From Diplonema papillatum (Eukaryota; Euglenozoa; Diplonemea; Diplonemida; Diplonemidae), in assembly GCA_030068145.1 (NCBI GenBank), contig JAPJBO010000903.1, positions 28,446 to 92,445 of the forward strand: 64,000 bases of DNA, in the 5' to 3' direction. Positions within the stretch are counted from its first letter, which is position 1, and each line of letters begins with the position of its first letter. Under the pieces are notes generated by a model. The model ran no database searches. It saw only the letters and a list, made by a program, of their open reading frames with translations, and was not told the DNA's origin. Made by a program: the position numbers and the translations under genes. Below are positions 1-64,000 of this stretch, in pieces.

Positions 1-40
1 AGGTTTTCTGACGAAAAAGACGTGAACATATTTTCAGTCG

Positions 41-115
41 TCTGGGCAGCTATTTTAGCTATTTTAGCTATAAATAGCTAAAAATAGCTAGCTGGCCAAA
101 TAGCTAGCTAAGTCT
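41..115. repeat. TAGCTA-rich palindromic tract
   Basis: A/T-rich stretch in which TAGCTA and TTTTAGCTA recur on both strands. No gene is visible from 1 to 299; the rest is T-rich spacer. Confidence 0.6.
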
Positions 116-299
116 CACACTGGTCTGAGGGTTGCTGTTGCCAGGCTTGGCACCTGTGCGTTGCCGCAGTCTGTTGTCTGCGTTCGGTCTCTTCTTTTTT
201 CCCTCCCGTTCTTTTCTTTCATAGGCATTGGCCGGTTAGCGGTCTAAGCTGCTGCTGTTGTTGCTGCTTGCGTCTGAGCGTCGATGTGGCGAGTCTTCG

Positions 300-519
300 T
301 CAAGCCCAGTCGTTCGAGCTTGTTGCGCTGCTTGTTGCGTCGAGGTCCAGCGCGTCGGCAAAGTTGGGTCCTCCTGCCTGCGGGGTTTCGTGAAAGGCGG
401 GGGTTTGGGGGTCGGGCGGGTCCTCCAGTATCTGGTACCTCGCCACGAGCCCAGCGTCCTGCAGGTAAGCGAGTGCTGCCTCCGGGTGCTCGAAAAGCAG
501 GGGCCAGAGCATCTTATGC
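300..519 (-). CDS. Candidate terminal exon, possibly of gene B
   Basis: A GC-rich minus-strand frame of about 73 codons ends in TGA at 302-300. It contains EHPEAALAYLQDAGLVARYQ followed by a Pro/Asp/Ser-rich tail. If read from the AG at 521-520 it starts with one base plus complete codons, which is the phase left open by the J-protein exon at 3,756-3,885. The composition resembles the host exons rather than the surrounding repeats. The acceptor has no clear polypyrimidine tract. The protein also lacks the usual J-protein ending (Phe-Pro, Leu-Thr, Gln-rich), so an intermediate exon or an unrelated gene is possible. Membership in gene B is inference; an open, protein-like frame is what is seen. 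Confidence 0.35.
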
Positions 520-797
520 CTCGAACCTGGCGCCGGTAGCTCCCTCGGCAGTGTGGGGGATAGCCACCAGCCACCAGTGGCTCCCAGTGGCTGGGAAAAA
601 AAAATCAGATTTCACCACTCAAAACCCTCAAAAAAACGAAAAAAAAGTGTTGAAACCATATTTTGGGCTCCGATCTCGATTTTTTGAGTAAGTTTTTTTT
701 GAGTTGGACCCCCCCCCAGCTCCCCCACGGAGTCTGGTTGCTTCTCAGGTACGCCTGTGGGCCTGATCCTGGCTCCTGGAAGCCGGTCCACAGTACC

Positions 798-1745
798 AGA
801 CCTTTTTCGACGAATTTTTGCTCGAGATCAGCTCCGATGAAGAGAACGGCGCAAAATAGACCTGAGGACCAAAAACTACGGGCTTGGTTCGTGGGTATTT
901 GCATACTGCAGGACACCGGGCGGGGAAGCCACCAGGTTTTAGTGGGGAAGAAACTGCCTACTACAGGAATCGATCCCCTGGTTGGTGACATTTCTTCGCT
1001 GGTCCACGTAGCAGACCTTTTTCGACGAATTTTTGCTCGCTTTCAGCTCCGATGGAGAGATCCGTGAAAAATGGACCCGAAGACCAAAAAGTTTGTGCGT
1101 GGTTCGTGGGTCCTTACAAGGCGCAGTGCACCGGGCGTGGGAGCCACCAGGTTACCAGTGGGAAGAACGGGAATCGATCCCCTGGTTGGTAACATTTTTC
1201 CGCTGGTCCGCGTAGCAGACCTTTTTCGACGAGTTTTTGCTCAATTTCAGCTCCGATGAAGAGATCCGTGAAAAATGGACCCGAAGACCAAAAAGTATTC
1301 GCGTGGTTCGTGGGTCCTCACAAGGTGCAAAGCACCGGGCGTGGAAACTACCAGGTTACCGTTGGGAAGAACGGGAATCGATCCCCTGGTTGGTAACATG
1401 TTCACGTAGCAGACCATTTTCGACGACTTTTTGCTCGCTTTCAGCTCCGATGAAGAGATCCGTGAAAAATGGGCTCGGGGGCCTGAGAGTAAGCGCGTGG
1501 TTCGTGGTACCTTGCGAGATACAGAGCACCGGGCGCGGAAAACCTGGTAGTAGGTTTTCATTGGGAACGGCGGGAATCGATTCCCTGGTTGGTGAATTTT
1601 CTTCGCTGGTACACGACACAGCACTTTTTCGACGAAATTTTGCTCGCTTTCAGCTCCGATGAAGAGATCCGTGAAATATAGGCCCGGGGACCAATAGTGT
1701 GGGCCTGAACAAGATGCAGAGCACCAGGCTATCTGTAGTCCATCC
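798..1745. repeat. Tandem ~200-bp satellite, five units
   Basis: The phrase CAGACCTTTTTCGACGAATT and its variants recur at about 800, 1,013, 1,216, 1,409 and 1,620. Each is followed by GCTCCGATGAAGAGATCCGT. The units diverge from one another. Open frames that cross the units are by-products of the repeat. Confidence 0.85.
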
Positions 1746-1984
1746 ATGACCACAAACCCAAGGAAAAGCGAACCAAAACTCTGCACCGCGGACTCACGCC
1801 AAAAAGGTCGAACCTACCGGCGCAATTATGTTCCCTCGTCGGATGTAAAAGGTGAAAAACCGGTCCTGCGGGCATTGACTGTGGAGAAAAACCTGAGAAA
1901 ACCCCACCTGCGGGAATTGACTCTGGTGAAATCTTCGAATTTTATTTCCGTTTCCACGATTTCCATTTCCACGTGTGTCCACGT

Positions 1985-2160
1985 CCCGAACACTGCCACG
2001 TTCAAACAAGTGTTGCAACCGAGACCAAGAAGAAATTTGCTTTGAATTTAGTCTTGGGCCCCCCACGCATTTTTTCCTACAAAGCAAGTGCTTATACAAA
2101 AATATGCCTCGCTCTTTCGCTATCCTTATCAAAAACTGTTGCGTTTGACGCCTCCACACT
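1985..2160 (+). repeat. Dispersed repeat R3 (SINE-sized)
   Basis: The block around TTGCTTTGAATTTAGTCTTG and GGGCCCCCCACGC recurs at 37,985-38,060, 38,715-38,800 and 59,395-59,500. No internal coding or Pol III boxes were recognised. Bases 1,746-1,984 show nothing else definable. Confidence 0.55.
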
Positions 2161-2218
2161 TTTTTGAGCAGGCCGAGTTTGGGCCCTCTCTTCAGGTCGT
2201 GTTTTTCCTTTTTCACGT

Positions 2219-3254
2219 GGTACTGGGGGGGGCTAATTACTATTGAACCGTATAATACAATTGAACCGTATAATACAATTGAACTTTTTTTTCGGGGAAT
2301 CGGCGCATCCCAACAGTATAATACAATTGAATTGTAATGTTACTGTACGGCTGACACTTTCGCACTGCCGTTGAGTGTGAGCCAGCCAGTGAGGCGGTTT
2401 CAGGGCCGGTTTCGTTTCGGCTTTTTTTGGAAAAGTCATGTTAGACCTCCAAAGCGGAGAAGAAATCTTAAAACGAGGTTTTGGAACCCGGGGCTTCCTA
2501 AGGTTTTGACATGATGATGTCGCTGATGCCGTTGCTCGTGCCAAATTCTTGGAGCTGGCTGTGTGCGGGGGATCATGAAGCACAAACATGGCAATGGGCC
2601 GGCAATCGCAGTGTGGGGGTGGCTCCGGAGCTGCTGTGCCAGGTCCGGAGTTGACTTCGGAGCCAGCCGGAGACACTGCCAATCGTGACCGTGGCCCGGC
2701 ATGGGGGCGATGGCCCATCGGATGGGACATCTTGTTAGCCCCAGATTTATCAGTGGTTCCCGTCTGCCGCCAGCGCTCTCTCTCCAAAAGAGAAGCAGTA
2801 AGTTCGTCGGACTGCGGTCGCCATGCTGTTGGAAACTCTGATACTGAGCAACAGCCCCAGAAAAAGTGAACCTTCGGCCCAAGTTAGGGTACTCTCTTCC
2901 AAGAGTCTTGGCAGGAGTCTTGCCAGGTGTTGGTGGAAACACCCACGGCATGCACCAGTTGGGTATTTCCGACCCGGTGCACGAGAAATCAGGGCTCGGA
3001 GTCCTAACTGCGGGCTCCAACCTTTCGCTTGTTGTGTGAAGGTTTTCCCTTCAGTTTTTGCTCGGAGTTGCATTGTACTCACACTGTCACCGTGACTGTG
3101 TCATTTAGTCACGACAACAACGTGTTTCTAACAGGCAAGCTGCACTTCAATTGTAATACACTAGTGTTTTTTGGGGGGGGTCTGAGACCCCCCAATTCCA
3201 CGCCGTGTATCGTTATATTACAATTGAACTCAATTGTAATTGGACCCCCCCAGT
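2219..3254. mobile_element. Non-autonomous inverted-repeat element with G-run ends
   Basis: The left end reads GTACTGGGGGGGGCTAATTA. The right end, read on the minus strand, begins GTACTGGGGGGGTCCAATTA. Both run into ATTGAAC-type A/T repeats. No transposase is visible inside and no target duplication was found. The ends resemble those of the 59,658-60,276 element. Confidence 0.6.
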
Positions 3255-3319
3255 ACGTCTTGAGTTAGGGACCTCCATGTGAAGCGCGGACATGTAAACT
3301 GTGACAGCAACAGAAATTC

Positions 3320-3480
3320 AGTGTGGTTCGCTCATTCAGGCCTTACGTTCATCAGCATGCTGAACGTACTGATTTCAGCACGTTCATTTTCTTAGTTTCT
3401 TTTGTACACATGCTGGATCAGAGTATCAGTACGTGTACACGTGCTGAACTCAGTACGTTATCAGTGCGTACTATCTTTTC
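3320..3480 (+). repeat. Dispersed repeat R7 with CAGTACGT motifs
   Basis: Text around GCATGCTGAACGTACTGATT recurs inverted at 11,455-11,560. Bases 3,255-3,660 otherwise hold nothing recognised. Confidence 0.5.
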
Positions 3481-3755
3481 TGCAGATTCATCTGGGGAAT
3501 CAACCGCAGTAACGGCAGCTCCTGCTGTTGCTTACCACCGACACTGGAGGGTTCAGGCCGGAGAGGAGGCAGAGGCAAAGACATGCAACACAAGGCAGGT
3601 GAGCTCCCTGTGCTCTATTTCTTTTTGCCTGACCCTACATACTGGTTTTTGACGGTATTTAGCTTCAAGAGCTGCGCAAAAGACTGCACTCATTGATCAG
3701 GCTTACATTTTTGGTGCACATTGCAATGTCTCGAAGAAGAAAAATGCAAGCATAC

Positions 3756-3885
3756 ATCGTCTCAAAGGAAAGGAACAGATCTCCTCGCCCCCTGCCGCGA
3801 TGGATTGGCATCCCTTCGCCTTTCAGGACCTTGGTGTACTGCGTGTGCACGACATCGTTGATGAAGACGCTCAGCGTGCGGCCGT
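3756..3885 (-). CDS. DNAJB13-like J-protein, exon 3 (C-terminal domain II)
   Basis: This exon encodes the second substrate-binding beta domain of a class-B Hsp40 co-chaperone. It reads GRTLSVFINDVVHTQYTKVL, then KGEGMPIHRGRGRGDLFLSF, which matches the family pattern of DGRT, INDVV, a GEGMP loop and RGDL. The acceptor AG is at 3,887-3,886 and leaves a two-base start (AC). The preceding exon ends in a single G, so the join restores GAC (Asp) of the conserved LDGR. The donor GTATGC is at 3,755-3,750 and the exon ends in phase 2. Asn-Asp-Val-Val-His followed by GEGMP looks closest to DNAJB13, the radial-spoke family, but this is judged by eye. The intron to exon 2 spans about 9.7 kb and contains a complete retrotransposon in antisense. 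Confidence 0.85.
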
Positions 3886-3939
3886 CTGTCAAAGTGAGTC
3901 GAGCGAACGTGCTAAAAACCGTACACTTAGGAGAAAGTA

Positions 3940-4200
3940 GAAAGGGAAACTAGAGTTTTCGTTGACCGCATTACCCTGAGCCCAAATCCTGGACGTGGTT
4001 TCAGGTGGCAAATTGGCAAATTGATCATGATCAGAAGGTCCTACTTGGGCGGTTCAGTTTCCTCACACATTGCATGCGGCTAATAAGAACATTTCCAGAG
4101 TTGGGGCTTGCACTGATAAACGAAGCAACGGACGATCAGCATCAACTGACCAAAGGTGATGAAATGATAAGGCAAACGTTTCTTGTTCTTCGCGTGTACA
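3940..4200 (+). repeat. Dispersed intronic repeat R2
   Basis: Part of this block recurs inverted at 50,345-50,510 (GACCTTCTGATCATGATCA side). Another part recurs directly at 56,870-56,990 (AACATTTCC, GAGTTGGGGCTTGCA, CAACTGACCAAAGGTG). The copies flank exons of both genes. Confidence 0.65.
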
Positions 4201-4494
4201 GCAGTGATTCGGTGTGTTTGTCACAATCGTCGTGACGCCTCAGGACACGGCTTCAGAAATTGGGGGCAAGGGTGGGTGGGCAAGCGAGGGGTGAAGTTAC
4301 GATGTTTTCGGGATAGCGACGGGGTTATTTAACTTTGTACAAGTGTTAGGTATTCGTCGGATATATTAATCTTCTAAGATCTGCGATCTTATACGACAAA
4401 AAAAAAAACGGCAACAGAAGACTCGTGTCTATTTTCCTCGTTGGAGATTCTTCGCAGCCGGCTGGCTCCTCACTACACAAAGGCAGGTCTCTAC

Positions 4495-4590
4495 CCCGGC
4501 AAATCTTTACTCCGCCGGGGTAAAGATCGGTGATAAAGGTCAGACGGAGTAAAGGTCGACGGAGTAGAGATCCCCCCAAGGCAAATTGAT
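4495..4590. repeat. GGAGTAAAGGTC minisatellite, short copy
   Basis: Units such as GACGGAGTAAAGGTCGACGG match the longer array at 13,325-13,545, including the shared edge GATCCCCCCAAGGCAAA. It lies within a gene-B intron. Confidence 0.6.
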
Positions 4591-4617
4591 ATTTGACCCA
4601 AAAATCTTGGGAAACTT

Positions 4618-4860
4618 ACAAATATATGCGCGATACTGCCGAAAAAACTGTGCGCATACGAAACGTATGCGCGAAAAACTGTTTTTTTTACAAATATATG
4701 CGCGAAAAAACTAAAATTGACAAATATATGCGCGGTGCATATGTTTGTCAGTTTTAGTTTTTTCGCGCATATTGTAAAAAAAAACAGTTTTTCGCGCATA
4801 TATTTGTAAAAAACAGTTTTTTCGCGCATATATTTGTAAAAAACAGTTTTTTCGCGCATA
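4618..4860. repeat. Palindromic ATATGCGCGAAAAAACTG array
   Basis: Units built from ACAAATATATGCGCGAAAAA appear in both orientations around a centre near 4,735, so the segment can form a long hairpin. The same array occurs at 10,327-10,480. Bases 4,871-5,589 show no gene. Confidence 0.75.
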
Positions 4861-5589
4861 TGCCACAACTCTTGTTGGGAGACCCTTTCAAAAAAATTCC
4901 CCCCAAAGTGCCTATTTCGAGTGTTTAGCCTCATTAAAGCCATCAAAAGTGAATTCAGACGGGGTTTTGACGCCAAACACAGCATCGCGAGAATATGGGG
5001 TCCACAATGAATGTACTTCAACGTACTATACAAAATGACATACACTCACATTTGTAAAAATACCATGAAGTTCGTAGCCTATTATAGGGCCCACAAAGTG
5101 ACTATTTCGGGTGTATGATGCCAAAAACAACGAGAGGTTCCACAACGGATGTACCATGCAGGGTCAAAACCTTGTGTCTTTTTGGAAATGGCCAAAAAAG
5201 AAATTCCGGAAAAAAATTGGGTTTTTTGAATTTTAAAATTTTGGATGATGAAGTTGAGCAATTTTTTTATTCCATTTTTGGGGGCCACCAGCCCCGTGGC
5301 AGTGTTTCAAAAAGACACAAGGTACGAGCGCGGAAATCCGCCACCCGCCATTCGGCTAGAGTGCAAGAACACAATTGCGAAGCGTACTACAAACGGATAG
5401 TGTTACAAAGGCGAACGAATCATGCGAGAACCTATGGAGGGGCCCCTCGACAGCTTTCAGAACACGGCATAGTAAGTCAAGAGTCGGATAAGCGTGTGCA
5501 CATTCTACTCCCGTTTGATCTGCATTTTCCACCTTGCCCCCCTTTCTTTGATCTGCTGTGTGTATTTGCAAAACAGTTCCGGCACGGCG

Positions 5590-5780
5590 GGTTTGCGGGT
5601 TTGCGGGTAAGGGTATGCGGGTTTGCGGGGTTTGCGGGTTAGGGTATGCGGGTTTGCGGGTCTCGGTATGCGGGTATTAGGGTTGGCGGGTTCGGGTATG
5701 CGGGTTTGCGGGGTTTGCGGGTTAGGGTATGCGAAGGTTTGCGGGTTAGGGTATGCGGGTTTGCGGGTCTGGGTATGCCA
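5590..5780 (+). repeat. Telomere-like G-rich minisatellite
   Basis: Irregular repeats of GGGTTTGCGGG and GGGTTAGGGTATGCGGG, with GTTAGGG and ATTAGGG cores inside. This is interstitial: more than 50 kb of other sequence follows it. Confidence 0.65.
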
Positions 5781-5854
5781 GCCTCCAGTGATAAGAGGCG
5801 CTCTGCTTTTGTTGCAAAGAAAACGTATTTGTAGTGCGCGAAAAAACTGTTTTT

Positions 5855-5976
5855 TTTTTTGTATAAGCACCTGCTTTGTAGGAAATGCTTGAGGAGACTG
5901 CCAGTTGCGATAGATCAAAGGAGGTAAATGTGCTGTAGCCCACACGAAACACAGGTAACCCTGGGTTTAGTGGCGG
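5855..5976 (+). repeat. Repeat R1, left flank of the retrotransposon insertion
   Basis: This sequence (phrases CAAAGGAGGTAAATGTGCTG and TAGCCCACACGAAACACAGG) recurs inverted at 40,243-40,330 and 42,052-42,150, and partly at 44,147-44,235. It is the pre-existing repeat into which the tyrosine-recombinase element inserted. Confidence 0.8.
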
Positions 5977-5996
5977 GCGTAAGCGTTCAACAAAAA
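5977..5996 (+). repeat. Left 20-bp direct repeat
   Basis: GCGTAAGCGTTCAACAAAAA. It is identical to 10,224-10,243 and, on the minus strand, to the unoccupied site at 40,223-40,242. A candidate recombination site. Confidence 0.8.
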
Positions 5997-7489
5997 TGCC
6001 GAAGCAACTCGACAGGTCGGGCGCGGTGAGTTGGGTGAAGAGGGTGGTCGGGACTGATGTCCCGTCCCTTTTTTCCTTCACCGCGAACAACCGCCGTCTC
6101 TCGACGGTGTTGAAGGTCGCCCGCGAGGTCGAGGGCACCGCGGAAGCCGGGCTGAGGCGCCTCCTGGGCGCCTTGGGCTACACCGACGAGGAGGCCCCCC
6201 CGGAGGGCGTCGCCCAGTGGGTACTGGCGTGGCTCGCAGTCGCGTCGGCGCCTTCCGCCACCGAGGGCGAGTTCGCAGACCTGTTGCGCTCGTCCCCGAA
6301 GGCCGCGCCCCCGCCACAGACGCCGGGGCACATGCCGCTCCCCGCCACCCCCACCGACTCTACCGCGGCCCTATCTCCGCCGGCGGCGCGCCGCGTTTCG
6401 TTCGCTGAGAGCGACGACCCGGGTGATGGCGACCTCAGGGACTGCGGCTCCACCGAGGGCAGCCGGGGCGGCGACTCAGACCGCATGGACCGCCTGCAGC
6501 GGCAGGTCGAGCGCCTCACCGAATTGGTGATGGCGGCTCTCCCGACGCGCGACTCGCCGCGGCCTGAGCCTGTCCCCGCGGCGACGACTCACCCCGCACG
6601 CGACGCGCCTCCTGGTTGCCCCGCGCCTCCGCCGGTAGCGATGCCCGTTGGGTCCTTCCCCGCCGCCGCGGCCACGCCGCTGGACTCCTGTCCCTGCCCA
6701 GCGCCCCGTCAGGGGCCGCTCGCAGGCCAGCTCCCGCCACCTCCGCCTCTTATCGACGTCTCTCGGTTACCCCAGGCTGTCCTGCTGCCGGGCTCCTCCT
6801 GCGGCCTCTTGCGGGCCATCGAGGACGCCGCGCCGCCAGTGTACCGACACCATCCGTACGCTGAGCTCTACCAGCCCCGCGCCGAGCCCCCCCAGCCCTA
6901 CGCTGGGTCTTCACAACCCCTTCCGGATTTTCCGGAGGGCCCGCCTTCGCTGGGGGAGGGCGGGTCGGTCCAAGGCTCCCCCACGCTCCTCTCCCCCGGG
7001 CCAGAGCTCCTCGACCCCCAGCTCTGGGTCGGCCTCAGCCCCATCGAGAAGTCGCTGGCCCTGGTGCACATCCGCGACTTTTTCGCCGACATCCTCGATG
7101 CCATCCCGAGCGTCGCCAACGACGCCCAACATCTCACCAACCACGTCACCACCATCATGCGACTGATGGACGACACCACCGACCCAGACGCCCTCGTCCA
7201 GCTGGGAAGGGACACCATCCACCGGATGATGGTCCTGAAGACGGCTCTGAAAGCCGGGTGGTCTCTTGCAGGCAGCCTCCAGCACCGGCATCAGCACGAG
7301 GCCGGGTTTCCTCCGTTTCTACGGAGCGTCTTCCAGGCTCTACAGAAAGCCGAGGAGCAGCCCGCCTCGAAGCCGCCCAGGAAGCGCAGCCCGAGGCCCC
7401 GCACCCGACACTCGGGCGAAGCTCTTCCCCCCGACGCTCCCCAGGCCCCTCAGCGGACGAACGCAACCAGGAGCAAGGCCAAGCAGTAG
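5996..7489 (+). CDS. Gag-like protein of the YR retrotransposon
   Basis: 497 codons starting at ATG 5,996 immediately after the direct repeat. The N-terminal ~100 residues (MPKQLDRSGAVSWVKRVVGT onward) look alpha-helical and compact. A long Pro/Ala/Ser/Arg-rich linker follows, with a short coiled-coil-like stretch near residues 164-177 (MDRLQRQVERLTEL). A second conserved-looking helical block lies near residues 345-430 (LWVGLSPIEKSLALVHIRDF onward), and the tail is basic. No zinc knuckle is visible. By position it should be the nucleic-acid-binding structural protein. It overlaps the next frame by up to 232 bases; that frame is shifted by -1. Family membership rests on position, not on a recognised domain. 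Confidence 0.6.
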   Translation: MPKQLDRSGAVSWVKRVVGTDVPSLFSFTANNRRLSTVLKVAREVEGTAEAGLRRLLGALGYTDEEAPPEGVAQWVLAWLAVASAPSATEGEFADLLRSSPKAAPPPQTPGHMPLPATPTDSTAALSPPAARRVSFAESDDPGDGDLRDCGSTEGSRGGDSDRMDRLQRQVERLTELVMAALPTRDSPRPEPVPAATTHPARDAPPGCPAPPPVAMPVGSFPAAAATPLDSCPCPAPRQGPLAGQLPPPPPLIDVSRLPQAVLLPGSSCGLLRAIEDAAPPVYRHHPYAELYQPRAEPPQPYAGSSQPLPDFPEGPPSLGEGGSVQGSPTLLSPGPELLDPQLWVGLSPIEKSLALVHIRDFFADILDAIPSVANDAQHLTNHVTTIMRLMDDTTDPDALVQLGRDTIHRMMVLKTALKAGWSLAGSLQHRHQHEAGFPPFLRSVFQALQKAEEQPASKPPRKRSPRPRTRHSGEALPPDAPQAPQRTNATRSKAKQ

Positions 7490-8430
7490 ACGCCGTGAAC
7501 CGCTTCCCTCCTCCGGTCTCGGGGCGATGCGGACGTCCCCTCCTCTCGGAGCCCCCTCTCTCACCCGGCGAACGGAACCGTCTTGTCCGGACTGCGAACG
7601 CGTACGTGGCGGATGCACTGGCGCTGTCCACACGACGCGGGATCCACTCCGTGTACCGGCGCTTTCTGGAGTTCCGACGTCACTGGGATGCAGAGGCAGA
7701 TTCGCAGCTCGATGTCCCGACGGCGCTGGTCTTGTTCGTGACCCGTTTGCTCTCTCGTGGAGACATCTGCGCGGCCTCGGCAGTACAGTACGTCGTCAAC
7801 GTACAGTCGGCCGAGAAGCGGTTGGGGCGGCCTGTCGACAGCCAGCTCGTCAGGGACTTTGTCAGGTCTCTGAAACGGGCCGGCGCGATGAAGCCGTCGA
7901 AGCAGGCTGTACCGGTGACGAAGGACGAGCTGCATCTTGCCGTTGCCCTGGAAGCGGACCCCAGGGTGCGTGTTGCGCTGGCTTTGGCCTGGCAGGGTGC
8001 CGCCCGCGTGGACGACGTGCTGACGAGAAAGGCAGAGCACGTCACCGAAAGTGCTGGTTTCTGGGCGGTGAACTGGGTGGGCTCGAAGTCGGATCCTTTC
8101 CGTCTCGGCCAGGTGACAGGAGTGATTCTTCCTCCAGCCCAGGACCAGGAGCTCCGGACGCTGTTGTCGCAAACACCTCCGGGACGCCTCCTGTTCCCGG
8201 ACCTCCCTTTCCGACGAGTTGTGACCGCGCTGAAGCGCGCGAACATTTCACTCTCCGGCCATTCTCTCCGGCGGGGCGCCCTGTTTCATCTCCTGAGAAG
8301 CGGGATCGACCTGAAGGTGATCCAAAGTGTGTCGCGCCATACGACGCTGAGTGCGCTAATGCGATACCTTCCGGAGGCCGAGGTTCCGCTCGTCCGGAAC
8401 ACCGCGAGGGCGTCGGCGTCCCTTCTCTAA
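7258..8430 (+). CDS. Tyrosine recombinase of the YR retrotransposon
   Basis: The open frame overlaps the 3' end of gag. The likely catalytic protein begins after about residue 100 with a core-binding-like helical region (NAYVADALALSTRRGIHSVY). The catalytic domain shows Arg-I in QGAARVDDVL, the His-x-x-Arg box in GHSLRRGALFHLL, and the final His and nucleophilic Tyr in RHTTLSALMRYL. These are the hallmark residues of tyrosine recombinases, which cut and rejoin DNA through a 3'-phosphotyrosine and here would integrate a cDNA circle. The first codon of the frame is GTG, so expression is more likely by -1 frameshifting from gag or by internal initiation. All recognised catalytic positions are intact. 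Confidence 0.85.
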   Translation: MVSCRQPPAPASARGRVSSVSTERLPGSTESRGAARLEAAQEAQPEAPHPTLGRSSSPRRSPGPSADERNQEQGQAVDAVNRFPPPVSGRCGRPLLSEPPLSPGERNRLVRTANAYVADALALSTRRGIHSVYRRFLEFRRHWDAEADSQLDVPTALVLFVTRLLSRGDICAASAVQYVVNVQSAEKRLGRPVDSQLVRDFVRSLKRAGAMKPSKQAVPVTKDELHLAVALEADPRVRVALALAWQGAARVDDVLTRKAEHVTESAGFWAVNWVGSKSDPFRLGQVTGVILPPAQDQELRTLLSQTPPGRLLFPDLPFRRVVTALKRANISLSGHSLRRGALFHLLRSGIDLKVIQSVSRHTTLSALMRYLPEAEVPLVRNTARASASLL

Positions 8431-10229
8431 CCCTTCGTCTTGAACCCCCTTTCCCGTTTAAGCCGCCCAAGAAGTTCCCCGACCCGTTGGCTACGTTCTA
8501 CCAGGGGCCGGGAGAGGGTCCCGAAGAAGACTTGCCCCCCTCGATGTTCACTCCCTTTGTTGGTGTTGCTTACGGGGGTGAACTCCTCATCAACAACCTC
8601 ACGGCCGTCCCTACGCAACGCAGAATCGGCGAGGCTCTCGCGCCCATCTCGTCATCGTTCATGAACCTTGAGAGGTTGACGGCGCTGGACAGCCGGGGGC
8701 TGCTGCGCGGTGTGCTGGACGTGGTCCGTTCGTGGGAATCCTTCCGGTCCGCCCTGCTCCCGGGGGCGGAGGAAGCGCTGATGGCATCGGCGATCACACG
8801 AACGACGTCGAGGCGCATGCTACGCCACTTCCCGGATCTGGTGAGATATGGCGTGGCAGAGGTCGCATCGGGCGGGTTGAGGGTCGTCCTCCCCGCCTTC
8901 ACTGTCGACAAGAAGAGCGGTGGGCAGAGGTTCGTGTGTGACGGTCGCAAGCTCAACGCGATCATGGCGCGCCCGCCTCCAATGCTGCTCCCTTCGGTTC
9001 ACGAGGTGATCGACCGCGTGTTGGCCTCATCGGTGGTGTTTCTCGCGGACGCCCGGAGCTATTTTTATCAGTTCCGGCTCGACGCAGACATCCGACCGTA
9101 TTTTGGCATGCACCTGGCAGGGCCGCGGGGCCGTTTTGTACAGGCACAACTCGCCGCAATGTGCATGGGGTGGAGCTGGGCTCCGGCGATAGCTCAGAGG
9201 GCCTCCCGGGTGCTCCTACCGGAGGCTGACGGTCTACCCTGGGTGGACAACTTTGTCGTCGTGGGAAGCTCGTTGCGGGAGGCAACTTCGCGGTTCGACT
9301 CTTTCGTGCAACGCTGCAGGGACGTTAACTGCGAGCTCAACGAAGACGACGAGCAGTTTGGAGCCCCCCTCAGAGAGTTCGACCTCCTAGGACTCCATTT
9401 CGAACTCTCCCGGTTCGACCGCCCCGCCCGGTATAGGATGGCAGAATCGTGGGTGTCGAAATTGCTTGGTTCCCCCGAGCTCGCCATGGTTCGGCTTGGA
9501 GGAGTATCCCCTCGCCAGTTCTACCGGGTGTTCGGATCTTTGGTCTGGTTCGCGTACACGACACGTTTCCGACTGGCCTACGCCCGATGTTCCTTGTCGT
9601 TCCTGCAGAGGCTGGCCTCGACTCTGGCATCGGATCCAGCTGCCTGGGATGTGACGAGGGCTGTGCCGCCCTCGACGGTGCGTGAGGTCGAGCATCTTGT
9701 TTCCCTTGTGGAAGAGAATCGCTGGGTCAGTCGGTCAGAATCCTTTCCCTCATCGGTCACTCTCTGGACAGACGCCTCGTCCAAATGGTGGGCTGCGGTC
9801 CTCGAAGGGGAATCTGAGCGCGTGTCACAGGGCCCCTTTGTGGAGTTGAGTCACACCCACATCTTTTTGAAGGAACTCTTTGCAGTCCTTCGGGGCATCG
9901 AGATGACCGCCAGTTTCCATTCGAACGTCCGCGTAAGGCTCATGGTAGACAACCTCCCGGCGGTCCATTGTCTCAACAAGGGACACTCAAAGAATTTTGC
10001 GGCCAATGTCCTTTTGACGAGGATATTCGACGCCGCACGGGCTGCCGGCCTTGTCATCAGTGCCGAGTGGGTTCCGACCGATGCGCAAAGGGCCGACCCC
10101 TACACCCGCGGGGTGCTGGCCCTGGTGAGCGACACGCCAGAGAGTGTCTGGTCGCCTCATGCAGAGGATCTAGCTCCGCCCTCAGATTTGGTGTGCCACT
10201 GCGTGGTCCCTGGGGGTCCTGATGCGTAA
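8430..10229 (+). CDS. Reverse transcriptase-RNase H of the YR retrotransposon
   Basis: The frame is open from 7,266, but the part before ~8,430 lies opposite the recombinase frame and looks non-coding. The RT palm shows FVCDGRKLNAIM, FLADARSYFYQFRL, GWSWAPAIAQ and WVDNFVVVG. RNase H follows with LWTDASSKWWAAV, a KELFAV glutamate, VDNLPAV and RADPYTRG, giving the D-E-D-D set. RT copies genomic RNA and RNase H removes the template. The second catalytic aspartate of the YxDD box is Asn (VDNF), which is odd for an active polymerase. A different fragment at 28,850-29,235 keeps YDDW. The frame is -1 relative to the recombinase. The stop codon lies inside the right direct repeat. Confidence 0.85.
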   Translation, partial: TLRLEPPFPFKPPKKFPDPLATFYQGPGEGPEEDLPPSMFTPFVGVAYGGELLINNLTAVPTQRRIGEALAPISSSFMNLERLTALDSRGLLRGVLDVVRSWESFRSALLPGAEEALMASAITRTTSRRMLRHFPDLVRYGVAEVASGGLRVVLPAFTVDKKSGGQRFVCDGRKLNAIMARPPPMLLPSVHEVIDRVLASSVVFLADARSYFYQFRLDADIRPYFGMHLAGPRGRFVQAQLAAMCMGWSWAPAIAQRASRVLLPEADGLPWVDNFVVVGSSLREATSRFDSFVQRCRDVNCELNEDDEQFGAPLREFDLLGLHFELSRFDRPARYRMAESWVSKLLGSPELAMVRLGGVSPRQFYRVFGSLVWFAYTTRFRLAYARCSLSFLQRLASTLASDPAAWDVTRAVPPSTVREVEHLVSLVEENRWVSRSESFPSSVTLWTDASSKWWAAVLEGESERVSQGPFVELSHTHIFLKELFAVLRGIEMTASFHSNVRVRLMVDNLPAVHCLNKGHSKNFAANVLLTRIFDAARAAGLVISAEWVPTDAQRADPYTRGVLALVSDTPESVWSPHAEDLAPPSDLVCHCVVPGGPDA

Positions 10230-10243
10230 GCGTTCAACAAAAA
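10224..10243 (+). repeat. Right 20-bp direct repeat
   Basis: Second copy of GCGTAAGCGTTCAACAAAAA. It is followed by AGACCCACTTTG, as at the empty site near 40,221. From there to 10,325 the flank matches 40,172-40,221 apart from an extra ~29 bases. Confidence 0.8.
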
Positions 10244-10326
10244 AGACCCACTTTGTAGTTGTATTGTTTTCTCCCCCTCTAGCCTCCTTCGAAGTAAGCA
10301 CAAGGCAGTCCCTCGAGTATTTTTTT

Positions 10327-10480
10327 TTTTTTTTTACAAATATATGCGCGAAAAAACTGTTTTTTTACAAATATATGCGCGAAAAACTGTTTTTTTTTTA
10401 CAAATATATGCGCGAAAAAACTAAAATTTACAAATATATGCACCGCGCATATATTTGTAAATTTTAGTTTTTCGCGCATA
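10327..10480. repeat. Palindromic TATATGCGCG array, second copy
   Basis: Starts after a T run and shows three ACAAATATATGCGCGAAAAA units, then CACCGCGCATATATTTGTAA in inverted orientation. Same family as 4,618-4,860, so the two arrays bracket the retrotransposon region. Confidence 0.75.
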
Positions 10481-10489
10481 TCCTGGTAT

Positions 10490-10790
10490 ATTACCCAAAA
10501 ATTTTGGTCAAAATTTTTGGGGAAAATTTTTTGGGTCGAAAATTTGGGCTGAAAATTTTTGGGCCAAAAAAAATTTTTGGGGAAAATTTTTGGGTTGAAA
10601 TTTCTTGGGTCATAAATTTTGGAGAAATTTTGGGTCAAGAATTTGGGTTGAACTTTTTGGGTCAAATTTTAGTATTTTTTGGGTGAAATTTTTGAACCAG
10701 GTTTGAGGACCCAAATTTCAGTATCTTTGCCTCAAATCATCCCAATCCAAACTTTTGCCCAAATTTTGAGTCCAAACCCCAAGTTTTGAC
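10490..10790. repeat. Degenerate AAATTTTTGGGT repeats
   Basis: Low-complexity alternation of AAATTTTTGGG and TTGGGTC units. The same texture returns at 13,070-13,330. Bases 10,800-11,450 hold a short GGCTCGCGTAGCGAGCC palindrome and no gene. Confidence 0.55.
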
Positions 10791-12003
10791 TCAAGCTTTT
10801 GATCGAAATGATCCCACGTGTGGCCCTATTTACGCTCTTTTTGGGCAAAATCCAAGATCCTATTTACGTTATTTTGCACTTTTTCCGCCTGTTTTTGCAC
10901 CCGTTTTGGATCGTAGCTACACTGAGAGGGTGAAATATTTCGGACGGAGGAATGTCGGACCTCTTCGCGCTTTCGCTTTCTTTCTGCCGTCTGTGCTAAG
11001 GAGGTTGTACCAGCACTGCCGCTAAGATCACCATCATCACAATCGGAAGTTTGTCAGGCGCAAGTAACTCGAATGGTGTGTCAATGCTTGCAATATAGAG
11101 CTAAGACCAGAGGCTCCTAGCTTGGTCACAAAACATTTCTGAATAGTTCTTCACCGAACAAAAAAATCGAGCCGAGCCACACGGCATGCTATGTCTGTTT
11201 TGCTTTCCGGACTGTGGTAACTTGTCTCTTGCACTCTGATGAATGATCATATCATATGCGGCCCTGGCGGCCCCTTCTTCGGCTCGCGTAGCGAGCCGAA
11301 AAAACGGTATGATACACCCAATTCCCCCACTCGCGTAAGCCCGAAGAAACGGGTATGCCTGTAGCTTGCTCCCTCCTCCACCAGTTCTTCGAAAGACCTG
11401 CATGGGCCTGCTTGGGTGGCCTTCGGGTGGCATCTTGGACACAAGATATGTGCTGATAACGTACTGATTCAGCATGTGTACAACGAGAAACTAAAAGAAC
11501 TAACGTGCTGAAATCAGTACGTTTAGCATGCTGAACGTGAGGCCTGGCTGTAGCCTGGTGCAAAAAAAGTGCAAAAAGAAAAGTGCAAAAAAATGTGTTT
11601 GGGCAAAATCTCTATTTACATTCACGCTTTAGGGCCACACCTGAATGATCCAACTGAATTTTCCGAGACTAGAGGTATGCTAATAGCTCTATCGAGCCAA
11701 CCCCACTTTTTGGGGGGGGGCGAAGCCCGAGGGCACTTTTTTAGGCCCAAAAATATGATCCAGTCAATTCCTTCGATCCAGGTTTTTTTTGCCCCGTGAC
11801 TGGAAAAGGGCTATTTGCATCTAAATTTCAGGTCTGCCACCGTGAACCCGGCCGAGGACACTTTTCCGGTCGAAAATGGGTTTTGGAATTTGTTGGTTTT
11901 CGGGGTCGTATGTGCCCGAAATTTGCGTTTTTTGCAGAGTTTCTCAATGTCTCACGGTTTTTGGTCACCCCGGGAAATTTGAGTCAGTCTACCAGTACTA
12001 AGC

Positions 12004-13015
12004 ATCGCCCGAACTTTGCTTCACCACTATGCTTTCACTCGGAGGCAGAACTTAGCATCGCCCGAACTTGGCTTCTCCCGAACTTTGCTTCACCAGAACT
12101 TGGCTTCACCCGAACTTTGCTTTCGTCCGAACTTGGCTTGGCTTCGCCCGAACTTAGCTTCACCCGAACTTTACTGGTATCCGAAACAAACCCCGAAAAT
12201 CATGTTCGACCGGGTTCGCCCGGGTTCGAACTCGGGACCTCCAGGCTGGAATCCAACTCTGAAGCCTTGCGCGGTTCACTCTGCCATCATGGTATCATTT
12301 CCAGGGGGGGAAACTTCCTGACCCTTTACGCTCCGGCCCGGGGTTTCTTGACCCGTGATTTGGCACCGGGTATTTGCATACTTGAGGCCCGGACGGAGCT
12401 TAGCCTCATGCTTGCTTCGCCGAACTTACCCGCCCCAAAGGGGCCCAATAGAGCTTCACCAGAACTCAGCTTTGCTTCGCCCGAACTTAGCTTCACCCGA
12501 ACTTTGCTTTCACCAGAACTTAGCATCACCCGAACTGCTTCGCCGAACTTAGCTTCACCAGAACTTTGCATCGCCCGAACTTTGCTTCACCAGAACTTTG
12601 CTTCGCTTCAGCAGAACTTAGCTTCGCCCGAACTTTGCTTCGCCAGAACTTAGCATCGCCCAAACTTTGCCTTTACCCGAACTTTGCCTTGCTTCTCCCG
12701 AACCCATTTGCCTCACCAGAACTTTGCTTTGCCCGAACTATGCTTTCACCAGACCTTAGCCTCACCAGAACGTAGCTTCACCCGAACTATGCTTTGCTTT
12801 GCCCGAACTTTGCTTCACCAGAACTTAGCATCGCTCGAACTTTGCTTTCACCAGAACTTAGCCTTAGCTTCACCCGAACTATGCTTTGCTTCGCCCGAAC
12901 TTAGCATCGCCCGAACTTTGCTTAGCTTCACCAGAACTTCGCTTCGCCAGAACTTTGCTTTGCTTCGCCCGAACTTAGCTTCGCCCGAACTTTACTGTTT
13001 CCCGAACTTCAACTG
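12004..13015. repeat. CCCGAACTTTGCTTCACCAG minisatellite
   Basis: Dozens of alternating CGCCCGAACTT and CACCAGAACTT units of ~16-17 bp. The array is interrupted at 12,180-12,400 by the tRNA-like segment. Long open frames across it are by-products of the repeat. Confidence 0.85.
12205..12300 (-). ncRNA. tRNA-like Pol III promoter region (SINE-head candidate)
   Basis: On the minus strand ATGGCAGAGTGA fits an A box and GAGTTCGAACCC fits a B box, at tRNA-like spacing. The acceptor and T-stem pair poorly, so this is a tRNA-derived remnant rather than a functional tRNA gene. Confidence 0.4.
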
Positions 13016-13324
13016 CTGCCTCTAGTCTCGCTGGGCGCCGGTCTTTACCGGCGCAAATGTACTTTTTTGCACCATTTTCGGGTCCGTGACCCATTTTTTT
13101 GGACCAAAACTTTGAACACCAGATTTGGGGACCCAAATTTCCGTATCTTTGCCTCAAATGATCCCAATCCAAACTTTTGCCCAAATCTTGAGTCCAAACC
13201 CCAATTTGAACCAAATTTTTGATCCAAATGCTTCAGCAGAAAATTTTTGACCAAAAAAAAAGTTTCGACCCAAAAATTTGACCCAAAAAATTCAACCCAA
13301 ATTTTCGAACCAAATTGTTTGGAA

Positions 13325-13545
13325 TCTTTACTCCGCGGGATAAAGATCCAAAATTTTGGCCCAAGATTTTGGCGACCTTTACCCCGCGGAGTTAAGGTCG
13401 CGGAGTGAAGGTCGGCGGAGTGGAGGTCAGCGGAGTAAAGGTCGGCGGAGTAAAGGTCAGACGGAGTAAAGGTCGGCGGAGTAAAGATCCCCCCAAGGCA
13501 AAACACTACAAATGCCGGAGTAAAGATTTGCCGGGGTAGAGACCT
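13325..13545. repeat. GGAGTAAAGGTCGGC minisatellite
   Basis: About ten ~15-bp units with a CTTTACTCCGC inversion at the left edge. It lies 60 bases downstream of J-protein exon 2, within the intron. It is related to 4,495-4,590. Confidence 0.75.
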
Positions 13546-13602
13546 GCCTACACAAAGCAGGTGCGTGTGCAAAAAGACTTCGGGAACGGGAAACACGCAT
13601 AC

Positions 13603-13978
13603 CGAGCGTCTTCACGTCGACGCTGAAGCCGCAGAGGGCCTCTTCCAGTGTGATGGAATGCGTGCTGTGGAGGTCGCTGCCCTTCCGCGTGAACTGGGCG
13701 TGCGGGACTTGGTTCACGGTGATGAAGACGTCTCCAGGGATGTATCCGTCCCGGCTCGTCCCCCTGCCTGCGAACTTCATCCGCGACTTGTTCGGCAGCC
13801 CTGGCTCGACTTTGAACTCGATGACGGCTTCCTCCTGGCGGTACTTCTTGTCCTGCAGGTCGATGACCTCGTTCACGACCGTCACGGACTTCGACGCGCC
13901 CTTGAACAGGTCCTCGAGCGAGCAGTCCACCGCCACCTCCGTGCCGGTGCACTGCGGCGGCTGCCGCGGGATCGAACT
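13603..13978 (-). CDS. DNAJB13-like J-protein, exon 2 (C-terminal domain I)
   Basis: The exon encodes the first client-binding domain of a class-B Hsp40: VDCSLEDLFKGASKSV, then EFKVEPGLPNKSRMKFAGRG, then the conserved ITLEEALCGFSVDVKTL. The SLEDLF..G, PG.....F.G.G and LEEALCG signatures are family hallmarks. There is no DnaJ-type zinc-finger region, so it is not class A. The acceptor CTGAAAAG lies before 13,978 and starts the exon in phase 0. Exon 1 ends in phase 0 at an NPF motif, so the two can join directly, although a short intervening exon cannot be excluded. The donor GTATGC follows 13,603 (phase 1). An intron of about 23 kb separates it from exon 1. Confidence 0.85.
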
Positions 13979-14084
13979 CTTTTCAGAGAAAAACATGTGA
14001 TTCGTGCCCTGCGCAGCTTCGCTGACGACCTGCGATTTGGTGTGGGAATGAGGCGCCTCGTAAACACACGAGCACTCTCCCATG

Positions 14085-14250
14085 TTCGAGAATAGACGTC
14101 CTATGACCATGCAATACAAAATAGCCTCTACCCGAGCCTCCCATGTCCGAGACGTGACGTCCTATGACTATGTAATACGAAATAACCTCTATTCGAGCCT
14201 CCCATGTTCGAGAATAGACGTCGTATGACTATGCAATACAAAAAATAAAT
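14085..14250. repeat. ~65-bp minisatellite (GAGCCTCCCATGTTCGAGAA)
   Basis: Three degenerate units with TAGACGTCCTATGACTATGC. A sister array is at 31,205-31,400. Both arrays lie next to ATATAT, GATGCCAAAAG and a G run. Confidence 0.75.
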
Positions 14251-14276
14251 ATATATATATGGTACGATGCCAAAAG

Positions 14277-14958
14277 GGGGGGGGGGGATTGCAAGAACGT
14301 GCTTGGAATGGGTATGTGCTCAACACCGCACTGGTCCCGTCTGCGCCGTGTTTCGGTCCTTTAAGCCACGGACACATAAGGCGGACCATCATCAGCGTGG
14401 AACCTGAGTGTCTGCAGACAGGACTGCGGTGTGAGTCTGGTTTGTCAGGCGGCTGTTCGTAGCTCGTCACAGCCAGGACCACCCGTGCTACTAGAGCACA
14501 GGCGAATCCGTCACGGGGAGAAGGCCCCTACAACCGTGTCTGAGCAATCAGTTAAAAAACTCAGGGCACTCGCCCTGATTGTGACTGCGACTCGCTAGGC
14601 AGCACTGACTTGTCTTCTTTTTACGGTGGCAATCTGCGAAGTAAACTCCGCAGAGCACAGTGGACATGGGGTTGCCGTGTGCAGCACCAATGGTTGAAGT
14701 ACCAAAGGAAAAGAGTGCGAGGAAGTAATCCTGCGTGCTGAGGGCAGCAAGTCGCGTTACGCGAAGTACCCTACTGGAATGGGGGGATTGCAAGAACGTG
14801 CTTGGAATGGGTATGTGCTCAACACCGCACTGGTCCCGTCTGCGCCGTGTTTCGGTCCTTTAAGCCACGGACACATAAGGCGGACCATCATCAGCGTGGA
14901 ACCTGAGTGTCTGCAGACAGGACTGCGGTGTGAGTCTGGTTTGTCAGGCGGCTGTTCT
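14277..14958 (+). repeat. 498-bp repeat unit R10, 1.4 copies between G runs
   Basis: The block starting TTGCAAGAACGTGCTTGGAA recurs after 498 bases and then breaks off in a G22 run. Near-identical 1.3-1.5-copy blocks lie at 24,402-25,066 and 36,145-36,890. No coding potential was recognised. Confidence 0.85.
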
Positions 14959-15075
14959 CCCCTGGGGGGGGGGGGGGGGGGGGGGGCAGTGCTGATACTA
15001 AGCCTGAGACCCAAAACGAAGTTGCTAACCCTGGGGGGGGGTGGACCCCCCCCCCCCCCCCCCCCCCCAGGGGTA
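14959..15075. repeat. G22 and C22 homopolymer pair
   Basis: A G run at ~14,966-14,987 and a GGGGGGGGGTGGACCCC...C tract at ~15,034-15,069. These can pair or form G-quadruplexes and may be assembly-prone. Bases 15,076-15,368 show only a CCGGGGCCCGGGCCCTGG block related to 20,998-21,035. Confidence 0.8.
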
Positions 15076-15368
15076 CCTGTAATCCGGGGCCCGGGCCCTG
15101 GAAAATTTTCCAGGGTTTTTGGCCCTGAACGATTACCAAAGGAAAAACTCTTTGGTACAAGCTGCAATTCGTTTACAATTCCATTCCAGGGCCCCAGACT
15201 GTCCTTGAGCTCAACGGATTCAAAAGCGTTCAAAAACGTCCTCGGAATGTATTTTTTGACACAGCCACGAAACCTGAAGAAGGTTTTCAGGTTCTGGCAG
15301 GTCTAGCTGGCTGCCTAAAGGGTACCACGGCTCACCCAAGGTCACAGGTGGCAAGGTGGGCGTTGAAT

Positions 15369-17200
15369 TTTTTTTTTTTTTTTTTTTTTGGAGCGCGGGA
15401 CACTGTACTAGCCTTGTTGGTACAGCGGGGCTGCCGGTATCCGGTTGCTTCCGGAGCGGTAGTCCAAAGAAATGCTTCTTCAGCACACAGTGAACGCCAC
15501 CTCACTGCGACCTGGGCTGGCCTGCATCTGAGTGCAGGTCCGACCAGGTAAAAAAACCCGCGATGCAGTGACTCTTCCCCCTGCATCAGGGTGGATTCGC
15601 TTCGTCCGGTCGCGCCCCACCAGATGCAATTACGATCCTCGCCACCCCTTGGGCTATAGAAAAGCTCAAGCGGTGGAAGAGGTCCTGGCAGGCGGCCGAA
15701 GCGGTCCGGTCTTCACGGAGGGCGTTCGCGCGGGCGATGTGCCGCAGCTCCGTGATTGCTCCTGGGCACCAGGCCCCGAACGTGTCTACAACTAGCGGCA
15801 CCGCTCGCCACTCCCGCGGGTCCGGCTCATTTGCGATGATCCTGTTGTAGACACGCTCCTTGACGGCAACAGCATACGCGGCTGCTGCGCCCCCTGGCTC
15901 CGCTGCGGCCCTGGTCGCGTAGTGGGGCTGCGAGAGCTGTAGGGGGTATGTGACTGCGACGTCAAGTAGGACGGTGGTGCCGTCCCGGACGTAGCTGATG
16001 TCCGGGCGCTTGCGCCGCGTGTTCGCGAACACGGCTCGCTCGATCGAGGGGCCCAGCAGCCCTCGACGTGCGAAGTCGGCGACAATGTCCCGAAGCGCGT
16101 TGTGCAGGCGCGTCCGGCGGCCGCTGCCGAAACACGTTTGGGCGTGCGAGCCGATGACGTCGGTCGCCCCGTGCCCGCAGAGGCGGCACTCCCCTGGCGC
16201 GGCCGCAATTGGCAGCCCCAGCCGAAGGCGTACTGCCACCGCCAGTTCGGCCGAGGACAACCACATCCCGGTATCCGCTTCCGGGTTGCCGTACAGCCAC
16301 GCCGAGGCGTGCTTGCCGGAGCTGCTTTGGATCCTCGCCCGGATCCGGTCTTGCGCCTGGGACAGGGCCGCTCCCTGCAGTTGGCTCGAGCGGGCGAGCT
16401 CCTCCGTTAGCAGGTCGAGGAGGTTCTTCCGCTTCTCGGTGGCCAAGGCGGACGACCACACCTTCTGTCCTCGCCCCTCGTACTGGGTCCGCGCCTGCAT
16501 GACGTCCTGGATCTTCTCCAGGACGGACTCATACGTTGCAAGGCGCGGGTCCGCGAGGGACGCTTGGACGGTGTCGTCCTGCTGCCACGTGAGGCGTGGC
16601 CCCAGGGCCTCGGACACGAGGGCGGGGAGATGCGTCCCCCCATCTAGTGCCGCCGCGATGTGCGCAATCCCTGTCACGTCTGCGCAGCTGTGGAGGCCGA
16701 GGCCACCCATCCTGACCGGGAGGGACGCTTGTGTCCACGCCGCCTCGTCGGTCTGTATCCCGGTGATAGTCGCGAGACAGGACTGGGTGGCCCGGTCGAC
16801 TCCCGCGAAGTCGAAGACGGACCCCGTCGCGCGCATGAGATGTACTACGCCGACGAAGCCCGCACAGAACTTCGTTAGCGTGAGCGCCACGTGCGCGTCG
16901 GGCAGGGACGCTATCATCCTCAGCTTCCTCTCCGCACCCTGTGCCGCCCGCTCGACGAACGCGTGGATCTTCTCTGGCGAGCCACACGGGACTCCCAGAT
17001 GCTCGATCTCGTCGAGCGAGCACGTCTCGATGCCTTGCAGGCCGTCGGGTATCTCCGCCCCCGCCGCGATCGCCAGTCTGCACTTGCCCCGGTTCAGGCG
17101 CAGTCCGACGGCCGCTGCCCGCCGCTCGTATCCCTGCAGCCAGCGCGCGATCGCGTCGAGGTCTCCGCCTGACACTCCATCGTCAAGGTAGAATGTCAGG
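15369..17200 (-). mobile_element. 5'-truncated LINE with restriction-like endonuclease
   Basis: On the minus strand the element begins inside RT motif C (FYLDDG), encodes the RT thumb and C-terminal endonuclease, and ends in a ~21-base poly(A) at 15,369-15,389. The 5' truncation and 3' poly(A) are typical of target-primed integration. Confidence 0.8.
15586..17197 (-). CDS. LINE RT C-terminus plus restriction-like endonuclease (partial)
   Basis: About 535 codons, open from the truncated 5' end to a stop at 15,586. It starts with FYLDDGVSGGDLDAI, the YxDD-type catalytic box. RT thumb-like helices follow. Near residue 335 there is a CCHC knuckle (CRLCGHGATDVIGSHAQTC). Then comes RRKRPDISYVRDGTTVLLDV, a PD-(D/E)xK-like core of the restriction-like endonuclease found in R2/NeSL/Utopia-type LINEs. 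That enzyme nicks the target to prime reverse transcription. No frameshift or stop interrupts the remaining part, so the insertion is fairly young. The clade assignment beyond restriction-like-endonuclease LINE is not resolved. Confidence 0.8.
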
Positions 17201-17219
17201 ATTTTTTTTTTTTTTTGGG

Positions 17220-17227
17220 CCGGAATC
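17220..17227. repeat. hAT-1 target-site duplication, left
   Basis: CCGGAATC, identical to 20,733-20,740. Eight bases is the hAT hallmark. Confidence 0.9.
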
Positions 17228-20200
17228 CAGGGGACTTTAAAAGTTTGGGGTCCGAGCCAAAAACCCGGTTTGAGCCAAAAAACCGGTTTGGTTATGTAGG
17301 TCGGTGTATCACACTTGCATGCGGTGCTGCATCACGAGCGGGCTACTTTCTGCACTCTGTGTGGAGTTTTCCGCACTCTAGGCACTCTCGGTTTCCATGA
17401 TCCACATGAAGGAAGCAAAAAGAAGCACTGTGTTGGTCAGAAAAGCACATTTTTCTTTCAGAACAAAAGGTTGCAATAAGAAATGACAAAAAGGCGGAGA
17501 CGTAAAGAAACACCAGCTTCATACACCAGCTACTCTGTTTGTGTGTGTACAGAGACAAAAGTTCGATTGTCCAAAGCGCGTACGCGCACCAAGGCCTCCT
17601 TGTATGTTTTGAACGAGCAGTAACGGGTTGTTCGTGATCTTCCGTCCTCGTCGGGGTTTGCGGAGTGAGCCCTGAATGCCTCAACAACACACTCGAGGTC
17701 CTCGTCTTCCATCCCTTTGTCGTGGGAGAACGGTACTTCCAAGGTGGTGAACATTATGTCCTCCAATGTATCGTCGTACAGAGTGGCACGGAGACGGCTC
17801 TTGACAAGCTTCAGGAGCGAAAACAGCCTCTCTACACCGGCAGTCCCGATGGGAACTGTTGCTGCAATCAGCAGAAACTGTGTCGAAACTGGGTACAGTG
17901 ATCTGAGGTATGCGTCACCCAGAACGTTTGCAAGGACCTGATTGAAGTCGGTCCATCCCCGTGCCTGGATCAATGCAATCAGATCCTGTAGCTCGTCGTT
18001 AACGTCGTGTGCATTAGGCACGAGCGGAGACGTGGCGACGTACGCAACTTCATCCATGGAGAGACTCTGGGCTACTTTTAAGTGGTTCGCAAGCGGGGCG
18101 ATCTTGTCTTTGGACTTTTCGACCTCTCCGAAAAAACTCCCAGCGTGGATCAAACACGCAAAACCCACTTAGCTGTGGAGAGCTGACGAGGTCCTTCTTT
18201 ATTTCACCAACCAGTTTTGCCACAAACGGCTGACCTACTTCCTCATGAAAAGCTCGGGTAAAGGTCTCGTTCCGTGCCTCGCTGGGAGGGGTATCCAGCA
18301 AGTCGTTCACAGTTGAGTGCATCTGGCTGTAGGCGGCTGCTTCCGGAATTTCGGCTGCGCTTACTTGCGCGTGGTCACTGGCAAACTTCTCCAGAACCCT
18401 GCAGAAATACGATGACAGTACTGGAAGGTCGGCGTACGTCACGTTATCCCTCTGCAGCAGCTTCGAGAATCTTCGCAGTGTCGGGAGCAGGGTCTTCAGG
18501 AGAATGAATGTCGCCAAAATGGAAGCGGATGCAAGCACAGACTTCAAATGCCGTGCCGACTCAACCATATCACCCGCACCGTCGGCAATTATCTTGTTCA
18601 ACGTAAGTACCACTTCCCGGTGCAGTGTGAGCAAGTTCTTCGCGGCTTTTTCGTGGCTGATCCATCTTGTGGAGCCTGGTTGAACGAGCTCGAGGGTCTG
18701 CTGTGTATAGAAGCCGGCTAACGCTTCGCGGCATTTTTTGAAGTATTTCAGCCTCTCGTTGCCGTGACCCCGATAGATCAGAGAGTACACCTTTTCAAGT
18801 GCTTGATACGCCTGCTTTGTGACGTCGAAGCTGTCGGCCGTATGAACGCACACAAGGTTGAACCGGTGTGCCGAACACCATACGAAGAAGGCGTTCACAC
18901 ACCTTTCGCACCGCAGGCGAAGCTGCACCCCAGACAAGTGCCCCTTCATTGTGGAACACCCATCTGTGCAGACACAAGTGCACTTCGGCCAAGGAAATGC
19001 CCGTGTCATGTCCTTGAGGTGCCCCGGCAATCTTCTCCGCCGTTTTCCCTTCTTCTTTGTGGGGTCTGATGCCGCAGAACCGCGTGACAATGCGTGTTTC
19101 CTTGGGATCCCAACACTGAGCCAAAACAACGTACTGCTCTACCTTCGCAATGTCCTGCGCTTCATCAGTGAGGAACCCAACAAAAGAAGCCCGCGCTAAG
19201 GTTGCGTTTACCCTTGTGCGTCCGCGGTCACCTAGAATCTGCAGCAGCTCCCGGCTGATGCCCGAACCAGAAAGATTGCGCGCTCCTCTCATGTGATCCC
19301 GCACGCATTGATTGAGCAAGCACGAGAAATGAAGATGCGATTGTGATCCTCCCTGAACAGGGTTGTTCTCTTTGCACGCTGCGACCGTTGCCAGGATGTT
19401 GACGACAAGGTGCTGAGTCTTCAGGATGCTGTCGATGGTTTCGTTACGAAGCATCGCCGCTAAAGCAGCATTACCTTCGGCTCTCTGCAGGTTGCGCTCG
19501 CGTTCAATGAAGACTGGGTAGGCGGCCTTGTGCAGATGGGATTTGCTGTGTTCTGTCGCCTTTGCTGTGAGTCGGCCGCGTATGTCCGAGAAAGGCAGCG
19601 CTTGGTCGTAGAAAAGTTTGTCTTTTCCTGTGCAGCATGCACATGTGATGCCCGTGCTTGTGACCCGGATCCACGAGTGGGTGACAACGTTGCGGTTGAA
19701 GACCAGTTGTGTAGTACCGTCCGTCACTTCCGCCGGAAGCTCTACGACTGTCGGTGCCGCAATAACACCCGCGCCGCTGGTAACACGCCTTACCTCCGAA
19801 ACAGACATCGTTCGGTAAGGAATGGAGGGGTTTGGCAAACGACTGAATTGCCTGGGTGTTGTTTCTTGCCTTCTCGCCCTGCGGCCACCTGCACCACCCT
19901 CGCCCACTTCAGGTATCTCAATGTCGTCTTCGTCTACCTCGGCACAAATCTGTTCTTGAACCAGGCTGCTCAGTCGCTCATCCAACGCAGCAATCGCGGG
20001 TGGGTTCACGCTCGGCACCATTTGCATTACTGGTGGTTCCGGTTGTTGCTGTTGCTGTTGCTGTTGCTGCACCCATTCTGTGCCTTGTCGCACTGCTGCG
20101 TCCGTCAATGAAGACAGGAGCTGACGTTCTGCTGCAGGTTTGGCGTCGTCCTCTTCGATGAGGGTGTCGAATGCTTCGATCGCTTTCCTCAAGGTGTTGT

Positions 20201-20732
20201 TGGGAATGGTCTGCACGTTTTTCATCTCCCTGATCCTTGCTTGATAGCACAGGAAGTCGTGATACGAAGTTAAAGAACGAGGCCCCTTGGGCAAGGACTT
20301 CCACAGCTCCTTCCCCTCATCGTCCTTCTCTGCCCACTGTGCATAACCAGTGTGGTGGTTTTCGTGCAGTACACAGGTGTCTCGCACACTAGCCCGCCGA
20401 CGCTGAGCTGCTGGCAACCCGAACGCAGCCAGAATGTTTTGCGACCCCCGCCCATCTTCGACCCTGAGGCGCCTTGGGGGCATACTACCGTGATGAGCCC
20501 CCCACTCCCCCCCACTCCCCGTTTTTCCCCCTTTTTAGGTTAAGCTGTTTTTTGAGGGCTTATTTGTACGCTATTACAGGCAGGTACGTTCATTACTACT
20601 ATAGTACTACTACACAGTGAAGGTGGTAAAACTTTGAAATCGGTCTATAAGATTTTTTTTTTTTCCCCTCAAAAACTCAAACCGGTTTATTCGGTTTGTC
20701 AAACCGATAAACCGGTATTTTAAAGTCCCCTG
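17228..20732 (-). mobile_element. hAT transposon hAT-1, 3,505 bp
   Basis: Terminal inverted repeats CAGGGGACTTTAAAA at 17,228-17,242 and 20,718-20,732 are perfect over 15 bp. The 8-bp target duplication CCGGAATC sits at 17,220-17,227 and 20,733-20,740. Both subterminal regions carry ACCGGTTT motifs. The interior encodes a hAT transposase on the minus strand. Confidence 0.95.
17530..20483 (-). pseudogene. hAT-1 transposase, broken by two frameshifts
   Basis: Reading from 20,483: a Gln-rich N-terminal region (QQQQQQQQQ), then a BED/TTF-like finger (ITCACCTGKDKLFYDQALPF with two His in HSKSHLHK). The RNase-H-fold core has CVCTDGCSTMKGHLSGVQLR (catalytic Asp) and VWCSAHRFNLV. The C-terminal dimerisation block is PIGTAGVERLFSLLKLVKSR. 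The frame shifts near 19,022 in a GGGG run and near 18,126 in a TTTTTT run; otherwise it is continuous over ~950 residues. It resembles the ZNF862/KIAA1586-like hAT group. Two homopolymer indels in an otherwise intact gene could be sequencing errors or recent decay. Confidence 0.85.
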
Positions 20733-20740
20733 CCGGAATC
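20733..20740. repeat. hAT-1 target-site duplication, right
   Basis: CCGGAATC, directly after the right inverted repeat. Confidence 0.9.
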
Positions 20741-20784
20741 CCTAAAAACCCGCATTTCGGAAAGTTTTTGTCCTACATTTTTCC

Positions 20785-21345
20785 CAGGGCATTTTGACCA
20801 TTTCACCTTAGAGCCTCCGCCTGCTCACCCCATATGGTAAATGCACGACTGTGAGCTTTTTTTATCAAATTTTATCAAGCTTATTTCTTGATTTTTCTCG
20901 TCTTGCTCTCCGCTTGTTGTGGAAGCTGCAATATTGAAGATTCCATCCTTGGATGGCGTGATTACCGTGGGCCTGGACCCTATCTGGACCCTAGCGCTAA
21001 CCCGGGGCCCGGGGCCCGGGGCCCGGGCCCTGGAGGCCCTGGATTTACAGGTACCCTTGCCCCCCCCCCTCCTGGTGCAACCCACTGTGGACCTACTGTG
21101 GGACCCACCTTAGCTAAATTCTCTAAGGTGAAATGGTGGAAAATAGTGGGTCAAAAAATTTTTTTTCGAGTGCTTTTTTGGGAGGATTTGGGCCAAAAAA
21201 AATTTTTTTTTTCTTGGTCGCTGCTGAGGAAACCACCTTAGAGCGGTCACCACCCTGCTGCACACAGGCCCTGGAGGGGGGGGGGGGGGGGGGGGGGCAG
21301 GGTGTTTATTAAGATTTGGCCTAACCCGTAACATGTAACAAGTGC
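20785..21345. repeat. Inverted-repeat and G-run spacer
   Basis: ACCATTTCACCTTAGAG near 20,800 is inverted as CTCTAAGGTGAAATGG near 21,120. A GGGCCCGGGGCCCGGG block (~21,000) and a G22 run (~21,276) follow. No gene was seen. Confidence 0.55.
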
Positions 21346-21809
21346 GGGTGGTGGGGGGGGGGGGGGACCCCCCCCCCCCCCTCCTGCATGGCTGGCAGGT
21401 CACCCGGTGTCAAGCGACCGACTCCGCAACTGCCGCTGGCCAGGTCAGGCTGGCACGAAGGAGTTACGGAGGGCGGCAGCTTGGGCAATGCCGACTTTGC
21501 GGAGGCATTCAACGGACGACGATCTGTCGCAGTGGACACAAGGAGCTGAGCCCTGCGCTCCTTCCCAAAAACGCCAAGCAGCTCCTTTCGCTTCGCTGCG
21601 AGGTTATCCTTACCCTAATCTTGGCATCCGCGGAGTGCCCGTCCCGCGAGCGCTGTTCCAGAAACGGGCTAAAAAAACAAGAGTCGAGGGCCGAGGAAAC
21701 CTTTCGGTATTTAGTATGTACACTAAAACAAGGATTAATCATCTCTGCTCTCGGTAGCTATTTATTCCCGCAGGGAGCCTGAGATACAGTAAATACACAA
21801 CAACAAACA

Positions 21810-22267
21810 TGACGGATGCCGCCTTCTTCATTGAAGCTGTTGCAGACGGCACGTTTGGAGAGTGCGTTGAATGGAGTGAGGAAAGGGTGCTTGCTCGTAT
21901 CCGCGACTTGCGTGGTTCGCAAACACAGGACGCGCAAGCCTTTCAGGCTGAGCTTGCTGCCGCAAGCAACCCAAACTTGGGAATTAGCTCCAACAATGAA
22001 GGAGTGAAATTCTGTGTGTGGCACGACAAAGGAGTTACGGAGGACGGCAGCTTGGGCAATGCCGACGTTGCGGAGGCATTCAACGGACGACGATCTGCCG
22101 CAGTGGACACAAGGAAGGATGGGATAAGCACTCGCGTGGTGTACCAGCAAGCTGCCACAGCACGTGCAGTGGACCGGAGAGGTCTTCACGGAACAGGAGG
22201 GGGATTTCCACTTTGGCATACCAAATCATCAAAAGGCCGGTTGTTCCTTCATGCGAAGCCTTCGTGA
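21810..22267 (+). CDS. ORF of hAT-2, unknown
   Basis: 152 codons from ATG 21,810, preceded by an A-rich leader (ACACAACAACAAAC). It begins MTDAAFFIEAVADGTFGECV. It includes VTEDGSLGNADVAEAFNGR, the same peptide that the plus strand of both inverted arms would encode (VTEGGSLGNADFAEAFNGR). No domain was recognised. It may be the N-terminal part of the hAT-2 transposase now inverted relative to the rest, or a second element gene. The stop lies only 4 bases from the stop of the convergent transposase. Confidence 0.5.
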
Positions 22268-22271
22268 GTGC

Positions 22272-24236
22272 CTACTTCCGTGCGCGTTTTGGTGCCGGTT
22301 CGTGCATGCTGTCAAGCAGGCGGGCAGAAACCTTTGCTGCTGGCTTCAAGCGCACGGGTAACGGCAGTTTAGCCCCCGGCTCCGATGGTCGAGATGGGAC
22401 CTGGCGCTCTACACTTGCCTCCGTGGATGTTGAACTGGAAGCTGAAGATGTCGTCGAGCCAGAAGAGGAGGACCGTGAAGAGGAGGACGACTGCGACGAC
22501 ACCGAAGATGAAGGCAGTGATGCATTCGGTGAATCCGAAGACTCGGATGCATTCGCGAAGGACATCGCCGACCACGTTTCGTTCCCTGACCACGGCGCGA
22601 AAGACGGTACAACGCTACACCCCGAGTACTCAGTGCGCATATCCCCGTTAACCTGCTCGAATGCGTCGGCTCTATCCGTCTTCTTCTTTCCACCAGTCTT
22701 CCCCCCATGACGACGATTCTTCCGAGAGTGCCATATCTTGGCGCCGAGAGTGCAGGTTTCGCTTACTTCTTCATCGGTCATTCCTTTACCCTGTTCAGCG
22801 AGAATGAGTTCGTTGCTCAGAGTCTCCACCACCAAATGGGGCCGATTGCAACCCACGCGTTGTTTGGCCTTGCTGAAAAACGACTCAGCTACGTTGCTGT
22901 TGTAGCGACTATGTGTGTGGACCAGCGCCAACACGTCAATGGCTCTCTGGTTGCCTTGTTCTTTTAGGGTTGCGAATACTCCGGTCCAGGCGTTCCACCC
23001 CAAGTCCTTGAACTGAACGGCAAGAATTTTTATGTCTTGCCAGTCCTTCTGTACGGAGCTCGCTTCAAACCTCCCGACGAAAGCAGCCAAATAGGCGTAC
23101 TCTTCGTTACCGTACGCCTTCAAGTCGGCTCCGGAGAGCACCTGCATTTTTTGTACGTCAAGAATGAGAGAGAGAGCTACGGCGTGGTCATCCTTCTTTA
23201 TCTTTTCCTCGACGGCTTCGAGCGCCTTCGCGACCTTCGCCAAGCGACGTTTGTTTTCGTTGCCATCGGTCATCCCTTCGATGGCCATACGAGCTCGGCT
23301 CAACCGAAACTGCAAATGCAGAACGGTGGGCTCTTGATGCTGCGAGGCCAGCGAGATATTGCGCAACATCCTTAGTACAGGGTACCACTGCTGGAACTGC
23401 TGAGCCCTGCGCTCCTTCCCAAAAACGCCAAGCAGCTCCTTTCGCTTCGCTGCGAGGTTATCCTTACCCTTCTTGGCATCCGCGGAGTGCCAGTCCCGCG
23501 AGCGCTGTTCCAGAAACATCTTCCAGAGTGGCCACAATGCAGCGGCCTTCTCCCACAGACGAAAGGTTTTTGGCAACCACCGAATAGAGCAATGGAGGGA
23601 TGGTTTGGGACCCGCAGCAAAGCCTTGCAGCTTAGCGAAACGCCTGAGTCGGCGATAAAGCTTTCCGGACGTTCGCAAGTTCGCCTCCATCGTAAGAATT
23701 GCTTCCGTGATTTCTTCAACAACGGATGAATCGAAGGCTCGCTCAAGTTCGGTCTCCAGTCGGTGCGAAAAGTCCGGAACACGGGCACACTGAGGGTTGA
23801 AATCTTTCTTCAACAAACCGTATACCCCTGTGATGTGCCCCGCTAGATTCGATCCCGAATCACTGCAGGTTGCCGTTATCTGCTGTGCCGCAACGCCGAA
23901 ATCTGCAAGCATCGCACGAGACTTCAAGAAGATGGTGTTGCCATCTGTATCGTCGGAAGCCTCGAACCCCACGAGTCCCAAGGCAGTTTCTTTAACTGCG
24001 CACAACGATGAGACGAAGTAGCGTAGGATAACTACATACACCTCCATCTGCATTGCGTGCTTCAGTGTCGTTCCGTCCAAGATCAGCACAAAGGAGCTCG
24101 ATACACTTAGTTCCTTGGCGATGCGCACTTGTGCGATGGAAGCCCAGATGCCCACCATTTCCGAGACGTGTGAAGTGGTGTTGTACTTCTTGGGTATATC
24201 AATACCCCGCAATCGGTCGGCTCTTATCTGCCGCAC
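22272..24236 (-). CDS. hAT-like transposase of hAT-2
   Basis: About 650 codons without interruption. The core shows SSSFVLILDGTTLKHAMQME (catalytic Asp region), TCSDSGSNLAGHITGVYGLL (second acidic site) and YNSNVAESFFSKAKQRVGCN, which is equivalent to the hAT C-terminal ERLFS block that carries the catalytic Glu. The C-terminus is an acidic/Ser-rich tail ending KRARK. The frame stays open to 24,371, but that part is antisense to the arm-encoded peptide, so the true start is probably lower or lost. Function: cut-and-paste transposition. Intact residues suggest a recently active copy. Confidence 0.7.
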   Translation of the reverse strand: MRQIRADRLRGIDIPKKYNTTSHVSEMVGIWASIAQVRIAKELSVSSSFVLILDGTTLKHAMQMEVYVVILRYFVSSLCAVKETALGLVGFEASDDTDGNTIFLKSRAMLADFGVAAQQITATCSDSGSNLAGHITGVYGLLKKDFNPQCARVPDFSHRLETELERAFDSSVVEEITEAILTMEANLRTSGKLYRRLRRFAKLQGFAAGPKPSLHCSIRWLPKTFRLWEKAAALWPLWKMFLEQRSRDWHSADAKKGKDNLAAKRKELLGVFGKERRAQQFQQWYPVLRMLRNISLASQHQEPTVLHLQFRLSRARMAIEGMTDGNENKRRLAKVAKALEAVEEKIKKDDHAVALSLILDVQKMQVLSGADLKAYGNEEYAYLAAFVGRFEASSVQKDWQDIKILAVQFKDLGWNAWTGVFATLKEQGNQRAIDVLALVHTHSRYNSNVAESFFSKAKQRVGCNRPHLVVETLSNELILAEQGKGMTDEEVSETCTLGAKIWHSRKNRRHGGKTGGKKKTDRADAFEQVNGDMRTEYSGCSVVPSFAPWSGNETWSAMSFANASESSDSPNASLPSSSVSSQSSSSSRSSSSGSTTSSASSSTSTEASVERQVPSRPSEPGAKLPLPVRLKPAAKVSARLLDSMHEPAPKRARK

Positions 24237-24401
24237 GGAACTTCTGTGAGACACTCCTTCCGTTGAATGCCTCCGCAAAGTCGGCATTGCCCAAGCTGCC
24301 GCCCTCCGTAACTCCTTTGTCGTGCCAGCCTGACCTGGCCAGCGGCAGTTGGGGAGTCGGTCGCTTGACACCGGGTGACCTGCCAGCCATGCAGGAGGGG
24401 G

Positions 24402-25066
24402 GGGGTTTGCAAGAACGTGCTTGGAATGGGTATGTGCTCAACACCGCACTGGTCCCGTCTGCGCCGTGTTTCGGTCCTTTAAGCCACGGACACATAAGGC
24501 GGACCATCATCAGCGTGGAACCTGAGTGTCTGCAGACAGGACTGCGGTGTGAGTCTGGTTTGTCAGGCGGCTGTTCGTAGCTCGTCACAGCCAGGACCAC
24601 CCGTGCTACTAGAGCACAGGCGAATCCGTCACGGGGAGAAGGCCCCTACAACCGTGTCTGAGCAATCAGTTAAAAAACTCAGGGCACTCGCCCTGATTGT
24701 GACTGCGACTCGCTAGGCAGCACTGACTTGTCTTCTTTTTACGGTGGCAATCTGCGAAGTAAACTCTGCAGAGCACAGTGGACATGGGGTTGCCGTGTGC
24801 AGCACCAATGGTTGAAGTACCAAAAGGAAAAAGAGTGCGAGGAAGTAATCCTGCGTGCTGAGGGCAGCAAGTCGCGTTACGCGAAGTACCCTACTGGAAT
24901 GGGGGGATTGCAAGAACGTGCTTGGAATGGGTATGTGCTCAACACCGCACTGGTCCCGTCTGCGCCGTGTTTCGGTCCTTTAAGCCACGGACACATAAGG
25001 CGGACCATCATCAGCGTGGAACCTGAGTGTCTGCAGACAGGACTGCGGTGTGAGTCTGCCAAAAGG
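24402..25066 (+). repeat. Repeat R10, second block
   Basis: Same 498-bp unit as 14,277-14,958, beginning after a G run and ending at CTGCCAAAAGGGGGGG. It abuts the right arm of hAT-2. Confidence 0.85.
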
Positions 25067-25079
25067 GGGGGGGGACTTG

Positions 25080-25564
25080 TCTGTGGTGCAAAGCTTTATG
25101 ATGACCCGTGACGTTGGTGTCGATGCCTGCTCGTGATTGTCGAATGCCTGCTGCCTCATTTCCGGGGTCACGTTCGTTGGTCGCCCACCTCTTGCCACCT
25201 CTTCCCCCTTCTGTCTGTTGGCCCACAGCTTATCCCCAACTTTCATGCCCACTACCGCGTACCGCTGCCTCACCCATTCCAAACCCTGCACGATCTTGCG
25301 CCGTGTAAGCTCGTGCGTGATGCTGTTGAACATTTCAGGACATGAACCGGACACCTCACGCTAGATTCGGGCCTTCTCAGTCTCTGTACACAGAGATACA
25401 ATAAACCTGATCGGGTCAGCTAAGGCTCTCGTCGCTTTGAAGCGTCTCTTCATGGTGCCCGATGACCTATCGTACTTCGTATACACGTCTTGCCTCGCGA
25501 ATTCTTCAACCGATGTTTCGACAACATCAGCTCCTTTGGAGGGTGGGTGCTGCGTCAAAGTCAT
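25080..25564 (-). pseudogene. Degenerate ORF, possible transposase N-terminus
   Basis: A single minus-strand frame interrupted by one TAG near 25,361. It reads MTLTQHPPSKGADVVETSVE onward. After the stop it continues with ITHELTRRKIVQGLEWVRQR and GRPTNVTPEMRQQAFDNHEQ; the GRP...VTPE phrase recalls transposase helix-turn-helix regions. It ends at the G run of the R10 block, so it may be a gene cut by that insertion. Function is not established. Confidence 0.4.
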
Positions 25565-25749
25565 TGTACAGGCGTTACCCTACCTGGGGCCTCAAAATCC
25601 AGAAAAACAGCGTTTTGTGCTCAAAAAAAGGCTTACGAGCGCGAAATCGGCTCGCAAACATAGTTTTTGGGGGGGTGTAGGTCCTATACCCCACTTGCCC
25701 AGTATCTTACTATGCCAGAAAACATCTGCCCAAACCCCCCCCCAGGGCT

Positions 25750-27130
25750 AAGTTGGATGGAAACGCCGTTTCTTTTAGTTTTTTCGAAATAAGGAAACGG
25801 AAACGGAAACGGAAACGTTTCCGTTTCTTTTAAAAGAAACGCCGGAAGGCTCTTCATGCTGAGGGGTCCTATAAGATACCACTTCACGGGTCCTTCTGTG
25901 TGTCCGTCGGGTGTCCGTTTCCAGCCAAATTTTGGCTTTCCTTTCAGAGGGCGGGATCACCTTCTTCTTTTGATCTACCAGCGGGCACTTCTCTTCCTCC
26001 GTCTTCTGGCGGGCTCTCTGACTCTTCAGGGCCCTTCCTGGGCTGTTCTTCGACTTGGCTCGGCCCCTTCTTGTGTGTCGTCGCGGTCTCGTTTGTGCAG
26101 AGCAGTCGCCGGTGCTCACCGCTTTCTTTCGTCGGCGATCTGACATGAGCAAATAGGTAACCACAAGCTAATGATGCAGAATGTCGTCACATGTGGATGT
26201 TTTCTGACACCAGATTCCACCCTTCTGTGCCTACCACTTCGTCTTCTGCTGCTTCCAACCCACGAGTGGGGCTTGTTGTATCTGCCGTCCTCTTCTGCAT
26301 TGTTGGTGGTTTCTTCCTGCCGTCGTTGTCTATGCTCCGACAACACCGCCCCTTCCGGTGACGGTTGCCACCCGTCGTCGTATGCAAGGTGCACTGTGGC
26401 AAGCGATGTTACGCACACGTTACTGCGTGGCCATCGCTTTTCTGGCGGGTTCAACATTGCCCCGGCATACGTGTGCTCTCAGCTTTCCTGCTGTACCGTG
26501 AAGCAGATGCACGTCGCGAGCAGAGCGGCTAACCGTGTGAAGCACTGTTCGCGCGGCACAATATACCATTTCGCATTTTGGAAACAGCGTTGGATGAAAG
26601 AAGCTTGATGACGTGACGCTGCTTGAAAAGACCGTTCCTTGGATTGTATTTTGCTGATTGCACTCCCTCTTTGTCTTACACCGCCGAAAGACCCCGGTCT
26701 TGTAGCCTGTGGCGCTGAACGATCGTATCTGTAGAGTCTATTATTGGAAGCGGATGTGCTTTCCCGATCGTCTTCAGCGCGTTGACCAACAGCCTCGCAT
26801 AACAGAGCATCGTCGCCACAACAGCCATTGGTGTAAAGAGCTGCAGACCTCAAAGTCAGCACAACCGGACGCGTGTGGTTGCGTCTGCTCCACGCGGTCG
26901 CAACTCTTATGCTTCTTTCCTCCCTCTTTTCGGAGCCTCCTTGTCCATGGTTTCCCGCTGGATTGCGGGGTCCGCCGTTCGGAACACATTTCCGGTCGGA
27001 CCTTCAGCCAGTATACTAGTGGCATACCAGCCGTTTCTTTTGAAAAGAAACGGCGTTTCCATCCACCGCCAAAAAGAAGGAAACGGAAACGGAAACGGAA
27101 ACGGAAACGTTTCCAACGTTTCCATCCTAC
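25750..27130. mobile_element. Element bounded by inverted GGATGGAAACG and (GGAAAC)n
   Basis: The left end reads GGATGGAAACGCCGTTTCTT with (GGAAAC)4. The right end carries the same phrases inverted near 27,030-27,130. The interior has an unassigned basic minus-strand frame (25,775-26,164). No transposase was recognised. Confidence 0.5.
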
Positions 27131-27262
27131 ATAGCCCCAGGGGTGGCCCTAAGCGGCCAGATTGCGGAGTCGTTGGCAGAATCTGACCTGACCCCCCCCA
27201 CCCCCCCCCCTATATACAGGCTATTTTCACTGTGGAGGGGGGACACTACCTGTCACTCTAAG

Positions 27263-27312
27263 GTGGTCACAATGACCGCAACATTGCGGTCAATGACCGC
27301 AAGGTTGCTGTC
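27263..27312. repeat. TGACCGCAA palindromic repeats, short copy
   Basis: CAATGACCGCAACATTGCGG and one more unit, next to C runs. Related to the longer array at 30,958-31,115. Confidence 0.65.
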
Positions 27313-27689
27313 ATTGAACGTATCCTGTGGTAAGCCACAAGGATTCCTGCCTTTTTGGGTTGAAAATCACCCGGTCTCGGTCTCTCTCTTTTCTGGTAAA
27401 CGTGCTTCTGCGTTTCGGGGGTCAGAAACGCTGGTTGGAGAAAAGGTATGTTGGGTGTCACATACAGGGCTTTTTGGTGGGATTTCTGAGGTCACACTCA
27501 CACGGTGTGCTCCAGCACCGGGTGAACTGTGCAGTCCATTTTGCGGGTGTCACACCTGCACCTGTGTAAAGTTTAGATGGCTTCGAAGTTGTAGACGTTG
27601 GAGTGCCGCGGTCTTGACCAGGACTCGCCTGGCCGCTCGCGCTCCGATCTGTGCCAAGCAGTCAGGGCGCGAGCGGAGGCACCAAATTT

Positions 27690-27965
27690 ATGGCCTCATA
27701 CGTCAAGAACCTTGTGCGCCCTGGACGCCCGCATACTCGAGGTTCTAAGCAGCGCCAGAAACTCGCCCAGAATCTGGGGAGCAGCGCCGTGGTCATGGAC
27801 GGCATCGAAGATCGTCCTGAACTCCTTCACGCCCGGCGGCTTCGCCCGCCGTGGGTCCGGCGACTCCTCCTGAGGACAGCCATCATCCTACTCACGCTCT
27901 TTCATTGAGCGGGTCGTCGAGGACACACGCCGCCGCTTTGTTCTCCGCCAGCACGGACGCCATGA
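27690..27965 (-). pseudogene. Eroded coding fragment, unrecognised
   Basis: The minus strand encodes MASVLAENKAAACVLDDPLN, then after a one-base shift and a TAG, GVKEFRTIFDAVHDHGAAPQ and LGEFLALLRTSSMRASRAHK, ending in TGA at 27,692-27,690. It is protein-like in composition but matches nothing I recognise. It lies inside gene-B intron 1, on the same strand. It is more likely a decayed mobile-element gene than a host exon. Confidence 0.4.
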
Positions 27966-28389
27966 TGTTTAGGGGCACCCCATAGGCCCATTGTCGCCCA
28001 TCAGCAACAGGCGACCACCGCCACCGTAGGGCCCGACGCCCATGCCTCGACACTTGGGCCTGTGTCCGTAGCTCTCGGAGCAGGGAGCCCCGGGGCTGGT
28101 CGGTGCCCGGGGCTCAGCCCCGGAGCGCTCCAGGAGCCCGACAGGGACGGGCATAGAACACACTTTCTACTGTTTTCCAGGTAGATCCGTTCACAGCCGC
28201 GAGCGAGGCGACTCCTCGACTCGTCTGTGGGAGAGCGGCAGAAGAGGATAAAGGCCTCCCAGAGCTTGTATTTCCCAGCACCTTTCTTTCTTGTCCTGCT
28301 CATCCGCACCCAGTTCACTTTAAGAAGTCGGCCGTTGTCGGAGGAGACCCGTGGCTCGTACCGGAAGGGATTTCCCGACACGAAAAGTG

Positions 28390-28835
28390 GGGTGAGCGGA
28401 AAAAAGTGTGCCGAGCACCGGATGACGCAGTGCACCACATGTAAGACGACAACGGAATGCTGTCGCAACCATCACCACCGATGTCTCGACCATGAGATGC
28501 CGACGTGCGACAGCTGCAAGAAACACGCCGACCTGAGGAGTAGGAGACGCGGGCACTGCTGCAGGAAAGGGCACCACCGGGCGGCCGTGGCGAGAGGAGA
28601 AGAATCAACGACGAAGAAGAGGAAAGCGGAGCCGGAGGGCCCCGCGTCAGCGCCGAGACAGGCGAAGCGTGAGAGCGTGGTGCTCGTTCTGCCGGAAGCA
28701 GCGGAAGGCGAGCGAGGACCCGCAACATCGACATCGACTTCAGCAGCGAAGGTCGGGAAGACGGCGCTTTCTTCGGGCTTCGGACCAGGAGACCCGACGG
28801 GGGCGTGGCTCTGTATTGGTGGCGCCTGGGCAGGT
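28390..28835 (+). pseudogene. LINE C-terminal fragment, Cys-His repeats and basic tail
   Basis: Encodes CAEHRMTQCTTCKTTTECC-RNHHH, then CLDHEMPTCDSCKK...HCCRKGHH, and a Lys/Arg-rich tail. These are the same CxxH-CxxC-CC-HH repeats as in the LINEs at 31,741 and 45,809. RT and upstream domains are missing. The fragment runs directly into an RT fragment of another class. Confidence 0.7.
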
Positions 28836-28849
28836 CGTTTTCTATGATT

Positions 28850-29235
28850 GCGCAGGACTCTGATTTTGTTATCACGGAGGTTGCCGGGGACGACAGGATA
28901 GTCTGGTACGACGACTGGGCCCTCGTCGTTGCCTGTCCGGGCGCGCTTCGCGCTGTGCGCAACCGGGTCCTGCAGCATGCCCGTATGGTGCGCATGATGG
29001 TCAAGGACGAGTAGTCTGTCCTCGAGCAAGGACGAGAAGTCTGTCCTCGAGCCCAGCTCGACGCCGGTTGTCCTGGGAGTCGAGTTCGACTTCGCAGCGA
29101 AGAGGTACCGGCTGAAGCAAGGGTGGGTGCAGAAGCCGCACCTCCTCTTTTGCTCGGTCGATTTGACGCAAATGACTCTGCGCGGCGTCTGGAAGTCGTC
29201 GAGACCGCAATTTGAGCGTGGATGGTATGGGGCAC
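28850..29235 (+). pseudogene. RT fragment of a YR/DIRS-like retrotransposon
   Basis: RT palm and connection: RIVWYDDWALVVACPG, then after a frame change VVLGVEFDFAAKRYRLKQGW. This parallels WVDNFVVVG...LLGLHFELSRFDRPARYRMA in the complete element at 5,977-10,243. The YDD box is intact here. A ~26-base tandem duplication at 29,012-29,055 (GACGAG-AGTCTGTCCTCGAG) introduces the stop. There are no ends, gag or recombinase. Confidence 0.6.
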
Positions 29236-29239
29236 ACTG

Positions 29240-30950
29240 CACTGCAGGGTGAGCCCAGTGCTTGCGGATGGTGACCCGAGTCGCTAGTCCGCGTGAGGGA
29301 CGATATCGTTTCGTTCCTGCGGGGGTGAGCCGGCGTCTATCGGACAACCGGTGGGTCGGCTTCGACTCGAAGCTGCACCCTCGTGGAGGCGTGGTCCGAT
29401 GCCGGCACGCAGGGACTGGTGGGCTCTCACAGTTGCACTCAGGGAGTTGATGCACCACGAAAGTCGAAAAGAGATTTGGGATAGCATGCAAGAATCTGTA
29501 GCGATAATCTGCATCGCCGGTTCGCACGTGATGTGTCATGTTTTCGCCTCTTTAGCCCCCTTGGGCGATGGCCGCGCTTCGATGGGCGCTCTTCTACGCC
29601 GTTTTGTTGTCGGCTCCGACGCAGAGTTCGTCCGCTTCTTCGCTCGCGTCAGTGCCGTCTTCTTGACCCTCGCCGCTGGCTTTAATGTTGATGTTGCGAG
29701 TCTCTGATGTTGGTTGTCTTCTGCTGCTTCAGGTAGCATTCCGGGTGTGCTCTTTGTCGCTTTGACGATACGTGGCGAGCAACGTTTTCCCCTCATGTGG
29801 AAACCGAGTCAGTAATCGGTTCCCTCAATCCGCTGACCATGATTGATGCTGAAGCTCGATTCGATTGTACTTACGGTGAGGCAGTTTCTCACTGGCGTTG
29901 TGGTGGATGGAAGGTGACCTCGCCCAAGCTCGTTTCCCGGGTTAAGGCAGTCACTCAACATTCCCTTGCGCTAGTGATATCACAAATGTTACAAAGACGT
30001 GTTCTTACTTTTCCCTTTCTTCTGGGCAGTTCTCGTCAGACAATACGAAGAGCAGAAGAAACTCCATGGCGATGTGGGCCCCGTAGAGATGTCCCGCAGC
30101 ACATCTTCTTTGCCGAGCTGACGACGGCAAAGTTTGCGACTCCGCTGTCGACAAGTAGAATCTTTGTCGACAACTTGCCTTTGTTTGTGCGCTCGCAGCC
30201 TTTGTTCGCACTTTCTCTCGTTGAAGAGATATTGTGCTATTTGCAAAGGCTGCCTTCCTGTTGAAATCATCTGTTCGCATAGTAGTGGACGCCACACTAA
30301 TTTTTGTGTACGCCGGTACACAACTGTTTGCGAGACTGGAGGCACTCGTTGCATCGAAGAGTTTGCAAAGGTCGACAGTCAACCTTGGGTTTTACATCGT
30401 CTGTTACGATGGAAAGGTGCGTGGCGTCCCGTGTCTTTCTTCGCACGGGCTCACCGTCGCATCGTTTGAGAGAGCTACACCACCAGGCTCGTTGCCAATC
30501 AAAAAACTGTCAGCTGTCCTCTGCGAGGTCGGTTTGAGACGCTTTCACGGGTAAAAACGGTGAGCCACTTACACGGGGGAAAATGTTTCTTGGGTTTGAA
30601 GAGCGCGTGGTGCTTGCACCACTGAGGCCAGGTTATTTAACCGCGGATTTAGTGAAGGATTGTTCAGGAAACGGTCGCGAGCGAAACCCGACCAGGTAAC
30701 GACCATTTCACTGTCTTCTTTGTTTTGTGATGCGAACATCACGAGGTGCTGTCCGAAGACACCGCCCACGTGAGCACTGTTAAGCAGCGGTTGCCAGATA
30801 CTCCCGTAGCACCTATTCACGGGTTTGCAGGGGTAAAAAGGAAGCCCGGGTTGGGGGGGGGTACGTATAGTTGTAAGTGCGTACTTCGAGAATTAGGCCT
30901 TGCGTGGGTACACTTTGCTGCCTATTTTACCTTGCAAACTGTTATAAGTA
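29240..30950. other. Unassigned intronic sequence
   Basis: No recognisable gene. A minus-strand basic frame at 29,536-29,760 (RVKKTALTRAKKRTNS, KRRRRAP) may be one more LINE C-terminal tail. The remainder is unique-looking spacer. Confidence 0.4.
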
Positions 30951-30957
30951 CCGGCTA

Positions 30958-31115
30958 TTGACCGCAATGTTGCGGTCAATGACCGCAATGTTGCGGTCAA
31001 TGACCGCATGGGTGCGGTCAATGACCAGTACCCTACCGGTCAATGACCGCAAGGTACCGGTCAACATTATTGCGGTCAGCGTGGTGCGGTCATTGACCGC
31101 ACCAGCCCTTGACCG
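30958..31115. repeat. GGTCAATGACCGC palindromic iterons
   Basis: About nine units of TTGCGGTCAATGACCGCAA, each self-complementary, with GGT/ACC variants at the right side. The array is followed by a G run and leads into TTTTGGCATCGTC, as in mirror image at 14,265. Confidence 0.8.
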
Positions 31116-31204
31116 GTCCACCGTGTAGAAGGGGGGGGGGGAGGGGTCCCTTGCAAAGTCGTTGGGGGCTCTCAGCACTGCCCCCCCCCCTTTTGGCATC
31201 GTCT

Positions 31205-31400
31205 CATATATATATAGCCTCTACCCGAGCCTCCCATGTCCGAGACTAGACGTCCTATGACTATGCAAGAAGAAATAACCTCTATTCGAGCCTCCTATGT
31301 ACGAGAATAGACGTCCTATGACTATGCAATACAAAATAGCGTGACTATGAAATACGAAATAACCTCTATTCGAGCCTCCCATGTTCGAGACTAGGACGTC
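31205..31400. repeat. ~65-bp minisatellite, second array
   Basis: Three units of GAGCCTCCCATGT, CGAGAATAGACGTCCTATGA. Sister of 14,085-14,250. Bases 31,401-31,673 are mostly pyrimidine-rich spacer (TTCTTTTTCC). Confidence 0.75.
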
Positions 31401-31740
31401 CTATGCTATGCAGAGCACCGTGTGGTTCGTGGCAGGGGGGAAAATTTTAGCGTCGTGTTCAGGCGCTACTTGCCTCTCATGCGTGCTTGATGCTAGCATC
31501 AAGTCTCCTTCGCGGAATGCAAAGTCTTATTTTATGTTCTTTCTTTTTCCTCTTTTTCTTCTTCTTTCCTTCTTTCGTCGTCGACAACTTCTTTTTCTTC
31601 TACTTTATTTACCATGGTGTTTTTGGACTCTCTGGTGAGTAGTTCTTTCTCTATGCCGCCCACGTCGATGTTCGTTTAGCATTGAGTTCTTTTAAGTACA
31701 TGAACCACACGGATTAACATGCACTGCCTTGAAAGTCAGG

Positions 31741-34540
31741 TTATCGGATGACGTCGTCACCTGCCATCGCGTCGTCAAGGTCGAGCATTTGTGGCGCTAG
31801 CGGGGTTTGGCTTTCTTGCGATTCCAAAGACTGAGTCGGCGAGTACGATGGCGGGCAGGAGTGCCCGTTTTCCACTTTCGAGGGCATTGGTGTGCCCGTG
31901 GTCCCCGGTCGTTTCTGAGAGCTGCTTGCCCTCGGTACCTTCTTCTTCCTTCGATGCACCCCTGAGTCGGGTGTGGTCGCCTTCGTCTTCTTCCGCTTGC
32001 GGCCGGCGATCGGGCCTTCCTTCGGGGTGCCGAGCACCCTCTTCTTCCGCGCTGGTCGTTCGCTGGTTCCTGGCGTTGGTGGCGGCCTCTTGGTTGCCCG
32101 TCCGGTCGACGCTGTTTCCTTTTTCGTTGCCGCGAGCGGCGCTCGCGCCGCTCGCTTTCCTACTGGCGTTTCCCGCTGTACACTCACCTGGGTGGGTGAG
32201 GAGGGCCTCTTCTTCTTGCTGCGTCCGGGGGTTGACTGGACGTTCGTCTTGTTGGACTGGTGGTGGCCGCGGCTGCAACATGCCGCCGGTCGCCTCTGCG
32301 TCAGCGTAGGGAGCCTTCTGCACTCTTGGCAGGTGGCTCTGCCATGCGTGCGGCAGGCATGATGCCCGCTGCGGCAACACGCCGCCGCCGTCTTGCACTC
32401 GCCGCACTTCGTCGTGCTGTGCTCTGTGCACACCGCGATCGGCTGCCCATCGTTCGCGTGGTGATGGTGCCGGCAGCACATCTCTACCGTGGGAACGTCC
32501 CTTCGGACGAGTGCTTTGCACGCCTCACACTTCCCTTTGTGATGGGTCGCGCATGTGACGAGTGCCTTCTCTTTTCCGACTCCCGGCATATGCACGGGGT
32601 CTGGGTGTAGTTGTGGTGGGGCAGGCAGGGCCCACCTCGCCGCTCTCCCGATCGTCCAGTCAGGGTACGTCGGGCACTGCGTCCCTACATCGCTTCCTTT
32701 CACTTGTTCCTCAAGTATCGTCCCCGTGTGTGCCTCGCGAAAGCGTGGCCTGGGCCGTATACCCGATATCCCCGTGATGCCCATGAACGACAGCGACGTC
32801 GTCGGGCACACCCTCTCTCCTCTCATGCAGCTTCCCAGCCCTTGCTGTGCCGCCAGCTTGTCCAACGCGCTCATCATGCAGCGCAGGACGTTTCCCCGTT
32901 CTCTCACCCCCTTCGGCGCATTCCCGTGCAGCGGCATGCTGAGGCCCGAGAAGAGTTCAAAGTCGATCGCAAGCTCCAGCATTGACGCCTGCCCGTTCTC
33001 GGTCCATTGCATGTCCGACAGCCACGCTACCAACGCATAAAACGTCGGTAGTCCCCAGGTCTTGTTCCGCTCCCACGTCCATGCCGGGGCAATCCGCGCG
33101 AAGGGGTGGTCAAATTTCTCGGCAGGCATCGCATTCGCTCTCGACCAGGGGGTCGTGGGGTTCCTGGCCACCCAGCCACGTGCTTCGAGCCCAGCCCGTT
33201 CCGCAAGGATTTCAGCCATCATCTCCTGGAGCCGCCTCGAGAATTGGGCATTCTCGGGTACTACCACACCGTGTTCCAGCGTGCATCTGGGCCAGTCGGC
33301 CCGGTTGGCTGCCATCAGCTCGGCATGTGCCTCTCGTCGCCGTATGTGCGAGTACGCTCCGCAGTCCCAGAATACGTGTTTCTCGTCCTCGGTGTCGCCG
33401 CTTCCACAGTGCTTGCAGCTGGGCGTCTGCGGCTCAGCTCCGGCCTGCCTCATCCGCGACGTGTACTCAGCCGTGTTCACACCCCCCGCCAACGCTACAC
33501 GTATTAGCCTCGCGGTGTGCGCGGGACATTCACGCATCCTCCAGAAGGTGTTCGTCCGCTCCAGGTCGGCTCTCTGTATGCCCTCAAATCCCGGCCGCCT
33601 CGCCACCAGTCGGGACCACGTCTTCGCCCTCAAGTCCGCCCTAACTTCATGTCCCCTCTTCGAAGGTGCCGAGGCTAACGGGTCATATGTTGCACCATTC
33701 CTCAGCGTGCGAGACAGGGGCCCGGGTCCCCATACGTGTCCACACTCCTCCATGCTCCTCATCGCCAGTCCAACTGGCCCCAGGGGTAGGTCCCCCTCGG
33801 CGTATCTTCCCCGGATGCTCTCCATCAGAGGCAGCAGTCGTGGCAACCTCTCGCACGCCGCGTAAAACGCTGTCGTCACCCTATATGCTAGGCATGTACC
33901 GGGATCCGTCAGGTGGCCCTTCTCCTGAAAGTTTAGGACCATCTCCCTCGCGCGCTTCGGGTTGGATCCACCCCAGATCAGTCCCATCACCGACGTCGTC
34001 AGCCGTTTCATCGCCACCTTCGATACCGGCGCGAAAGAGCAGCCTGACAGCGCCGCCGGTAGCACATTCGACTGCACAATCCGGACCCGCTTTTCGTACC
34101 GGAACGGCGCATGGCGGAGGCCTTCCGCCAGGGCAGCCGCCTTCTCCACCCTCTCCGAGTCGGACCTTTCCGTCCTATTCTTCGCCGTCGAGACTAGGAC
34201 CCCGAGGCACTTGACGGATTTGCTAAACCGCAGCAGCGCATCCACGCTGCGGAGTTTGAGAGTCGACTGATGCCTACGTCTCGTCGAGAACGCGACCGTC
34301 TTCTGGAGGTTTAGCTCCATCCCGGTGAGTGTGCAGAACTCGTCTACTACGTCCACTCCCTTTTGCAGGGCGGCCTCCGACAGCCTGGACAGCAGTGTGG
34401 CGTCGTCCGCGTATGACTTTGGACTCACACCCCCCGCTTCTTTCTTGACCGTTTTCATCACTACCGACAGCAGGGCATTGATGAGTATGACGGATACAGG
34501 GCACCCTTGAAGGATACCGTTGGTCACCTGAACTCCCTGC
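31741..34540 (-). pseudogene. LINE RT C-terminus with CCHC and Cys-His repeats
   Basis: After the frameshift: QVTNGILQGCPVS and PKSYADDATLLSRLSE (catalytic YADD), then thumb and connection. A knuckle follows: CKHCGSGDTEDEKHVFWDC. Then a conserved block SMLELAIDFELFSGL, with no RNase H motifs after it. Three repeats come next: CATHHKGKCEACK..CCRHHHH, CTEHSTTKCGECK..CCRSGHH, CRTHGRATCQECR..CCSRGHH. The tail is Lys/Arg-rich, and the end is DDAMAGDDVIR. The Cys-His repeats probably bind zinc and nucleic acid. Beyond the single deletion no other break was noticed. Confidence 0.85.
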
Positions 34541-35515
34541 CCACCCCTAATGGTAGCTTGAAGCGTCTCGCGAGCAGTCTGTAGATAGCCCTCAGCGGCT
34601 TGAGAACCCGATTGTGCAATCCTAAGTCCTCGGCTAAGCGCAGTACTATCTCTCGCGGGACCATGTCGAAGCATTTCCGGAAGTCCAGCGCCACACCGTA
34701 GAGCGGCTCCCCGTCTAACAAGGCGTCCTCCATCTCGAGCCCAATTTCCATCAAGACGTCCTCGATCCGGTGACCCGGTCGAAAGCCTTTCTGTCCTTCT
34801 TCGATCCATTCCTCTTGCCACAGAACTATGTCCGCCAGCCTGCGGCAGGCCCATAAGCGGTACACGGCGGATGTGACGGTTATCGGTCTTGTGTGCAGCG
34901 GGTCTTGACTCTCATCCTTCGGCACCATCGACACCAGCGCAGTTGTCATGCTTGCCGGCCAGTCTCCAGTTGCTTCGACCAGGTTCAAGACGTCTGCAAG
35001 TGCATTCAGCAGGGGGAGCGGCAACTCCCGCAGTTCAGCCATACGCCAGCCATCCACCCCTGACGCGCTTTTCTTCGGCTTCTTCCTCAGCAGAATTCGC
35101 AGCTCCTCCCCCGTGATTGTTCCGGCTTCCATCATATGTGGGCCGATGTGATCCCGGAACCGATCCCGAAACGGCTCGTACTCCGGCTCTGGCCCGTCCT
35201 TGTACTTACGCAGGATAGGGTCCCACGCAGTGTTCAGCACCTCGTCCATCTCGTCAACATTTGCAGTCACTCCCGCCCCCTTTCGCAACACCCCCGACGG
35301 TTCAGCGCGCCCGGCGCAGATGGTTGTCAGACATCGTCTGCTCGCAACGGCCCTCTCGTTCAGCTTGTCTCGGTATTTCGTAAACGTGGCCGCCGATCCC
35401 TCCTTTCCGAGCCTGCTCGTCTCTTCCCGCAATGCCGCGAGAAGCTGCTTCGCCTCCTCATGATCCGGGAATCCCTCTGTCCCTTGGCCATCTTTCATGC
35501 ACGCCTGTGCCGTTC
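34524..35515 (-). pseudogene. LINE reverse transcriptase, N-terminal half
   Basis: The frame begins at the truncation and contains the pre-RT linker (PSGVLRKGAGVTANVDEMDE) and RT motifs KKSASGVDGWRMAEL, TALVSMVPKDE, RPITVTSAVYRLWACRRL, EEGQKGFRPGHRIEDV and ALDFRKCFDMVPREI (first catalytic Asp). It ends prematurely at LGVGREFR. Comparison with the copy at 54,150 (TTCAGTGTGACC against TTCAGGTGACC) shows a one-base deletion near 34,530. The protein continues in the next frame (31,741-34,540). The 5' end is fused to the tail of another LINE copy, whose last codons are read in frame. Confidence 0.85.
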
Positions 35516-35985
35516 GTTTAGCATTGAGTTCTTTTAAGGACATGAACCACATGGATTAGCACGCACTGCCTCGATAGCCAGGTTATCGGATGACGTCGTC
35601 ACCTGCCATTGCGTCGTCAAGGTCGAGCATTTGTGGCGCTAGCGGAATTTGGCTTTCTTGCGATACCAAAGACTGAGTCGGCGAGTACGAGGGCGGGCAG
35701 GTGTGCCCGTTTTCCACTTTCGAGGGCATTGGTGTGCCCGTGGTCCCCGGTCGTTTCTGAGAGCTGCTTGCCCTCGGTACCTTCTTCTTCCTTCGACGCA
35801 CCCCCTGAGTCGGGTGTGGTCGCCTTCGTCTTCTTCCGCTTACGGCCGGCGATCGGGCCTTCCTTCGGGGTGCCGAGCACCCTCTTCTTCAGCGCTGGTC
35901 GTTCGCTGGTTCCTGGCGTTGGTGGCGGCCTCTTGGTCGCCCGTCCGGTTGGTTTAGCATTGAGTTCTTATAAGTACATGATCGT
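35516..35985 (-). mobile_element. Two stacked LINE 3'-end fragments
   Basis: A ~440-bp 3' fragment of the same LINE (basic tail, DDVIR stop at 35,583, tail to 35,516). Upstream of it is a ~40-bp bare tail (AAGAACTCAATGCTAAAC on the minus strand, ~35,950-35,985). The next copy (31,674-35,515) starts exactly where this tail ends. Confidence 0.8.
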
Positions 35986-36144
35986 TTAGCAGCGGCTGCC
36001 GAATCATGCCGTGGCACCGTCCCTTTGTGTGGTCTGCTTCGCAGAAGAAGTGAACAGGGAAAGGAGTCCAGACTCCGTGGGTTGAAACCATGTGGTATGG
36101 CTCCACTTCCTCCTCCCTTCGTCCGTTTTCTTCTTTTAAAAAAA

Positions 36145-36890
36145 GGGGGGCATGCAAGAACGTGCTTGGAATGGGTATGTGCTCAACACCGCACTGGTCC
36201 CGTCTGCGCCGTGTTTTGGTCCTTGAAGCCACGGACACATAAGGCGGACCATCATCAGCGCGGAACCTGAGTGTCTGCAGACAGGACTGCGGTGTGAGTC
36301 TGGTTTGTCGCCCGTCACAGCCAGGACCACCCGTGCTACTAGAGCACAGGCGAATCCGTCACGGGGAGAAGGCCCCTACAGCCGTGTCTGAGCAATCAGT
36401 TAAAAAACTCAGGGCACTCGCCCTGATTGTGACTGCGACTCGCTAGGCAGCACTGACTTGTCTTCTTTTTACGGTGGCAATCTGCGAAGTAAACTCCGCA
36501 GAGCACAGTGGACATGGGTTTGCCGTGTGCAGCACCAATGGTTGAAGTACCAAAAGGAAAAGAGTGCGAGGAAGTAATCCTGCGTGCTGAGGACAGCCAG
36601 TCGCGTTGCGCGAAGTACCCTACTTGGAATGGGTATGTGCTCAACACCGCACTGGTCCCGTCTGCGCCGTGTTTCGGTCCTTGAAGCCACGGACACATAA
36701 GGCGGACCATCATCAGCGCGGAACCTGAGTGTCTGCAGACAGGACTGCGGTGTGAGTCTGGTTTGTCAGGCGGCTGTTCGTAGCTCGTCACAGCAAGGAC
36801 CACCCGAGCTACTAGAGCACAGGCGAATCCGTCACGGGGAGAAGGCCCCTACAACCGTGTCTGAGCAATCAGTTAAAAAAAAAAGGGGGG
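36145..36890 (+). repeat. Repeat R10, third block
   Basis: About 1.5 copies of the ~498-bp unit. It ends GCAATCAGTTAAAAAAAAAA and a G run that lies only ~10 bases from the splice donor of J-protein exon 1. Confidence 0.85.
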
Positions 36891-36907
36891 GGAGGGGGAA
36901 CGCGTAC

Positions 36908-37228
36908 CATGAAGGGGTTCGACACGCCGAAGAACTTCTTGAAGATCTCGTCGGCGTTGCCGCTGAAGGTGTAGCCTCCCTTGTAGGAGCCTGCGCCGCC
37001 GTCCTTCAGGCCGCCCTCTCCGTAGTCGTCGTACCGGGCGCGCAACTTCGGGTCGCACAGCACTTCGTAAGCCTCGGTGACCAGCTCGAACGAAGCCCGG
37101 GTATCCTTGCCACTGTCCTTGTTCAGGTCGGGGTGGTACTTGAGCGCCATCTTGCGGAACCCTTTCGCAATGTCTTCGTTCTGCGCATCCCTGTTGATGC
37201 CGAGGATGTCATAGTAGCTGCCGTTCAT
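36908..37228 (-). CDS. DNAJB13-like J-protein, exon 1 (J domain, G/F region)
   Basis: 107 codons from ATG 37,228-37,226: MNGSYYDILGINRDAQNEDI, then KMALKYHPDLNKDS with the HPD triad at residues 32-34 that stimulates Hsp70 ATPase, helix IV, and a short Gly-rich segment. It ends FSGNADEIFKKFFGVSNPFM. The NADEIFKKFFG...NPF ending is typical of class-B J-proteins including DNAJB13. Human DNAJB13 lacks a canonical HPD, so an intact triad here is notable. The donor GTACGC is at 36,907-36,902, phase 0. The next recognised exon is at 13,603-13,978. An upstream ATG frame exists but runs into CACACA repeats, so the internal ATG is preferred. Confidence 0.88.
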
Positions 37229-37595
37229 TTTTCGTGCCCGGTTGTGCGTATGTGTGTGTCTGGTAGTGGTTTCTTTTTTGTTGCCTCTCGACACGAGAAC
37301 TGCCAAGTACGGAAGATACGGGAGTTAAAGTATGGGTAAAACCGGTGTTCAGTGGTGTAGGGCCACCCACGTGATGAAGCCGCTGCGCTGCCGGCTTATC
37401 CCGTGACATCTTGTTAGAGTTAGAGTTAGCTTTTTATCCGAGTCTAGAGGTTTGATAAGAAACTTGAAATTCTCAAATTCAGCTCTCCGATCCTGTTGGC
37501 GCATGAACACAAGTGCAGGAGAAGGGGTAGGGGTGAGAAAATCTTGAGGGAGAATACTGCCTAGTGTGCTGAAGGTCTGCCCTCACACGACGCAC
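37229..37595 (-). other. Upstream region of gene B
   Basis: No TATA box or other promoter element is obvious. It contains a short (CA)n on the minus strand and GTTAGAGTTAGAGTTAGC near 37,415. It should hold the 5' UTR and promoter of the J-protein gene. Confidence 0.3.
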
Positions 37596-37825
37596 ATGTC
37601 GGGAGCTTCCAGGTCGTCGTCGTCAGCGACAAATGCGTCATCACCATGCATCCGCAGAAACAGTCGGTTGACGAATGTCTGCGGATTCATGGTGGCAGCG
37701 TATCTTCTCCATGGCGTTTGTCACCGAGAAGACGCTGTCGACCCCCGTCACGCTTAGCTGTGCGGCCAGCACCGCCGTGATGTGGGTCGACAACGCGGGA
37801 AGCTTCTCTGCTGCCGTTCCCCCCC
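37596..37825 (-). pseudogene. hAT transposase C-terminal remnant
   Basis: The minus strand reads KLPALSTHITAVLAAQLSVT-GVDSVFSVTNAM, resembling the hAT dimerisation motif (GVERLFS). After a frame change it reads NPQTFVNRLFLRMHGDDAFV and an acidic end DDDDLEAPDM with a stop. No other part of the element was found. Confidence 0.5.
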
Positions 37826-37984
37826 CAACACGTGTTTCTCCACCACAATGGGGGGTTTTTAGCGTTTATTGTGGTTTAGGGGTTCGGTTCGGTGTTTTAG
37901 GGTCTCCGGTTGACCATTGAGGCTGTGAGGCGGGTGGTATGAGGGTAGTGCTTATACACTTTAACTACGGCTAGCCATGTTTGT

Positions 37985-38060
37985 AAGTGTTGCGACCGAC
38001 ACCAAGAAGAAATTCGCTTTGAATTTAGCCTTGGGCCCCCCACGCGCATGCATGTTGAGC
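37985..38060 (+). repeat. Repeat R3 copy
   Basis: GAAGAAATTCGCTTTGAATT followed by TAGCCTTGGGCCCCCCACGC. Other copies: 1,985, 38,715-38,800 and 59,395. Bases 37,826-37,984 show only CCCCCCC and TTTAGG-type text. Confidence 0.7.
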
Positions 38061-38745
38061 ATTGAGTTCTTTAAGGTGCAAGTACCATCAAGGCAGGCGA
38101 GCACTGTTCACGGGCTAGCGTTACTTTATGACGTCGTCCGTCGGGAGAGTCAACGATGATGAGGATGTGGTCAAACTAGCCATTTCCAAGTCAAGTTCAA
38201 TTCCCGCTCGCTTTCGCGGTGCGGACTTTCCGGGCCGGTTTGCCTGTTTCCGGGTCGACGATGGGGAAGAAGTCAGGCATTCCATTTCGTGATCGAGCGT
38301 AGAGTTGTTCACGGCCTGCCGCGATCGCTTCGATCTTCGTGGCTTCCCTGTCGGGGATGCGAGCTTCGAGGACTCCTGCAGGGGTCGCTTCCGCCTCCTT
38401 CTGGGAGGCGCGTCTTTGGGCTCGCCGGTTGGCGTGCGCGGAAGGGTTGTTTGTATGGGGATGATGTTCCCCGTTGATGACGTCTTGGGCGACGGTGATG
38501 ATGACGGTGATGAAGGCGGGGAGGTTGGTGAGCTGGTGAGGTACCGCGCCGTTCGCGTGCGTTGCCGCGTCGCTGCTTTCTTGGCCGGGCGCTTCGGCCC
38601 CCGGTGGGTGGTCGGTCGCGGGGTCTCCTGCAGGATACGCTTCCGCCCCTTCCTGGGCGACTCGGACAGTTGCTAAGCCGCAGGCGAGCGCGGCGTGGCC
38701 GCGGGCTTCGCTTTGAAGTTAGCCTTGGGCCCCCCACGCGCATGC
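38045..38745 (-). mobile_element. LINE 3'-end fragment
   Basis: Minus-strand basic, Pro/Arg-rich text ends in SSLTLPTDDVIK and a stop at 38,121, parallel to the DDVIR end of the 31,741 LINE. A GAACTCAATGCTCAAC tail follows. The upstream frame is disrupted. It is bracketed by two R3 copies (38,000-38,060 and 38,715-38,800). Confidence 0.6.
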
Positions 38746-38800
38746 ATGTTGAGCAGGGGTTGCCATGCAGCTCGTATCGGTCTGTAATATGCGTTCTTAC
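38715..38800 (+). repeat. Repeat R3 copy
   Basis: GCTTTGAAGTTAGCCTTGGG, CCCCCCACGCGCATGCATGT and a continuation GCAGGGGTTGCCATGCAGC that also follows the copy at 59,395. Confidence 0.7.
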
Positions 38801-38984
38801 TTTCTTTTAGGTTGAGGAGGACGTGCGGTGGGGTGGGTCGGGTAGTAGAAAGTTTTTTTTGGCGACGGGGTACTTGCCGAGATTTTTGTGGTTAAGTCCC
38901 GCACCTGAGTGGGTCGGAGAAGGCACAAAATACTCGACGTAGCTGCTTCGACCCCGAATGGAAGGGGGGGGGAATATAGAGGTA

Positions 38985-39123
38985 CCTACCCCCCCCCCCG
39001 TGTTTAAGATCGCGTTCTTCCGTGTTTAAGATCGCCCCCCCAAAAAAACCGATCTTATACACGGGGGGGGGGACGATCGTAAACACGGGGGGGGGACAAA
39101 AACACCCCAAAAATCTTTTTATG
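38985..39123. mobile_element. TA-flanked CCTACCCCC hairpin element, decayed right end
   Basis: It begins after AATATAGAGGTA with CCTACCCCCCCCCCCGTGTT and contains nested CGTGTTTAAGATCG hairpins. The same insertion point is filled by the 801-bp element at 48,173 and empty at 40,387. The right inverted repeat is lost before TAAGGGG. Confidence 0.6.
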
Positions 39124-39131
39124 GTAAGGGG

Positions 39132-39793
39132 CAGGGGTTATTCTAATCCCCGAAATTCTGGAAAATCCCGGTTAAAAAATCTTTGATATGGCCAGAAAAT
39201 TTTTTTCCCACGCTGCGCGTGGGAAAGCATGGATTGCTGAAGCAAGCAGTGTCCCACACAGTAGCGTCATTACGTTAGCACAATGTCGACAGCGGCAGCA
39301 CCACTAAAACCAAATGCGGCGAGCGACATCTCTTTAGTTTCAAAATCCTTTCGGGCCTGCGAGCTTCAGGATAGCAAACGATCCTCCAGTGACTGATTAC
39401 TGGATGTGATGGAAAACACAATCTGGCTGCTGCTTCTCCACTTTGTTGTAGCCTTCACTTGTCAGTCCCAGTGGGCACTACAGCAATGGCCTCAACGCCT
39501 TTCAACGAATCAGGGCGAAGCTGCTCACGACAGGCGCCCCCCAACACGCTAATCCCAACGCCCCTCATGCCCCATAGATATTTCTGGACCAAATTGCTGG
39601 CAGGCTGTGTACACACAAAACAGCAACTACGACTCCAGGATCTGAGCCTGTAGCCTGGGTCCCTTGCCAAAAAGTTTTCACCAGAAATCCCCATGGTTAA
39701 CAAATATTTTTTCACCGGCCTGTTTTCAGAATTCTTTTTTTTTTTTTTTTTGGTGAAAAAAAATTTTTTTTTAACCATACAGGATAATCCCTG
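39132..39793. mobile_element. Non-autonomous hAT element, 662 bp
   Basis: The ends CAGGGGTTATTCTA and (inverted) CAGGGATTATCCTG are flanked by an exact 8-bp duplication GTAAGGGG at 39,124-39,131 and 39,794-39,801. There is no transposase; the interior contains T runs. The uninterrupted sequence GTAAGGGGCAAATAC is seen at 40,386. Confidence 0.85.
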
Positions 39794-39801
39794 GTAAGGG
39801 G

Positions 39802-40017
39802 CAATTACAATACAAACACAATCTGATTTGTTCTTCGCTTACACCAGTGTTGCTTTCTCCCTCAGGACTTTTGACCTGTTGTGTTTGTGTAGACCCGCAT
39901 GACCTCACGTCCGTTCAACACGTGGTTCGGTAGTTACAGCACTTGGGATCCCTTCTGTTCTTTGTCGGGCAGCATCGTCGAGCATTTCCTTTCAAGCTGG
40001 CGCTTATGTAAAAAAAT
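39802..40017 (+). repeat. Repeat R4, right part of copy 1
   Basis: CAATACAAACACAATCTGAT to CAAGCTGGCGCTTATGTAAA. The left part of this copy (GACGTAGCTGCTTCGACC) lies at 38,922-38,984, before the inserted elements. Bases 40,018-40,171 carry a short (GGCGAGTGA)n tract. Confidence 0.8.
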
Positions 40018-40171
40018 TGAGCCTGTGTGGTACTGAGGGCGAGTGAAGCGCGAGTGAGGGCGAGTGACAGGGCGAGTGAAGACGAGTCTGGGGGCGAGTG
40101 ACTCGCCCGCCACCTATGATTAGAAGGCGACACATTTGAGAACCAGGGAGGTGTTGGTATCCAAAGGAACC

Positions 40172-40330
40172 GGAAAATACTCGAGGGGCTGCCTTGTGCT
40201 TACCTTCGAACAAAGTGGGTCTTTTTTGTTGAACGCTTACGCCCGCCACTAAATCCAGATTCACCTGTGTTTCGTGTGGGCTACAGCACATTTACCTCCT
40301 TTGATCTTTTGCAGCTGGCAGCCTCCTATA
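40172..40330 (-). repeat. Repeat R1 with the unoccupied YR-retrotransposon site
   Basis: On the minus strand: TTTAGTGGCGGGCGTAAGCG-TTCAACAAAAAAGACCCACTTTG, i.e. one copy of the 20-bp site at 40,223-40,242 with the same left flank as 5,855-5,976 and the same right flank as 10,244 onward. Confidence 0.85.
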
Positions 40331-40627
40331 CAAAAAATACTCGACGTAGCTGCTTCGACTCCGAATGGAAGGGGGAAATATAGAGGTAAGGGGCAAATAC
40401 AATACAAACACAATCTGATTTGTTCTTCGCTTACACCACCGTGTGTTGTTTTCTCACTCAGGACTTTGACCTGTTGTGTTTGTGTGATTTGTGTAGGGGT
40501 AGACCCGCATGACCTCACGTCCGTTCAACACGTGGTTCGGTAGTTACAGCACTTGGGATCCCTTCTGTTCTTTGTCGGGCAGCATCGTCGAGCATTTCCT
40601 TTCAAGCTGGCGCCTATGTAAAAAACT
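40331..40627 (+). repeat. Repeat R4, complete copy 2
   Basis: Uninterrupted ~297-bp unit from AAATACTCGACGTAGCTGCT to GGCGCCTATGTAAAAAA. It serves as the empty-site reference for the insertions at 38,985 and 48,173. Bases 40,640-41,165 hold no recognised gene. Confidence 0.85.
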
Positions 40628-41165
40628 AAAGCATCACCGCCTGCCGCGCGGTCACTTTGCGTTCCTACTCCTCCTTACTGTGCACATTCTTCTGCAACTC
40701 CTGCCTTCGATTTCCGGGGCCCTGCAGCAATCATGGCATCCCCTAGGTATACCGTGTACAGGGATACCTGCGCAACCGGCGGCCTCAGCCACCATCACCA
40801 CTAGTCGCACCGCGTTTGTTTGCGGTTCGAAGGTTGTCGAGGGTCTGGTCGGCTCCACTCGAAAGAGTGGGGTTGGATCAGGAGAAACCCGGATGTCAAT
40901 TTGAATGGAATGGAATGAGCTAAAAAATGGTTGGATCATCATATTTAAGGCAAATCGAAAGACGGGTCTCAAGGGGAATCTCCCTTCCCTGATCTCTGAC
41001 CGCACCTTACCAAACCTGCCTCTTTCTCTTTCCACGTCGTATGATTCGCTGAGATGTTCGCTTCGGCTTGAGCACTCGGGTTGATTACGCAGGCGACCAC
41101 CCCCGTTCGTACCGTGTTTGACAGCGGCCAGGCAATGCGATGCGGTTCTTGCAGCTAGTAGGCCT

Positions 41166-41612
41166 CTAGTTAGGAGTATGACCGGATGGTGCTCTTTCGC
41201 AGCACGAGGCCTTTATCTTGTTGGTGTATGCCTCCAGTCTTGCTGTGAGCCGCGGGAAGTCCGCCTTTATCACCTTTCTGTACTCCTTCGTGTGCATGCA
41301 GCCAATCATTGAGTAGAACGCCCAACCAAAGAGTTGAGGCAGAGAGCCCGTCTGCCGGCAGTGCTTGAAGTATTGTGTCAGGGTGGACCCCTTTCGGGGG
41401 ACCAGACCGCGCGCCGAATCCACCAAACGAAACGAAAGATCGCCGCGGAAAAGAATGCCATGGATCGGTAGGTCGTAGTTATTTAAGTCGAGAGAACGGT
41501 TAGGGATGTATGCCATCACACACAGGGTCGAGCCCAGCATCACAAGCTGGAGCGCAAAAGAGGATGGGTACAGGACATAAGTGCGGCACCCAAACGCGTG
41601 GTCGTATGCACG
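41166..41612 (-). CDS. Gene A candidate terminal exon, membrane segment
   Basis: 149 codons including a TAG stop. It starts after TTTTTCAG at 41,615-41,613 with RAYDHAFGCRTYVLYPSS. A hydrophobic stretch FALQLVMLGSTLCVMAYI could cross a membrane; then a mixed region (ILFRGDLSFRLVDSARGLVP, GSLPQLFGWAFYSMIGCMHT) and a Lys-rich end follow. It lies on the same strand as, and downstream of, the membrane exon at 43,012-43,484. The acceptor is phase 0 whereas that exon ends in phase 2 if GTACCA is its donor, so another exon or another donor is needed between them. Function unknown. Confidence 0.5.
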   Translation of the reverse strand, partial: RAYDHAFGCRTYVLYPSSFALQLVMLGSTLCVMAYIPNRSLDLNNYDLPIHGILFRGDLSFRLVDSARGLVPRKGSTLTQYFKHCRQTGSLPQLFGWAFYSMIGCMHTKEYRKVIKADFPRLTARLEAYTNKIKASCCERAPSGHTPN

Positions 41613-41804
41613 CTGAAAAAGCCGAAGTTAAAAAGAACAGAAAACGGGTGTCCGAACACCCACTTCTTCGGGTTGCGAGGCTGCGGCAGCTTCTCGTCAC
41701 GAAAAAGTGCCGGTTGATCGTTTCCCCCACTGTGCTACAGACGGCTTCAGAGAAAGCAGAAACATGGTTCTAGCGTTATTTGTGGATTATTCTCTTGGGA
41801 CCAG

Positions 41805-41999
41805 GTGGCCAAGCATAAGGACATTCACAACAATCCCTGGGTGGTGATTGAAGGGAAGGTTTATGTTGTGGGGGTGCTGCTGCCAGAGCACCCTGGTGGG
41901 GCATGTACGATTGAGTCGGCTATCGGCCCGGATGCAACAAATAACTTTCGAAAGTTGCACTCTAAAAGCACACTTGTATCTACCCTGTTTCATTTTCAG
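41805..41999 (+). CDS. Isolated cytochrome b5-domain exon
   Basis: 65 codons between GGGACCAG and GTAAGG, phase 0 at both ends: VAKHKDIHNNPWVVIEGKVY, LPEHPGGACTIESAIG, PDATNNFRKLHSKSTL. The HPGG histidine and the later His in KLHS are the two axial haem ligands of cytochrome b5. The exon holds almost the whole domain, but no partner exon was found on the plus strand. It sits inside gene A in antisense, embedded in sequence that recurs at 57,405-57,540 without the exon. This suggests a captured exon or gene fragment rather than a complete gene. The domain call is strong; functionality is doubtful. Confidence 0.75.
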
Positions 42000-42051
42000 G
42001 TAAGGTTATTCTGATCAACCCCCCAAAACACGTCTTTTCAGCCTGCACTTT

Positions 42052-42150
42052 ACATTGTGTTTCGTGTGGGCTACAGCACATTTACCTCCTTTGCTCTATC
42101 GCAACTGGCAGTCTCCTCAAGCATTTCCTACAAAGCAGGTGCTATGCAAA
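42052..42150 (-). repeat. Repeat R1 copy
   Basis: TTCGTGTGGGCTACAGCACA, TTTACCTCCTTTGCTCTATC and TTCCTACAAAGCAGGTGC, as at 5,855-5,960 inverted. Bases 42,160-42,430 show nothing recognised. Confidence 0.75.
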
Positions 42151-42439
42151 AAACCTTCTTGCGCGTGAAAGAAACGAAAGCAACGCACGCCGAGCAAGCA
42201 GTCTGCGGCCGCAGAAAGACTTCGAGACGAGCCATCTGGCTGGCTCGCTTTGAAGCCGGCTGGTGTCTCCATAGGAGGATTCGCGAGCCGAAGCCCGTTT
42301 GTCGCTGGAAACGGATAAAGCAGCTGCCGTCTTCCCATCGTTGGATAAGTAAAGCGACAACAAGAGTAGTGGTATTCATTGTTGCGGCCTCCCACCGATT
42401 CTAAACCTCTCGTGCCACTGCACAAAGTCAGACTCGACA

Positions 42440-43010
42440 GTGACCCTGAGTGCGGAATAGCTCTTCGATTGGTACGGTATGGAGCTGACAGCGGACAGGC
42501 GCAGCATGAGCCCAACGACCAACTTGCCTTCGAGATTCTGTCGTCGTGAGAGAACACCGCCGACGACCCCTCATCTGGTAAAGGATTGCAAAAAAGGTGG
42601 GTGGGTCTGTTAGATTCCACTGAGTGCGTCTGGGACAGGGAAAGGCCCTTCGATCAACGATTGGTACTGGTGCCATTCAGCATGTGACCAGCACCATGCG
42701 CAGCTCGAGATTCTGTCGTCGTAGAAAACAACGCCGACTGACCCATCTACGACTGAGAAAAAGGTCGGTCTGTTAGATAACACTGAGTGCGTCTGGGACA
42801 GGGAAAGGCTCTGATCAACGATTAGTACATAGAGCTGACAGCGGACAGGCGCAGCATGAGCCCAACGACTTCGAGATTCTATGTCGTTGTGAGAGAACAA
42901 CGCCGACTGACCTTTCATCAAGTAACGAACTGCGAAAAAGGTGGGTGGGTCTGTTAGATTACACTGAGTGCGTCTGGGACCGGGAAAGGCTCTTCGATCA
43001 ACGATTGGTA
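42440..43010. repeat. Tandem duplication of an exon end and its donor
   Basis: Three degenerate ~165-180-bp units (starting near 42,440, 42,617 and 42,778) repeat the last ~45 bases of exon 43,012-43,484 plus the start of its intron (ACTGAGTGCGTCTGGGACAG, ATCAACGATTGGTAC). The genuine exon end forms the fourth unit. Confidence 0.75.
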
Positions 43011-43011
43011 C

Positions 43012-43484
43012 ATGGAGCTGACGGCGGACAGGAGCAGCATGGTGAGGACCCCACGCAGGACCAGGAGGACCAGGCCGAAGGTGCCGATGATGGACCCCTC
43101 CCACCCGAAGAAGAGCGACAGCACGACGATGATGACCGCGCAGACCGCGAGCACCGCGACCGTGGCCGCAGTCACCGGGTGGTCGATCTCCGTGTAAAGC
43201 GACATTTCGCGGAAAGCCGTCGCGTACGACCCGTGCAGCAGGAGGCACACCAGCCGCACCGACAGCAGCTCAACGACCAGCGGGTCGGTCAGCTCGAACC
43301 GGAACCCGTCCGGCTTCGGGTTGAGGAAGAGGACGAGCGTCTTATTGCTCTCCTTCAGGGCGCTGTAGTACTTCTTGCTGTTCGCGTAGCTCATGACAAG
43401 CGCCATAGACACCACGGGGCTGTCCGGGTACAGGTTCGTCAGTTCGAGGTACGCCTGCGTCGACTTCTCCTTGTCACGGGCGCC
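43012..43484 (-). CDS. Gene A exon: TPR end and membrane segments
   Basis: 157 codons after acceptor CATCCTCAG, phase 0, matching the phase-0 donor of 49,217-49,330. It begins GARDKEKSTQAYLELTNLYP, then SPVVSMALVMSYANSKKYYS, a TPR-like helix pair. It continues with FRFELTDPLVVELLSVRLVC. Two hydrophobic segments follow: TAATVAVLAVCAVIIVVLSL and IIGTFGLVLLVLRGVLTMLL. The donor GTACCA follows 43,012 and leaves phase 2. The protein looks like a TPR-containing integral membrane protein of unknown role. The next exon is uncertain. Confidence 0.7.
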
Positions 43485-43499
43485 CTGAGGATGTGATGG

Positions 43500-44720
43500 T
43501 TGCTCTGAAGACAGATCGCAGTGGTGGTAGTTGTCGCAACTGCCGGAGCAGGTTTTATTTCCCTTCTCTGGGCCCGCTAGCAGCGACGGACCTCGCTTCG
43601 TGGTGCCACGAGGGGAGAACTTGGAGATACAGAGAAAGAAGAAAAACAGAGGGTTGGATGGAGAGGACGCAGGGCCCGTGGGGAAGCACCGGCCACTTTG
43701 CAAGATGAGAATACCTGCCCTGGAAAGAAGCACCCTTTTACTCGCGGGGGTAAGCACCCTTGCAGGGGAGCTCTTCCGTGTGTCTCCATGCGGAAGGACA
43801 CTGGGCAAAAAACACGCCTTCTCCGTTGGCCGAGGCAGAAATGGACCTTGCGGGACATACTGGGTAGGCATCCCCTGGCCGCTCTCCTGATCATGCGCTT
43901 CCATCAGCTATACATTGGTGGGTCCTTCTACAAAGTTACTCAGTGATTGGACATTTCTGTTAGTTCGCCTCTTGTACACAAATGAAACAGAATCTGTTAA
44001 TGGATTGGTGCTGTCTGGATGCACCTTTTCCCCCTACGTTGTAGACTCAGTACTGGGCAACACCCCGTTAATTTGACTAACCTATGCTCTAGTCCCTTGC
44101 TGCTTTGTGTTTATTTGTGAAGGAGGCTAGATGGGGAGAAACACAGCGCTTACGCCCGCCACGAGCACAGCACAGTTTCCTTCTTTTGAGATGTCGCAAC
44201 TGGCAGCCTCAAGTATTTCCTACACGCACAGGGGACTTTGGAAACCCGGTTTCCCGGTTTCAGAAGCCCGGGTTTTCCGGTTTTCGGGTTTTCAAAAAAA
44301 AATTAAAAAAAATTATAAATTATGATTTCAAGTGGCCTCTGTACTGTACAGTACTGCAGTTACATAGCGCGTCACGGGGTGTAACTGCAATTCGAAGCTT
44401 TCCACTTACCATCTCCGTAGTTTGATAGACGTGCACACCACCACCGCAAGCTTATATCACCACCCCCCTCCGTCCCCTTGTTTGCGTGCGCGGGGCGACG
44501 GTTCCAGGCACTCAGACACCCACAGGCACAGAGCCCCAAAACTGGGGTTTTGGCTGAAACCGGCTTTTTTGCTCGGTCAGACAAAGAGCTAAATTCCCTG
44601 TGTGTTTGATGCCAGCATAATAGGGCATACCTCGAGTCCTTCGAACTGCAGCCAGATACACTTGACCAGCAGCTTGTGGTGCATGGGATGCGGATCATGG
44701 TTCACCGCCTTCCGGAGCCA
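43500..44720. other. Intronic or intergenic spacer with a partial R1 copy
   Basis: No gene recognised. Part of repeat R1 (CGCTTACGCCCGCCACGAGC, TCGCAACTGGCAGCCTC) lies at 44,147-44,235. A CCGGTTT-rich patch is at 44,240-44,295. Confidence 0.5.
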
Positions 44721-44721
44721 C

Positions 44722-44748
44722 TGTGTGTGTGTGTGTGTGTGTGTGTAT
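44722..44748. repeat. (GT)n microsatellite
   Basis: About 13 GT units. Confidence 0.9.
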
Positions 44749-45068
44749 GGAATTCAATGGTGGGCAACACCTGACGCGGAGTATAGCCCAGGTTTCCAGC
44801 TACTTTACGTTACGGCGGAAGCACCTGCCGGCTGCTCGTGGTGGCCACGCGCTGTTCGGAATTGTAGCCTCGTTTGGTTTATGCTTCCTGCTTCGTGCCC
44901 CGGGTGGTGCTGGTTGCGGCATGTATCCGGGGGAAGGCGCCTCCTTCTACACGTGGTGCAGCGGCGGGCGTCGTGCTTTTCGCATTTCGCCGCCGCATTC
45001 CCTGATCGCCTCGCCGTCGGTCGAGATCGCTGGCTGCTTGCGCTTCTCTCCTGCTCTCACCCCTTCCA

Positions 45069-45073
<5 letters not shown>

Positions 45074-45121
<48 letters not shown>
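45074..45121. repeat. (GT)n microsatellite
   Basis: About 22 GT units with one TATG interruption. Confidence 0.9.
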
Positions 45122-45626
45122 TTTAAATTCAGGGCTTTGTGGGTAACGTCTGAATCGAAGTATAGCCCACTGTCACTTTTTCCAGTCGGCGACACGCTGC
45201 TTTTGGGTCCTGTGACTTCTCTCCGAAGGGGGTGGGGCGGGATCCCTCGGGGGACGGATAGAGTGGGAGGCTGTCAGCTTCTCCATCCGGCACTCAAGAC
45301 TTCTGTTTTCATCTTGCGGTGGTAGCTGCACGGGGGTTTTGGCCCCGTGCAACGGCTGAGTGTCGTTACACAGGCGGCACATCTCACCCGAGGATGTGGC
45401 AAGCTCTCTCTGCAATGAGCTTGGCCTGACTCGTGCAAGCACCCGTCAGGGTCGGCAATCGCCACCTGGGTCACAGTTTTGAGTCCTGTTCCGAGAGACT
45501 CGCTCGCACGGGAAGTGGCGCGAATCACTTGTCGCCAAGCATTCTGCAATGCTGACGACTGCTGCCCCATGTGTGTGTGTGCTGCGGACCCGTTTTAACG
45601 TGGTGCCTTCCTGTACGAGAGACGTC

Positions 45627-45748
<122 letters not shown>

Positions 45749-45808
45749 GCGGACCCGTTTTAACGTGGTGCCTCCCTTCACGAAAGTACGACCACGCTCA
45801 TGTTATGG

Positions 45809-46891
45809 CTAGGTAACGGCCGATGCACCCCCGGGCTGGGAGTGGGGGTCTCTGTTCGCTCTTCTGTTTGCATGGTGCTTCGGGCAGCAGCTGGCTAATG
45901 CTTCGTTTGCTACTACGCAATCGCCGCAGCGTCCTAGTCTGTGAGCTGTGCAAAAATGCATCCGCGGCCTTAGACCATCCGATCCGTGATGATGCTGCTT
46001 GAGGCGACAGCAGGTCTCCGCCGGTAGGCGATTCTTGACGCACTCCCTGCATCGCGGCTTTCTGTGATGCGAGCAAACCACTCCGGGGCGGGAGGTATTC
46101 ACCGCGCCTTCCGGGGCCTCGAACGGGGGGGCTCCTTCGCACGGTTCCGTGCTTGTGCTTCTTCCTGCCGCTTCTGCCTTCGCCTTCCAGTCCGGCTTTC
46201 CCTGCGTCCTCCCTGCCGGATAGGCCTCCTCTGGCAAAAAGGTTGCCGCCCATTCCAGGTGCGGAGGGAACAGGCTGTTTTCTTGCTGTTCTGGGCGATT
46301 TTCTCGCGTGTGTTCGCGTATCTTCATGATCACTTCCTCGGTCGCGGTCGACAACTGTGCACGCCTCGAAACACCCCGCACAACCGTTCCTCCCACAGAT
46401 GTCAAAACGGTGGTGGAGTATTCATGGCCGCAGAACCACGGCTGTGCAACCACCTTCCTATACGCCTTCCCCATTTCGATGAGGCTGAGCGCTTTTCCTA
46501 GACCGGACCGGCGGAAGTTTGCCAGCATGGTCTCTTGTTGCTGCCGGGTGGGCCTCTGGCATTGCACCAAGTCCATGGCGGCGTTACTCAGCGCGTCCGC
46601 GTCTGTGTTCAGCTCCCGCGCAACGTGCTCAATGTGCAGTGTCAGCCGTCTCTGCAGGGACGACACCTTCAAGGCCGCGCGCGTCAGATACGGCTTCAGT
46701 TCCTCTGAACATGCCATGCGTCGTGCGAGGTGCCCGACAACGAGCGCCGAGTCGCCTCGCACCGTGCATTCCTCTCTTTCCGCTTCGCCTGCATTCCTCA
46801 GCAGGTGCAGGCCCGCTAGCAGTCCTTCGTACTCTGCTACGTTGTTGCTGCGTACGGTCGGCAGTGGCAGGACCACTTCTGCCACTTTCAC
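45809..46891 (-). pseudogene. LINE RNase H remainder and Cys-His repeats
   Basis: Continues type-I RNase H: NNVAEYEGLLAGLHLL (Glu), CTVRGDSALVVGHLARRM (Asp), IEHVARELNTDADALSNAAM (Asp). The connector follows, then CSHHRKPRCREC...CCRLKQHHH and CTAHRLGRCGDC...CCPKHHA, the family Cys-His repeats, and a stop. RNase H would degrade the RNA of RNA-DNA hybrids during second-strand synthesis. All four acidic residues are present across the two frames. Confidence 0.85.
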
Positions 46892-47800
46892 TCCACTGCC
46901 CCCGCCCCGGCAACGGCGAAGGCGGTACCATTCGCTCTCGCCCCGCCATCGAAATAAACCAGGAGCCTGCTGTCTCCCATTTCCCGGGCCGGTAACGTTG
47001 CGCGGGCCGCTGTCGCCTTGCCGGTTGGTGCTTGTGGGAGGGCTGAGTAGTACCTACTCTTCAGGTCAGGGAGTCGCCGTCCAGTGTACAGCTCGAACTC
47101 CACTGCCAATTCGATGAAGCTGGTTCCCAGCTCGTCGTGCCCTGGGGGGGCCCACTTCGTCTGCTGCAGCCAGTCGGTGAATGCCAGCCACATCTCTTGG
47201 CCATATTTCCACTTCGTTTCGACGGCGGATGGTGCGATGGCAGGGACCGTGAGTCTGTGTGGTTCTGATGGCTTCCACCCGCGCGGGTAGTTCACGGTCC
47301 TGTGATGCCTGGTGGACTTGTCAAGCAGGCCGTCTGCTTCCTGACGTCGAGTTAGGACCTCGACGAAGAAAAGGTGTAGCCGCTTCAGAACACGCAACCT
47401 TTCTTCCCTAGCTGCCGGCAGCCCGGGGATCGCTTCGTCTCCTCGTACAGCTGGGGCCACCCCGCACAAGCGTAGGCACGGGGGCCAATTCCTTTGCACG
47501 TTCACCAAGTCTCCGTGCTTCGATCGAATTCGTTCCCAGGCTGGGCACGTCCAGAACAAGTGCTCTACCGTCTCCCGGTCCTGTGTGTCGCAGTACGGGC
47601 AGTTTCGTTCACCCAACCCCGTTCGCCCGGTTGCCGGTGTGGCTCCCGCAAGTACCGACTTGAGCATGCCGGCTTCGTACGCGGTGAGGGGGGAGTCCCG
47701 CATTTCTAGTAGGTGCCGGGTTGCCTGGTGGTCTACCCCATTCTGCACACCCCCGAAGTCCGCTGCTCGCCGCGCTGCGAGCTGAGCCATCTCACGCAGC
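46888..47800 (-). pseudogene. LINE C-terminal region, CCHC to start of RNase H
   Basis: Encodes LRLREMAQLAARRAADFGGV, a knuckle CPYCDTQDRETVEHLFWTC, the family block SFIELAVEFELYTGR and the first RNase H strand LLVYFDGGARANGTAFAVAG with its catalytic Asp. The frame is fused upstream to the (CA)n repeat. It stops at GAGAVE because of a one-base shift near 46,890; the rest of RNase H is in the next frame. Confidence 0.8.
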
Positions 47801-47802
47801 CT

Positions 47803-47966
<164 letters not shown>

Positions 47967-48006
47967 TGTGCGAGTTCATTTAGCGGTGTGATCAGATTCC
48001 AGTTTG

Positions 48007-48172
48007 TGTTTGTGTGACTTGTCGTGTAGACCCATGACCTCAGCTACTTGGGATCCCTTCTGTTCTTTGTCGGGCAGAACCGTCGAGCATTTCCTTTCAA
48101 GCTGGCGCTCATGCAGAAAATACTCAACGTAGCTGCTTCGACTTCGAATGGAAGGGAGGAAATATAGAGGTA
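48007..48172 (+). repeat. Repeat R4, left part of copy 3
   Basis: End of one unit (TTTCAAGCTGGCGCTCATGC) joined to the start of the next (AAAATACTCAACGTAGCTGC) up to AATATAGAGGTA, where the 801-bp element inserted. Confidence 0.75.
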
Positions 48173-48973
48173 CCTACCCCCCCGTGTTTAAGATCGGGGT
48201 TTTTGGGGGGCGATCTTATACACGGGGGGAGAAAAACTTAGTTTAATGTTTAGGCAGAACACTGCCTCGCATGCATGTTTGATGCTAGCATCAAGTCTTC
48301 GTCGAAGAAAGTGTAAAATAAAATAGGGGAAAGGGAAAAAGGGTCGCAGGGAGTGTAAGACTCCGCGGGTGGGGTCTGGAACCTTGGGGGACTATTCCTC
48401 TTTATTCTTTTTTTCACCCGCGGTGTTGTGTGCATCTCGTTCTTTGTCTCTGGTTTCGCTCTTGAACGCATACCAATCCATTAGAGCTCTTCCGTGGGTC
48501 CTTTGGACGGGGACTTTCGGTCCTGTTCCGGTGCTATCACAACTTTCTGGTTCCAATGTATATCGCATCCTTCCTTCGTCAGATTAAAAAAAGGGGAGAA
48601 CGGAGAAGTTGGTGTGGTCGGTATAGCCAGGGGGAACTACGGGTGTCTTTTTTTTTTTGTACCTACCACCCCCCGTGTTCAAGATCGCGCCCTCCCCCCC
48701 CGTGTATAAGATCGGTTTTTCTGAGAAATGAGGGCGATCTTATACACGGGGGGGGGAGTGGGGTGGGGTCCCGCGCAGCGGAAAAGTTTTTGTTTAGGGC
48801 GTTTTTACTGTGGGGGGGGGTTCAGGGCCCCGCGCAGCGGGAAAAAAAAATTGGGGTGTTTTTTGTCCCCCCCCGTGTTTAAGATCGTCCCCCCCCGTGT
48901 ATAAGATCGGTTTTTTTGGGGGGCGATTTTAAACACGGAAAAACGCGATCTTAAACACGGGGGGGGGGGTAGG
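48173..48973. mobile_element. 801-bp element with TA duplication and nested hairpins
   Basis: Ends are CCTACCCCCCCGTGTTTAAG and, inverted, CCTACCCCCCCCCCGTGTTT. TA flanks both sides (48,171-48,172 and 48,974-48,975). The intact junction ATAGAGGTAAGGGGCAAATA is at 40,381-40,400. Inside are at least three more CCCCCGTGT(T/A)TAAGATCG hairpins, so copies are nested or amplified. A TA target suggests a Tc1/mariner-type mobiliser. No transposase is inside. Confidence 0.8.
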
Positions 48974-49204
48974 TAAGGGGCAAATACAATACAAACACAA
49001 TCTGATTTGTTCTTCGCTTACACCACCGTGTGTTGTTTTCTCTCTCAGGACTTTTGACCTGTTGTGTTGTCGTGTAGGGGTAGACCCGCATGACCTCACG
49101 TCCGTTCAACACGTGGTTCGGTAGTTACAGCACCTTGGATCCCTTCTGTTCTTTGTCGGGCAGCATCGTCGAGCATTTCCTTTCAAGCTGGCGCTTATGT
49201 AAAA
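48974..49204 (+). repeat. Repeat R4, right part of copy 3
   Basis: TAAGGGGCAAATACAATACA to CAAGCTGGCGCTTATGTAAA, as in 40,387-40,627. It ends 13 bases before exon 49,217-49,330. Confidence 0.85.
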
Positions 49205-49216
49205 AATAAACAGTAC

Positions 49217-49330
49217 CTCCCGAGCGCGAGCGTAGATGAAACGCTTCATGTGGACCAGCCCCAGGATGTGCAGCGCGATGGTGTTGGATTCGTCGAGCTT
49301 GTGAGCTTCTAGAGCCGGTTCCTCAGCAAG
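49217..49330 (-). CDS. Gene A exon: TPR helix
   Basis: 38 codons, phase 0 at both ends, between AATTGCGCAG and GTACTG. It reads LAEEPALEAHKLDESNTIAL-HILGLVHMKRFIYARARE. The alternation of small and large hydrophobic residues (ALHILGLVHMKRFIYARA) fits one TPR unit. Phase agrees with the preceding (50,092-50,320) and following (43,012-43,484) exons. It is hemmed in by repeat R4 on the donor side and R5 upstream. Confidence 0.7.
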
Positions 49331-49374
49331 CTGCGCAATTTTTAAGAGCATTTTTTTTTTCGACCGGTGTTTCA

Positions 49375-49560
49375 AACTAAAGCATCGAGGCTTGGTGCAC
49401 CTTGGGGCTTGGCGCTCGCGCTGAACACAAGCTCGTCGAGACGGTCAGCCACAGGGCAGAGCGGACGGGGTTGTGGCACTGTGCTGCCTCCGACTCAAGC
49501 TTTGCAAGCTGTGGTTGACCGTCACGTTCCTGGACCAGGAGCGGCCTTTTTCTTCTTTTT
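49375..49560 (+). repeat. Repeat R5 copy
   Basis: ACTAAAGCATCGAGGCTTGG to AGGAGCGGCCTTTTTCTTC. A second copy is at 50,618-50,790. Confidence 0.75.
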
Positions 49561-49649
49561 CTTTTTCTTTCTTCTTCGACCGGTGTTTCGGAAGCCCCGT
49601 ACATACAGGCGTGGAGTCTCCACAAACGCAGGGGGGAAAGCTTAATTCA

Positions 49650-50023
49650 ATTGTCCGAGACAAGGGGTGTGCTCATAGCTCTGTCGAGCCAACCCCACTT
49701 TTTAGGCGAAGCCCGGCATCACTTTTGTAGTAAGATCTCAGAAACTAGGCAATTCCCTCGCTCTCGACCCGTGATTTGGCACCGGTATTTTGCATACTTC
49801 GAATCCGGCCGAGGACCTTTTTCCGGTCGAAAACGATTTTCGGGGTTTGTTGGTTTTCGGGTCTAATGTGCCCGAAATTTGCGTGTTTTGCAGAGTTTCC
49901 CAGTATCTCGCCGAACTTAGCATCGCCCGAGCTTTGCTTTACTTCGCCCGAAACTTTACTGTTGCCCGAACTTTAACTGCTGCCTCCAATCTCGCCGGGC
50001 GCCGGTCTTACCGGCGCACGTTG
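49650..50023 (+). mobile_element. Repeat element R6, short copy
   Basis: Same edges and hairpin end as 11,640-13,055, but with only ~60 bp of the GAACTT minisatellite. Ends GCGCCGGTCTTACCGGCGCA. Confidence 0.7.
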
Positions 50024-50091
50024 ATTCTGCGGAACACTGCCTTAAAGCGCCGCAGACGACACAAATGGCGTCTGTCTGAGAGACGCTATAC

Positions 50092-50320
50092 CTTGGGCTT
50101 CGATGCATCCACGGATAGCAGAGCCGCGAGGCTCGAGAGGACGAACGACTTCTGGTGCGCCTTGAACAGAGGGTTCTTCGAGGTCCTTTGGAGGGCGGCG
50201 ACAAGCTCCGGGAAGGACCGCACCGGGCTTTGGAAGGCCAACGCCGATAGCGCGATCAGCGTCGCCGCGTGCAGCCTCTGCCTTGACGTGTCTTCGGTGA
50301 TTCCGACGAGGTCCAGGATC
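50092..50320 (-). CDS. Gene A exon: helical repeat region
   Basis: 229 bases after acceptor ATAATAATCAG: one base, then ILDLVGITEDTSRQRLHAAT, LIALSALAFQSPVRSFPELV, AALQRTSKNPLFKAHQKSFV and LSSLAALLSVDASKPK. The donor GTATAG follows, phase 0. The one-base start completes the two-base end of exon 57,580-57,843 (GG+G = Gly). Strongly amphipathic, probably all-helical. No named domain was recognised. Confidence 0.7.
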
Positions 50321-50344
50321 CTGATTATTATTTTTTTTAGCCAC

Positions 50345-50510
50345 ATGCAATGTGTGAGGAAACTGAACCGCCCAAGTAGGACCTTCTGATCATGATCATT
50401 TGCCAAATTTGCCACCTGAAACCATGTCCAGGATTTGGGCTCAGGGTAGTGCGGTCAACGAAAACTCTAGTTTCCCTTTTCTACTTTCTCCTACTCTCGC
50501 GGTGTACGGT
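50345..50510 (-). repeat. Repeat R2 copy, inverted
   Basis: Inverted copy of 3,900-4,080. It sits immediately upstream of a gene-A exon, as the other copy sits immediately upstream of a gene-B exon. Confidence 0.75.
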
Positions 50511-50617
50511 TTTTGGCATATCAGGGGACCATAGGTACCAGGGAAAGCCTACACGGGAGCCAAGCTTCACGTGTTCGCAGAGCCACGGGACTACGGGTCA
50601 AGTGGCTACCGATTTCC

Positions 50618-50790
50618 CAACTAAAGCATCACGGCGTGCCGCACCTTGGGGCTTGGCTGAATACAAGCTCGTCGAGACGGTCAGCTACAGGACAGAGCGG
50701 ACGGGGTTGTAGCACTGTGCTGCCTCCGACTTAAGCTTTGCAAGCTGTGGTTGGCCGTCACGTTCCTAAACCAAGAGCGGCCTTTTTCTT
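50618..50790 (+). repeat. Repeat R5 copy
   Basis: CTAAAGCATCACGGCGTGCC to AAGAGCGGCCTTTTTCTT. Confidence 0.75.
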
Positions 50791-50879
50791 TTTTTTGCCC
50801 GTTCGAGGATATAAAGAGGGGTCGAATAACAACAGTTATTTGACACACGTCTGGTTGTCTAAGACCTTTACCTTGCATC

Positions 50880-53800
50880 AAATAGGTGTCACGGCAAGTT
50901 TTGGCAGCCGCTGCTAAACAAAATTTGAAGAGTGCGAAGCACCCCGGCAGAACGGGACGATGATGCGCACATGCTTCTGCGCTGCCCGCATCTGTGGTAC
51001 GTGCTACACGGCCGCAGGCAAGAAAGTGCAGGAAGTCCGGTGACTCGTGAACTCGACGCTGGTGTCACATGGGGCTGGTGAAGGCCAGCTCCATGTTGAC
51101 TTCGAGGCGGTCTGCTGGACCAGCCACGACCTCTCCGGTGCCCCTGCAACCGCGCCACCTGACGCGTCACTTAACCACCACGACCCGAAGACCTCGGAAC
51201 CAGCCGTCGCCTGCCTGGCGCCACTGCGATCTGCCCTGCCCTCGTTCGGGCTGCCGAGTCCTAGCACCCCTGCCAGGCAGTTCGATCACGCAGAGACGGA
51301 AAAAGAGAATTCCTGCTCCTCTTCTTTTCCCCTCCCTCTCTCTCACGGCGCGCCTGGCCTCAATCGCCCGGGAGCGATACCCCGAGGGACCGGTTTTGCG
51401 CACAAACAATCCCCCTACAATAGCCAGTGTGCCCGGCCAACTTGCAACGAGGGCCCCCCCGCCAGGGTGGAGGGACCCATCCCGGGGCTAAGTTTCCAGG
51501 CGATCCCTCGGGATCTTCTGGATAGACTGAGCCGAGCACCCGAGCTCAACCCGGAAGCCCAATGGGGAAGGCTGGGGGGTGGACGCAGCAGGGAAACCCA
51601 GCAGTGGGGGCACGCCTATCGACTAGGTGAACCCCCGATCAGACTGGAACGGGATATCCCCGAGGGGCCCCTGAAAGAAGCGGCGGATCTCATACGTGAC
51701 CGCCTTGGGTGGGAACCGGACCAGTTGCTGGCCAACTGGTACCGGAGGGGAGTGGGGATCAACCCCCACAAAGACCAGAGAGAACTGGGTCCGAGGGTAG
51801 CGACCATATCGCTCTTGAGCGACACGGTCATGGAATGGGAGAGGGGGAGCCGGAAAGTGAGAACCCCTCTGCCGGTCGGCACACTGTGCCACATGGAAGG
51901 CGAGGCCAGGAACCTGTGGACACACGGGATTCGTCCCGATGATGTCGCACGCGACCGGGTCTCGCTGACCTACAGGGCCGTGCGCGAGGCCGCCTCCCAA
52001 AGTTTGCAAGGCCGGGACACCCCGCAAGAAACTCCCATACCCCCCCCGCCCAGCCCTCAGGCATCCACTGCACCCCCCCAACATCAGTCCAGCCCCGCGC
52101 CACGGACACTTTTGCTTCATCACCAAAGAACTCTACAATCAATCAAAGAATCAGCAAGACAGCGGCTGATAACCGCGGGGGACGTCGAACAAAACCCTGG
52201 TCCCGGCCGCGCGGAGATGAGGTTCGCGACGTTAAACGTAACCAACCTACTACAGTATCTCCCAGCGGCCGACGCGGTGGAAGCGGATCTTCTCTGCTGC
52301 CAGGAGGTGACACTCCTTCCGTGCAAACGGGTGCAGGCGGAGGAATACCTGCGGAAATGGTGCTGCCACTGGGGTCTGCCACCACCCGGAAGACTCTGTA
52401 GGAACTCCGGTAGTCGCTCGACGATGAACGCCGCGAACGGAGGGCTCTCCACTCTAGTACTGAGACCGATACCGGCGTACGATACGATGACGGCGCTCTC
52501 GCACGCAGCAATACGGTCCCCGGACCGAGTGAGCCATACGGTAGTAGCAACAGGGGCCGGCAACACGTTCGTGCACGTGTTCAATGTCTACTGCCCTTCC
52601 GGAAACGGGAGGGCGGAGAGCGAGGAGCGTGAGGACATGCTGGAGAAGATCCTCTTCGCAGCGGCGGATAGCCTCGGTGACGTCCCCATAATGGTGATGG
52701 GTGACCTGAACACAGAAGAAGACCGGTCCCCTGTACTGCGGAAGGCACTAAGGAATGGGTGGTCCGACGCAGCGGAACTGCACCATGCGCGTACCGGTGA
52801 CACACCACCACCACCGACCTTTACTAGCGCCCGGACATCGGGCACGAGGATCGACCGCATACTCCTCAACCGAATAACGACGGGAGCTTTCCGCCAATGC
52901 GTCACCACCGCGGTGAACGTGCCGGGACACCGGCTCGTGACAATGACCCTGGACATTGCGGCGCTGCGCCAAATCGTGTGGCGATTTAAAGTACCGCGGG
53001 AAATCTCTACGGAGGGGGGACCCAAGTGGGGCCTCTCGGACACAGAAGCTTACAGGGAAGCCGTACAGAGACTGGCCAACTCCGATTTCGCAGAACGGCT
53101 GGCAGCACAGCGAGTGGAAGAGGCCTGGCTCGAGTGGTCACGAGTCAGTGAGCAGTACTTGCAGGATGCCTTCGGAATCCCTGCGGAAGAAAGGGGAAGA
53201 AGTACCGGCCGGGGATTAAAGACGTCACCTAAAAGAGTCTGCATCACGGCAAGCACTGCGAGCGACGGGTCGGGGGCGGCGAACAGCAGACAGCTACGGC
53301 TCCGGAAGGCCATCCACAGGATGGAACGCATCTGCAGCTACCTTGCGCAACGGCGCGGATGTCTGACAACCATCTGCGCCGGACGCGCTGAGCCGTCGGG
53401 GGTGTTGCGAAAGGGGGCGGGAGTGACTGCAAATGTTGACGAGATGGACGAGGTGCTGAACACTGCGTGGGACCCTATCCTGCGTAAGTACAAGGACGGG
53501 CCAGAGCCGGAGTACGAGCCGTTTCGGGATCGGTTCCGGGATCACATCGGCCCACATATGATGGAAGCCGGAACAATCACGGGGGAGGAGCTGCGAATGC
53601 TGCTGAGGAAGAAGCCGAAGAAAAGCGCGTCAGGGGTGGATGGCTGGCGTATGGCTGAACTGCGGGAGTTGCCGCTCCCCCTGCTGAATGCACTTGCAGA
53701 CGTCATGAACCTGGTCGAAGCAACTGGAGACTGGCCGGCAAGCATGACAACTGCGCTGGTGTCGATGGTGCCGAAGGATGAGAGTCAAGACCCGCTGCAC

Positions 53801-54188
53801 ACAAGACCGATAACCGTCACATCCGCCGTGTACCGCCTATGGGCCTGCCGCAGGCTGGCGGACATAGTACTATGGCAAGAGGAATGGATCGAAGAAGGAC
53901 AGAAAGGCTTTCGACCAGGTCACCGGATCGAGGACGTCTTGATGGAAATTGGGCTCGAGATGGAGGACGCCTTGTTAGACGGGGAGCCGCTCTACGGTGT
54001 GGCGCTGGACTTCCGGAAATGCTTCGACATGGTCCCACGAGAGATAGTACTGCGCTTAGCCGAGGACTTAGGATTGCACAATCGGGTTCTCAAGCCGCTG
54101 AGGGCTATCTACAGACTGCTCGCGAGACGCTTCAAGCTACCATTAGGGGTGGGCAGGGAGTTCAGTGTGACCAACGGTATCCGGCATC
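50880..54188 (+). mobile_element. AlkB-2A-APE-RT non-LTR retrotransposon, 3'-truncated
   Basis: A plus-strand LINE that carries the 5' half missing from the 31,674-35,515 copy. It is cut at 54,181-54,190, in the middle of RT, by a 127-bp satellite. Compared with the other copy it lacks ~100 codons before GCLTTICAGRAEPSG (near 53,355), an internal deletion. The 5' boundary is not defined; a Cys-containing frame lies just upstream (50,960-51,041). Confidence 0.85.
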
Positions 54189-54229
54189 TGAGTGAATTCA
54201 ATCCAATGAGATTCCTGAAAGTACTGTAA
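51047..54229 (+). CDS. LINE polyprotein: AlkB dioxygenase, 2A, APE endonuclease, RT
   Basis: One frame of 1,060 codons. Residues ~150-315 match AlkB: LANWYRRGVGINPHKDQREL with the HxD iron ligands at 241 and 243, ATISLLSDTVMEWERG, PVGTLCHMEGEARNLWTHGI with the second His at 293, and RVSLTYR with the 2-oxoglutarate Arg at 304/310. A 2A motif ends at Pro386. APE follows at once: MRFATLNVTNLLQYLP, LLCCQEVTLLP, VMGDLNTEED, SGTRIDRILLN, VPGHRLVTMTL. RT motifs run to RRFKLPLGVGREFSVTNGI; the last ~13 codons are satellite. The first codon is GTG and no ATG precedes the AlkB core, so translation start is unresolved. AlkB would demethylate nucleic acid, plausibly element RNA or cDNA; that role is inference. 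Confidence 0.88.
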   Translation: MNSTLVSHGAGEGQLHVDFEAVCWTSHDLSGAPATAPPDASLNHHDPKTSEPAVACLAPLRSALPSFGLPSPSTPARQFDHAETEKENSCSSSFPLPLSHGAPGLNRPGAIPRGTGFAHKQSPYNSQCARPTCNEGPPARVEGPIPGLSFQAIPRDLLDRLSRAPELNPEAQWGRLGGGRSRETQQWGHAYRLGEPPIRLERDIPEGPLKEAADLIRDRLGWEPDQLLANWYRRGVGINPHKDQRELGPRVATISLLSDTVMEWERGSRKVRTPLPVGTLCHMEGEARNLWTHGIRPDDVARDRVSLTYRAVREAASQSLQGRDTPQETPIPPPPSPQASTAPPQHQSSPAPRTLLLHHQRTLQSIKESARQRLITAGDVEQNPGPGRAEMRFATLNVTNLLQYLPAADAVEADLLCCQEVTLLPCKRVQAEEYLRKWCCHWGLPPPGRLCRNSGSRSTMNAANGGLSTLVLRPIPAYDTMTALSHAAIRSPDRVSHTVVATGAGNTFVHVFNVYCPSGNGRAESEEREDMLEKILFAAADSLGDVPIMVMGDLNTEEDRSPVLRKALRNGWSDAAELHHARTGDTPPPPTFTSARTSGTRIDRILLNRITTGAFRQCVTTAVNVPGHRLVTMTLDIAALRQIVWRFKVPREISTEGGPKWGLSDTEAYREAVQRLANSDFAERLAAQRVEEAWLEWSRVSEQYLQDAFGIPAEERGRSTGRGLKTSPKRVCITASTASDGSGAANSRQLRLRKAIHRMERICSYLAQRRGCLTTICAGRAEPSGVLRKGAGVTANVDEMDEVLNTAWDPILRKYKDGPEPEYEPFRDRFRDHIGPHMMEAGTITGEELRMLLRKKPKKSASGVDGWRMAELRELPLPLLNALADVMNLVEATGDWPASMTTALVSMVPKDESQDPLHTRPITVTSAVYRLWACRRLADIVLWQEEWIEEGQKGFRPGHRIEDVLMEIGLEMEDALLDGEPLYGVALDFRKCFDMVPREIVLRLAEDLGLHNRVLKPLRAIYRLLARRFKLPLGVGREFSVTNGIRHLSEFNPMRFLKVL
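52151..52204 (+). other. 2A ribosome-skipping sequence
   Basis: Residues ~369-386, ending ITAGDVEQNPGP. This fits the D-V/I-E-x-N-P-G-P consensus exactly. Skipping between Gly and Pro would release an AlkB protein of ~385 residues and a second product starting Pro-Gly-Arg, five residues before the APE domain. 2A sequences are known in trypanosome and echinoderm non-LTR retrotransposons. Confidence 0.9.
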
Positions 54230-54715
54230 TGTCATCAGGCGCGCAATAATGAAATCCGTAGACAGGAACCCCTAAACACCACCCAAAAAACACGTGTCAG
54301 TGGAGTTTGCCGTTACACGAGTGAGTTCAATCCAATGAGATTCCTGAAAGTACTGTAATATCATCAGGCGCGTGCAACAATGAAATCCCAAAACGCCACT
54401 CAAAAAAAAAAACACGTGTCAGTGGAGTTTGCCGTTACATGAGTGAGTTCAATCCAATGAGATTCCTGAAAGTACTGTAATGTCATCAGGCGAAATAATG
54501 GAATCCGTGGACAGGAACCCCTAAACACCACCCAAAAAATACGTGTCAGTGGAGTATGCCGTTACATGAGTGAATTCAATCCAATGAGATTCCTGAAAGT
54601 ACTGTAATATCATCAGGCACGTAATAATGAAATCCGCGGACAGGAACCCCTAAACGCCACCCAAAAAACACGAGTCAGTGGAGTTTGCCGTTACATGAGT
54701 GAATTCAATCCAATG
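54190..54715. repeat. ~127-bp tandem satellite, four units
   Basis: GTGA(A/G)TTCAATCCAATGAGA starts near 54,192, 54,321, 54,443, 54,570 and 54,699. Each unit includes CACGTGTCAGTGGAGT. Confidence 0.9.
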
Positions 54716-55465
54716 GCTGCTAACTTGTAAGCATCGCAAAGTCATGGATCGAGCGACAGTGCTGAACAGATGCCCGAGCGTAATGGAGCAATGCGACAAC
54801 GTCGTTCCAAATAGACCGATGGCTCAGTTGAATATTAGGTTCGGATGCAGGTTTCTCGTCAACGCCATTCGGAAGAGGGAGACTGCTAACTTGTAATCAT
54901 CGCAAGGCAGGAATCAGTCCAGAGGGTCCAACACAAAGATATCCGAGGTGATGCAACAACGCAAAACAATGCCATTCCAACTAGGCCGGCGTTTTGGCTC
55001 AGTTGAATATTAGGTTCGAATGCAGGTTTCTCGTAAGCCATTCGGAAGAGGGAGACTGCTAACTTGTAATCATTGCAAGTCAGGAATGGAGCGCCATGAA
55101 TGCCGAGAGAGCCCCACGCAAGATACCCGAGCGTAATAACATCGGAAATAGACCGATGGTCTGACTCAGTTGAATTAGGTTCGAATGCAGGTTTCTCGTC
55201 AAAGCCATTCGGAAGAGGGAGACTGCTAACTTGTAATCATTGCAAGTCAGGAATGAAGCGCCATGAAGTCCAGGCCCAACACAGAAATCGGTCCAGAGGG
55301 TCCAACACAAAGATATCCGAGGTGATGCAACAACGCAAAACAATGCCATTCCAACTAGGCCGGCGTTTTGGCTCAGTTGAATATTAGGTTCGAATGCAGG
55401 TTTCTCGTCAAAGCCATTCGGAAGAGGGAGACTGCTAACTTGTAATCATTGCAAGTCGTGCATCC
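54716..55465. repeat. 160-200-bp tandem satellite
   Basis: GACTGCTAACTTGTAATCAT recurs near 54,881, 55,055, 55,222 and 55,430. AGGTTCGAATGCAGGTTTCT precedes each. Unit length varies through insertions of GGTCCAACACAAAGATATCC. Confidence 0.8.
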
Positions 55466-55559
55466 AGCGACAGAAACCGCTAAGAGTGTCGGGTAAGGTC
55501 ACTAATAAGTCTGCCTGATGATGACGAAAGTCATGTTTATCCGAGTACAACACACGGTG

Positions 55560-55735
55560 GTGTAAGTGAAGAACCCAACGAGTTTGTGTTTGTACTGTAT
55601 TTGTCCTCAAGAAAACAACACACGGTGGTGTAAGCGAAGGACCAAACCAGTTTGTGTTTGTATGTTTGTATTGTATTTGTCCCTCTACCTCCACGTTTTC
55701 TTCCTTTCATTCGGAGTCAAGGCAGCAACGTCAAA
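55560..55735 (-). repeat. Repeat R4 fragment, inverted and partly duplicated
   Basis: AACAACACACGGTGGTGTAA occurs twice, followed by TTGTATTGTATTTGTCCCTC and TTCATTCGGAGTC, the inverse of the R4 text at 40,360-40,450. Confidence 0.65.
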
Positions 55736-55811
55736 GTATTTAGAGGATGTATTTCATACACCCCGGACTCCGGATTGCGGGAGTGGTTTTGCGGTCGTTT
55801 GTGCGGTCGGC

Positions 55812-56690
55812 CTCACTCCCTCAATGCGGGAGTGGGACCCCGTCAATGAGGGAGTGGCACTCCCTCAATGCGGGAGTGACACTCCCACAATGCGGGTGTG
55901 GCACTCCCGCATTGTGGCCCCTCAATGCGGGAGTGGCACTCCCCCATTGAGGAAGTGGCACTCCCTCAATGCGGGAGTGGGACCCCCTCATTGAGGGAGT
56001 GGCACTCCCTCAATGCGGAAGTGGCCCTTCCTCAATGCGGGAGTGGCCCTTCCTCAATGCGGGAGAGGCACTTCCTCAATGCGGGAGTGGGACCCTCTCA
56101 ATGCGGGAGTGGGACCCCCTCAATGAGGGAGTGGGACCCCCTCAATGCGGGAGTGGGACCCCCTCAATGAGGGAGTGGGACTCCCTCATTGCGGGAGTGG
56201 GACCCCCTCATTGAGGGAGTGGGACTCCCTCAATGCGGGAGTGGCACTCCCTCAATGCGGGAGTGGCATTCCCTCAATGCGGGAGTGGCACTCCCTCAAT
56301 GCGGAAGTGGCCTTTTCTCAATGCGGGAGTGGCCCTTCCTCAATGCGGAAGTGGCCCTTCCTCAATGCGGGAGTGGGACCCCCTCAATGAGGGAGTGGGA
56401 CCCCCTCAATGAGGGAGTGGGACTCCCTCAATGCGGGAGTGGCACTCCCTCAATGCGGGAGTGCCACTCCCTCAATGCGGAAGTGGCCCTTCCTCAATGC
56501 GGGAGTGGCCCTTCCTCAATGCGGAAGTGGCCCTTCCTCAATGCGGGAGTGGCACTCCCTCAATGCGGGAGTGGGACCCCCTCAATGAGGGAGTGGAACT
56601 CCCTCATTGCGGGAGTGGGACCCCCTCATTGCGGGAGTGGGACCCCCTCATTGAGGGAGTGGCACTTCCGCACGTTTTCACTCCCGCATT
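55812..56690. repeat. 22-bp palindromic minisatellite, ~40 units
   Basis: Unit CTCAATGCGGGAGTGGCACTCC, with GGACCCC, CCCTTC and AATGAGG variants. GGGAGTGGCACTCCC is self-complementary. The unit has no stop codon in any of the plus-strand frames, so long frames here are artefacts. Confidence 0.95.
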
Positions 56691-56774
56691 GACTTAGTAA
56701 TGGCTGCTGAAGTTCGGGGTGTAGTGTTCTGTCAATAAAGCAGTCCAGCATGAAAATTAATACTTTCCCTCTAT

Positions 56775-56990
56775 CGGTCGACAGAAGCTCGGAAGGTCGA
56801 TGTCCATCCTCTGCCAAGAGTTCTTAAAGTAACGGTCCGTTGAACCTCCGAAACACTGAGAAACACTCAGTCTAAGAACATTTCCGGAGTTGGGGCTTGC
56901 ATGATAAACGAAGCAACGGACGATGAGCATCAACTGACCAAAGGTGTTGAAAATGATATGGCAAAAGTTTCTTGTTCTTCGCGGTATAAA
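56775..56990. repeat. Duplicated exon fragment next to repeat R2
   Basis: 56,778-56,822 (GGAAGGTCGATGTCCATCCT-CTGCC) duplicates ~45 bp of exon 57,580-57,843. 56,868-56,990 duplicates 4,080-4,200. Confidence 0.75.
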
Positions 56991-57404
56991 CCTCTGTGGG
57001 GGGGTTTCCTGTACTAGCACCTATTCGTTGCCTTCGTTTTCTCTTTCATGTGCAACCATCGTTCCGGAAATGTTCCCGTCAGTACAGAGTACAATTAAAA
57101 AAATGAAAGGGAAAGCCACGGATGTTTTCTGATGCACCACCGGTTGTCGAGTATTCTTTTCCGCGCTTGCAATCAATGTGGCTGCTGCTACGAAAATACT
57201 GAGGAGAGCCTACCGTAAGTAAGGTATGCGGACAATGGCCGAAACCATCAATGACCAACAACCAAGGTACCCACCGATCCTCTTACCTCGTGTAACCACC
57301 ACTCTTACGACACTCAGAGCACGAAGGATATCTTCCCATAATGACGATAGTCACCAGGAGTTTTAAGCGAACGTTCACTCTGAAAAAGACAGGCGCTTCG
57401 TTTT

Positions 57405-57540
57405 GTTTGTTGCGTGCCGGTTGATCGTTTTTCCCACTTGTATTTACCCTGTGTATATTCAGGAAAGGAATTCTGATCAACCACCAAAACACGCTGCCTA
57501 CGTCTTTTTAGCCTGCGCATTGAAGGGCAACCCGCTACAC
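57405..57540 (+). repeat. Exon-less relative of the cytochrome b5 locus
   Basis: GTGCCGGTTGATCGTTTTTC is joined directly to TGTATTTACCCTGTGTATATT, then TTCTGATCAACCACCAAAAC. At 41,708-42,030 the same phrases bracket ~230 bases that hold most of the cytochrome b5 exon. Bases 56,991-57,404 show nothing recognised. Confidence 0.7.
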
Positions 57541-57579
57541 TAAAAAAGGACGCTCGTGCAAGAACGGAGGGACACATAC

Positions 57580-57843
57580 CCGAGTGCCTTCCGCAAGGCG
57601 ACTTCGGCGTGCTGGTGGAGGCCGAGCCTGGCGCAGGTGACGCCGACTAGAAAGTGCATGCAGGGGTGGGCGACCACAGAGCGGGCGTGTAGATACTTCG
57701 CGAGGGCTTCTTTGAGCTTCCCCATGGCGTCGAACTCCTCGGCCGCCGCCAGCGCACGGCGCTCTTCTTGCCCGACGAAGTTGGGAAGGTCGATGTCCAT
57801 CCTCTGCCGAATGGCGAGGATCATCTGCTCGGCCAACATCGCC
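57580..57843 (-). CDS. Gene A exon: TPR region
   Basis: 264 bases: one base, then AMLAEQMILAIRQRMDIDLP, FVGQEERRALAAAEEFDAMG, KLKEALAKYLHARSVVAHPC, MHFLVGVTCARLGLHQHAEV and ALRKALG with a two-base end. The pattern ALAAAEEFDAMGKLKEALAKYLHA then GVTCARLGLHQHAEVALRKAL fits two TPR units, which mediate protein-protein contacts. The acceptor ACGCCAG lies before 57,843 and the donor GTATGT follows 57,580. The downstream partner is 50,092-50,320 (phase match). The upstream exon is uncertain; ATG 57,839 could also be an initiator. Confidence 0.72.
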
Positions 57844-57859
57844 CTGGCGTGTTTTGTTC

Positions 57860-58785
57860 AGTTACTGAGAGGGAGCTGACCCACCACAAAGTCGAGAAGA
57901 GAAGTTCACACAACCTTCAGTAGGGTGTGGTTGGTGGGAGGACACGCAGCACGTAGTGTGCGTACCTTGCTAGACCGAGGCACACGCGTGGCACAGCTTC
58001 ACTGAGAGGGAGTTGATTCGCCACGTCAATACAAGTTTGGTTAGAATGCAAAGAATTGCGCAGCTTTGTCTTATTCTTTTATTGGGAAAAATAAATTCCC
58101 TCTGGTGGAAATGGCTTGCGGAGCGTGACGATAAATTTCGTCTATTTTTGGCAGGATTCCGTTGTGTTTACACAGGCCGGATAAATAAACGAGTTCATTT
58201 TTGGAATTTATTTCGTCTGGCAGCATTTATTTTGTGCCGCCAGCCATTTTCAGGTGAAAAAAATAAACGAAATTTATTTTGTAACGCGAAAAAAATAAAC
58301 GTTTATTTTTGCGTGGGGGTTATACAGAGAAATGTGTAGGGGAGACCCCTCGCAAATTTTTTTTTCTCCCTATGGTGAGTGAAGTCGCGTGTTTTGAGCT
58401 CGTTTTGAGCCGAATTCATTGGTGTCTCATCCTCGGTGCTCAAAGGCCTGTGAAGAAAACCCCTCCCGTGAACGCGAGTGTCAGGTGAAGTTCACCGCCA
58501 GTGAACTCACCCATGCTGAATTCCAGGTCCAAGTGCGTAGAAAACTTGTACCAATTTCAGTGTGCTTGAGTCTCGTTGCAACAACAACTGTGGGTCTGCC
58601 TGAACACACTGGATTCCAGCTGTCTGAGTTCATCTGCTGATCACCTGCTGTGCATGTGCAAGCGGTCGAGCACTCGCGTTGCAAACTAACACCACACCAA
58701 CTCTCCGCGACTCATCAAAATTTCACGCCGTCCAGCAGCAACGATGTTTTTGTTTCCACCCTCGGGAATTTAGTTTTCCCAATAA
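57860..58785. other. Spacer with AAATAAA/ATTTATTT-rich segment
   Basis: 58,080-58,310 is A/T-rich with recurring AAATAAAC and ATTTATTT text. No gene recognised. Confidence 0.5.
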
Positions 58786-58788
58786 AAT

Positions 58789-58984
58789 CATTTATTCGGC
58801 AATAATTTCCGCCAATTTTGCCTCGGTATCGGTTTTAGTCCCTCGGGAGGCCCTCGGGGGGTTTGCAACCCCTCGCCACTCGCTCCGCTCGTGGCTCGGG
58901 GTTGCAAACCCCCCCTCGGGCCTCCCTCGGGACTAAAACCGACACCTCGACAACATAAACGGAAATTATCTTGCCGAATAAATG
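58789..58984. mobile_element. 196-bp fold-back element
   Basis: Starts CATTTATTCGGCAATAATTT and ends, inverted, CATTTATTCGGCAAGATAAT. Inner arms GGTTTTAGTCCCTCGGGAGG and GGGTTTGCAACCCC are almost perfectly complementary around 58,875-58,897. No coding. Confidence 0.85.
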
Positions 58985-59067
58985 CTTATTACTTGTTAGT
59001 TGTCGACAACTTGATTTGTGTTGAGTTGTCATTCAGATGTAAATCTAAAGCCGCCCACGTCAAATCT

Positions 59068-59125
59068 TGTTAAGCATTGAGTTCTTTTAAGTACATGAAC
59101 CACATGGATTAGCATGCACTTCGTT
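59068..59125 (-). mobile_element. LINE tail fragment
   Basis: The minus strand ends CATGTACTTAAAAGAACTCA-ATGCTTAACAAG, then GACGTGGGCGGC, which also follows the 31,674 LINE tail. No coding part. Confidence 0.65.
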
Positions 59126-59394
59126 GCTAAGCATTGTGGTGTGATCCAAACCAAGTTCTGCCGGGTTCCTGCCTGGTTTCTGCCGGGTTCTTACCGGGGG
59201 GTCGTTGTTATTGGTGCTGGTTTGTGGGATAAGGTGAGGAAAAAAGGGGGTTTCTTTTTTGCGGTGGTCTCCGCTGGTCTGGTAGTCCGTGCTACCTCCT
59301 TTCTTTTACACTCGTTCTCTTTTCTACTCACTACTGTACGTCCTCTTTCACTCTTTTACTCTCTTTGGCTAGCCCAAAAAAAAAAAGACTCCTG

Positions 59395-59500
59395 CGACCG
59401 ACACCACGAACACATTCGCAATGAATGTGGCCCTGGGCCCCCCACGTGCGTACATGTTGAGCAGGGGTTGCCATGTAGCCCGTATCGGTCTAAGTCAACA
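59395..59500 (+). repeat. Repeat R3 copy
   Basis: GCGACCGACACCACGAACAC, GGCCCTGGGCCCCCCACGTG, AGCAGGGGTTGCCATGTAGC. Confidence 0.65.
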
Positions 59501-59657
59501 CTGTTACTTTCATGGGATGTTCACCGGGGTAGGGTCCGACCTAACCGTTAGTCAACAGCAACGTCGAAAAAGGGGAGGGGGAAAGAAGATAGACAATCAG
59601 TGGGGTTGACAAGCTCGTAAGTGGTTGTTTGTAGATCAGTACATCCTTAAACTACGC

Positions 59658-60276
59658 CTACTGGGGAGGCCCAAATACAATAGGTACCCAAATACAATAT
59701 TATTTCGGAATACAATAGGTACGCTGAAATGGGGGTTTCGTTGAGCAGGAATACAATATTATTTGTCCCCAGTGGGGTTTTGCAGGGGGTTCCACGGGCT
59801 TCCCCTCGCGAGAGCAGCTTCTTCAATGTGGAACACTCCGGAAGCCGAAAGTTCAATCCTACTACTTGATTTCGCTATCTGTGGCATTTTCCTCAGGTCA
59901 GGAATCAATAATTCCTAAGGCTCGCACCCAAGCAAAAGTAAATGGCCCGCTTTTTTTTAGCCCGTGGTCCAGCGGTCACCACACCCACATGTGATGCTGA
60001 GGGTGCTGGTTCGATTCCTCGGCGGAGTGGTTTTCCAAAGTCTGAAATGCCATCTGGGGGCCAGATTTTTGGCCACATTGAGTGTAGAAAAGGTGCCATA
60101 CATGCCGGGGGGTAGCTCTTTCCACCCCACAAAATATTTGCCAAATTTTCTCCAATGTTGACCTGCAAGTGCCTGCAGCCAGACTATCAGCATCCAGACT
60201 GTTTGAAAACCCTGTTTTCTATATCCTTCCCCCCCAAATACAATATTATACCTATTGTATTTGGGCCCCCCCAGTA
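59658..60276. mobile_element. ~620-bp inverted-repeat element with tRNA-like core
   Basis: Ends CTACTGGGGAGGCCCAAATA and, inverted, CTACTGGGGGGGCCCAAATA, both followed by CAATAGGTA. No exact target duplication was found (TACGC against CACGC). It contains an A/B-box pair at 59,957-60,030 and no ORF of note. Confidence 0.75.
59957..60030 (+). ncRNA. tRNA-like Pol III box pair
   Basis: CGTGGTCCAGCGGTCAC fits an A box and GGTTCGATTCC an exact B box, ~34 bases apart. The T-stem pairs poorly, so a tRNA-derived relic is more likely than a tRNA gene. Confidence 0.4.
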
Positions 60277-60279
60277 GCA

Positions 60280-61710
60280 CGCGGCCAGGCGGTCTTTAGC
60301 GGACCTCCAGTACACTAAACGCAAGCCGGCAGGTCGTCATCAGACGCGGCACGAAAAGCAAACTTCGCCGGCGCAGCACTTCAGCCTTGCGTCCTCTCAT
60401 TTACAGCGGGCACCGTACCTGACCTCAGTCCCGCTAGGCCGAGATTCCGGTTGTTCCACAGGGCAAACATCACTCCCCGAAGTTGACGTACGTGCAGAGA
60501 CGTTCGTGCACACGCAGGCCTCTGAGACCCCGGAACAATCGACCGTCCTTGTCGCGGTCGGTCTACGTTAGGGAACTCAAAAACGGTTTTCGTGAGATTT
60601 CATGTCGGAGCTTGCAAAAATCTGTAGCAGCATAGTTGGTTCTGGCTCACGCTCCTGATGCTCTGCATCTCACTTTTGGCGCCTTCGTCGTGTTTGTGCC
60701 CACAGCTTGTGTCGGGTCGTGTCGCATCAGAATTGCGAGAGGCATCACTAATGTCTGCGGCAACGCCGCCATCAACAACAGTTCAACGCAAAACCTCGCT
60801 TGAAGTGTCCGCTTTACTGTCGTGGTCTGCCAATTATTCAGAAGCCTAGTAGAAAAACCTCGTATATGTTGCTTCTCAGTGCTGCTTCAGCTCATTCAGC
60901 CTTTCGTCTTCATGTGATTCTTCAGTGGTCGCCACTAACTTTGACCTCGCCAAGATGGACATGATGTCAAGCCTAGCGAAAGGGCCTGCTCCGCTAGAAG
61001 CGGTTTTGCCAAGTTGCAGTGTTGCAATCAACCTCTGCAAGCAAGGCAGTCCGTCGTTCTTTTCGCTCTTTCGCCTTCGCTGCCCAGGGACTGCAACTCA
61101 AGCGTCAAGTCGCATTTTCCGTGCTTGCAAATCCACGGTTCAGAGGTGAACCCGTTTACAGAGTCTCCTCAAGAACCGGTAGATGCTAGTCGTAAGCAAA
61201 GTCTCACTCCCTGACTGACCCTTGTTCGGGTACTTGTCGCCGAGTTCGAAATTACACGTGGCTCGGGCTGCCCCCGCTGGACAGCTTCTAGAAAAGGATC
61301 GGTGCCGCCCAACGTTTTATCGAGTGGCGGTGAACGCGCTCATCACACGAGCGCTCTTCCTTGCCACATCGACATCATCGGTCGTCATCTCGTCAGCTTC
61401 TCATACGGCGAGCGCACTCCTGAAACATCGTCGCAGTCTCGGGTGTCTCGTCCTCTCGCGCCCACTGCAACTGGAGTGGACCGAAAGGGGCCCTCTTCGC
61501 ATCCCTTTAGAGCTGCTGGCCCGCAGATCAACAGAATCCACGTGACACGGAATGCGGTTCGTCGAAACATCGGCTGAGGCTGACAATAGAGTCAGTTGCG
61601 GCCGCACCTCGCCCGTTCACAGAAACTTCTGTGTTGCTGACGTCGCCGACGATCTGACCCAAAAAACGTCCGAATCCATTCTCCACAACGTCAGAAATAG
61701 TGTCCACTCA
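60280..61710. other. Unassigned sequence
   Basis: Short open frames on both strands but no recognisable protein, repeat or splice-delimited exon. Confidence 0.4.
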
Positions 61711-61714
61711 AACA

Positions 61715-61925
61715 TTATGTCAACACACAAACAGATACCTATCTGCGACGTTTTCTTTTGTTTGTGCGCACCAGCGGAACTCGCCTGCTTCGGCAAGTTG
61801 CATGTAGTTCGCAGCCAACCACTAATTTCGAGTACCAACCCATGCACCGTTGACACAAAGAAACCCGCTAAAAAAAAGCAGCACCAACAACACATTGTCA
61901 ACACACAAACAGATACCTATCTGCG
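61715..61925. repeat. Direct repeat ACACACAAACAGATACCTAT, two copies
   Basis: At ~61,722 and ~61,900, 178 bases apart, each followed by CTGCG. Confidence 0.7.
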
Positions 61926-62043
61926 GCGCTGTCTGTGCTGCCGTCAATTAGAGAGCCCTCGGCGCCTGCACGGGTGCACACGAAGAGACAGATGCCGATG
62001 CGCCAAACTGTCGTTGGAGACGGCAAAGCGAAAGCAGGTCTAC

Positions 62044-62215
62044 GCGGCCCTCCGAGGCTGCTGCTGCCGGCGCTTGCCAGCTTCCAGTCAGCCAGAGCAG
62101 GCACTGCGTTCTTGAAGGCGGAGACCCCGTGCCGGGCCAGCCGCATCGTCACCACGAACAGGAACACATCGAACAACACGCCGAGGATCAGCAACACGCT
62201 CGTCGGGACATGCAT
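62044..62215 (-). CDS. Candidate first exon with signal anchor
   Basis: From ATG 62,215 on the minus strand: MHVPTSVLLILGVLFDVFLF-VVTMRLARHGVSAFKNAVPA, LADWKLASAGSSSLGG. The first ~23 residues form a convincing transmembrane or signal segment. It is upstream of, and on the same strand as, the TPR and membrane exons of gene A, so it may be the first exon. No donor with the required phase is obvious (GTAGAC after 62,044 gives phase 1; GTGCCT after GCA gives phase 0). An unrelated gene is equally possible. A second minus-strand frame at 62,290-62,435 (YLRVEISFVNGINLTNHS) next to TATTTAAGG is not explained. Confidence 0.4.
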
Positions 62216-62644
62216 CGCTGCCCCACCCCTCCTCCCGGGGTCCCCCTCCCGTTTGTTTCGTCGTGGGCTGCATGTTTGGTTTCGAGAGGGAAGTTTTCAG
62301 TTTTAAGTGTGCCAATATGTCCACATATTGCCGCTCCTGGTTGGTGGAGTGATTTGTCAGGTTGATTCCGTTGACGAACGAGATCTCGACCCTTAAATAG
62401 GTGGGCGTGTCGTTGTAGGGGGTGTCTTTTGGCATCGGCGGCTTGCTGCTTACCCGAGACGTGCACTACTTCTTAAGGGGACTGCGCGCGACTTATACCC
62501 CCCTCCATCACCCGTCTCCCAAAATCTGCGGATGGTGATCCCATGCCACGTAACTATCTCTGTTCTTCTTGCGCCCAACTGTCGTTGGTGACGGCAAAGC
62601 GAAAGAGTTTCGTTTTTTTACAGATCTACCCATGTAGTGCGTTG

Positions 62645-64000
62645 CTCAGGGAAGTCGAAGGCCTGACAATCACACTAATGCAACAAATTCTGTGTCGGGG
62701 GCACAGATTGGACCCGCGTGTCGCCGCGATTCATCGGCGGGTGAACACGTTTTCGCAGCAGATGGTGAAGCAGTCGCACTTTTGGCACCGCTGGTGTGTT
62801 GCCATCCGAGCAGTGCAGCAAGCAAGGCGGGACCGCCCCCCCGGCGCTCCAGAGGCACCGGGGCAAAGCAAGGAGGGGCCAGTGTTCCTGCTCGAGCAAG
62901 CGATCACGGACATCGGATGGACGTGACCCAGATTCGACCCCCTGCAGGAAGGAACGGGCTGACGGCGCGAATGGACGGTGGTGCAGAACGTCGAGCCGCT
63001 GACGAAAGAGGAGAGGCAGCGGGCGCAGACCGCTCGGCACAACTTCCAGCACGAGCTACGGGAGGCCGGGCGGACGATGCGCTACAAGGAGGTGGTCAAG
63101 ACGAGGGCATCCCTCCTCGGCATCGAGGACGGCATCGACGGGGGCGCCACGCGAGACCTGCTGGAGAAGGGCGCCATCACCGGCTATCAGCAGGGCCTGG
63201 TCAGAGCTGTCATTGCCAACGCGGTACACACCGGCAAGCGATGGGAGCAAGCAACCTGCAGATTCTGCGACACTGGTGTCCCGGAGGACGAACAACACAT
63301 GTGGTGGGACTGCGTCAAGTGGAGCGACGTGCGCGGCGCGTATCCGAATGTGCTCGCTCGGCGGCCCGAGATGAAGCCGTATGCGGCGTCATGCCCAAGG
63401 ACACGATGCGACTTTGACGAATGCAGGGAGCTGGCGGCCGGGATGCAGCTGATGTGCGTCGAGATCCTGCTCGGGAGGCAGCGGGCCGACGGGATCCTCG
63501 AGCAGGACTGCCGGCGCAAGGAGCTCAAGGTGTCGACATATCCGTGGGGGTGGGAGCCGCAACGGCCGACGGCCAGCCAGACCATCAACGTCGACGGTGC
63601 GCGGCCGGACCGCAACGCATGGAAGGACACCCACGAGATGCTCCTGGCGCTGGCAGAATGGTGCTCGACGAAGCGGTGGTCCGAAACCGGCAAGGAGGCC
63701 TCCATCTCGTATTTCGAGCTCGCTGTCGATTTTGAGCTGCACAGCGGCCTGACCCTCACGCCGGCCGGCACACAGCGGAGGCAGGAGAACATCGCGCAGC
63801 GGCAGCCGAAGGAGCGCTGGACCGTGGCGGACACGCTGCCGGGAGAGGAGACGGCGGCGTTCTTCGACGGCGGCAGTCGGGGGAACGGGACCAACGGCGC
63901 GGTCGCGGGAGCCGGGGCGGTCTTCTACGACAAAGGCGTCAAGCAGTGGGAAGTTGAGAAGCCCATCGCCGGGAGAGCGACGAACAACGTGGCGGAATAC
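62645..64000 (+). mobile_element. LINE fragment with RNase H, runs off the window
   Basis: A plus-strand, 5'-truncated relative of the 45,809 LINE. The first part (ILCRGHRLDPRVAAIHRRVN, 62,645-62,928) is in another frame, so there is at least one break before 62,963. Confidence 0.75.
62963..64000 (+). CDS. LINE C-terminal protein: CCHC knuckle and RNase H (partial)
   Basis: Open to the window edge without a stop (346 codons). It reads RREWTVVQNVEPLTKEERQR, a helical linker, the knuckle CRFCDTGVPEDEQHMWWDC, the family block SYFELAVDFELHSGL, and RNase H beginning TAAFFDGGSRGNGTNGAVAG and TNNVAEY at the end, giving the first Asp and the Glu. The Cys-His repeats expected downstream would lie outside the window. 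No RT is present upstream. The frame is intact here, so the copy may be younger than the one at 45,809. Confidence 0.8.

Follow-up and report, generated by a model that had tools for sequence, protein, structure and literature searches.

We found that a LINE retrotransposon family of Diplonema papillatum (Euglenozoa) carries an AlkB-type dioxygenase domain between its first open reading frame (ORF1) and its endonuclease-reverse transcriptase (RT). The copy that we analyzed lies in a stretch of 64,000 nucleotides (the window), where AlkB, a 2A motif, an APE endonuclease, and the beginning of an RT follow one another in an open frame at 51044-54229 (+). The explanation that we hold to be on balance probable is that an ALKBH8-like AlkB was captured between ORF1 and the endonuclease-RT, is made by UGA read-through and 2A, and demethylates the element's nucleic acid. 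The features of the window are as follows.

50927..51040 (+): Cys-rich C-terminal tail of ORF1 (EECEAPRQNG...); 38 same-frame codons match the ORF1 end of loci L002-L004
51041..51043 (+): in-frame TGA followed by CTC, a stop that separates ORF1 from ORF2 and is putatively read through, in the TGA-CTN context common to the family
51044..51472 (+): linker from the UGA to AlkB, with no in-frame ATG in this copy as read from the sequence
51473..52006 (+): AlkB-type Fe(II)/2OG dioxygenase domain, Pfam core 51689-51976 (PF13532, PDB match, and motif positions)
51767, 51773, 51923, 51956, 51974 (+): AlkB active-site residues H242, D244, H294, R305, and R311, respectively, from the motif positions
52181..52204 (+): 2A (stop-go) motif DVEQNPGP, inside RQRLITAGDVEQNPGP, from motif reading and the genome pattern count
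52244..52873 (+): APE-type endonuclease domain (PF03372)
53359..53360 (+): junction lacking, without a frame shift, 77 residues that the relative P0001 has (split match to P0001)
53795..54112 (+): N-terminal part of the RT (RVT_1); the YADD of P0001 is lost
54189..54715 (+): 129-bp tandem repeat, 4.2 copies, in place of the remaining RT (repeat analysis)
31741..35543 (-): second copy, 5'-truncated, with RT including YADD and a C-terminal Cys-rich region (identity to the window frame and P0001)
35586..35949 (-): 3' fragment of another copy, arranged head to tail with that at 31741..35543 (sequence matches)

The initial annotation had recognized AlkB from three motifs, NPHKD, WTHGI, and RVSLTYR. 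These start at residues 240, 292, and 305 of the frame, in the order and spacing of AlkB, and the profile search that it had called for gave a significant match to 2OG-FeII_Oxy_2 (PF13532, E 2.7e-12, 47.7 bits against a cut-off of 31.2). This score led us to reject a bare chance match. Pfam also bore out the claim that AlkB is followed by APE and RT in one frame. Exo_endo_phos (PF03372) matched with E 5.4e-9 and 36.6 bits against a cut-off of 24.5, while the RT is an N-terminal part whose RVT_1 match is below the cut-off (E 1.5e-4, 22.0 bits against 29.6) and covers only model positions 7-106 of 205. No NCBIfam model matched over its cut-off, and no Rfam RNA was found in the window at the gathering threshold.

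The window copy is dead. It is 5'-truncated, with most of ORF1 gone, it lacks 77 inner residues, and its RT is cut at about 54188; the first unit of the 129-bp repeat provides the final in-frame codons and the stop. The C-terminal tail is the sole remnant of ORF1 in this copy. The second copy is 98% identical to residues 767-1040 of the window frame and 89-90% identical to P0001 in two frames. Its frame is broken near 34535 and it has no AlkB match, and it reveals the 3' end of the element.

We searched the D. papillatum genome for the same fusion. The AlkB segment was found to recur, and thus it is not a one-off. The 150 scored AlkB places fall into at least three identity tiers, and 83 of them are within frames of at least 1980 aa. 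By sequence, the LINE family is present in high copy number and in near-identical copies. Nearly all APE places with frames of at least 1900 aa (63 of 64) have a listed AlkB upstream. Among the matches listed, 47 of 150 APE places lack an AlkB. Most of these have shorter frames that vary widely in length, a pattern expected from 5' truncation, but four copies share a frame of exactly 1856 aa. At one locus of a sister LINE family, a 2A is present and about 0.67 kb upstream contains no AlkB. AlkB was absent from 88 other proteins, a weak observation because gene models may begin downstream of 2A, as does P0001, which itself comes from an AlkB LINE.

The initial annotation had assigned the element to the non-LTR retrotransposons, and we could place it as an APE-type LINE in which AlkB is a conserved, selected part of the long copies. 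APE lies N-terminal to RT in one frame, and the RT of P0001 is complete (RVT_1, E 1.6e-19). Truncation at the 5' end was seen in the shorter APE frames without AlkB and in the second window copy, and the insertions show repeated target flanks. The candidate target, GCTGCTAAACG..ACGTGGGCGG, is probably near the 3' end of the 28S gene. In locus L006, an LSU match upstream of the target had E 2.2e-5, under the gathering threshold; window positions 35000-37200 gave no LSU match. The 87 RT matches were mostly D. papillatum, transcriptome, and metagenome proteins; a single Symbiodinium protein had a name, and no reference LINE was named among them, ingi included. The RT tree, built from those 82 of 88 proteins whose matches were of sufficient length, carried long-branch warnings and was used for the sister family only.

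The copies further suggested how AlkB is expressed. Full copies have the order spliced leader, ORF1, in-frame UGA, AlkB, 2A, APE, and RT; comparison across loci shows the order from ORF1 onwards, and a good part of the copies begin with the spliced leader. The stop reads TGA-CT(C/A/G), with ORF1 in phase with the frame beyond it, in 43 of 48 unique loci, and for this reason AlkB is probably produced by read-through, fused to ORF1, and separated from APE-RT by 2A. The ORF1s of these loci have diverged, most compared pairs being just 29-39% identical. The stretch from the UGA to the HxD motif is without an in-frame ATG in 44 of 47 loci. An ATG follows the UGA at codon 32 in L061 (84% subfamily) and at codon 5 in L010, so that reinitiation is possible in these two; passages of PMC5972666 describe reinitiation for SART1 and L1. 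RNA folding downstream of the UGA gave five z values (-2.3, -0.5, -2.0, -1.9, and -0.1) that are not consistently strong, and a stem-loop 3' of the UGA was rejected as inconsistent.

The D(V/I)ExNPGP motif of 2A was found in the window copy and in genome copies. The pattern DVExNPGP occurs at 246 places in the genome, against none for the reversed-pattern control. Among the matches listed, an AlkB lies upstream of 63 of the family's 85 2A sites and is missing from 22, as compared with 0 of 15 other 2A sites with an AlkB. A spliced-leader 37-mer lies 2.2-3.1 kb upstream of 19 of 77 LINE AlkB places, with none in the control directions. A leader so far upstream indicates that both ORF1 and the UGA were part of the mRNA that was copied. 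In the 5' ends of four loci (L006, L029, L063, and L064), no HDV-like ribozyme or other Rfam RNA was found at E <= 1, apart from a piece of LSU rRNA in L006.

Estimates of dN/dS, a check that the initial annotation had called for, indicate that AlkB of the LINE family is under purifying selection. They were about 0.2-0.3 between subfamilies (0.28 against the 91% subfamily and 0.23 against the 84% subfamily) and 0.33 against the copy in an OTU-RT retroelement. All 48 unique LINE loci that we read retain the HxD, H, R..R active-site motif.

Related AlkBs were found in other mobile elements of the same genome. The AlkB of the OTU-RT element is 75% identical to that of the window, and those of Helitrons are 41-42% identical; the active-site motif is kept in these relatives. 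At two loci, AlkB and Helitron Rep (PF14214, E 2.4e-38 and 3.6e-39) share an open frame. This suggests that AlkB was picked up repeatedly as a tool by mobile elements of D. papillatum. Among viral sequences, 10 stretches matched a pattern in one viral_contigs scan and none encoded a relative.

We propose the following sequence of events. Some ribosomes would pass the UGA in its UGA-CUN context and make ORF1-AlkB, and 2A would then free APE-RT as its own protein. ORF1 would bring AlkB into the RNA particle of the element. There, AlkB might oxidize methyl groups off the template RNA or the first-strand cDNA, and removal of host marks or RT-blocking methyls might keep copying from stopping. This action would be comparable to that of AlkB-carrying orchid Gypsy elements and RNA viruses. 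Our results do not contradict the suggestion of the initial annotation that AlkB may erase m6A or m1A, or repair the template. AlkB is also present in Helitrons, which is a point against the demethylation reading. Helitrons have no RNA intermediate, and a role tied to reverse transcription alone may be too narrow.

More tentatively, three unrelated classes (APE LINE, OTU-RT retroelement, and Helitrons) may share an ALKBH8-like dioxygenase as a portable means of countering host defence by a nucleic-acid mark; in the LINE this enzyme would ride ORF1 via UGA read-through. The spliced-leader cap is one concrete candidate target, because many long copies start with the spliced leader; a base-methylated cap would otherwise halt reverse transcription before the 5' end. 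The trypanosome spliced-leader cap contains N6,N6-dimethyl-A and N3-methyl-U (PMC11417388), marks known from trypanosomes and not from Diplonema.

AlkB could instead act on DNA, stripping a host mark such as 6mA, or lesions, from element DNA. The in-frame fusion to Rep of a class without an RNA intermediate fits this, as does the single-stranded DNA of both LINE first-strand cDNA and Helitron rolling-circle intermediates. Against it, AlkB enzymes do not usually act on 5mC, the nearest named relative, ALKBH8, is an RNA enzyme, and fusion to ORF1, which in other LINEs is an RNA-binding protein, favours RNA. Passages of the genome paper (PMC10161547) report homologues of 5mC DNA methyltransferases, which is in favour of a DNA substrate, and we regard this alternative as unlikely though worth keeping in view. 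Somewhat less likely again is that AlkB repairs chemical alkylation (m1A, m3C) of the RNA template, a role that has been suggested in plant RNA viruses. The intact Fe/2OG residues, the purifying selection, and the precedent of Gypsy AlkB in passages of PMC9289625 agree with repair, which overlaps strongly with our main explanation.

The kinship of the domain raises a further alternative. By sequence, ALKBH8 was the closest PDB match to the AlkBs of both the window copy (E 3.1e-7) and a Helitron (E 6.1e-9). In the tree, the element AlkBs and ALKBH8-like host proteins formed a 12-row clade with a support of 92/87, under the starred level. Placing them with host_L075 and host_L076 instead came just short of rejection (p-AU 0.055). 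The LINE and OTU-RT AlkBs were not one clade in the best tree, and forcing one was not rejected (p-AU 0.33). For the jelly-roll fold, Foldseek placed human ABH8 on top, yet with no match at E <= 0.001, using a weak AlphaFold model (mean pLDDT 54.9, from 4 sequences) that we took as soft support. ALKBH8 hydroxylates the wobble uridine of tRNA and is not known to erase m6A, and kinship with it speaks for tRNA no less than for mRNA. AlkB might therefore modify the tRNA wobble uridine like ALKBH8, shifting decoding and perhaps raising UGA read-through and the element's own expression. ALKBH8 supports UGA recoding, and the element seems dependent on a UGA. In human ALKBH8, however, an RRM and a methyltransferase accompany AlkB, and Pfam found neither in the window frame; protein P0008 has AlkB and methyltransferase together. 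In addition, at the Helitron and OTU-RT loci a single open frame runs uninterrupted from AlkB into the domains downstream, so read-through is unneeded there. We consider a tRNA role improbable.

AlkB proteins bind nucleic acid, and the domain could be retained for RNA binding or for structure, its chemistry being irrelevant. No point speaks for this directly, and the retention of HxD, H, R..R throughout the LINE loci and their Helitron and OTU-RT relatives makes it very unlikely. A one-off chimera or assembly artefact would suit a window copy broken at both ends, and was rejected as next to impossible given the recurrence of AlkB across genome copies, including nearly all long APE frames.

We compared the element that would demethylate its own nucleic acid with known systems. 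To our knowledge, the order ORF1-UGA-AlkB-2A-pol is an unusual LINE expression strategy. R1-type LINEs resemble it in APE type, repeated specific target, and head-to-tail copies; they are 28S-specific, whereas here the 28S location is only a candidate. In plant RNA viruses, likened here by description only, AlkB likewise lies within a parasite's replication polyprotein, in another host and element class. Elements of the ingi/L1Tc clade carry an RNase H domain and are not known to carry AlkB, whereas Pfam found no RNase H in P0001. These trypanosome elements are likewise Euglenozoa LINEs with a 2A, which is functional according to a work cited in PMC4981915. Phalaenopsis orchid Gypsy elements are likewise retroelements with an AlkB-type domain, and passages of PMC9289625 report m6A RNA demethylase activity of their ALKBH5-like protein in vitro. 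Those are LTR elements with a separate ALKBH5-like ORF, whereas the D. papillatum LINE has an ALKBH8-like AlkB in the pol frame, after a UGA and before 2A. Among the papers listed by a literature search, judged mostly from titles and abstract openings, none connects AlkB with a LINE or Helitron.

Capture of AlkB is known from RNA viruses. Among retroelements it was known before from one orchid Gypsy lineage, as described in passages of PMC9289625. Some D. papillatum genes in the genome paper, as far as its passages describe them (PMC10161547), may be transposon genes, since P0003 and P0005, two proteins that the database annotates as a tRNA methyltransferase, are AlkB-transposon proteins or close kin. 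The presence of AlkB under selection in a high-copy LINE, together with an OTU-RT element and Helitrons in one genome, suggests that a chemical mark of the host affects mobile elements. In this major group of marine protists, AlkB-bearing elements would provide a genetic handle for finding that mark.

The initial annotation had read the window element as a non-LTR retrotransposon (LINE) carrying an AlkB-like dioxygenase ahead of APE and RT, and profile searches bear this out. The motifs NPHKD, WTHGI and RVSLTYR start at residues 240, 292 and 305 of the forward-strand frame. Pfam 2OG-FeII_Oxy_2 (E 2.7e-12) and, after it, Exo_endo_phos (E 5.4e-9) both score above the curated cut-off; RVT_1 follows at E 1.5e-4, under the cut-off and over model positions 7-106 of 205 only. 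The AlkB-APE-RT frame is real, beyond chance. Between AlkB and APE we found RQRLITAGDVEQNPGP, a match to D(V/I)ExNPGP, the consensus of 2A. The window copy itself is dead. Its RT breaks off at ~54188, running into a 129-bp tandem repeat, and at ~53359 the ORF lacks 77 residues that its relative P0001 has. The features in the window are:

50903-50919, repeated specific target
50927-51040, plus strand, remnant of ORF1 (last 38 codons only)
51044-54229, plus strand, open frame with AlkB, APE and partial RT (from ORF and Pfam)
31741-35543, minus strand, second copy, 5'-truncated, with a broken frame and without an AlkB match
~35984-36000, minus strand, repeated specific target

Elsewhere in the window, stretches resembling the C-terminal regions of P0001 or of another database protein, P0007, were seen at 47068-47805 (-), 45851-46195 (-), 63050-63781 (+), 28407-28580 (+) and 15619-16269 (-). 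Read by eye, P0007 seems to have a tyrosine-recombinase-like start and a CCHC/restriction-like end. The window also holds a 22-bp minisatellite (CCCTCAATGCGGGAGTGGCACT) within 55814-56666, with ~34 copies from 55919, and extended runs of GT (45630-45747 and 47805-47970).

Since neither window copy alone decides whether AlkB belongs to the element, a genome-wide search was needed. We searched the window's own assembly (271 Mb; the genome was published as ~280 Mb, PMC10161547). The fusion recurs in other copies: with the whole ORF as query, all 43 best-scored places of 3645 candidates span AlkB through APE; as this search scores the best candidates first, 43 is a minimum and should not be read as a proportion of 3645. 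With AlkB alone as query, the best 150 of 327 candidates all had E < 1e-100 and fell into identity tiers of ~96-100%, 90-91% and 84%; 83 of these 150 sit in frames open for 1980 aa or more. The HxD/H/R..R motif is intact in all 48 unique loci read (L001-L062 minus 14 repeats). A protein search found 8 matches, seven from Diplonema papillatum (63-93% identity) and a weak one from a metagenome (36% identity, E 6.9e-5).

With APE as query (best 150 of 1506), an AlkB lies within 1.5 kb upstream, among the matches listed, at 103 of the 150 scored places and at 47 does not; the AlkB listing may miss partial AlkBs, and one of the places without a listed AlkB (C269:187417) retains the end of one. Among the same matches, AlkB lies upstream at 63 of 64 places whose frames reach at least 1900 aa and at 7 of 34 whose frames span 1580-1899 aa. 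The mostly shorter, length-varying frames at AlkB-less places form the pattern that 5' truncation gives. Four APE copies without a listed AlkB (C17:638092, C311:232650, C690:70370 and C1028:7283) are 100% identical with frames of exactly 1856 aa; they may be duplicates of one truncated copy or represent a variant lacking AlkB. Over 1940 nt, subfamily 2 copies share 99.2-100% identity (mean 99.7%; 19 loci, 171 pairs), and the family has therefore been active recently. Subfamily 1 spans 63.9-100% (mean 90.9%, 28 pairs) on an ungapped measure distorted by indels.

AlkB is under selection across copies. By NG86, dN/dS of the window AlkB was 0.28 against the 91% subfamily (dS 0.17), 0.23 against the 84% subfamily (dS 0.42) and 0.33 against a copy from the OTU-RT element, another retroelement class of this genome (dS 0.52); two Helitron AlkBs gave 0.22 (dS 1.2). 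A truncated 84% copy (L080) gave 0.62 against L061. Subfamilies 1 and 2 differ in AlkB by 4-6 replacement and 0-1 silent changes, counts too few to interpret. Constraint is looser on the linker that joins UGA to AlkB (0.5-0.8), and ORF1 values were 0.3-0.7, with dS close to saturation in distant pairs.

ORF1 is open for at least 490 aa in loci reaching that far and has a Cys-rich end; three ORF1s tried matched no Pfam family above cut-off. ORF1 and ORF2 share a frame with one TGA between them, and a TGA-CT(C/A/G) junction with ORF1 in phase was found in 43 of 48 unique loci (window TGA at 51041-51043). The other five are at a contig end (L034), truncated inside ORF2 (L047, L048) or frame-shifted (L049, L051). 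ORF1 identity is 29-39% for most compared pairs (81% for subfamily 2 versus the 91% subfamily), while AlkB identity is 83-98%; modules have therefore been swapped, with phase and TGA kept. L007 and L013, with ORF1 33% identical and AlkB 98% identical without silent change, are a recent exchange of modules between subfamilies.

The simplest reading of the junction sequence is stop-codon read-through, and the in-frame TGA-CTN, conserved across diverged ORF1s, makes this LINE a candidate for programmed read-through. L061, which has an in-frame ATG at codon 32 after the stop, may reinitiate at that AUG; in-frame ATGs also stand at codon 5 in L010 and, within flanking sequence, at codon 30 in L047, and the remaining 44 of 47 loci with a visible stop have none before the HxD motif. 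Reinitiation without AUG after the ORF1 stop is less likely. A stem-loop 3' of the stop is inconsistent among loci (z -2.3, -0.5, -2.0, -1.9 and -0.1). Read-through would make an ORF1-AlkB fusion, and 2A would separate this product from APE-RT. The exact pattern DVExNPGP occurs 143+103 times genome-wide, against 0+0 for its backwards-read control. Among the matches listed, 85 of 100 2A sites have the family codons; AlkB lies 188-711 nt upstream of 63 of these 85 (22 are without). For the remaining 15 2A sites the count is 0, and for shifted positions it is 6 of 17000.

The full copy L064 begins with ACCAACGATTTAAAAGCTACAGTTTCTGTACTTTATTG (~1120-1157; C7:503420-503456), which we take to be the Diplonema spliced leader. 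Genome-wide, 517 occurrences of this 37-mer were counted. Among the matches listed, 100 leader sites that cover contigs C1-C371 in full, 19 of 77 LINE AlkB places have a same-strand leader 2.2-3.1 kb upstream; within 4 kb, none has one downstream or on the opposite strand. Copies starting with the leader were therefore copied from trans-spliced mRNA spanning ORF1, UGA and ORF2. The recurrent flanks are GGCARCCGCTGCTAAACG on the left, with a longer form present 282 times in the genome, and ACGTGGGCGG on the right; 110 unoccupied joined target sites were found, some of which lie 5.85 kb from each other. Head-to-tail insertions were also seen at this target. The target is probably derived from the 3' region of 28S: an LSU rRNA-like stretch lies upstream of it in L006 (E 2.2e-5, under gathering), and none was found within window 35000-37200.

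Related AlkBs reside in other elements. A 2322-aa frame at C641:600-7400 (L069/L083/L085) holds an AlkB with 75% identity to that of the window, then C2H2-like, OTU-like and RT regions (RVT_1 E 1.3e-22); the C2H2-like motifs and the OTU-like domain (E 0.0036, and 5.2e-4 in protein P0005) are below cut-off. By identity, OTU-RT-type AlkB occurs at at least 22 places with frames up to 4088 aa, the downstream RT having been read at C641 only. At C65:452300-456900 (L066/L081) and C930:65700-70600 (L068/L082), AlkB is in frame with Helitron_like_N (E 2.4e-38 and 3.6e-39). Helitrons are an unrelated class of mobile element, and their AlkB is a related enzyme, 41-42% identical to the window's; Helitron-type AlkB occurs at at least 8 places, with the downstream Helitron domain read at two. 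A word-limited search of 5.8 billion database proteins, restricted to lengths 0.55-1.75 times that of the query, matched the AlkB region to five only, all from D. papillatum, and a single viral scan found no relative of it. Database names or gene models of P0003, P0005, P0004 and P0014 are misleading; AlkB transposon proteins carry the name tRNA methyltransferase, and gene models join pieces of AlkB or RT to other proteins.

The closest other LINE family by RT (~61%) comprises P0016-P0024. P0016 starts directly with 2A, and a profile search of the sister-family locus L086 found no AlkB in ~0.67 kb upstream of 2A. This suggests that AlkB was gained in the AlkB branch, or lost in the sister family. 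Of 94 proteins compared, the remaining 88 gave no match to the element-AlkB profile, a weak negative because gene models, P0001 included, start after 2A. Among PDB entries, the LINE AlkB matches human ALKBH8 best (E 3.1e-7). A tree of 18 AlkBs sets nine element-type rows (L079 being of unknown element), two host ALKBH8-like proteins (top PDB match ALKBH8, E 2.9e-22 and 1.3e-23) and an AlkB-methyltransferase protein apart from the six remaining host AlkBs (92/87), and the nine rows stand together at 78/93; neither grouping reaches the starred level. LINE and OTU-RT rows are not a single clade in the best tree, and such a clade is not rejected (p-AU 0.33). Grouping the element rows with two host rows (host_L075 and host_L076) is narrowly not rejected (p-AU 0.055).

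The element's anatomy, copy number, selection and shared AlkB module are direct observations. An AlkB carried by orchid Gypsy elements demethylates m6A in vitro (PMC9289625), and 2A is known in LINEs (PMC4981915). The present element is likewise an AlkB-bearing retroelement, here a LINE. The genome paper describes a dozen AlkB homologues and, separately, many transposable elements including Helitrons, and its passages on these draw no connection (PMC10161547). Titles and abstract openings of the papers listed, with subscription journals thinly covered, gave no report of AlkB in LINEs or Helitrons.

The AlkB would act on the element's own nucleic acid. By analogy, the spliced-leader cap may be a concrete target; that of trypanosomes contains N6,N6-dimethyl-A and N3-methyl-U (PMC11417388). 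Among the matches listed, 81 of 100 leader sites have no listed LINE AlkB linked downstream within 4 kb. Part of these are surely leader genes, and AlkB-less elements may copy the leader too, which counts against the cap as target. Retroelements with a captured AlkB were known; the LINE with AlkB anatomy is well supported and unusual, with a putative function. The presence of AlkB in Helitrons argues for a mark met by all such parasites, on mRNA or single-stranded DNA.
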